Assembly: GCA_026398695.1 (NCBI GenBank)
Contig: JAPLSJ010000083.1
Location: 1 to 32,459 of the forward strand
Origin: Arenimonas sp.
GTDB lineage: Bacteria; Pseudomonadota; Gammaproteobacteria; Xanthomonadales; Xanthomonadaceae
DNA: 32,459 bases
Reading direction: 5' to 3'
Shown here in pieces: positions 1 to 32,459 of this stretch (position 1 is its first letter; each line of letters begins with the position of its first letter). The position numbers and the translations under genes are program-made. The notes beneath the pieces were generated by a model. It was not told the DNA's origin and did no database searches. It saw only the letters and a list, made by a program, of their open reading frames with translations.

Positions 1-1119
1 ACCGGGTTCGCGCAGGATTCGGCGCGCGTGATGGACCCCGGCTACACGGTGTCCATCCTGCACAACTACTACTTCAAGGTGGCGTCGGCGTTCACGGTGA
101 TGCTGGCCGGCTGGTTCGTCACCGACCGCATCGTCGAGCCCCGGCTCAACCGGCAAAACCCCGAGGACAAGGCGGCGGCGGGAGACGACACCGCGCGGGA
201 AATGGCGCTCGCTCCGCGCGAGCGTCGCGCGCTGATGGGTGCGCTGGCCAGCCTGCTGGCGGGCCTGGCCCTGGTGGCGGCGATGGTGCTGGTGCCCGGC
301 ATGCCCCTGCACGGCGACGGAAAGCCCAGCCTGCCCAACGGGCGCGTGGCCACCACCACGGCGGTGCAACTGCTGCCTGCGGGAACCGAAGTGGAGGAAG
401 GCACCACGGTGCTGGCCACCGAACCTTTCACCGTGGTGGCCGACGGTGCGCCGCGCCTGCTGGAGTCGCCGGGCCCGCGCTGGTCGCACGTGATCGTGCC
501 GCTGATCGCGCTGCTGTTCCTGCTTCCGGGGCTGGTGTTTGGCGCCATGAACGGCTCACTGCGCAACCAGAACGACCTCGCCGACGCCCTCAACCACGGC
601 ATCCGCGGCATCGTCCCGGTGCTGGTGATGCTGTTCTTCCTCGCCCAGTTCGTTGCCTACATGGGCTACAGCGGCCTGGACCGGATGCTGGCCTACACGG
701 GCGGAAGCCTGCTGTTCCAGGCCGACCTGCCCATCCCGCTGCTGGTGGTGGCCTTCGTGCTGGTGGTGGTGTTCGGCGACTTCGCCATGAGCGGCATGCT
801 GAGCAAGTTCGGCGTGCTGGCGCCGATCTTCATCCCGATGTTCATGATCGTGGGCATGAGCCCCGAGCTGACGACGGCGGCTTATCGCATTGGTGATTCG
901 GTCGTCAACATCGTCACGCCGCTCAATTCCTACCTGTTGATCATCCTGGTGGTGTTCCAGAAGTACCGGCCCAAGGCCGGCCTCGGCACGCTGATCGCGC
1001 TGATGGTGCCGTACTCGATCGTGCTGGGCCTGGCCTGGACGCTGATGCTGGTGCTGTGGATGGCGCTTGGCCTGCCGCTGGGGCCGGACGCTCCGCTGTA
1101 CTACCTTCCCAAGGCCTGA
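1..1119 (+). CDS. AbgT-family transporter, 5'-truncated by window edge
   Basis: The frame is open from base 1, so the gene starts outside the window; 372 residues are visible of a family usually a little over 500 long. The family carries p-aminobenzoyl-glutamate or antimetabolites (sulfonamide efflux) across the inner membrane. Several hydrophobic helices are visible, at about residues 27-42, 80-100, 163-181, 201-222, 244-262, 272-286, 308-320 and 328-356 of the visible part. The AbgT-like segment AYRIGDSVVNIVTPL lies near residues 294-308 and contains the conserved Asn/Asp/Thr/Pro region. Between two helices is a hydrophilic stretch (about 101-161) that looks longer than a simple loop. The gene lies upstream of trpG on the same strand, separated by 165 bp with a GC-rich hairpin, so it is probably not part of the trp transcript. 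The family is confident; the substrate is not known. Confidence 0.88.
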   Translation, partial: TGFAQDSARVMDPGYTVSILHNYYFKVASAFTVMLAGWFVTDRIVEPRLNRQNPEDKAAAGDDTAREMALAPRERRALMGALASLLAGLALVAAMVLVPGMPLHGDGKPSLPNGRVATTTAVQLLPAGTEVEEGTTVLATEPFTVVADGAPRLLESPGPRWSHVIVPLIALLFLLPGLVFGAMNGSLRNQNDLADALNHGIRGIVPVLVMLFFLAQFVAYMGYSGLDRMLAYTGGSLLFQADLPIPLLVVAFVLVVVFGDFAMSGMLSKFGVLAPIFIPMFMIVGMSPELTTAAYRIGDSVVNIVTPLNSYLLIILVVFQKYRPKAGLGTLIALMVPYSIVLGLAWTLMLVLWMALGLPLGPDAPLYYLPKA

Positions 1120-1123
1120 CGTG

Positions 1124-1149
1124 GCGGGCCGGCCGCCTTGGCGGCCCGC
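1124..1149 (+). terminator. GC-rich hairpin after the AbgT gene, possible terminator
   Basis: Just after the stop codon there are nested inverted repeats. GCGGGCC (1124-1130) can pair with GGCCCGC (1143-1149), or GGCCGC (1131-1136) can pair with GCGGCC (1141-1146) around a CTTG loop. There is no U-tract, so termination is inferred only from position and stability. Confidence 0.35.
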
Positions 1150-1284
1150 GGCGGTGCCCCAGCGGGGGGCGCGTCCGCTATCCTTGGCGCTCGCGCCCGC
1201 CGGCCACGACCCTTCCGGTCGTGCCGCGGCAAGACACCCATGGCATTCGGGCGTGAATTCCCGGCCCGGACGGATACGCCCCCC

Positions 1285-1872
1285 ATGCTCCTGATGATCG
1301 ACAACTACGACAGCTTTACCTACAACCTCGTGCAGTACTTCGGCGAGCTGGGTGAAGACGTGAAGGTGGTGCGCAACGACGCGCTGACCGTCGCGCAGAT
1401 CGCCGCCCTCAAGCCCGACCACATCGTCATCTCGCCGGGCCCGTGCACGCCCAACGAGGCCGGCGTGTCGCTGGAGGTGCTGGAAAAGCTGTCGGGCGTG
1501 GTGCCCATCCTGGGCGTCTGCCTGGGCCACCAGAGCCTGGGCCAGGCCTTCGGCGGCGAAGTGGTGCGCGCCCGCACCATCATGCACGGCAAGACCTCTC
1601 CCATCCGCCACACCGGCGTGGGCGTGTTCGCCGGGCTGCCCGATCCGTTCGAAGCCACGCGCTACCATTCGCTGGTGGTGCGCAGGGAAACGCTGCCCGA
1701 TTGCCTCGAGATCACCGCCTGGACCGAGAACGAAGACGGTTCGATGGACGAGATCATGGGCCTGCGGCACCGGACGCTGCCGGTGGAGGGCGTGCAGTTC
1801 CACCCCGAATCCATCCTCACCGAGCATGGGCACGACATGCTCCGCAACTTCCTTTCCGGCCGTCGGGCCTGA
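1285..1872 (+). CDS. trpG: Anthranilate synthase component II (glutamine amidotransferase)
   Basis: This 195-residue class I amidotransferase supplies ammonia from glutamine to TrpE, which makes anthranilate from chorismate in the cytoplasm. The N-terminus [15 protein letters not shown] is typical. The oxyanion-strand motif SPGPCTP is at 50-56, the nucleophile Cys79 is in GVCLGHQ, and the His173/Glu175 pair is in QFHPES. The frame stays open upstream to 1138, but that extension is low-complexity and the family starts at the ATG chosen here. The Shine-Dalgarno is weak (GGA about ten bases upstream). It is followed 32 bp later by trpD, so trpG-trpD are likely cotranscribed. trpE is not in the window. 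Such subunits may also serve 4-amino-4-deoxychorismate synthesis (PabA); the trpD and trpC neighbours favour trpG. Confidence 0.95.
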
Positions 1873-1904
1873 AGGCCCTACTTCAAGAGATGCAGGTCAA
1901 GGCC

Positions 1905-2939
1905 ATGCCGATCACTCCGCAGGATGCGCTCCAGCGCATCATCGACCACCGCGAGATCTTCCACGACGAGATGGTGGACCTGATGCGCCAGGTGATGCGC
2001 GGCGAAGTGTCGCCCGTGCTCACCGCGGCCATCCTGTCGGGCCTGCGCGTGCGCAAGGAAACCGTGGGCGAGATCGCCGGCGCGGCGCAGGTGATGCGTG
2101 AGTTCGCCGCCAAGGTCACGGTGCCCGACCCGCATCACTTCGTCGACATCGTGGGCACCGGCGGCGACGCCTCGCACACCTTCAACATCTCCACCGCCAG
2201 CATGTTCGTGGCCGCCGCGGCCGGCGCCAAGGTGGCCAAGCACGGCAACCGCAGCGTGTCGTCCAAGTCGGGCAGCGCCGACGTGCTGGAGGCCCTGGGC
2301 GCGGTGATCGAACTGCAGCCCGAGCAGGTCTCGGCCTGCATTGCGCAGACCGGCATGGGCTTCATGTTCGCGCCCGTGCACCACCCGGCGATGAAGAACG
2401 TGGCCGCGGTGCGCAAGGAGCTGGGCGTGCGCACCATGTTCAACATCCTGGGCCCGCTGACCAACCCGGCCGGCGCGCCGAACATCCTGATGGGCGTCTT
2501 CCACCCCGACCTGGTCGGCATCCAGGTGCGCGTGCTGCGCCAGCTGGGCGCCAAGCGCGCCATGGTGGTCTGGGGCCGCGACGGCATGGACGAGATTTCG
2601 CTGGGCGGCGCCACCATGGTGGGCGAGCTGCGCGGCGACGAGATCGTGGAGTACGAAATCCATCCCGAAGACTTCGGCATCTCGATGTCGGCCAGCCGCA
2701 ACCTGCGCGTGGAGAATTCCACGCAGTCCATGGGCCTGCTTATGGAAGCCATCGACGGCAAGGACGGCTTGCCCAAGGAAATCGTCGCGCTCAATACCGG
2801 CGCCGCGCTGTACACCGCCGGGCAAGCCGTATCGATCGCCGACGGCATCGACCAGGCCCGCGCCGCGATGGCGTCGGGCAAGGCCCGCGCCAAGCTCGAC
2901 CAGTTCGTCGCGGTGACGCGCGGGCTGGCCGGCAAGTAG
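1905..2939 (+). CDS. trpD: Anthranilate phosphoribosyltransferase
   Basis: The enzyme joins anthranilate to PRPP to give phosphoribosyl-anthranilate, the second step specific to tryptophan synthesis. It has 344 residues, the usual length. The PRPP-binding motif GTGGD is at 84-88, and the conserved block [18 protein letters not shown] is at about 112-129. An in-frame ATG at 1890 would add five residues. The ATG at 1905 is preferred because MPIT(P) is the family N-terminus in Xanthomonads (from memory) and CAAGG sits just upstream. The stop is only six bases before the next gene, which supports one operon trpG-trpD-ABM-trpC. Confidence 0.96.
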
Positions 2940-2945
2940 CCCGGA

Positions 2946-3281
2946 ATGGCCGCGTCCGCCTTCGCCACGCTGCCGGCGCCGCCTTACTACGCGGTGGTGT
3001 TCAGCAGCCAGCGCCGCGATGATGGCGACGCGGGATACGGCGCCACCGCGCAGCGAATGGTCGAGTTGGCGGCGGTGCAGCCCGGTTACCTGGGCGTGGA
3101 AAGCACGCGCGGCGCCGACGGCTTCGGCATCACGGTCAGCTACTGGGCCAGCGAGGCCGACATCCTGGCCTGGCGTCGGCACGCCGAACACACCCTGGCG
3201 CGCGAGCAAGGGCGAACCCAGTGGTACGAACACTTCGAGCTGCGCGTGGCCAAGGTCGAACGGGCCTACGGCGGCCCCTGA
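2946..3281 (+). CDS. ABM-superfamily (antibiotic biosynthesis monooxygenase-like) small protein
   Basis: A 111-residue cytoplasmic protein of the dimeric alpha/beta-barrel ABM fold. An N-terminal beta strand (YYAVVFSSQ) is followed by a helix ending in QPGYLGVES, a strand GITVSYWAS, a helix with a Trp/His-rich run ([15 protein letters not shown]) and the terminal [14 protein letters not shown]. This pattern is typical of YqjZ-like ABM proteins. Members act as cofactor-free monooxygenases or heme-degrading enzymes, but many are uncharacterised, and no substrate can be read from the sequence. The gene sits tightly between trpD (six bases upstream) and trpC (ten bases downstream), so it is surely transcribed with tryptophan genes. 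Whether it acts on an indole or anthranilate compound is speculation. Confidence 0.82.
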
Positions 3282-3291
3282 AAGGAATTCC

Positions 3292-4080
3292 ATGAGCGAC
3301 ATCCTGCAAACCATCCTGCGCCGCAAGGCCGAAGAAATCGCCGAGCGCTCGCAGCGCGTGCCGCTGGCCACGCTGGCGGCGCGCTGCGAGGGCCTGCCGG
3401 CCGCGCGCGGCTTTGCCGCCGCGCTGCAGGCCAAGGTGGCCGCCGGGCTGCCGGCCGTGATCGCCGAAGTGAAGAAGGCCAGCCCGAGCAAGGGCGTCAT
3501 CCGGCCTGATTTCCACCCCGCCCAGATCGCCGCCAGCTACGAGCGCGGTGGCGCGGCCTGCCTGTCGGTGCTCACCGACGTGGACTTCTTCCAGGGCGCC
3601 GACGACTACCTGGTGCAGGCGCGCGCCGCCTGCTCGCTGCCGGTGCTGCGCAAGGACTTCACCATCGACGCCTACCAGGTGTACGAGGCCCGCGCGATGG
3701 GCGCCGACTGCGTCCTGCTGATCGTGGCCGCGCTGGGCGACGCCGCGCTGGCCGAGCTCTCGCACCTGGCGATGGACCTGGGCATGGACGTGCTGGTGGA
3801 AGTGCACGACATCGACGAACTCGAGCGCGCGCTGCAGGTGGGTGCGCCGCTGGTGGGCATCAACAACCGCAGCCTGCGCACCTTCGAGGTCTCGCTCGAC
3901 ACCACGCTGGCCCTGCGCCAGGCCGTGCCGACCGACCGCGTGCTGGTGACCGAAAGCGGCATCGCCACCCGCGACGACGTGGCGCTGATGCGCGGCAACG
4001 GCGTGCACGCGTTCCTGGTCGGCGAAACCTTCATGCGCGCGCCCGACCCGGGCGCCGAGCTGGCGCGGCTGTTCGCCTGA
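3292..4080 (+). CDS. trpC: Indole-3-glycerol phosphate synthase
   Basis: This 262-residue TIM-barrel enzyme closes the indole ring, converting CdRP to indole-3-glycerol phosphate. The stand-alone form is seen here, with no TrpF fusion. Catalytic features are visible: [10 protein letters not shown] at 59-68 (Glu59, Lys61), LRKDF with Lys121, VEVH with Glu170, GINNR with Asn191, TESGI with Glu221/Ser222, and the phosphate-binding end [11 protein letters not shown] clear AAAGGA Shine-Dalgarno just after the ABM stop sets the ATG at 3292. The frame is open upstream to 3019, but that part overlaps the ABM gene and is spurious. The next gene starts three bases after the stop. Confidence 0.96.
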
Positions 4081-4083
4081 CCC

Positions 4084-4746
4084 ATGGCGAGCGCGGCGGC
4101 CACCGTCCTGTTCGATTTCGACGGCACCCTGGTGCGCGGCGACTGCGCCGCGGCCTGGCTGCGCATCCAGCTGCGCCGCGACCCGTTGCGCCGGCTGGCC
4201 GCCGGCCTGAGCTTTCCGTTCCTGGCCCCGGGCTTCGCCTGGTGGCGCAGCGCGTGGCTGCCGGCCAGCTTCTACACCTGGCTGGCCACCGTCGGGCGCA
4301 CGCACGAGGCGCTGGCGGAAGCACGCGAGGATTTCCTGCGTGACTGCGCCGCGCGCCGCGACGAGCTGCTGATCCTGCCCGCGGTGCTGCGCCTGCGCGC
4401 CCACCTCGACGCCGGCCACCCGGTGGTCATCGTGACCGGTGCCGAGGCGTCGCTGGCGCGCGAGCTGTGGCGCGCACTGGGCCAGCCCGACGTGCCTGTG
4501 GTGGGTTCGAGCGTGCGCGAGGCCTTCGGCGGCTGGATCGGCCAGGAGCACACCGTGGGGCCGCGCAAGATCGCGGCGCTGGCGCGGGAAGGCATCCATC
4601 CGCCCTTCGCCGCCGTCTACAGCGACAGCGCGCGCGACCTGCCGCTGCTATGCGAAACCGCCTGCCCGGTGCTGGTGCGGCCCGATCCGCGCAGCCTGGC
4701 GCGCGTCAACAGGCGCCTGCGCGGCGCCTTCGAAACCCTGCTCTAG
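4084..4746 (+). CDS. HAD-superfamily phosphatase, PgpC-like
   Basis: 220 residues with all four HAD motifs: DFDGT (Asp11 nucleophile, Asp13), VTGA with Thr118, Lys162 in GPRKIAAL, and YSDSARDLPLL with Asp181/Asp185. The layout resembles E. coli phosphatidylglycerophosphatase C. It has a DGT motif followed by a WLRIQLRRDPL-like stretch, a hydrophobic cap helix (about 41-65) and a terminal VxPDPRSL segment. A role in removing phosphate from phosphatidylglycerophosphate at the inner membrane is therefore plausible, though phosphoserine-phosphatase-like relatives cannot be excluded. The ATG lies three bases after trpC, so it is probably expressed from the trp transcript. It converges on the GNAT gene. 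A small CCCTC/GAGGG hairpin (4747-4763) lies between them. Confidence 0.8.
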   Translation: MASAAATVLFDFDGTLVRGDCAAAWLRIQLRRDPLRRLAAGLSFPFLAPGFAWWRSAWLPASFYTWLATVGRTHEALAEAREDFLRDCAARRDELLILPAVLRLRAHLDAGHPVVIVTGAEASLARELWRALGQPDVPVVGSSVREAFGGWIGQEHTVGPRKIAALAREGIHPPFAAVYSDSARDLPLLCETACPVLVRPDPRSLARVNRRLRGAFETLL

Positions 4747-4770
4747 CCCTCTCTGCGCGAGGGCGGCGGC

Positions 4771-5235
4771 TCAGGCGTCGCCGAGGCGCTTGAGGAAGCG
4801 CAGGGCGCTCTCGTCGAAGCCGCAGGCGCGGTAGAACGCGTGGGCTTCGTGGCGATGGCTGGCCGACGTGAGTTCGATGCGGGCGGCGCCGCCCTGGCGC
4901 GCGCGCAGCTCGGCCTCGCGCAGCAGCATGCGGCCCACGCCGCGGCGCTGTTCCTTCGCCGAGACCACCAGCGCGGTGATGCGGCAGGTGCGGGCGCCCA
5001 GCGGCAGGTAGTACATCAGGTCCAGGCCCAGCAGCCCCGCCAGCTCGCCGTGGCGGTCGGCCACCAGCAGCTGCTGGTCGGGCTCTTCCTGCAGCGCCAG
5101 CAGCCGGGCGGCGGCTTCTTCGCGGGTGCAGGGGTAGCCCAGCACGCCCAGCAGCATGGCCACGCCGGCGGCGTCCTGCGCCGACGCCGGCCGGATGAGC
5201 AGGCTCTCGCGACCGGGTGTCGAGGCCGTGCCCAT
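4771..5235 (-). CDS. GNAT-family N-acetyltransferase
   Basis: 154 residues with a typical GNAT core: the start strand LLIRPASAQDAAGV (12-25), a central strand ELAGLLGLDLMY, the acetyl-CoA pyrophosphate loop QRRGVG at 96-101 followed by the helix RMLLREAELRA, and the C-terminal AHAFYRACGF (131-140). It transfers an acetyl group from acetyl-CoA to an unknown amine, possibly a small molecule or protein N-terminus. Its ATG is three bases past the clp stop on the same strand, so it depends on clp transcription and probably on translational coupling. No evidence in the sequence identifies the substrate. Confidence 0.85.
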   Translation of the reverse strand: MGTASTPGRESLLIRPASAQDAAGVAMLLGVLGYPCTREEAAARLLALQEEPDQQLLVADRHGELAGLLGLDLMYYLPLGARTCRITALVVSAKEQRRGVGRMLLREAELRARQGGAARIELTSASHRHEAHAFYRACGFDESALRFLKRLGDA

Positions 5236-5238
5236 GGC

Positions 5239-5910
5239 TCAGCGGGTGCCGAAGACCACGATGGTCTTGCCGCGCGCGTGCAGCAGGCCCTGTTCCTCGA
5301 GCTGCTTGAGCACGCGGCCGGCCATTTCGCGCGAACAGCCGACGATGCGCGCCAGCTCCTGGCGCGACACCCGGATCTGGGTGCCCTGCGGATGCGACAG
5401 CGCGTCGGGTTCCTGGCACAGGTCGGTGAGCGTGCGGATGATGCGGCCGCTCACGTCCATGAAGGCCAGTCGGCTGGCCTTGCGGCTGGTGTCGAGCAGG
5501 CGCTTGGACAGCTGCAGGCCAATGGCATACAGGATGCGCGGGCACTCGGCCGCCAGCGGGCCGGCGAACAGCTGGTGCAGGCGCTCGTAGTTGATCTCGG
5601 CCAGCTCGCAGGCGGTGCGCGTGCGCACCACCACGGCGCGCTGGTCGGCGGCGAAGAACAGGCCCATTTCGCCGATGAACTCGCCGGCGTTGACGTAGCC
5701 CAGCACCAGTTCGCGGCCATCGGACTCTTCGCTGACCACGCTCAGCGAGCCGCTGACCACGTAATAGAGCGAGGTGGCGGGCGCGCCGGGACGGAACACG
5801 TCGGTGCGCGTGGGGTAGCGGCGGCGGTGGCAGTGGTCGAGGAAGCGGTTCATGGCCGCGGCATCGGGCGCCAGCGGGCTGATGACGGCTTTGTGTGGCT
5901 GGACAGACAT
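5239..5910 (-). CDS. clp: Crp/Fnr-family global regulator Clp
   Basis: This 223-residue CRP-like transcription factor in Xanthomonads controls virulence, exopolysaccharide and extracellular enzyme genes, and is inactivated by cyclic di-GMP. The N-terminal cyclic-nucleotide fold has RRYPTRTDVFRPG (30-42), SLYYVVSGSL and GEFIGEMGLF (76-85). A long dimer helix at about 125-150 (RILYAIGLQLSKRLLDTSRKASRLAF) leads to the C-terminal winged helix-turn-helix VSRQELARIVGCSREMAGRV (181-200). The ATG at 5910 is chosen because AAAAGGAG lies seven bases upstream; an ATG at 5934 would put this site inside the gene. The position matching Xanthomonas Glu99, by memory alignment, is Ala92. Divergent from speD, as in Xanthomonas. 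Confidence 0.96.
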   Translation of the reverse strand: MSVQPHKAVISPLAPDAAAMNRFLDHCHRRRYPTRTDVFRPGAPATSLYYVVSGSLSVVSEESDGRELVLGYVNAGEFIGEMGLFFAADQRAVVVRTRTACELAEINYERLHQLFAGPLAAECPRILYAIGLQLSKRLLDTSRKASRLAFMDVSGRIIRTLTDLCQEPDALSHPQGTQIRVSRQELARIVGCSREMAGRVLKQLEEQGLLHARGKTIVVFGTR

Positions 5911-5967
5911 CGACGAACTCCTTTTCTCAGCCATTGCCGCCCCGGGGGGCGGCGGGTTGTTTCGTTC

Positions 5968-5996
5968 AGCTTAGGCGCCCCGGCCGCGCCGGGCAA
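5968..5996 (-). promoter_or_regulatory. Candidate clp promoter
   Basis: On the minus strand, TTGCCC (5991-5996) and TAAGCT (5968-5973) are separated by 17 bases, upstream of the clp start. The -35 fits the sigma-70 consensus fairly; the -10 is weak. A GCCGCC/GGCGGC hairpin (5936-5953) lies in the expected clp leader. Confidence 0.33.
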
Positions 5997-6036
5997 TGCC
6001 GGACGGGCCCGGTGGCGGCTTCCGTGACGGGGTCGG

Positions 6037-6065
6037 TTCCCCCCGGGGGCGGTTTGCCCGATAAT
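6037..6065 (+). promoter_or_regulatory. Candidate speD promoter
   Basis: A good -10 hexamer GATAAT (6060-6065) lies 43 bases before the speD start. The spacing-appropriate -35, TTCCCC (6037-6042), is weak. It shares the 198-bp divergent region with clp, where a Clp effect on speD would be possible, but no clear TGTGA-N6-TCACA site was seen. Confidence 0.35.
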
Positions 6066-6108
6066 GCCGGCCCCCGCTGCATCCCCCTTCCCTAGCAGGA
6101 ACGCCACC

Positions 6109-6903
6109 GTGGTCAAGCCGCTTCCTCGCCTGAGGCTCCAGGGTTTCAACAACCTGACGAAGGCCCTGAGCTTCAACATCTACGACGTCTGCTACGCGGT
6201 GTCGGAAGAACAGCGCCAGCGCTACATCGATTACATCGATGAGGAATACAACGCCGACCGCCTGACCCAGATCCTCACCGACGTGGCCGAAATCATCGGC
6301 GCCAACATCCTCAACGTGGCCCGCCAGGACTACGACCCGCAGGGTGCGTCGGTGACCATCCTGATTTCCGAAGAGCCCGTCATCGACAAGAAGGCGGCCG
6401 GCAAGGAGCTGATCTCCGATGCCGTGGTGGCGCACCTGGACAAGTCGCACATCACCGTGCACACCTATCCGGAAACCCACCCGCACAACGGCATCGCCAC
6501 CTTCCGCGCCGACATCGACGTGGCCACCTGCGGCGTCATCTCGCCGATGAAGGCGCTCAACTACCTGATCGAGAGCTTCGAGTCCGACATCGTGGTGATG
6601 GACTACCGCGTGCGCGGCTTCACCCGCGACGTGAAGGGCAAGAAGCACTACATCGACCACCGCATCAATTCGATCCAGGAATTCCTGTCCAAGCCCATCA
6701 AGCAGCGCTACGAAATGATGGACGTGAACATCTACCAGGAAAACCTGTTCCACACGAAGATGCACCTCAAGGAATTCGACCTCGACACGTACCTGTTCGA
6801 GGAGAAGGCCAAGAACCTCGGCTTCAAGGACCGCCAGCGCATCGAGATGCAGCTGCGCCGCGAAATCGAGGAACTCTACGGTGCCCGCAACCTGATTGAC
6901 TGA
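6109..6903 (+). CDS. speD: S-adenosylmethionine decarboxylase proenzyme
   Basis: SpeD makes decarboxylated SAM, the aminopropyl donor for spermidine. The 264-residue length matches the E. coli/Xanthomonas type. The proenzyme cuts itself before the serine of [13 protein letters not shown] (Ser113), which becomes the pyruvoyl cofactor. [13 protein letters not shown] and [11 protein letters not shown] are also conserved. The start is GTG at 6109 ([16 protein letters not shown]...), with AGCAGGA eight bases upstream; an ATG at 6064 lies inside the -10 region and would add residues not expected in the family. speE is not in the window. The riboswitch begins five bases after the stop, so the terminator before gdx also ends the speD transcript. 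Confidence 0.96.
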
Positions 6904-6908
6904 TCGCC

Positions 6909-6960
6909 CGCGCGGGACGGCCCGCGCGCCGTATGGCGGCGATGAACCACCGACGACGGT
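6909..6960 (+). ncRNA. Guanidine-II (mini-ykkC) riboswitch aptamer
   Basis: Two hairpins with the diagnostic ACGR tetraloops stand in tandem upstream of a guanidinium exporter gene. P1 has a perfect 8-bp stem (CGCGCGGG 6909-6916 with CCCGCGCG 6921-6928) around ACGG. P2 has a 4-bp stem (ACCG 6949-6952 with CGGU 6957-6960) around ACGA. A 20-base linker separates them. In this class the two loops kiss and bind guanidinium ions. The identification rests on the two loops, the tandem order and the downstream gene, which agree closely with the class; no covariance search was made. Confidence 0.88.
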
Positions 6961-6991
6961 CCGGCGCGCAAGCTCCGGGCCGTTGTTGTTT
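6957..6991 (+). terminator. Intrinsic terminator serving as riboswitch expression platform
   Basis: CGGTCCGG (6957-6964) pairs with CCGGGCCG (6975-6982), eight pairs including one U-G. Above it, after a C/U mismatch, GC pairs with GC around a GCAA tetraloop. The stem is followed directly by TTGTTGTTT (6983-6991). The first four bases of the stem are the 3' arm of aptamer hairpin P2, so P2 and the full terminator cannot form together. Guanidine binding would therefore be expected to favour read-through into gdx. The terminator structure is seen; the switching direction is inferred. Confidence 0.8.
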
Positions 6992-7018
6992 CCAGGCACC
7001 GCGAAAAGGAGCAGCGAC

Positions 7019-7339
7019 ATGGCATGGATCTACCTGGCAATTGCCGGCGTGTTCGAAATCGTCTGGGCCGTGGGCCTGAAGTACAGCGAGGGCTTCACGC
7101 GGCCCCTTGCCAGCGTGGTCACCGTGGCGGGCATGGTGGTCAGTTTCTGGTGCCTGGCCCTGGCGCTGAAGGAAATTCCGATCGGCACCGGCTATGCGGT
7201 GTGGGTGGGCATCGGCGCGGTGGGCACGGCCATCCTGGGCATTGCCCTGTTCGGCGAGTCGGCGGCCTGGCCGCGGCTGGCCTGCATCGCCCTGGTCCTG
7301 GCCGGCATCATCGGCCTGAAACTCACTTCGCCCACCTGA
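7019..7339 (+). CDS. gdx: Guanidinium exporter, SMR family (Gdx/SugE)
   Basis: A 106-residue four-helix inner-membrane protein of the small multidrug resistance family. It exports guanidinium in exchange for protons as an antiparallel dimer. The essential Glu13 is in helix 1 ([16 protein letters not shown]). That WAVGLKYS pattern is typical of the SugE/Gdx branch rather than EmrE-like drug pumps. Helices lie at about 2-20, 29-50, 56-78 and 83-102. Shine-Dalgarno AAAAGGAG is seven bases before the ATG. The guanidine-II riboswitch upstream supports guanidine as the natural substrate. The older name is sugE. It converges on coq7. Confidence 0.94.
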
Positions 7340-7375
7340 GGAGCGGTTTTGGCCACGTAAATCCGCGGCAGCCCT

Positions 7376-8020
7376 TCAGCCCCGGTATGCCAAGGCCTTC
7401 ATCACGCGCGAGCTCAGGGCCATCAGCCGCGGGATGGGCTGGGGCAGCAGGCGCGCGCCGGCTTCCAGGGCGTTGTCGGCGTGGCGGGCCTCGTCGGCCT
7501 TCATGGTGCGAAGGATGGCGCGGCTGCGCTCGTCGCCGGGCGGCAGGTGGGCCAGGTGTTCGTCCAGGTGGGCTTCCACCTGGCGCTCGGTCTCGACCAC
7601 GAAGCCCAGGTTCCAGCCGTCGCCGCGCAGGCCCGCGGCCAAGCCGATGGCGTAGCTGCCGGCATAGAACAGCGGGTTGAACACGCTCGGGCGGCTGTGC
7701 AGTTCGTCCAGCCGGTCGGCGCACCAGGCCAGGTGGTCGGTTTCCTCCTGGGCGGCGTGCGCGAGCTGGGCGCGCGTGGCGTCGTCGCGCGCCACGGCGG
7801 CCTGGCCGACGTACAGCGCCTGCGCGCAGACCTCGCCGGTGTGGTTGATGCGCATCAGCCCGGCGGCGTGCCGGCGGTCGGGTTCGTCCAGCTGCAGGTC
7901 GGGCGTGTCGCCCGCCGGGTTCGGGCGCTCGGCGCGGGCGCGGCCCAGGCTGGTGCCCAGGGCGTGCTGGGCTTCGATCAGGATCCGGTCCAGCGGGCTG
8001 AAGTGTCGGGTCAGGCTCAT
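7376..8020 (-). CDS. coq7: 3-demethoxyubiquinol 3-hydroxylase (Coq7 type)
   Basis: This 214-residue di-iron carboxylate enzyme performs the hydroxylation of demethoxyubiquinone, a late step in ubiquinone synthesis, at the membrane face. Iron ligands are visible: Glu63 in NHTGEVCAQ, Glu93 and His96 in QEETDHLAW, Glu145 in [11 protein letters not shown], and Glu177/His180 in ADEARHAD. The sequence [10 protein letters not shown] near 31-40 is shared with Xanthomonas Coq7. The ATG overlaps the stop of the upstream Fe-S protein by four bases (ATGA), so the two are translationally coupled. Many gammaproteobacteria use UbiF instead; coq7 is usual in this family. Confidence 0.95.
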
Positions 8021-9177
8021 GCCAGGTGCTCGGCGAGGAAATCGATGGGATGGCGCACCGGCATTATCGCGCCATTGGCCAGGTGCAGGCGGCAGCCGAT
8101 GTTGGCCGACAGCAGTTCGCTGGCGCCGCTGCCGGCCAGCGCGGCCAGCAGGGGCGCACGCAGGGCGTCGGCGCGCGCCGGCTCGGCCAGCTGATGAAGG
8201 CCGGCGGCGCCGCAGCAGCCGGTGTCGGGCAGTTCCACCAGGTCCAGGCCGGGGACGCGGGCCAGCAGCCGCCGCAGGGCCGCGTCGCTGCGCACCACGC
8301 TGCGCTGGGTGCAGGGCAGGTGCAGGGCCACGCGATGCCGGGCGGGCCGGAAGCGGAGTCGATCGCCCAGGCGGTCGAGCGCCGTGAGCGCGTCCTCCAC
8401 CGGCGCGACCGCGTGCAGGCTGCGCGCCAGGCTGTCCTGGCAGCCGCTGGCCAGGCACAGCACGGCGTCGCGGCCGGCGAAGGCCTGGCGGTTGGCCGCG
8501 GCCAGCCGGGCCGCCGTGGCCGAATCCCCCGCGTGCGCGGCCGCCGCGCCGCAGCAGCCCTGGCCATCGGGCAGCGCCACCGCGATGTCGGCGGCGCCCA
8601 GCAGCCGGGCGAGCGCGGCGCGCGTACCGGATTCGTAGCGGTCGGCGATGCAGCCGATGAAAACGGCCACTTCGCGCACGGCCGCCGCCCGAGGCGCGGG
8701 CATGGCGACGGCCTTCGGAGCCGGCGGCAGGGCGGGGCGCAGCGCCGTCGGCAGCCAGCCTGCGACCCGCTGCAGGTCGACCAGGCGGCCGAGCAGGGGC
8801 GGCCGCGCCAGCAGCCATCCGGCGGCGCGCAATTTCATCGGCGGTGGGCGCCTGGCGGCCTGGGCGGCGCGCGCCCCGACCAGCAGTTCGCCGTAGGGCA
8901 CGCCGGCCGGGCAGACCGGCTCGCAGCGGCGGCAGCCCAGGCAGTGGTCGAGGTGGGCGTCGCCGGCCGGGGTGGGGGCCAGGCGGCCCTGGGCCACGGC
9001 CTTGATGTAGGAAATGCGGCCCCTTGGCGACTCCGCCTCGGTCTGGTCCAGCCGGTACGTGGGACAATGCGGCAGGCACAGCCCGCACTGCACGCAGCGG
9101 TCGGCGAGGGCCGCCAGGCCTGCGTCGGCAGGCGCTTCCGGCGTGGCGCGAAGGGCCTGGTCAGGCGGGACGGGCAT
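8017..9177 (-). CDS. GlcF-like (Fe-S)-binding oxidoreductase subunit with two CCG domains
   Basis: 386 residues. Two 4Fe-4S motifs lie near the N-terminus: Cys28/31/34/38 ([12 protein letters not shown]) and Cys79/82/85/89 ([12 protein letters not shown]). Two cysteine-rich CCG domains follow, with [11 protein letters not shown] and [10 protein letters not shown] as their cores. This is the build of glycolate oxidase subunit GlcF and lactate-utilisation LutA/LldE proteins, which pass electrons from a flavoprotein towards quinone. No GlcD or GlcE partner is adjacent, so its dehydrogenase is unknown. The gene overlaps coq7 by four bases, which hints at a link with the quinone pool. The ATG at 9177 gives a short proline/alanine-rich leader before the first cluster. 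Confidence 0.85.
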
Positions 9178-9208
9178 GGCCGGATGCTAGCACGGGGTAG
9201 GAACGGGC

Positions 9209-9237
9209 TTGCGCGAGCCGGAAAGGGCCGCTATCAT
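9209..9237 (+). promoter_or_regulatory. Candidate rplM-rpsI promoter
   Basis: TTGCGC (9209-9214) and TATCAT (9232-9237) are 17 bases apart, about 40 bases before the rplM start. The -10 matches the sigma-70 consensus at five of six positions. It lies in the 101-bp divergent gap between the Fe-S gene and rplM. Confidence 0.5.
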
Positions 9238-9278
9238 TCCGCCTCTTTCCACCCCGATTTCTATATTTTGGAGCCGTC

Positions 9279-9719
9279 ATGAAGACCATGACCGTCAGCG
9301 CCAACGCCCAGACCGTCAAGCAAGACTGGTACGTGGTCGATGCCAGCGGCAAAACCCTGGGCCGCCTGTGCTCGGAACTCGCGCTTCGCCTGCGCGGCAA
9401 GCACAAGCCGGACTACACCCCGCACGTTGATACGGGTGACTACCTCGTCGTGATCAACGCCGAGAAGATCCACGTCACCGGCAACAAGATGCAGGACAAG
9501 AAGTACCACCGCTTCACCGGCTACGTCGGCAACCTGAAGACCCAGTCGCTGGGCCAGGTCCTCGACGCCCACCCGGAGCGCGTGATCGAAATCGGCGTCA
9601 AGGGCATGCTCCCGAAGAACCCGCTCGGCCGCGCCATGTACCGCAAGCTCAAGGTCTACAAGGGCTCGGAGCATCCGCATTCTGCCCAGCAGCCGCAGGC
9701 TCTGGACTTCAAGGCTTAA
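9279..9719 (+). CDS. rplM: 50S ribosomal protein L13 (uL13)
   Basis: L13 is an early-assembling protein of the large subunit. It has 146 residues, slightly longer than the E. coli form (142). Conserved parts are [15 protein letters not shown] (17-31), [24 protein letters not shown] (38-61), [11 protein letters not shown], and [26 protein letters not shown] sits five bases before the ATG at 9279; an ATG at 9288 would be 14 bases from it, so the longer start is chosen. rpsI follows nine bases later, the universal L13-S9 operon. Confidence 0.98.
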
Positions 9720-9728
9720 GGCACAGAC

Positions 9729-10121
9729 ATGGCTATCCAGCAGAACTACGGCACCGGCCGTCGCAAGTCCTCCACCGCCCGCGTGTTCCTGCGTTCGGGC
9801 AGCGGCAAGATCGTCGTCAACGGCAAGCCGGTTGACGAGTTCTTCGGCCGCGAGACCTCGCGCATGATCGTGCGCCAGCCGCTCGTCGTCAGCCAGATGG
9901 GCGAGAAGTTCGACATCACCGTGACGGTCGCCGGCGGTGGCATCACCGGCCAGGCCGGCGCCATCCGCCTGGGCATCGCCCGCGCGCTGGTTGAATACAA
10001 CGACTCGCTCAAGCCCGACCTGCGCAAGGCTGGCCTGATGACGCGTGACGCCCGCGAAGTCGAGCGTAAAAAGGTTGGCCTGCACAAGGCTCGCCGCGCC
10101 ACCCAGTTCTCGAAGCGCTAA
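9729..10121 (+). CDS. rpsI: 30S ribosomal protein S9 (uS9)
   Basis: 130 residues, the usual length. Conserved features: [14 protein letters not shown] near the N-terminus, [36 protein letters not shown], and the basic C-terminal tail ending [11 protein letters not shown], which reaches towards the P-site tRNA. Cotranscribed with rplM. No hairpin is seen between the stop and the tRNA gene 30 bases on. Confidence 0.98.
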
Positions 10122-10151
10122 TCGCTTCAAGCCCTGGCGGCGACCCCGTAT

Positions 10152-10225
10152 TGGGGGATCGTCTAACGGTAGGACTGCAGACTCTGACTCTGCCTATCTA
10201 GGTTCGAATCCTAGTCCCCCAGCCA
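10152..10225 (+). tRNA. tRNA-Gln (anticodon CUG)
   Basis: A full cloverleaf folds by hand. Acceptor TGGGGGA (10152-10158) pairs with TCCCCCA (10215-10221). The D stem is GTC/GAC. Anticodon stem GCAGA/TCTGC surrounds loop CTCTGAC with CTG at 10184-10186. T stem CTAGG/CCTAG surrounds TTCGAAT. Discriminator G10222 is followed by an encoded CCA. The U1-A72 pair is a glutamine identity element. The gene is 30 bases after rpsI with no clear promoter of its own, so processing from the ribosomal protein transcript is possible. Confidence 0.96.
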
Positions 10226-10270
10226 CAACGAAGAAGGCCCCCGCATTGCGGGGGCCTTCTTCGTTGTGGC
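10222..10270 (+). terminator. Long perfect hairpin after tRNA-Gln, terminator
   Basis: A perfect inverted repeat with 23-base arms (10222-10244 and 10248-10270) and a three-base ATT spacer. The core is GGCCCCCGC/GCGGGGGCC, flanked by GAAGAAG and its complement CTTCTTC, which gives a pyrimidine-rich 3' side. The left arm includes the tRNA discriminator base and CCA. It probably ends the rplM-rpsI-tRNA transcript; its near-perfect symmetry would let it work from both directions. Confidence 0.8.
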
Positions 10271-10363
10271 CGGGCAAGGCAGGTCGGGCCCCGTCATCGG
10301 GCCGCTACCCCAAACACCCTCCCCGGCGATAGACTCGAAGGCACTAGCTCCAGGAGTCCGCCC

Positions 10364-11422
10364 ATGCCCGTTCCCGCCACCGACCTGGCCCGCCTTTTCC
10401 CGCTCGAGTCCCTGCGCCAGGAAACCCGGGACCAGCTGGCCCGCGAGGCCTCCGTGTCCGACTACTCGCGCGGCGAGAACGTGTTCGAAGCCGGCGACCT
10501 CGACGACGACACGGTCTACCTGCTCGACGGCGAGCTGCGCTGCAACTACCCCGATGGCCGCAGCGTTGCCCACGTGGCCAGCGCCCCGCACGGCCGCTAT
10601 TCGCTCAACGACGCCGTGCCGCGCCGCTTCACCGCCAAGGTCGTGTCGGGCAAGGCGCGCGTCATGCGCATCGACCGCCGCTACCTCGAAAAGCTCATCA
10701 CCTGGGACCAGCTCAGCCGCGACGAGAACAACCGCCACTTCGGCACCGGCCCCGGCGGCAACAACTGGGTCTTCCGCCTGCTGCGCAGCCAGGCGTTCGC
10801 GCGCCTGCCCACGGGCAACATCGAGAAGATGTTCCAGCTGTTCGAGCCGGTGAACGTCAAGCCCAGCGAAATCGTGATGCGCGAAGGCGACGCCCCGGAC
10901 TTCTTCTATGTCGTGCGCGAAGGCGCCGCGTCGGTCGCCAAGTACCTGGATGGCGCGCCGCAGGTCGTGGACTACCTGCGCGAGGGCGACACCTTCGGCG
11001 AGGACGCGCTGCTGTCGAACCTGCCGCGCAACGCCACCGTGCGCATGATGCAGGGCGGCGTGCTGATGCGCCTGTCGCGCGAGGCCTTCGAGGCCGTGCT
11101 CAAGCCGCCGATGCTGTCGTGGGTGCTGCCGTCCGAAGCCGCCAAGCTGGCCCAGCTGGGCGCGGCGCTGGTGGACGTGCGCATGCCGGAAGAACACGCG
11201 CAGCGCGCCATCGACGGCTCGATCAACGTGCCCCTGTACCGCCTGCGCGAAGACATCGCCGGTGCGCTGCCCTCGGGCAGCCGCGTGGTGGTGTACTGCA
11301 ATACCGGCGAGCGTTCGGCCGCGGCGGCCTTCGTGCTCAAGCGCCTGGGCTACGAGGTCAGCGCGCTGCACGGTGGCCTGGGCGCGATGCTTCGCCTGAT
11401 CGCCGCCAACACGCCCGCCTGA
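10364..11422 (+). CDS. Double cyclic-nucleotide-binding domain protein fused to rhodanese
   Basis: 352 residues with three parts. A first CAP_ED-like domain at about 12-120 lacks the phosphate-binding cassette. A second at about 140-248 has a full cassette, FGEDALLSNLPRNATV (211-226) with Arg222. A rhodanese domain occupies about 258-348 with DVRMPEEH at 271-278 and active-site loop CNTGERS, Cys312. No DNA-binding or membrane part is seen. The build suggests a cytoplasmic persulfide or sulfurtransferase activity governed by cyclic nucleotide, but no function is known to me. AGGAG lies seven to eight bases before the ATG. It stands alone between the tRNA terminator and a convergent terminator shared with rpiA. 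Confidence 0.85.
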   Translation: MPVPATDLARLFPLESLRQETRDQLAREASVSDYSRGENVFEAGDLDDDTVYLLDGELRCNYPDGRSVAHVASAPHGRYSLNDAVPRRFTAKVVSGKARVMRIDRRYLEKLITWDQLSRDENNRHFGTGPGGNNWVFRLLRSQAFARLPTGNIEKMFQLFEPVNVKPSEIVMREGDAPDFFYVVREGAASVAKYLDGAPQVVDYLREGDTFGEDALLSNLPRNATVRMMQGGVLMRLSREAFEAVLKPPMLSWVLPSEAAKLAQLGAALVDVRMPEEHAQRAIDGSINVPLYRLREDIAGALPSGSRVVVYCNTGERSAAAAFVLKRLGYEVSALHGGLGAMLRLIAANTPA

Positions 11423-11428
11423 CCCTTC

Positions 11429-11452
11429 CGGGAGGGACTGAAGCCCCTCCCG
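11429..11452. terminator. Bidirectional terminator hairpin between convergent genes
   Basis: CGGGAGGG (11429-11436) pairs with CCCTCCCG (11445-11452) around an eight-base loop, in the 39-bp gap between the cNMP-rhodanese gene and rpiA. The + strand continues CGGTTTGATT. Position and symmetry support use by both genes. Confidence 0.6.
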
Positions 11453-11461
11453 CGGTTTGAT

Positions 11462-12115
11462 TCAGCGGCGGATCGGGCGGATGGCGTCGCCGATGATCAC
11501 CACGTCGGCCGGGCGCGCCGCGAACAGTCCGCAGGCCACCACGCCGGTGACCTGCTCGAGCTTGGCTTCCAGGCCCACCGGGTCCTGGATGCGCCAGTGG
11601 TGCACGTCCAGGATCCAGTTGCCGTTGTCGGTGACCACGCCTTCGCGCCACACCGGCTGGCCGTCCATTTCGGCGATTCGGCGGGCCACCAGGCTGCGCG
11701 CCATCGGGATCACCTCGATCGGCACCGGGAACTGGCCCAGCAGCTCCACCTGCTTGGCGGCGTCGATGATGCAGACGAACTTGTCGCTGGCCGCCGCGAT
11801 GATCTTCTCGCGCGTGAGCGCCGCGCCGCCGCCCTTGATCAGCCGGTTCCACGGGTCGCACTCGTCGGCGCCGTCCACGTAGAGCTTCAGCGGCCCCACG
11901 GCGTTGAGGTCGAACACCGGGATGCCGTGCTGCTGCAGCTGGCGCGTGCTCTGCTCGGAGCTCGACACCGCGCCCTCGATGCGGTGCTTCATGCGCGCCA
12001 GGCCGTCGATGAAGAAGGCCACCGTGGAGCCGGTGCCGACGCCGACCACCATGCCGTCCTCGACGAATTCCAGGGCCTTCTCGGCGGCGAGTTTCTTCTG
12101 TGCATCGCGGGACAT
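11462..12115 (-). CDS. rpiA: Ribose-5-phosphate isomerase A
   Basis: 217 residues, the family length. It interconverts ribose-5-phosphate and ribulose-5-phosphate in the pentose phosphate pathway. Visible motifs: GVGTGST (25-31), the substrate loop [10 protein letters not shown] (78-87) with Asp81/Asp84, [11 protein letters not shown] (94-104) with catalytic Glu103, and [13 protein letters not shown] is about eight bases before the ATG. It is last in a minus-strand run fau - EVE - rpiA with short gaps (7 and 16 bases). Confidence 0.97.
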
Positions 12116-12131
12116 CGGCGGGCTCCGGGGA

Positions 12132-12590
12132 TTATTCGAGGGTGAGGATGTGCTTGTACTGCGCCGCCGTCACCGGCAGCACCGACAGGCGGTTGCCGCG
12201 GCGGAGCAGGGCGAAATCGCCCAGCGCCTCGGCCTGCGCGCGCAGCTCGTCCAGCGCGACGACGCGCTTGAACTTGCGCTTGAAGCCCACGTCCACCAGC
12301 CACCAGCGCGGCTCTTCGGGCTTGCTGGCGGCGTCGAAGTAGTCGGACTTGGCCTGGAACTGCGTGGGGTCGGGGTAAGGCGTCGACGCCACTTCGGCCA
12401 ACCCCGCCACGCCCGGCACGGCGCAGTTGGAGTGATAGAACAGGATGCCGTCGCCGACCTTCATGTCCTTCATCATGTAGTTGCGCGCCTGGTAGTTGCG
12501 CACGCCGCTCCACGGTTCCCGGCCGACCTTGCACAGGGCGTCGATCGAGAACTCGTCGGGCTCGGATTTCATCAGCCAGTACTTCTTCAT
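12132..12590 (-). CDS. EVE (PUA-like) domain protein
   Basis: 152 residues forming a single EVE domain: [15 protein letters not shown] at the start, [30 protein letters not shown] (28-57), and a central GVAGLAEV strand. EVE domains are PUA-related and, by structure, are thought to bind modified bases in nucleic acid; bacterial stand-alone members are often next to fau or zapA, as here. The precise role is not established. The gene begins just after the end of fau (seven-base gap) on the same strand. Confidence 0.9.
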
Positions 12591-12597
12591 GCCGCCA

Positions 12598-13179
12598 TTA
12601 TCGCCCGGCCGGGTGGAATCCGTGCTCGGTGGCGATGGCGTCCAGGGCCACGTCCCAGGGTTCGGCCGCGAGTTCGGGCAGTTCCTGGAAGGCATAGCCC
12701 ACGCCGACCAGGCGGGGCGGGGCATCGGTGCCCCGGCGGAACGAGAAGGCCCGGTCGTAGTAGCCGCCGCCCATGCCCAGCCGGCCGCCGCGCCGGTCGA
12801 AGCCCAGCAGCGGCAGCAGCGCCCACTGCAGCTGCGCGGGCTCGAGGGTGGATTCGGGGGCAAGCACGGGCTCGGGGATGCCGTAGCGGTTGGGCTGCAT
12901 CGGATCGCCGGCGCGCCAGGGCGCGAAGCGCAGGCTGCCGTCGTCCTGCACGATCGGCAGGCACCAGACCTGGCCGGGGGCCAGGCGCAGCTGCACGGCG
13001 TGCAGCGGCAGTTCGCCGTTCACGGCCCAGTAGCCGCCGACGTAGCCGGGTTCGCGCAGGTGGGGCTGGTCGCCCAGGTGCCGGGCCACCGCATCGGCGG
13101 CCGCCAGGCGGATGCCGGGAGTGAGCGCGGCGCGCCTGGCGCGCAGGTCGCGGCGGAGTTCGGCGCGCGAAAGGGTCAA
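12598..13179 (-). CDS. fau: 5-formyltetrahydrofolate cyclo-ligase
   Basis: 193 residues. It turns 5-formyl-THF into 5,10-methenyl-THF using ATP. N-terminal RAELRRDLRARRAAL is typical, and the ATP/substrate motif GRLGMGGGYYDRAF lies at about 132-145. The likely start is TTG at 13179: GGTGGAGGA lies seven bases upstream and the frame offers no ATG until deep inside the domain. That Shine-Dalgarno is also the 3' arm of the 6S RNA terminal stem. Its place directly downstream of 6S RNA matches the E. coli ssrS-ygfA pair. Confidence 0.93.
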   Translation of the reverse strand: MTLSRAELRRDLRARRAALTPGIRLAAADAVARHLGDQPHLREPGYVGGYWAVNGELPLHAVQLRLAPGQVWCLPIVQDDGSLRFAPWRAGDPMQPNRYGIPEPVLAPESTLEPAQLQWALLPLLGFDRRGGRLGMGGGYYDRAFSFRRGTDAPPRLVGVGYAFQELPELAAEPWDVALDAIATEHGFHPAGR

Positions 13180-13182
13180 TGA

Positions 13183-13366
13183 ATATCCTCCACCATGCCG
13201 ATGCGGGCGAAACGACCTTGATCCCTGGGATCAAGTGGGTACCTGTGCGACTGCTTCAGGCTTTCCGCAACAGGGCGGACATGCACACCGCGATCACCGC
13301 AGGTTCCCGGGTCGTGTTTATGGGACAAGGCGAATGTTTTGCACGCTGTCGGACACGGCAGAGGAC
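13183..13366 (-). ncRNA. ssrS: 6S RNA
   Basis: 6S RNA mimics an open promoter and holds sigma-70 RNA polymerase in stationary phase. The gap between zapA and fau, the classical 6S location, contains a TATAAT on the minus strand. About seven bases later comes UCCUCUGCCGUG (13365-13354), which pairs over 12 positions with CAUGGUGGAGGA (13197-13186) to form the closing stem. Near the 3' side is a hairpin CUUGAUC/GAUCAAG (13217-13235), the counterpart of E. coli CUUGAACC/GGUUCAAG. Ends are approximate to a few bases; length about 184 nt fits the family. Confidence 0.88.
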
Positions 13367-13372
13367 AGGCGA

Positions 13373-13378
13373 ATTATA
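13373..13378 (-). promoter_or_regulatory. 6S RNA -10 box
   Basis: A perfect TATAAT on the minus strand, seven bases before the predicted 6S 5' end. No convincing -35 hexamer is found at 16-18 bases spacing (ACCCAA at 17). Confidence 0.7.
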
Positions 13379-13406
13379 GGACGGGAGGCGAAACGTTGGG
13401 TGAACG

Positions 13407-13700
13407 TCAGCGCGGCGCGTCGAACAGCCCGTCGAGCTTGCGGTTGAGGTCGCCCAGGGTGCGGTTGAGCGCCACGTCGCGCTGTTCCGCGGCCTGCTTG
13501 AGCTGCAGCAGTTCGTGCGCGAGGTTGAGCGCGGTGAGCACCGCCACCCGGTCTAGCGCCGCCATGCGGTTGCTGCCGCGGATTTCGCGCATGCGCGCGT
13601 CAAGCAGGTGCGCCGCCGCCATCAGGCTGTCGCGCTCGTCCGGCTCGACGCCCACGGTGAACTCGCGGTCGAGGATCTTGACGTTGAACGGCTCGCTCAC
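13407..13700 (-). CDS. zapA: Cell division protein ZapA
   Basis: 97 residues. ZapA binds FtsZ and bundles its filaments at the division ring. N-terminal strand NVKILDREFTVGVEPDERDSL and helix AAHLLDARMREIR form the globular head; the C-terminal helix from about 48 (ALDRVAVLTALNLAHELLQLKQAAEQRD) forms the coiled-coil tail. The start codon is GTG, overlapping the stop of the upstream coiled-coil gene (GTGA), so the two are translationally coupled. 6S RNA follows downstream, as in E. coli. Confidence 0.94.
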   Translation of the reverse strand: MSEPFNVKILDREFTVGVEPDERDSLMAAAHLLDARMREIRGSNRMAALDRVAVLTALNLAHELLQLKQAAEQRDVALNRTLGDLNRKLDGLFDAPR

Positions 13701-13918
13701 GCGTTGTGCTCCAGCGACTTGAGCCGCGTGATCATGGCTTCCACCCGCGAGCGGGCCTGTTCATTCTTGTTGAGCAGGGCGGCACGTTCGGCCACCAGCT
13801 GTTCCTGGCCCTGGCGCAGGCTGCGGTTTTCCTCCAGCACGCGGCGGTGCTGCTCGGCCAGGCGATCGAAGCGCTCGGCGAGGGCCTGCAGTTGGGCGAC
13901 GGGGTCGGAGGGGTTCAT
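13697..13918 (-). CDS. Small ZapB-like coiled-coil protein (TIGR02449 family)
   Basis: 73 residues, nearly all predicted coiled coil: LQALAERFDRLAEQHRRVL, then ENRSLRQGQEQLVAERAALLNKNEQARSRVEAMI with heptad leucines, ending TRLKSLE. This matches the short TIGR02449 proteins found beside zapA in gammaproteobacteria and resembling ZapB. A division-ring role with ZapA is inferred from context. The ATG at 13918 is chosen because AAGGTG lies six bases upstream; an upstream start at 13954 would add a low-complexity leader. Confidence 0.85.
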   Translation of the reverse strand: MNPSDPVAQLQALAERFDRLAEQHRRVLEENRSLRQGQEQLVAERAALLNKNEQARSRVEAMITRLKSLEHNA

Positions 13919-13950
13919 TGCAGGCACCTTAGGCGTGGCCGCCGGCGGGG

Positions 13951-16257
13951 TCAATACGGGGACGGGATGGCCGCGACGGTGCCGGGCTGCCAGCTGCGGA
14001 TGAAGGCCAGGCAGCGGTGCGAATCCAGCGGCGGCGACAGCCAGAAGCCCTGGATCTCGTCGCAGCCCTGTTCGCGCAGGTAGCCCAGCTGCTGTTCGCT
14101 TTCCACGCCCTCGGCGATCACGTTCAGGCCCAGCGAGTGGCCCATGGTGATGACGGTGGCGGTGATGGCCTCGTCATCCGGGTCGCGGGTGAGGTCGCCG
14201 ATGAATTCCTTGTCGATCTTGAGCGTGTCGATCGGCAGGCGCTTGAGGTACACCAGCGAGGAATAACCGGTGCCGAAGTCGTCGATGGCCAGGGTGATGC
14301 CCAGCTTGCGCAGCTCGTTGAGCACGTGGGTGGTCTGCTCGGCGTTCTGCATCACCATCGATTCGGTGACTTCCAGCTCGATGCGGTTGGCGGGCACGCC
14401 CAGGTCGCGGATCAGGTTGCGGATCTGCTCGGGCAGGTTGCCGCGCAGCAGCTGCAGCACCGACACGTTCACGCCGATGGAGATTTCGTTCAAGCCATGG
14501 CCGCGCCAGCGCTTGAGGGTTTGCATCGCCTCGCCCAGCACCCAGTCGCCGATCGGCAGGATCAGGCCCGACTCCTCGGCCAGCGGGATGAACACCGTGG
14601 GCGGGATTTCGCCCAGTTCGGCGCTGTGCCAGCGCAGCAGGGCTTCCACGCCCGTGATGCGGCCGTCGGCCAGCGCCATGCGCGGCTGGTACACCAGGCG
14701 GAACTCGCCGCGGTCGAGCGCCTTGCGCAGCGAGGCCAGCACGGTGGCGCGGCGGCGCGACTCGGCGTCCATGGTCTCGTTGTAGATCTGGTAGGTGTTC
14801 CGGCCTTCCGCCTTGGCCTGGTACATGGCCGTGTCGGAGAACTTCAGCAGGTCGGTGGGCACCAGCGCGTGGTCGGGGTAAAGGCTGATGCCCAGCGACG
14901 GGGTGATGTTGACGTCGTGGCGCTCGTCCACCTCCAGCGGCATCGAGAACGCGGTGAGGATCTCGCGCGCCATGCGCTCGACCGCCGGTATCGACTCCAC
15001 GTCCTCCAGCACCACGGTGAATTCGTCGCCGCCCAGCCGTGCCACCGTGTCGGACGCGCCGACGGTGGCCTGCAGGCGCGTGGCCGCGGCCTTGAGCAGG
15101 CGATCGCCGGCCGCGTGGCCGAGTGAATCGTTGATGTCCTTGAAGCGGTCGAGGTCGAGGAACAGCACCGCCACCCGGGTTTCCTGCCGGCGCGCCCGCA
15201 CGATGGCCCGGCCCAGGCGCTCGGACAGCAGGGAACGGTTGGGCAGGCCGGTGAGCGTGTCGTAGTTGGCCAGGTAGCGCAGCTCCTGCTCGGCGCGCTT
15301 CTTGTCGGTGATGTCGTTCACCACGGCGACGAAGTGGCTGCGCAGGCCCATGGCGTCGCGCACTTCGCTCATCTCGATCCAGCCCAGGAACTCTTCGCCG
15401 TCCTTGCGCTTCTGCCACATCTCGCCGGCCCAGTGGCCGGTGCGCTCGAGCACGTCGCGCACGCGGCGGTAGAACTCGGCGCTGTGCTGGCTGGAGTCGA
15501 GCAGGCGGCTGTTCTGGCCGATCACTTCCTCTTCGCTGTAGCCGGTGATGCGCGAGAAGGCGGGGTTCACCGAGATGAAGCGGAAGTCGAGGTCGATCAC
15601 CGCCACCGCTTCGCTCATGCTGCGCAGCACTTCCAGCGCCACGCGGCGCTCGCGCTCGGCGCGGCGGATCACGGTGATGTCGCGGGCGGTGCCGGCCATG
15701 CGCAGCGGGCTGCCGCTGGCGTCACGCTCGACGACCTTGCCGCGCGAACGCACCCATACCCACTCGCCGCGCGCGTTGCGGATGCGGTGCTCGGACTCGA
15801 ACACGTCGGTGTGGCCGACGATGTGTTCCTGCAGCAGCTTCTGCACCCGGGGCAGGTCTTCGGGGTGGATGGACTGGGTGCGCCAGTCCTCGGTGGTGAG
15901 TTCCTCGCGGCTGCCCTGGCCCAGCAGCTGGTTGGCGCCGAGGCGGTAGAGGGTGTTGTCGCGGATGTTCCAGTCCCAGAACTCGTCGCCCGAACCCCAC
16001 AGCGCCAGGTTCAGGCGCTCTTCGCGCTCGCGGATCTCGGCGACCAGGGAGGTTTCCTGCTGCAGGCGCTCGCGGCGGACGCGCCAGAGCAGCCAGCCCA
16101 GCAGCAGGGCGATGGTGAACAGGACCAGCTGAAGCAGGAAACCCGACGAGGGACCGCTGGCCTGGGCCCAGGCGATGCCCGGGGAGACGACGGCCAAGGT
16201 CGCGGCGACCGCACCGCGGACGGCCGAAGCCTTGACATGATTTCGCCACAGCGCCAT
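13951..16257 (-). CDS. PAS-PAS-GGDEF-EAL cyclic-di-GMP signalling protein
   Basis: 768 residues. An N-terminal basic then hydrophobic region ending AWAQ (about 1-32) looks like a signal sequence, followed by a membrane helix at 40-60. PAS domains lie at about 80-195 and 205-318, GGDEF at 325-495 and EAL at 505-755. GGDEF is intact (RLGGDEF, 409-413). EAL is intact (GVEALLRW, 538-540), with EVTES, DDFGTGYSS, DKEFIGD and EGVES. The RxxD inhibitory site before GGDEF is absent (GASD instead). Both synthesis and breakdown of c-di-GMP are possible; many such hybrids act mainly as phosphodiesterases. Its stop is 32 bases before the ZapB-like gene. Start at 16257 is the first ATG fitting the signal sequence, with a weak ribosome site. 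Confidence 0.9.
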   Translation of the reverse strand: MALWRNHVKASAVRGAVAATLAVVSPGIAWAQASGPSSGFLLQLVLFTIALLLGWLLWRVRRERLQQETSLVAEIREREERLNLALWGSGDEFWDWNIRDNTLYRLGANQLLGQGSREELTTEDWRTQSIHPEDLPRVQKLLQEHIVGHTDVFESEHRIRNARGEWVWVRSRGKVVERDASGSPLRMAGTARDITVIRRAERERRVALEVLRSMSEAVAVIDLDFRFISVNPAFSRITGYSEEEVIGQNSRLLDSSQHSAEFYRRVRDVLERTGHWAGEMWQKRKDGEEFLGWIEMSEVRDAMGLRSHFVAVVNDITDKKRAEQELRYLANYDTLTGLPNRSLLSERLGRAIVRARRQETRVAVLFLDLDRFKDINDSLGHAAGDRLLKAAATRLQATVGASDTVARLGGDEFTVVLEDVESIPAVERMAREILTAFSMPLEVDERHDVNITPSLGISLYPDHALVPTDLLKFSDTAMYQAKAEGRNTYQIYNETMDAESRRRATVLASLRKALDRGEFRLVYQPRMALADGRITGVEALLRWHSAELGEIPPTVFIPLAEESGLILPIGDWVLGEAMQTLKRWRGHGLNEISIGVNVSVLQLLRGNLPEQIRNLIRDLGVPANRIELEVTESMVMQNAEQTTHVLNELRKLGITLAIDDFGTGYSSLVYLKRLPIDTLKIDKEFIGDLTRDPDDEAITATVITMGHSLGLNVIAEGVESEQQLGYLREQGCDEIQGFWLSPPLDSHRCLAFIRSWQPGTVAAIPSPY

Positions 16258-16299
16258 TTGGCCCGGAGGTCCCCTGATTCGATCCGTGCTTGTCGAGGG

Positions 16300-16328
16300 A
16301 GTGTAGGGTGGCGCCAACAAGGCCACAA
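16300..16328 (-). promoter_or_regulatory. Candidate promoter of the GGDEF-EAL gene
   Basis: On the minus strand TTGTGG (16323-16328) and TACACT (16300-16305) are 17 bases apart, 43 bases before the start codon. Confidence 0.4.
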
Positions 16329-16360
16329 GCGGCGAGCCGAAGTCGACAGCTCCGGCTTGA

Positions 16361-16366
16361 TAGAAT
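16361..16366 (+). promoter_or_regulatory. Candidate -10 box of the ygfB-pepP operon
   Basis: TAGAAT lies 27 bases before the ATG. There is no good -35 at standard spacing; TCGACA (16343-16348) is only 12 bases away. Confidence 0.3.
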
Positions 16367-16392
16367 GCCGTCATCCCCAAGGCAGGCAGACC

Positions 16393-16944
16393 ATGTCCGA
16401 AGCCCAGCTTCCCGAATACGCCGCCGTCGTCGCCGAGCTGCAGGGCCTCGAGGCCGGCCTCGACCCTTGCGAGCTGCACGGCTCGCTGTGCGGCTTCCTG
16501 TCCGGCGGCGGTCGCCACGACCGCCAGGGCTGGTTCGCCCAGGTGATGTCCGACCCGCTGCTGTCGCCGCCCGAGCCCGGCGGCGCCATCGACGCCCTGT
16601 ACGCCGCCAGCACGCGCCAGCTCGATTCGCCCGATTTCGAGTTCGAGCTGCTGCTGCCCGACGGCGAACGGCCCGTGAGCGAGCGCGGCGACGGCCTGGT
16701 GTCCTGGTGCCGCGGCTTCCTGGGCGGCTTCGGCCTGGCGTCGGGCGCCAAGCCGCCGCTGTCCGAGGAGTCCGAGGAGGCGCTGGGCGACATCGCCCGC
16801 ATCGCCGCCAGCGACCTGAGCTACGAGGATCCCGAAGCGGACGAGGAAGCCCTGGAAGAGGTGACCGAGTTCATCCGCGTCGCCGCGCTGCTGCTGCACA
16901 GCGACTGCGTGCTGGGTCCGCGGCACCGGCGCAAGCTCAACTGA
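16393..16944 (+). CDS. UPF0149/YecA family protein (YgfB-like)
   Basis: 183 residues, helical and acidic. Family features: CELHGSLCGFLSGG (26-39), SWCRGFLGGFGLA (103-115) and the acidic run SYEDPEADEEALEEVTEFIR (142-161). In other gammaproteobacteria YgfB sits just before pepP, as it does here with a 10-base gap. YgfB has been linked to regulation in Pseudomonas, but its basic function is unsettled. AAGGCAGG lies before the ATG. The frame is open far upstream on this strand, but that region is antisense to the GGDEF-EAL gene. Confidence 0.88.
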   Translation: MSEAQLPEYAAVVAELQGLEAGLDPCELHGSLCGFLSGGGRHDRQGWFAQVMSDPLLSPPEPGGAIDALYAASTRQLDSPDFEFELLLPDGERPVSERGDGLVSWCRGFLGGFGLASGAKPPLSEESEEALGDIARIAASDLSYEDPEADEEALEEVTEFIRVAALLLHSDCVLGPRHRRKLN

Positions 16945-16954
16945 GGCGCCGGCC

Positions 16955-18265
16955 GTGATCAAGTCCGCCGAGTTCGCCCGCCGCCGCAAGCAGCTGATGC
17001 GCATGGCCGACGAGGACGCCATCCTGGTGCTGCCCAGTGCGCCGATGCGCGTGCGCAGCCACGACACCCACTACCCGTACCGCCAGGACAGCGACTTCTG
17101 GTACCTCAGCGGCTTCTCCGAGCCCGAGGCGGTGCTGGTGCTGGTGCCGGGCCGCAAGCACGGCGAGGCGCTGCTGTTCTGCCGCGAGCGCGACGCCGAC
17201 CGCGAAGCCTGGGACGGCCCGCGCGCCGGGCCCGAGGGCGCCGTGGAGTCCCACGGTTTCGACGACGCCTACCCGATCGCCGACCTCGACGAGATCCTGC
17301 CGGGCCTGCTGGAAGGCCGTTCGCGGGTCTACTACCACTTCGGCCGCGACACCGAATTCGACCTCAAGCTGATCGGCTGGGTGAACCGCGTGCGTTCGCA
17401 GGTGCGGCACGGCGCGCAGCCGCCGCACGAATTCCTCGAGCTGGGCCACCTGCTGCACGAGCTGCGCCTGTTCAAGAGCCCGGGCGAGCTCAAGCTGATG
17501 CGCCACTCGGCGCGCATCGCCTGCGAGGCGCAGCTGGCCGCGATGCGCGCCACCCGCGTCGGTGGCCGCGAATACGAAGTGGAAGCGGCGCTGCAATACA
17601 CCTATCGCCGCAACAACGCGGTGGCCGCCTACGAGCCCATCGTCGGCGCGGGCGCCAACGGCTGCGTGCTGCACTACCGCGACAACAACGCCGAGACGGC
17701 CGACGGCGACCTGCTGCTGTGCGACGCCGGCGCCGAGTTCGCAAACTACGCCTCCGACATCACCCGCACCTGGCCGGTGAACGGCCGCTACTCCACCGAA
17801 CAGCGCGCGCTGTACGAAGTGGTGCTGGCGGCGCAGCAGGCGGCGCTGGCGCAGGCGCGGCCGGGCAAGCCCTGGATCGCGGGCCACGAGGCCGCCGTGC
17901 AGTCGCTCACCGAGGGCCTGCTGTCACTGGGCCTGCTCAAGGGCACGCTCAAGCAGGCGCTGGCCAGCGAGTCGTACAAGAAGTTCTACATGCACAAGAC
18001 CGGCCACTGGATCGGCCTGGACGTGCACGACGTGGGCGAGTACAAGGTCGCCGGCGAATTCCGCGAACTCGAGCCCGGCATGGTGTTCACCATCGAGCCC
18101 GGGATCTACATCGCGCCGGGCACCAAGGGCGTGCCGGCGAAGTGGCAGGGCATCGGCATCCGCATCGAGGACGACGTGCTGGTCACCAAGGACGGCCACG
18201 AGGTGCTGACCGATGGCGTGCCCAAGGCGATCGACGCGGTCGAGGACGTGCTGGCCTCGCGCTGA
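16955..18265 (+). CDS. pepP: Xaa-Pro aminopeptidase (aminopeptidase P)
   Basis: 436 residues, close to E. coli PepP (441). It removes the N-terminal residue before proline, using two manganese ions in a pita-bread fold. Ligands: Asp257 in LCDAGAE, Asp268 in SDITRTW, His351 in KTGHWIGLDVHD, Glu381 in TIEPGIYI, and Glu405 in GIRIEDDVL; His240 is also conserved. The N-terminal domain has YPYRQDSDFWYLSGF. The start is GTG (MIKSAEFARRR). The stop abuts the stop of the convergent DUF4328 gene; the two share the sequence TGATCA with no spacer. Confidence 0.96.
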   Translation: MIKSAEFARRRKQLMRMADEDAILVLPSAPMRVRSHDTHYPYRQDSDFWYLSGFSEPEAVLVLVPGRKHGEALLFCRERDADREAWDGPRAGPEGAVESHGFDDAYPIADLDEILPGLLEGRSRVYYHFGRDTEFDLKLIGWVNRVRSQVRHGAQPPHEFLELGHLLHELRLFKSPGELKLMRHSARIACEAQLAAMRATRVGGREYEVEAALQYTYRRNNAVAAYEPIVGAGANGCVLHYRDNNAETADGDLLLCDAGAEFANYASDITRTWPVNGRYSTEQRALYEVVLAAQQAALAQARPGKPWIAGHEAAVQSLTEGLLSLGLLKGTLKQALASESYKKFYMHKTGHWIGLDVHDVGEYKVAGEFRELEPGMVFTIEPGIYIAPGTKGVPAKWQGIGIRIEDDVLVTKDGHEVLTDGVPKAIDAVEDVLASR

Positions 18266-18973
18266 TCAGACCGCGGTGGTGACCAGGTCGTCTGGCAGCT
18301 CGGGCTGCTCCGGCGGCGGCACCAGGGCGATGCTGCGGTCCTGCGCCTCGCGCACGCGCCGCACGATACCCATGAACACCAGCGACAGCGGGATGCTGAA
18401 CACGCACAGGCCCACGCCGATCCACTCGGCCCGGATCATTTCCTCCAGTGTCTCCGCGCCCATCGACATCCGGAAGCTGATGTTGCCGATGATGTTGCCC
18501 GCCAGCCACAGCGTCCACCACAGCGTCAGCGTGCCGACCGAGGTTTCCCGCCAGCGCGTGGGCTCGTGGCTGGCCAGCCAGATCTCGCGCATCGCCCGGA
18601 ACGGTATCACCAGGTTGGCGAAGGGCACGAAATACCAGCCCACCGACCACCCGGGCGTGTACTCCAGGCGCTTGGCGCCCAGGTGCCGCACGTTCCAGGC
18701 GGCCCGGAAGATCCAGCGGCCGATCATGAAATAAAGCGACACCGTCACCAGCGTGCTGAGCAGGGCCACGATCAGCTGCACGATCTCGGCGGGCGAGAAG
18801 TCCGGTGATTTGTCGTTGACCACCACGGTGCCCGACAGCAGGTCTCCCATGTAGCCAATGACCGACACGGTGGAGAACACGTAGAGCAACTGCAGCACCA
18901 CGTCCAGCCAGAGCACGGCGATGATGGCCCCGCTGAGTCCCTTCAGTGATTCGTAGCGATCCTTCGCAGCCAT
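18266..18973 (-). CDS. DUF4328 family membrane protein
   Basis: 235 residues with about four membrane helices (near 15-36, 64-88, 147-165, 184-207). The DUF4328 hallmark appears in the middle: an R-x-W-N-V-R-H-LGA type stretch followed by TPGWSVGWYFVPFANLVIPF and RAMREIW (about 88-132). The C-terminus is proline/acid-rich and cytoplasmic. Function unknown in this family. It is the last gene of the minus-strand run pepA - holC - DUF4328, 17 bases after holC, with GGGGACGGGA before the ATG. Confidence 0.82.
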   Translation of the reverse strand: MAAKDRYESLKGLSGAIIAVLWLDVVLQLLYVFSTVSVIGYMGDLLSGTVVVNDKSPDFSPAEIVQLIVALLSTLVTVSLYFMIGRWIFRAAWNVRHLGAKRLEYTPGWSVGWYFVPFANLVIPFRAMREIWLASHEPTRWRETSVGTLTLWWTLWLAGNIIGNISFRMSMGAETLEEMIRAEWIGVGLCVFSIPLSLVFMGIVRRVREAQDRSIALVPPPEQPELPDDLVTTAV

Positions 18974-18990
18974 TCCCGTCCCCTGTTGGA

Positions 18991-19416
18991 TTACATGTCG
19001 TGTTTCTTGACGTCGATGCCGCGCGCGACGTACTGCTTCCAGCGCTCGCGCAGCGGGCCGCGCGCGGAGTCATCCGCCGGCACCACTTCCAGCACGCGTT
19101 CGAAGCCGTCGGGCACGGCGGCGTCGCGCAGGTTGAGCACCATCGGGCGCATGCCCGGGTCGTGTTCGGGGGCGGCCAGCAGCACCGGCACCTCCTCCTC
19201 GTCCTCGTCGGCGCCGACGATCTGGTGCGGCACGTAGGCGTCGGGGTCGAACGACCACAGCAGGTCGTCCAACTGCTCGGCCTGGGCCGCCGACGCGCAC
19301 AGCACCAGCATCGGCAGGCCGGCGTCGCTGGCTTTGCGCGCCAGCTCGCACACCAGCAGCAGCGGCTGCTCGCGGAAGCGCGGCTTGCCGATCAGGTAGA
19401 AATCGGCGCGGGCCAT
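18991..19416 (-). CDS. holC: DNA polymerase III subunit chi
   Basis: 141 residues. Chi joins the clamp loader (through psi) to single-strand binding protein. Typical features: ADFYLIG at the start, LVCELARKASDAGLPMLVLC (21-40), the DLLWSFDPDAYVPHQI motif (51-66), and a PVLL..PMVLNLRDAAVPDGFERVLEVV segment. It follows pepA with one base between stop and start; pepA-holC order is conserved in Proteobacteria. Confidence 0.93.
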   Translation of the reverse strand: MARADFYLIGKPRFREQPLLLVCELARKASDAGLPMLVLCASAAQAEQLDDLLWSFDPDAYVPHQIVGADEDEEEVPVLLAAPEHDPGMRPMVLNLRDAAVPDGFERVLEVVPADDSARGPLRERWKQYVARGIDVKKHDM

Positions 19417-19417
19417 C

Positions 19418-20893
<1,476 letters not shown>

Positions 20894-20969
20894 GGTGTTT
20901 GATTCCGTACAATTGGGGGAGTCGGGAGCGAAGCGGCCATTGGCGGCGACGACCCGTGAAGACCCTGCG

Positions 20970-20975
20970 ATTCTA
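20970..20975 (-). promoter_or_regulatory. Candidate pepA -10 box in the pepA/lptF divergent region
   Basis: Minus-strand TAGAAT, 76 bases before the pepA start; no clear -35. On the plus strand TACAAT (20908-20913) could serve lptF with a long leader, also without a good -35. Nothing else is evident in this 147-bp gap. Confidence 0.28.
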
Positions 20976-21040
20976 ACAAGGCACGGGCGGGCAAGGCCCG
21001 CTCCCCGTTTCTTTCCCCGGCAAAGGTCCCCAACCCCGGC

Positions 21041-22123
21041 ATGCTGCTGATCGAACGCCACCTGCTGCGCCAGTTCGCCCTGAGCGTGGCCGCCGTCGCG
21101 GCCGTGCTGCTGCTGGTGGGGCTGGGCGGGCTGCTGGTGGACCTGATGTCGGAGATCGCCCGCGGCAAGGTGCCGGCGGGGCTGCTGCTGTCGCAGCTGG
21201 GCCTGCGCTCGATCCAGGTGCTGCCGCTGCTGCTGCCGCTGGCCCTGTTCATCGGGCTGCTGCTGGCGGTGGGCAAGCTTTACGGCGACAGCGAGATGGC
21301 CGTGCTGTCGTCGGTGGGCCTGGGGCCGCAGCGGCTGTGGCGCCCGCTGGCGCTGGTGACGGTGCCCGTGGCCGCGATCATCGCCCTGTCGTCGCTCTGG
21401 CTGGCGCCCACCGGCTCGCGGGTGGCCGGCGAGATGGTGGAAAACGCCAGGCGCTCGTTCCTGGTCGCCGGCCTCGAGGCCGGCCGCTTCATCGAACTGC
21501 CGGGCCGCGCCGGCGTGCTGTACGTGGGTGAGCTGAGCACCGACGGCACCCGCTTCCGGCAGATGTTCGTGCAGTCCGAGCGCGACGGCCGGCTGGACGT
21601 CATCACCGCCAGCGAAGGCGAGCTGCTCGTCGAGGGCGACACCGGCCGCTTCCTGCGCCTGCGCGACGGCTTCCGGGTCGAGGGCACGCTCGACTCGAAG
21701 GACTTCCGCCTGATGCGCTTTGGCGAAAACGAACTGCGCGTACCCGACGCCGAGCCGGACGCCGGCAGCGACGATCTCGAAGCCCGCTCCACGCTGCAGC
21801 TGTTGGCGCGCACCGACGCGAACGCGCGCGCCGAGCTGCACTGGCGCATCGCCACGCCGCTGATGGCGCTGGTGCTGGGCGTGCTGGCACTGCCCCTGGG
21901 TCGCGGCGAGCCGCGCCAGGCGCGCTACGGCCGCATCCTGGCGGCCCTGCTGATCTACGTGAACGCCATGGCGCTGCTCGTGCTGGGCAAGGGTTGGCTG
22001 GCCACGTCGGTGCTGCCCACCTGGGCCGGGCTGTGGTGGCTGCTGCTGCCCATGGCGGCGCTGGCCTGGTGGTTGTTCCGCACCGACGGCCGCCTGCGCG
22101 CACCGAAGCGGGCACTGGCTTGA
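21041..22123 (+). CDS. lptF: LPS export ABC transporter permease LptF
   Basis: 360 residues. With LptG and the LptB ATPase it extracts lipopolysaccharide from the inner membrane and passes it to LptC/LptA. Three N-terminal helices (about 12-34, 55-77, 98-119), a periplasmic beta-jellyroll domain (about 130-265), and three C-terminal helices (about 272-350). The start [15 protein letters not shown] and the cytoplasmic coupling stretch [19 protein letters not shown] (84-102) are typical. lptG overlaps its stop codon. Confidence 0.95.
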
Positions 22124-23217
22124 ACCTGCGTCCGCGCATCGTCGACCTGTACCTGGCGCGCACCGTGCTGGTGAGCACGCTGGGCGCGTGGGCGGTGCTG
22201 GTGGGTTTCGACCTGCTCTCGGCCTTCGTCAACGAGCTCGACGAAATCGGCCAGGGCAGCTACACCCTGAGCCACGCCGTGCTGTTCACCGTCTACACCG
22301 TGCCGCGGCGCATGTATGAAGTGTTCCCCACCGTGGCCCTGATCGGCACCGTGCTGGGCCTGGGCGGGCTGGCTGCCCGCTCGGAGCTCACCGCCATGCG
22401 TGCGGTGGGCATGTCGCGCCTGCGCATCGGCCTGGGCTCGCTGCTGTCGGTGATGGTGCTGACCGTGCTGATGGTGGTCAACGCCGAGACCGTGGCGCCG
22501 TTCGGCGAACAGAGCGCGCAGTCGGTGGTGACCCAGGCCAAGACCGGCGACGTGGTGGTGGCGCGCGTGTCGGGCCTGTGGGTGCGCGAGGGCGACGTGT
22601 TCCTCAACGCCCGCGACGGCGCCAACCGCCGCACCAACGGCGTGGAATGGACCGAGCTGCGCGGCGTGCGGCTGTTCGAGTTCGACGGGCAGGGCAAGCT
22701 GCTGTCCATGGCCGAGGCCAAGACCGCCGAACACCGCGGCGACCGGTGGCTGCTGCGCGACGTGAAGCGTTCGACCTTCGGCGAGCGCTCGGTCACCACG
22801 CAGGTGCTGGCGGAGGAAGTCTGGCAAAGCGAACTGGACGATCGCGCGCTGGCCGCCGCGGCGTCGCGCCCGCGCTACCTCAGCGCGCAGGAGCTCGGCC
22901 GCAACATCGAATACATGCAGCGCAACGGCCTGGACGCCAAGGCGTTCGAGAACGCCTACTGGGGCCGCTGGTTCTACCCGCTGAACGTGCTGGTGCTGTG
23001 CCTGGCGGGGCTGCCGTTCGCGTTTGGTTCGCTGCGTTCGGGCGGGTTCGGCAAGCGCCTGTTCACCGCCATCGTCATCGGCGTGGCCTACCTGCTGGCG
23101 CAGCGCCTGGTGGTGAGCCTGTCGGACGTCTATCGCTTCGACGCACGCGTGGCCTACCTGCTGCCGCCGATGATGCTGCTGGGTCTCAGCTGGGGCGTGC
23201 TTTCCCGGCGCGAATAG
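22120..23217 (+). CDS. lptG: LPS export ABC transporter permease LptG
   Basis: 365 residues, same fold as LptF: helices at about 14-36, 55-80 and 100-122, periplasmic jellyroll, then three C-terminal helices. [17 protein letters not shown] (87-103) is the LptB-coupling segment. The start is TTG at 22120, overlapping the lptF stop (TTGA), so translation is coupled. It yields the family N-terminus ([17 protein letters not shown]); the frame is open upstream but only inside lptF. Its stop is three bases from that of the convergent RDD gene. Confidence 0.94.
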
Positions 23218-23220
23218 CGC

Positions 23221-23670
23221 TCAGCGCGGCGGCATCCGCACCAGCACCGTGCCGCTGGCAAGGTCGTGCCAGGTGCGGCGTTCGCGGTCCACCAGCGACC
23301 AGGCGAAGCCCAGGCCCGCCGCCGCCAGCGACACCGTGGCCACCGCGTAGCGGATCCAGAGCGCGCGTGCGCCGGCGATGCGGCCGTCCTTGCCCAGCAC
23401 CTTCAGTCGCCAGGGGCGCATGCCCAGCGTCTGGCCGATACCCTTCCAGGACATCACCGCATACAGCCCGCTGGTGCCCCAGCACATCAGCCACAGCGCC
23501 AGCTGCCCGGGACTCCAGGGCGCGAACGGCGCATGGCCCGGCACCACGGCCAGCGCCACGCCGCTGACGGCGAACCACAGGGCGATGTTGGGCATGGCGT
23601 CGTACACCAGTGCGAGCAGGCGCCAGCCCAGGTGGGCGGGCAGGGCGGTGGGCAAGGGGGTATCGGTCAT
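23221..23670 (-). CDS. RDD-family membrane protein
   Basis: 149 residues. The RDD signature appears as LGWRLLALVYDAMPN (14-28; the usual Arg-Asp is replaced by Tyr-Asp), then helices at about 27-45 and 51-72. The second conserved block GIGQTLGMRPWRLKVLGKDG follows at about 76-95, and the C-terminal helix is AVATVSLAAAGLGFAWSLV. RDD proteins are small inner-membrane proteins of mostly unknown role (some act as ion antiporters). The start is 45 bases from xerD on the opposite strand; no clear Shine-Dalgarno. Confidence 0.85.
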   Translation of the reverse strand: MTDTPLPTALPAHLGWRLLALVYDAMPNIALWFAVSGVALAVVPGHAPFAPWSPGQLALWLMCWGTSGLYAVMSWKGIGQTLGMRPWRLKVLGKDGRIAGARALWIRYAVATVSLAAAGLGFAWSLVDRERRTWHDLASGTVLVRMPPR

Positions 23671-23715
23671 GCGCACAGCATAGCGGCGCCGCCGGGGCAT
23701 CGCTAAGCTGGCGCC

Positions 23716-24669
23716 ATGCCCAACCGCCGACCCGCAGACCGCCGCGCGCGCGCGCAGGCCATGCCGCCCGCGCCGCCGCACGACCTGCTGGCGATCACGT
23801 CCTTCCTTGACCGCGCCTGGGCCGAATCGGGCCTGTCGCAGCTGACCCTGCAGAGCTACCGCCGCGACCTGGAGGGGCTGTCGCGCTGGCTCGGCACGTT
23901 CGGCCGCGACCTGGCCGGCGTCGACCGCCAGGTGCTTTTCGACTACCTCGCCCAGCGCACCGCGGCCGGCTACGCAGCGCGCAGCAATGCCCGGCTGCTG
24001 TCGGCGCTGCGGGCCTTCTTCGCGCAGCAGGTGCGGCTGGGCGTGCGCGAGACCGACCCCACGGCCCTGCTCGACCCACCCAAGCTGGGGCGGTCGCTGC
24101 CCAAGGCGCTGTCGGAAAGTGAAGTCGAGGCGCTGATCAACGCACCGTCGGTGGACACCCCCGCGGGCCTGCGCGACCGCGCCATGGTGGAGCTGATGTA
24201 CGCCACCGGCCTGCGCGTGAGCGAGCTGGTGAACCTGCCGGCCATGTCACTGAACCTGCGCCAGGGCGTGGTGCGCGTGATGGGCAAAGGCAGAAAGGAG
24301 CGCCTGGTGCCGCTGGGCGAGGAGGCGCTGCACTGGGTGGAGCTTTACATCGCCCAGGCGCGGCCGGCGCTGGCGGGCGGCAAGGCGGCGGCCCCGCTGT
24401 TCCTGGGCCGCGCCGGCGCGGCGCTGAGCCGGCAGCAGTTCTGGAACGTGGTGAAGCGGCTGGCCCTGGTGGCGGGCGTGGACCCGGCCCGGGTCAGCCC
24501 GCACGGGCTTCGCCACAGCTTCGCCACCCACCTGCTCAACCACGGCGCGGACCTGCGCGCGCTGCAGATGCTGCTCGGCCACAGTTCGCTGTCCACGACC
24601 CAGATCTACACCCTGGTGGCGCGCGAAGGCCTCAAGCGCCTGCACCAGCAGCACCACCCCCGGGCCTGA
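23716..24669 (+). CDS. xerD: Site-specific tyrosine recombinase XerD
   Basis: 317 residues. With XerC it resolves chromosome dimers at dif under FtsK control. N-terminal SAM-like core-binding domain about 24-108; catalytic domain about 127-312 with Arg167 (ATGLRVSEL), Lys191 (GKGRKER), His263/Arg266 ([12 protein letters not shown]), His289 (LLGHSS) and nucleophile Tyr298 (TQIYT). The first 15 residues are basic and low-complexity; an ATG at 23761 would remove them, so the start is uncertain. xerD next to a DsbC-like gene is a common order in Proteobacteria. Confidence 0.95.
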
Positions 24670-24701
24670 TCCGGCCAGCCATGACACAATCGCCGGAACT
24701 T

Positions 24702-24723
24702 TCCGACCCGCTGCCGGGTCGGA
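24702..24723 (+). terminator. Stable hairpin between xerD and dsbC
   Basis: TCCGACCCG (24702-24710) pairs perfectly with CGGGTCGGA (24715-24723) around CTGC. No U-tract follows. It could end the xerD transcript or shape the dsbC leader, since it is 25 bases before the dsbC start. Confidence 0.38.
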
Positions 24724-24748
24724 GCCGGACACCAACCCAGGACGCCCC

Positions 24749-25528
24749 ATGATCCGCCAATCCCTTCTTTCCATTGCCCTGCTGGCCAGCCTCGGCGCCT
24801 GCGCCGCCGAGCCGCCGGCCAAGCCGGCCGCCGCTGCCGCTGCCGCCAAGGCCGCCGCCCCCGCCAACGAGGCCGCCCTGCGCGCCGCAATGAAGGAAGT
24901 GGCCCCGGACGCGGAGATCACCCGCATCAGCGACTCGCCCATCCCCGGCTTCAAGGAAGTGGCGCTGGGCGCGCGCGTGGTCTACCTGTCCGACGACGGC
25001 AAGCGCCTGATCCAGGGCGCCCTGTTCGACATCCCCAGCCGCGAGAACCTCACCCAGGTGAGCGAAGCCGTGCTGCGCAAGGGCCTGCTCGATTCCGCCG
25101 GCGCCGACCGCCGCATCGTGTTCGCGGCGGAAAAACCCCGCCACGTGGTCACCGTCTTCACCGACATCGACTGCGGCTACTGCCGCAAGCTGCACGAGCA
25201 GATCGGCGTCTACAACCGCCTGGGCATCACGGTGGAATACCTGTTCTACCCGCGCTCGGGCCTGGGCAGCGAGTCGTTCGACAAGGCCGTGGCCGTCTGG
25301 TGCGCCCCGGACCGCCTCAAGGCCATGACCGCCGCCAAGGCCGGCCAGGTCCTGCCCAAGGGCAACTGCACCAACCCGATCACCCAGGACTACGAGCTGG
25401 GCCGCCGCATCGGCCTGGAAGGCACCCCGGCCATCTACGCCGCCAACGGCGAGCAGCTGGGCGGCTACGTCGAGCCGGCCGCCATGCTGGCCCGCCTGGA
25501 CGAAATCGCGGCCAAGCCGGCCCCCTGA
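24749..25528 (+). CDS. dsbC: DsbC-like thiol:disulfide isomerase, predicted lipoprotein
   Basis: 259 residues. DsbC reshuffles wrong disulfides in the periplasm as a V-shaped dimer kept reduced by DsbD. The N-terminal signal ends in lipobox LGAC (15-18), so Cys18 is likely lipid-modified; an Ala/Pro/Lys-rich linker (19-45) follows. Dimerisation domain about 45-110. Thioredoxin-like domain with active site CGYC (142-145), structural disulfide Cys185-Cys207, and cis-proline TPA (Pro227). E. coli DsbC is soluble, so the lipobox is unusual. DsbG is less likely given the CGYC site and the second cysteine pair. Same strand as xerD. Confidence 0.9.
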
Positions 25529-25531
25529 GCC

Positions 25532-25566
25532 CCCGGCCTTCGACAGGCCGGGCCGAGCGCCCGGCC
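25532..25566 (+). terminator. Two mutually exclusive hairpins after dsbC
   Basis: CCCGGCC (25532-25538) can pair with GGCCGGG (25546-25552), or GGCCGGGC (25546-25553) can pair with GCCCGGCC (25559-25566), followed by TTCGTCT. The middle arm is shared. Likely the dsbC terminator, but it ends just six bases before the purL -10 box. Confidence 0.5.
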
Positions 25567-25572
25567 TTCGTC

Positions 25573-25578
25573 TACAAT
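25573..25578 (+). promoter_or_regulatory. Candidate purL -10 box
   Basis: TACAAT, 32 bases before the purL ATG; no good -35 at standard spacing because that place is filled by the terminator hairpins. Confidence 0.4.
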
Positions 25579-25610
25579 ACGGCGCTCGTTTCCCACGGAA
25601 TTGTGCGGAC

Positions 25611-28600
25611 ATGATCGTCCTCGAGGGCCTCCCGGCCCTGTCGCCCTTTCGGCGCGACCGTCTTCAGAACCGCCTGCAGCTGATCGTCCCTGGCCTTCGG
25701 GTCACGGGCGCCTGGCATGTCTACTTCGTCCAGCCCGAGCCGGGCGCCACGCCCGACCCCGCGGTGCTCGGGCGCATCCTGGAAGGCTGCGCCGGACGGG
25801 ACGAGCCCGCCCCGGGCGCCCGGTCGCGCTTCGTGGTGCCTCGCCTGGGCACGCTGTCGCCCTGGGCCACCAAGGCCACCGAGATCCTGCGCGGCGCCGG
25901 CCTGGCCGTGCAGCGGGTCGAGCGCGGCCTGCGCCTGGACCTGGACGGCCTGCCGCCCGAAGGCGACCCGCGCTGGCCGCGCCTCGGGCGCGCCCTGCAC
26001 GACCCGATGACGCAGTCGCTGCTCGACACCCGCGAAGACGCCGTGCGCCTGTTCTCCCGCCTGGCCCCGGGCCCCGTGGAGCGCATCGCGCTGGCCGCGC
26101 TGCCCGAAGCCAACGTGCGCCTGGGCCTGGCCCTGTCGGAAGACGAGATCGAATACCTGCAGCAGCGCTACGCCGAACTGGGCCGCGACCCGTCCGACGC
26201 CGAACTGATGATGTTCGCGCAGGCCAACTCCGAGCACTGCCGCCACAAGATCTTCAACGCCGACTGGACCATCGACGGCGAGCCGCAGCCGCTTTCGCTG
26301 TTCAAGATGATCAAGAACACCCACGCGCAGTCGCCCCAGCTCACGCTCACGGCTTACAGCGACAACGCCGCGGTGATCGAAGGCCACCCCGGCGCCCGCT
26401 TCCGCGCCGACCTCGCCAGCGGCGAATACGGCCACGGCGCGCCGCTCGATTCGGCGTTCTGCATCAAGGTCGAAACGCACAACCACCCCACCGCCATCTC
26501 GCCCTTCCCGGGCGCGGCCACCGGTTCGGGCGGCGAAATCCGCGACGAAGGCGCCACCGGGCGCGGCGGCAAGCCCAAGGCCGGCCTCACCGGCTTCTCG
26601 GTCTCGCACCTGCGCATCCCGTCGCTGCCGCGCGCCTGGGAAGCCGACCGGCCGCTCAACCCGCGCATGGCCACGGCCCTGGAAATCATGACCGACGGCC
26701 CGATCGGCGCCGCCGCGTTCAACAACGAATTCGGCCGCCCGGCGCTCACCGGCTACTTCCGCAGCTTCGAACTGCCCACCGACCAGCCCGGCCTGAGCCG
26801 CGCCTACGACAAGCCGATCATGCTGGCCGGCGGCCTGGGCGCGATCGACCGCGGCCAGGTGAAGAAACTCGACCTGCGCGCCGGCGACTACGTGGTGGTG
26901 CTTGGCGGCCCGGCCATGCTGATCGGCCTGGGCGGCGGCGCCGCGTCTTCGGTGGCCTCGGGCCAGAGTTCCGAAGACCTCGACTTCGCTTCCGTGCAGC
27001 GCGACAACCCCGAGATGCAGCGCCGCTGCCAGGAAGTGATCGACCGCTGCTTTGCCCAGGGCGAGCGCAACCCCATCCTCACCGCGCACGACGTCGGTGC
27101 CGGCGGCCTGTCCAACGCCATCCCCGAACTGCTGCACGACTCGCATGTCGGCGGCATCATCGAAATGGCGAAGATCCCCAGCGACGATCCCTCGCTGTCG
27201 CCGATGCAGCTGTGGTCGAACGAGGCGCAGGAGCGCTACGTGCTCGGCGTCGCCGCCGACCGCCTGGCCGATTTCGAAGCCATCTGCCGGCGCGAGCGCG
27301 CGGTGTTCGCCGCCGTCGGCGTCGCCACGGCCGAAGAGCGCCTGGTGCTGAAAGCGCCCGATGGCTCGCTGCCGATCGACCTGCCGATGGACGTGCTGTT
27401 TGGCAAGTCGCCCAAGATGCACCGCGACACCCAGCGCACGCCCGTCCCGCGCTGGCCGCGCCTGGACACCACGGCGCTCGACCTGCGCGACGCCGGCCTG
27501 CGCGTGCTGTCGCATCCCACGGTGGCGGCCAAGAACTTCCTGGTCACCATCGGCGACCGCAGCGTCGGCGGCCTGTGCTCGCGCGACCAGATGGTCGGCC
27601 CGTGGCAGCTGCCGCTGGCGGACGTGGCCGTCACGCTCACCGATTTCAACGGCGTGGCCGGCGAAGCCATGGCGATCGGCGAGCGCACCCCGCTGGCCCT
27701 GATCGATGCCGCCGCGTCGGCGCGCATGGCCGTGGGCGAAGCCATCACCAACCTGGCCGCCGCCGGCGTGGCGTCGCTGTCGGAAGTGAAGCTGTCGGCC
27801 AACTGGATGGCCGCCGCCTCGTTCCCGGGCGAGGACGCGCTGCTGTTCGACGCGGTGAAGGCCGTGGGCATGGAGCTGTGCCCCGAGCTCGACATCGCCA
27901 TCCCGGTCGGCAAGGACTCCCTGTCCATGCAGGCGCAGTGGCAGGCGCCGGAAGGCCCGCAGAAATCGGTGTCGCCGGTGTCGCTGGTGATCACCGCGTT
28001 CGCCCGCGTCGCCGATGCGCGCGACACGCTGGTGCCGGTGCTCGAGCGCGGCGTGGATTCCGAACTCTGGCTGATTGGCCTGGGCGCCGGCGCGCGCCGC
28101 ATGGGCGGCTCGATCCTGGCCCAGGTGCACTCGGCCTTCGGCGGCGCCAGCCCCGACCTGGACGAGCCCGGCCGCTTGCGCGATTTCTTCGCCCTGGTGC
28201 AGGCCGCGCGCAAGGACGGCCTGCTGCTGGCCTACCACGACCGCTCCGACGGCGGCGCGTTCGCCGCCCTGTGCGAAATGGCGTTCGCCAGCCACTGCGG
28301 CCTTGAGCTCAGCCTCGATGGCTGGGGCGACGACCCGTTCACCACGCTGTTCAACGAAGAGCTGGGCGCGGTGGTGCAGATCGCCGCGCAAGACCGCGCG
28401 GCCTTCGCCGACCTGGTCAACCGCCACGACCTCACCCACTGCGCGCAGCGCATCGGCAAGCCCAGCACGGCGCCGGTGGTGCGCATCAGCGAAGGCCGCG
28501 AAACCCTGGCCGAGTGGACCTGGCAGGAGCTGTTCGAAAACTGGTGGTCGGTGACCCACGCCATCCAGGCAGGCCGCGACGACCCCGCCGGCGCCGACGC

Positions 28601-29465
28601 CGAGCGCGACGCCAAGCTCGACTTCGCCGACCCGGGCCTGGTGCCCAGCCTCAGCTTCGACCCGGCGCAGGACGTCGCCGCGCCGTGGATCCACACCGGC
28701 GTGCGCCCGCGCGTGGCGATCCTGCGCGAGCAGGGCGTCAACGGCCAGGTGGAAATGGCGGCGGCGTTCGACCGCGCCGGCTTCACGGCGGTGGACGTGC
28801 ACATGTCCGACCTGATCGCCGGCCGCACCTCGCTCGACACCTTCAAGGGCCTGGCCGCCTGCGGTGGCTTCAGCTACGGCGACGTGCTGGGCGCGGGCCG
28901 CGGCTGGGCCACGTCCATCCTGGAGCGTCCCGAGCTGCGCGAGCAGTTCGCGCGCTTCTTCGCGCGCAGCGACAGCTTCAGCCTGGGCGTGTGCAACGGC
29001 TGCCAGATGCTGGCCCAGCTCAAGGGCCTGGTGCCGGGGGCCGAGCACTGGCCGCGCTTCCTGCGCAACCGCAGCGAGCAGTACGAAGCGCGCCTGGCCC
29101 AGGTGCAGGTGCAGGAGTCGCCGTCCATCCTGTTCCGCGGCATGGCCGGCTCGCGCCTGCCGGTGGTGGTGGCGCACGGCGAGGGCTTCGCCCGCTTCGA
29201 TGCCCCCGAACACGCGGCCCAGGCCCACGTGGCTGTCCGCTTCGTGGACGCGCAGGGCAACCCGGTGGAAGCCTACCCGGCCAATCCCAACGGCTCGCCC
29301 GAGGGCATCACCGGCCTGACCAGCCGCGACGGCCGCGCCACGCTGATGATGCCGCACCCCGAGCGCGTGTTCCGCACCCTGCAGATGAGCTGGCACCCGC
29401 GCGAGTGGGGCGAGGATTCGCCGTGGCTGCGGATCTTCCGCAATGCGCGGGAATGGGTGGCCTGA
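25611..29465 (+). CDS. purL: Phosphoribosylformylglycinamidine synthase
   Basis: 1284 residues, the large single-chain form (E. coli 1295). It converts FGAR, glutamine and ATP to FGAM in purine synthesis. The N-terminal PurS-like domain covers about 1-150. Two AIRS-like synthetase halves follow, with the FGAM motifs [18 protein letters not shown] (about 203-220), [23 protein letters not shown] and GNxxG-like loops. The glutamine amidotransferase domain is at about 1030-1284, with nucleophile Cys1128 in GVCNGCQML and His1249/Glu1251 in [11 protein letters not shown] at 25611. Very long open frames on the opposite strand and in another forward frame within this gene are GC-content artefacts. 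Confidence 0.98.
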
Positions 29466-29477
29466 ACCGCGGCCGGT

Positions 29478-29524
29478 GGCCCCGCGTCCCCGGATGAACG
29501 GGGCGGGGCCGCACCGGCGGGTGC
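29478..29524 (+). terminator. Tandem hairpins after purL, probable terminator
   Basis: GGCCCCG (29478-29484) pairs with CGGGGCC (29504-29510), enclosing CCCCG/CGGGG (29488-29492 with 29499-29503) with a GATGAA loop. A second hairpin GCACC/GGTGC (29511-29524) follows. No U-tract. Confidence 0.5.
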
Positions 29525-29587
29525 GGCGGTAGCGCGCGCGGGCGCCCCGACCTGCTAAATTCCGGGGCAGTCCTGCGTGGAGCCGCT

Positions 29588-31300
29588 GTGGCCTCGGTCA
29601 TGAACGAAACGATGGAAAACGCCGACAGCCGCATTGCCGCGGCCCTGTCCGCTCGCGGCCGCCTGAAGGAAGCCGACCTCGCCCGCGCCCAGCGCCTGCA
29701 GGCCGAAGCCGGCGGCTCGCTGTCGGCGCTGCTGGTGCGCCTGGGCATGGTGTCCGAGCGCGACATGGCCGAAACCTCGGCCGAGGTGCTGGGCCTGCCG
29801 CTGCTGTCGGCCAAGGATTGCCCCGACGCGCCGCCGCCCGGCGTGCAGCTGTCGCTGCGCTTCCTCAAGCAGCTGGCCGTGTGCCCGGTGGGCGAGGGCG
29901 CCGACTACGTCGAACTGATGGTGGCCGACCCGCAGGACGGCTACGCGTCCGATGCCGTGGCCCTGGCCACCGGCCGCGCGGTGCGGGTGAAGGTGGGCCT
30001 GCGCGCCGAGATCGCCGACCTGATCGAGCGCTACTACGGCTCGGGCCGCTCGGCCATGGGCACCATCGTCGAGAACCTGGGCGACGACGCCAGCGGCGAC
30101 GAGGCCGACGTGGAGCAGCTGCGCGACCTCGCGTCCGAAGCGCCCGTGATCCGCCTGGTGAACCTGATCATCCAGCGCGCGGTCGAGCTGCGCGCTTCCG
30201 ACATCCACATCGAGCCGTTCGAGAGCCGCCTGAAGGTGCGCTACCGCGTGGACGGCGTGCTGGAGGAATCCGAATCCCCGCCGGCCAACCTCACCGCCGC
30301 GGTGATCTCGCGCATCAAGATCATGGCCAAGCTCAACATCGCCGAGCGCCGCCTGCCGCAGGACGGCCGCATCATGGTGCGCGTGCAGGGCAAGGAGCTC
30401 GACCTGCGCGTGAGCACCGTGCCCACCGCCCACGGCGAAAGCGTGGTGATGCGCCTGCTCGACCGCGAGTCGGTGGTGCTCGATTTCAAGGCGCTGGGCT
30501 TCACCGACGAGTTCCTGTCGGACTTCATGAAGGTGCTCGAGCAGCCGCACGGCATCCTGCTGGTCACCGGCCCCACCGGCTCGGGCAAGACCACCACGCT
30601 GTACGCCGCGCTGAGCAGGCTCAACACCCCCGACGTGAAGATCATCACCGTCGAGGACCCGGTCGAATACCAGATCGAGGGCATCAACCAGATCCAGGCC
30701 AAGCCGCAGATCGGGCTCGATTTCGCCCACGCCCTGCGCAGCATCGTGCGCCAGGACCCCGACATCATCATGATCGGCGAAATGCGCGACCTGGAAACCT
30801 CGCGCATCGCCATCCAGTCCGCGCTCACCGGCCACCTGGTGCTCAGCACGCTGCACACCAACAACGCCGCCGGCGGCATCACCCGCATGATGGACATGGG
30901 CGTGGAGGACTACCTGCTCACGTCCACCGTGAACGGCATCCTGGCCCAGCGCCTCGTGCGCCGCATCGAGCCCACGCACCGCGAGCGCTACGAGGCGCTG
31001 CCCGAAGTGGTGGAGGAGTTCGGCCTGCGCCGCTTCCAGCCCGAGGGCACCATCTACCTCTACCGCCCGAAGCCGTCGGCGCTCACGCCCACCGGCTACC
31101 TGGGCCGCACCACCATCATGGAATTCCTGGTGATGAACGACGGCCTGCGCCGCCTCGTCATGAAGCACGCCGGCATGGGCGAGCTGGAGGAGGCCGCGCG
31201 CGCCTCGGGCATGCGCACCATGTACGAGGACGGCCTGGTCAAGGCCATGCAGGGCCTGACCACCATCGAGGAAGTCCTGCGCGTCACGCAGGAAGGCTAG
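29588..31300 (+). CDS. xpsE: Type II secretion ATPase GspE (XpsE type)
   Basis: 570 residues. A cytoplasmic hexameric ATPase that drives pseudopilus growth in type II secretion. N-terminal N1/N2 domains (about 15-170) include RLKEADLARAQRLQ and LSLRFLKQLAVCPVGEG, typical of Xanthomonas XpsE and used to bind XpsL. The ATPase core has Walker A GPTGSGKT (328-335), Asp box ITVEDPVEYQIEG, Walker B IIMIGEMRD and the His box HLVLSTLHTN. The C-terminal segment lacks the four-cysteine zinc motif of classical GspE. Start GTG at 29588 with GGAG five bases upstream; ATG at 29600 is possible. xpsF follows four bases later. Confidence 0.95.
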   Translation: MASVMNETMENADSRIAAALSARGRLKEADLARAQRLQAEAGGSLSALLVRLGMVSERDMAETSAEVLGLPLLSAKDCPDAPPPGVQLSLRFLKQLAVCPVGEGADYVELMVADPQDGYASDAVALATGRAVRVKVGLRAEIADLIERYYGSGRSAMGTIVENLGDDASGDEADVEQLRDLASEAPVIRLVNLIIQRAVELRASDIHIEPFESRLKVRYRVDGVLEESESPPANLTAAVISRIKIMAKLNIAERRLPQDGRIMVRVQGKELDLRVSTVPTAHGESVVMRLLDRESVVLDFKALGFTDEFLSDFMKVLEQPHGILLVTGPTGSGKTTTLYAALSRLNTPDVKIITVEDPVEYQIEGINQIQAKPQIGLDFAHALRSIVRQDPDIIMIGEMRDLETSRIAIQSALTGHLVLSTLHTNNAAGGITRMMDMGVEDYLLTSTVNGILAQRLVRRIEPTHRERYEALPEVVEEFGLRRFQPEGTIYLYRPKPSALTPTGYLGRTTIMEFLVMNDGLRRLVMKHAGMGELEEAARASGMRTMYEDGLVKAMQGLTTIEEVLRVTQEG

Positions 31301-31304
31301 GCCC

Positions 31305-32459
31305 ATGGCGCTGTTCCGCTACAAGGCGCTGTCGGCCGCCGGCGAAGCCCTCGACGGCCAGATGGAGGCCGCCAGCGCCGACGAAGTGATCTCGCGCCTG
31401 CAGGACCAGGGCCACCTGCCGGTGGAGGCGCGCCGCGCCGACCAGGCCGGCGGCGAGGGCCTGGGCGCGCTGTTCAAGCGCAAGGAATTCGGCAACGAAC
31501 AGGTGCTGCAGTTCACCCAGCAGCTGGCCACGCTGCTGGGCGCCGGCCAGCCGCTGGACCGCGCGCTGGGCATCCTGCTCGACCTGCCCGACACGCCCGA
31601 GGCGCGCCGCGTGGTCGAGCGCGTGCGCGAGGCCGTGCGCGGCGGCACGCCGCTGTCCACCGCGCTCGAGCAGCAGCACGGCACGTTCTCGCGCCTGTAC
31701 GTGAACCTGGTGCGCGCCGGCGAGGCCGGCGGCAACCTGCACGAAAGCCTGCGCCGGCTGGCCGACTACCTCGAGCGCAGCGCGCAGCTGCGCAGCCGCG
31801 TCATCAACGCGATGATCTACCCGGTGATCCTGGTGGTGCTGGTGTTCGCCTCGGTGACCTTCCTGCTGGCCTTCGTGGTGCCGCAGTTCCAGGCCCTGTT
31901 CGAAAGCATGAACGCCACCTTGCCCTGGTATTCCACCGCGGTGCTGCAGGTGAGCCTGCTGGTGCGCGGCTGGTGGTGGGCGCTGCTGCTGGCCGCCGCG
32001 GGCGTCGCGGCGTGGCTGGTTTCGCGCTTCAACAACCCGGCCACGCGGCGCGCCCTGGACGCCCGCGTGCTGGGCTGGAAATTCCCCGGCGACCTGATCG
32101 CCAAGCTCGACACCGCGCGGCTGGCCCGCACCCTGGGCACCATGGTGCGCAACGGCGTGCCCCTGCTCAGCGCGTTGAACCTGTCGCGCCCCGTGCTGTC
32201 GAACCGGGTGCTGGCCGAGGCGGTCGAGGCCGCGGCCGAGGACGTCAAGACCGGCAGCGGCCTGGGTTACGCCATGGCGCGCCAGAAATGCTTCCCGCGC
32301 CTGGCGGTGCACATGATCCAGGTCGGCGAGGAGTCGGGTGAGCTCGACACCATGCTGCTCAAGGCCGCCGACACCTTCGACCAGGAGACCGCCAACGCGC
32401 TCGACCGCCTGCTGGCCGCCCTGGTGCCGCTGCTCACCATGCTGATGACCCTGGCGGTG
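31305..32459 (+). CDS. xpsF: Type II secretion inner-membrane platform protein GspF (XpsF type), 3'-truncated by window edge
   Basis: The frame is open to the last base: 385 residues of a family of about 405. MALFRYKALSAAGEALDGQMEA at the start is typical. Two T2SS_F domains: first about 67-190 (FTQQLATLLGAGQPLDRAL, LVRAGEAGGNLHESL), second about 270-385 (LARTLGTMVRNGVPLLSAL, VGEESGELDTML). Membrane helices at about 169-190, 218-238 and from about 366. It contacts GspE and GspL in the inner-membrane platform. It starts four bases after xpsE, so the two form one operon that presumably runs on into the pseudopilin genes outside the window. Confidence 0.95.
   Translation, partial: MALFRYKALSAAGEALDGQMEAASADEVISRLQDQGHLPVEARRADQAGGEGLGALFKRKEFGNEQVLQFTQQLATLLGAGQPLDRALGILLDLPDTPEARRVVERVREAVRGGTPLSTALEQQHGTFSRLYVNLVRAGEAGGNLHESLRRLADYLERSAQLRSRVINAMIYPVILVVLVFASVTFLLAFVVPQFQALFESMNATLPWYSTAVLQVSLLVRGWWWALLLAAAGVAAWLVSRFNNPATRRALDARVLGWKFPGDLIAKLDTARLARTLGTMVRNGVPLLSALNLSRPVLSNRVLAEAVEAAAEDVKTGSGLGYAMARQKCFPRLAVHMIQVGEESGELDTMLLKAADTFDQETANALDRLLAALVPLLTMLMTLAV

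Follow-up and report, generated by a model that had tools for sequence, protein, structure and literature searches.

How is the gene of a probable guanidinium exporter controlled when the RNA ahead of it seems to hold the hairpins of a ligand sensor and the transcription terminator of the preceding gene in one and the same stretch? The question is raised by speD and gdx in a contig of Arenimonas sp. (JAPLSJ010000083.1), whose 32,459 analysed nucleotides are called the window here. Our analysis makes it likely that the 115-nt spacer between the two genes harbours a riboswitch of the guanidine-II type whose expression platform is a transcription terminator (Table 1).

Table 1. Features of the speD-gdx region, in window coordinates
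Feature	Positions	Strand	Basis
speD, adenosylmethionine decarboxylase (E. coli type)	6064..6903	+	ORF; TIGR03331, 458.9 bits (cut-off 255.8)
P1 hairpin, 8 pairs (6909-6916/6921-6928), loop ACGG (6917-6920)	6909..6928	+	Sequence, folding
PL, linker hairpin between P1 and P2 (6928-6931/6937-6940)	6928..6940	+	Alignment of 26 sequences
P2 hairpin, 4 pairs (6949-6952/6957-6960), loop ACGA (6953-6956)	6949..6960	+	Sequence, folding, alignment
Terminator stem-loop, loop GCAA (6968-6971)	6957..6982	+	Sequence, folding, alignment
T-rich tail of the terminator, TTGTTGTTT	6983..6991	+	Sequence
AAGGAG, probable ribosome-binding site of gdx, lying clear of the hairpins	7006..7011	+	Sequence
gdx (sugE) of the small multidrug resistance family, probably exporting guanidinium	7019..7339	+	NF008512 (SugE), 136.3 bits (cut-off 126)

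Direct reading and folding recover the anatomy laid out in the original prediction: two hairpins with ACGR loops before gdx, a second hairpin whose 3' arm doubles as the base of a terminator, and a GCAA-capped terminator followed by a T-rich tail. P1 begins 5 nt past the speD stop codon. The 3' arm of P2 (CGGU) is common to P2 and to the terminator, in which 6957-6964 pair with 6975-6982 and, beyond a C.U mismatch (6965/6974), 6966-6967 pair with 6972-6973. This structure has the GC-rich stem and the T-run of an intrinsic terminator, with 10 pairs, 8 of them contiguous, and 7 T in 9 bases; the T-run is broken by a G in the window, and the tails of relatives are mostly T-rich, some with C or G. 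A simple terminator scan did not list the 6957-6982 hairpin, possibly because of its inner mismatch. The P1-P2 linker of 20 nt (6929-6948) exceeds the 13 nt mostly needed for the loops to meet, guanidine-II linkers being described as mostly 13 nt or more and long enough for this contact (PMC5486947). As to the gene downstream, the nearest solved chain to the gdx product is 6wk5 (E 3.9e-31), identical in sequence to 6wk8, which we take to be the guanidinium exporter Gdx-Clo; the best EmrE chain gave 5.5e-15.

Does the element belong to a known RNA family? The Rfam model of guanidine-II (mini-ykkC, RF01068) gives the window 18.4 bits at a cut-off of 32, with P1 alone aligned; in a search of the whole genome of origin it does not rise above chance level (E 0.28, the next match 0.51), and the cut-off was reached by none of the 13 relatives scanned. 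A model built from relatives, R1, does recognise the element in other genomes. It derives from 26 gdx-leader spacers with the window among them, and its score of 85.8 bits for the window is therefore partly a matter of construction. The lack of a covariance hit, named beforehand as a result that would speak against a riboswitch, is thus what the Rfam model returns and the opposite of what R1 returns. Since the Rfam cut-off is not reached, formal membership in guanidine-II is provisional. Among other matches in the window, the sRNA BjrC68 (27.1 bits, cut-off 39, mainly over the terminator) was set aside, and mir-9209 and further sub-threshold matches were taken for chance in GC-rich sequence. 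Elsewhere in the window, 13183-13367 on the reverse strand encode a 6S RNA (RF00013, 102.4 bits).

For comparison, the best 80 of 456 relatives in a Gdx scan were pooled with other loci to 134 and searched for speD and gdx. With duplicates set aside, speD directly precedes gdx in 28 distinct loci, 25 of which, from Arenimonas, Pseudoxanthomonas, Stenotrophomonas, Xanthomonas and Coralloluteibacterium, share the same spacer layout: P1, PL, P2 with the stem RCCG/CGGY, and a terminator starting with the P2 3' arm; one of these, L044, has a degenerate P1 that lacks a closing pair. In Silanimonas and a close MAG (L062-L064), gdx begins 2 or 7 nt past the speD stop codon and the element is absent. 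The 25 distinct spacers and L057, whose contig begins at P1, make up a 26-row alignment, anchored on the P2 pattern; apart from Silanimonas, no distinct speD-gdx spacer was dropped for lacking that pattern. Two of the loci collected call for separate remarks. L056 (JALHLO010000225.1) is labelled as a Ramlibacter MAG, yet its speD and gdx products are 99% and 89% identical to those of the window, and the contig is probably misbinned. In L099 (Arenimonas daejeonensis), gdx (2501-2816) occupies two reading frames that meet near residue 73, the result of a frameshift or an error in sequencing; no damage is apparent in the riboswitch-like element ahead of it.

Both loops read ACGR in all 26 rows, and the pair closing them is G-C in 26 (P2) and 25 (P1), the two-hairpin arrangement of guanidine-II that is also seen in the window. 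P1 also has two-sided changes, and among the wider relatives it occurs in compensatory forms such as GGTGGG/CCCACC and GGCAGG/CCTGCC. PL, with 83.2% of its cells paired, has two-sided changes in all five aligned pairs, and the four core pairs of P2 are present in every row, the outermost being A-U in 18 and G-C in 8. In the terminator, 96.5% of the cells are paired and two-sided changes occur at 4 of 11 pairs; its pairing, the lack of which in comparative sequences had been named as grounds for giving up the reading, is thus conserved. For P1, PL and P2 together, 83.6% of the cells are paired, with a covariation of 0.188 versus 0.081 in 500 shuffles, none of which came as high (slid controls at most 0.069); for P1, PL and the terminator the figures are 90.5%, 0.237 versus 0.115 (0 of 500) and at most 0.085. 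The number of further pair types was no better than in shuffles, 193 of 500 being as high with P2 and 119 of 500 with the terminator. P2 and the terminator, which exclude each other, are hence both maintained with compensatory change.

Could the spacer simply terminate speD, or act as a speD-gdx attenuator, with the ACGR hairpins as by-products of GC-rich palindromes that sense nothing? Such an account could draw on the terminator being the most stable part of the element, on the sub-cut-off score of RF01068 and the similarly sub-cut-off likeness to BjrC68. It does not explain, however, why both ACGR loops are invariant in the alignment where the loops of PL and the terminator vary, and two G[ACGR]C hairpins of at least 4 pairs arose in only 1 of 20,000 dinucleotide shuffles of 6904-7018. 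Within the window, scanned on both strands, such a pair of hairpins (two G[ACGR]C within 60 nt) is unique. A further point concerns the 5' arm of P2, which the core terminator does not use and which is nevertheless kept, covarying with the shared arm. At the outermost pair, the shared base, U in 18 rows and C in 8, invariably faces a G in the terminator; as G accepts either, the terminator alone would not demand that the outermost P2 pair match. On a tree of speD with 56 rows, in which only 6 of 50 inner branches are strongly supported, this pair changed between A-U and G-C at least four times.

A wider set of 97 distinct elements, drawn from 100 loci, a selection that left out duplicates and L195, L218-L221, L223, L226 and L227, bears on the same issue; it was, like the set used below for the platform, chosen by score or retrieval order rather than at random, and its counts are not independent events, as many elements are closely related. 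The P1 loop is ACGR in 87, ACGT in five, ACGC in four and GCGG in one, so that ACG plus any base accounts for 96 of 97. The P2 loop is ACGR in 80, or 79 by a stricter pattern, the difference being L184 with its inner P2 mismatch; of these 80, 53 have A-U as the outermost P2 pair, 26 have G-C and one has G.U. The other 17 (L167, L193, L194, L196-L209) keep the terminator with a non-ACGR P2 loop, a finding which the plain terminator can claim for itself. They all carry one genus code, g30, in the Stenotrophomonas group, and all have A.C as the outermost pair; as a group they show ACYYA-like P2 loops (e.g. ACCCA), a P1 loop that is relaxed in part and a long linker hairpin; five of the nine ACGT and ACGC loops of P1 belong to this group. 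The sensor may have been lost or changed there. A substitute antiterminator (linker CCGTGG with CCACGG near P2, noted by eye) was considered for the group and discarded, because it breaks in some members.

Damage is also seen in single elements. Besides L044, P1 is degenerate in L240, which has gdx alongside, as apparently does L184. In L234 (genome G386), no gdx was found after speD. That its terminator persists would suit a speD terminator pure and simple; that its P2 loop reads AAGA where gdx is gone counts against one. By eye, the reverse-strand gene that follows speD in L234 resembles the gene after gdx in the window. Weighing these points, we consider a plain terminator unlikely, and return to the guanidine-II-type riboswitch as the favoured reading.

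How widespread is the element? At E <= 0.01, R1 matches 206 of 395 Lysobacteraceae genomes, 159 of them at E <= 1e-5 and 47 more weakly. Among 20 genomes from the lower end of this range, 21 matches (E <= 1e-3) comprise 8 at speD and/or gdx and 13 elsewhere, and as one of these 13 reaches 47.2 bits (E 2.7e-6), the figure of 159 genomes is too high by at least one. The strong matches in 369 genomes drawn from the class are four, all in Lysobacteraceae; five weak ones outside the family (30-35 bits), with neither speD nor gdx alongside, were discarded. Both searches used stricter filters, which lose weak matches. As in guanidine-II, a guanidine-related gene follows: gdx lies downstream in all 33 loci L135-L167, with speD upstream in each; these are the 30 best family matches (the window's own included) and three from the class search. 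In the Arenimonas-group genus, gdx is present in 14 of 27 genomes, and the seven with an R1 match are those in which it adjoins speD. Two other genomes of this group (G150 and G154; loci L049 and L050) have gdx without speD nearby and a classical P1/P2 close to its start codon, so that both platforms occur in one genus. The distribution suggests a guanidine-II-type branch in Xanthomonas-, Stenotrophomonas-, Pseudoxanthomonas- and Arenimonas-like genomes that lies below the Rfam cut-off, in which case guanidine regulons would be undercounted in them.

By which platform would the element act? A review and three other papers call guanidine-II translational (PMC12186494, PMC9094411, PMC7544219, PMC10907184), the first three of the four describing an ON switch, which lends some plausibility to control of gdx translation, with the hairpin before the T-run merely incidental. 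Proximity of P2 to the ribosome site, a usual if not strictly defining trait of that class, is however missing here, and it is a terminator that follows P2: from the end of P2 it is 45 nt to AAGGAG and 58 nt to the ATG, which makes ordinary hiding of the ribosome site by P2 unlikely, and the minimum-energy fold contains no pairing between the two. Across all 26 spacers, the distance from the first base of P2 to the start codon is 63-100 nt. Moreover, the terminator, with its compensatory changes, overlaps P2 in 53 of 53 speD-type loci, as opposed to 2 of 79 Rfam-type guanidine-II loci, counting those with recognisable hairpin pairs (55 and 84 loci were examined, and the speD type includes the R1 training sequences). 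The rule behind these counts is our own, namely a terminator over the loop or 3' side of P2, applied equally to both sets; start-codon distances in this comparison are confounded by in-frame upstream starts. Both overlapping Rfam-type terminators are weak, with 6 of 7 pairs. We therefore regard translational control as very improbable. The comparative evidence backs the earlier call for transcriptional control in the ON direction, the response to guanidine being a prediction from sequence, and agrees that a terminator platform is the less common form in the loci tested. A guanidine-II switch on a terminator, or beside speD, was not found in the literature searched, which consists partly of excerpts; the primary guanidine-II papers may mention one.

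Energetics sharpen the question of how a short hairpin could prevail over the terminator. As foreseen, the four pairs of P2 lose to it: in the window P2 amounts to -2.9 kcal/mol and the terminator tail to -19.4 kcal/mol, the means over 80 elements being -6.0 and -21.4 kcal/mol. In the minimum-energy fold the terminator stem even extends outward, taking in the P2 loop and part of the T-run, and P2 is consequently missing from that fold. With the terminator so much more stable, the decision must be kinetic. In folding of the growing transcript, which takes no account of bases inside the polymerase or of kissing loops, P1 is formed throughout; P2 has a probability of 0.86 and 0.73 with the transcript end at 6960-6963, falls to 0.34-0.48 at 6966-6975 owing to other pairings, stands at 0.88 at 6978, and is lost at 6981, when the 3' arm of the terminator emerges.

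These results can be cast into a mechanism. Polymerase leaving speD would make P1, then PL, then P2. With guanidinium present, the two ACGR loops would kiss, binding one ion each, as in the solved guanidine-II hairpins, and thereby lock the arm shared with the terminator; the latter could then not close at its base beside the T-run, and gdx would be transcribed. The ions between the kissing loops would have to delay invasion by the terminator only until polymerase has passed the T-run. Without guanidinium, the terminator would invade P2 once its own 3' arm has emerged (about 6979-6982), and transcription would stop after speD. One hairpin would so both end the speD mRNA and gate gdx, and the ON direction suits an exporter gene. 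With P2 formed, a residual hairpin of 6 pairs (-10.4 kcal/mol in the window) can still form, separated from the T-run by GCCG; some termination may therefore persist, although this hairpin presumably no longer terminates well. The scheme presupposes transcription from speD into gdx. A scan of 5900-7400 for sigma-70-like promoters returned none, at low power (shuffles, too, gave only 0.3), and this, together with the closeness of P1 to speD and the nearly touching genes of Silanimonas, makes such transcription the simplest reading. Should the mechanism hold, it would show that the loops can kiss quickly enough to contend with a terminator, and the element would be a natural RNA allowing a clean single-round transcription assay of loop kissing.

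Is guanidine itself the ligand? ACGR loops and their G-C closing pair build the guanidine-II pocket, and the ligand there lies stacked on the G of that pair (PMC5486947); by analogy the solved structures would explain why loop and closing pair are kept in the speD-gdx element. In crystals, methylguanidine, aminoguanidine and agmatine are bound by guanidine-II hairpins as well (PMC5486947). The switch could hence be real and have a different guanidino compound (agmatine or methylguanidine, for example) as its natural ligand, which would suit the polyamine neighbourhood provided by speD, which is upstream throughout the 33 loci mentioned. The downstream gene, though, is a Gdx-type SugE, and its leader has the loops and closing pair of the guanidine pocket, so that we give this idea very little credence and continue to regard guanidine as the probable ligand.

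Taken as a whole, we somewhat favour an interpretation in which the element represents a widespread subfamily of guanidine-II in Lysobacteraceae, hidden below the Rfam cut-off, whose P2 has come to lie within the speD terminator such that guanidinium allows read-through into gdx. In this subfamily the covarying PL would be part of the fold, and the system would have been dismantled in apparent serial losses: one Stenotrophomonas group has a remodelled P2 loop, one genome lacks gdx and has a decayed P2 loop, and Silanimonas is without the whole element.

How does the speD-gdx element compare with the known riboswitches? With guanidine-II it has in common the two G-C-closed ACGR hairpins, a linker of more than 13 nt, the position before gdx/sugE and the predicted ON direction. 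Unlike the classical members it possesses a linker hairpin, a P2 fused to a terminator and a sub-cut-off Rfam score. The P2 stem is RCCG/CGGY in speD-gdx elements and mostly GGGG/CCCC in the classical loci compared; next to the loop, the window has CCG/CGG where GGG/CCC is usual for guanidine-II. Guanidine-IV (mepA, GGAM-1) is likewise a guanidine ON switch before sugE, in which a loop interaction with the terminator region controls termination, but the published GGAM-1 consensus (PMC7736828) is devoid of conserved ACG trimers, of which the speD-gdx element has two. Guanidine-IV is missing from the 11 Rfam matches (E <= 10) listed for 6850-7060, which come from a library that may not include it. 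The other candidate motifs in PMC7736828 are tabled under Actinobacteria, Alpha- and Betaproteobacteria and two single species. Guanidine-I (ykkC) turns transcription ON by sequestering part of the terminator stem (PMC5486947); its aptamer is a different one, and it does not appear among the Rfam matches listed for the same region. In the HMP-PP (thiS) riboswitch, aptamer and terminator share strands as they do here (PMC7266159), while ligand and aptamer differ. The speD-gdx element would thus combine the sensor of guanidine-II with the control logic of guanidine-I and, in effect, of guanidine-IV.
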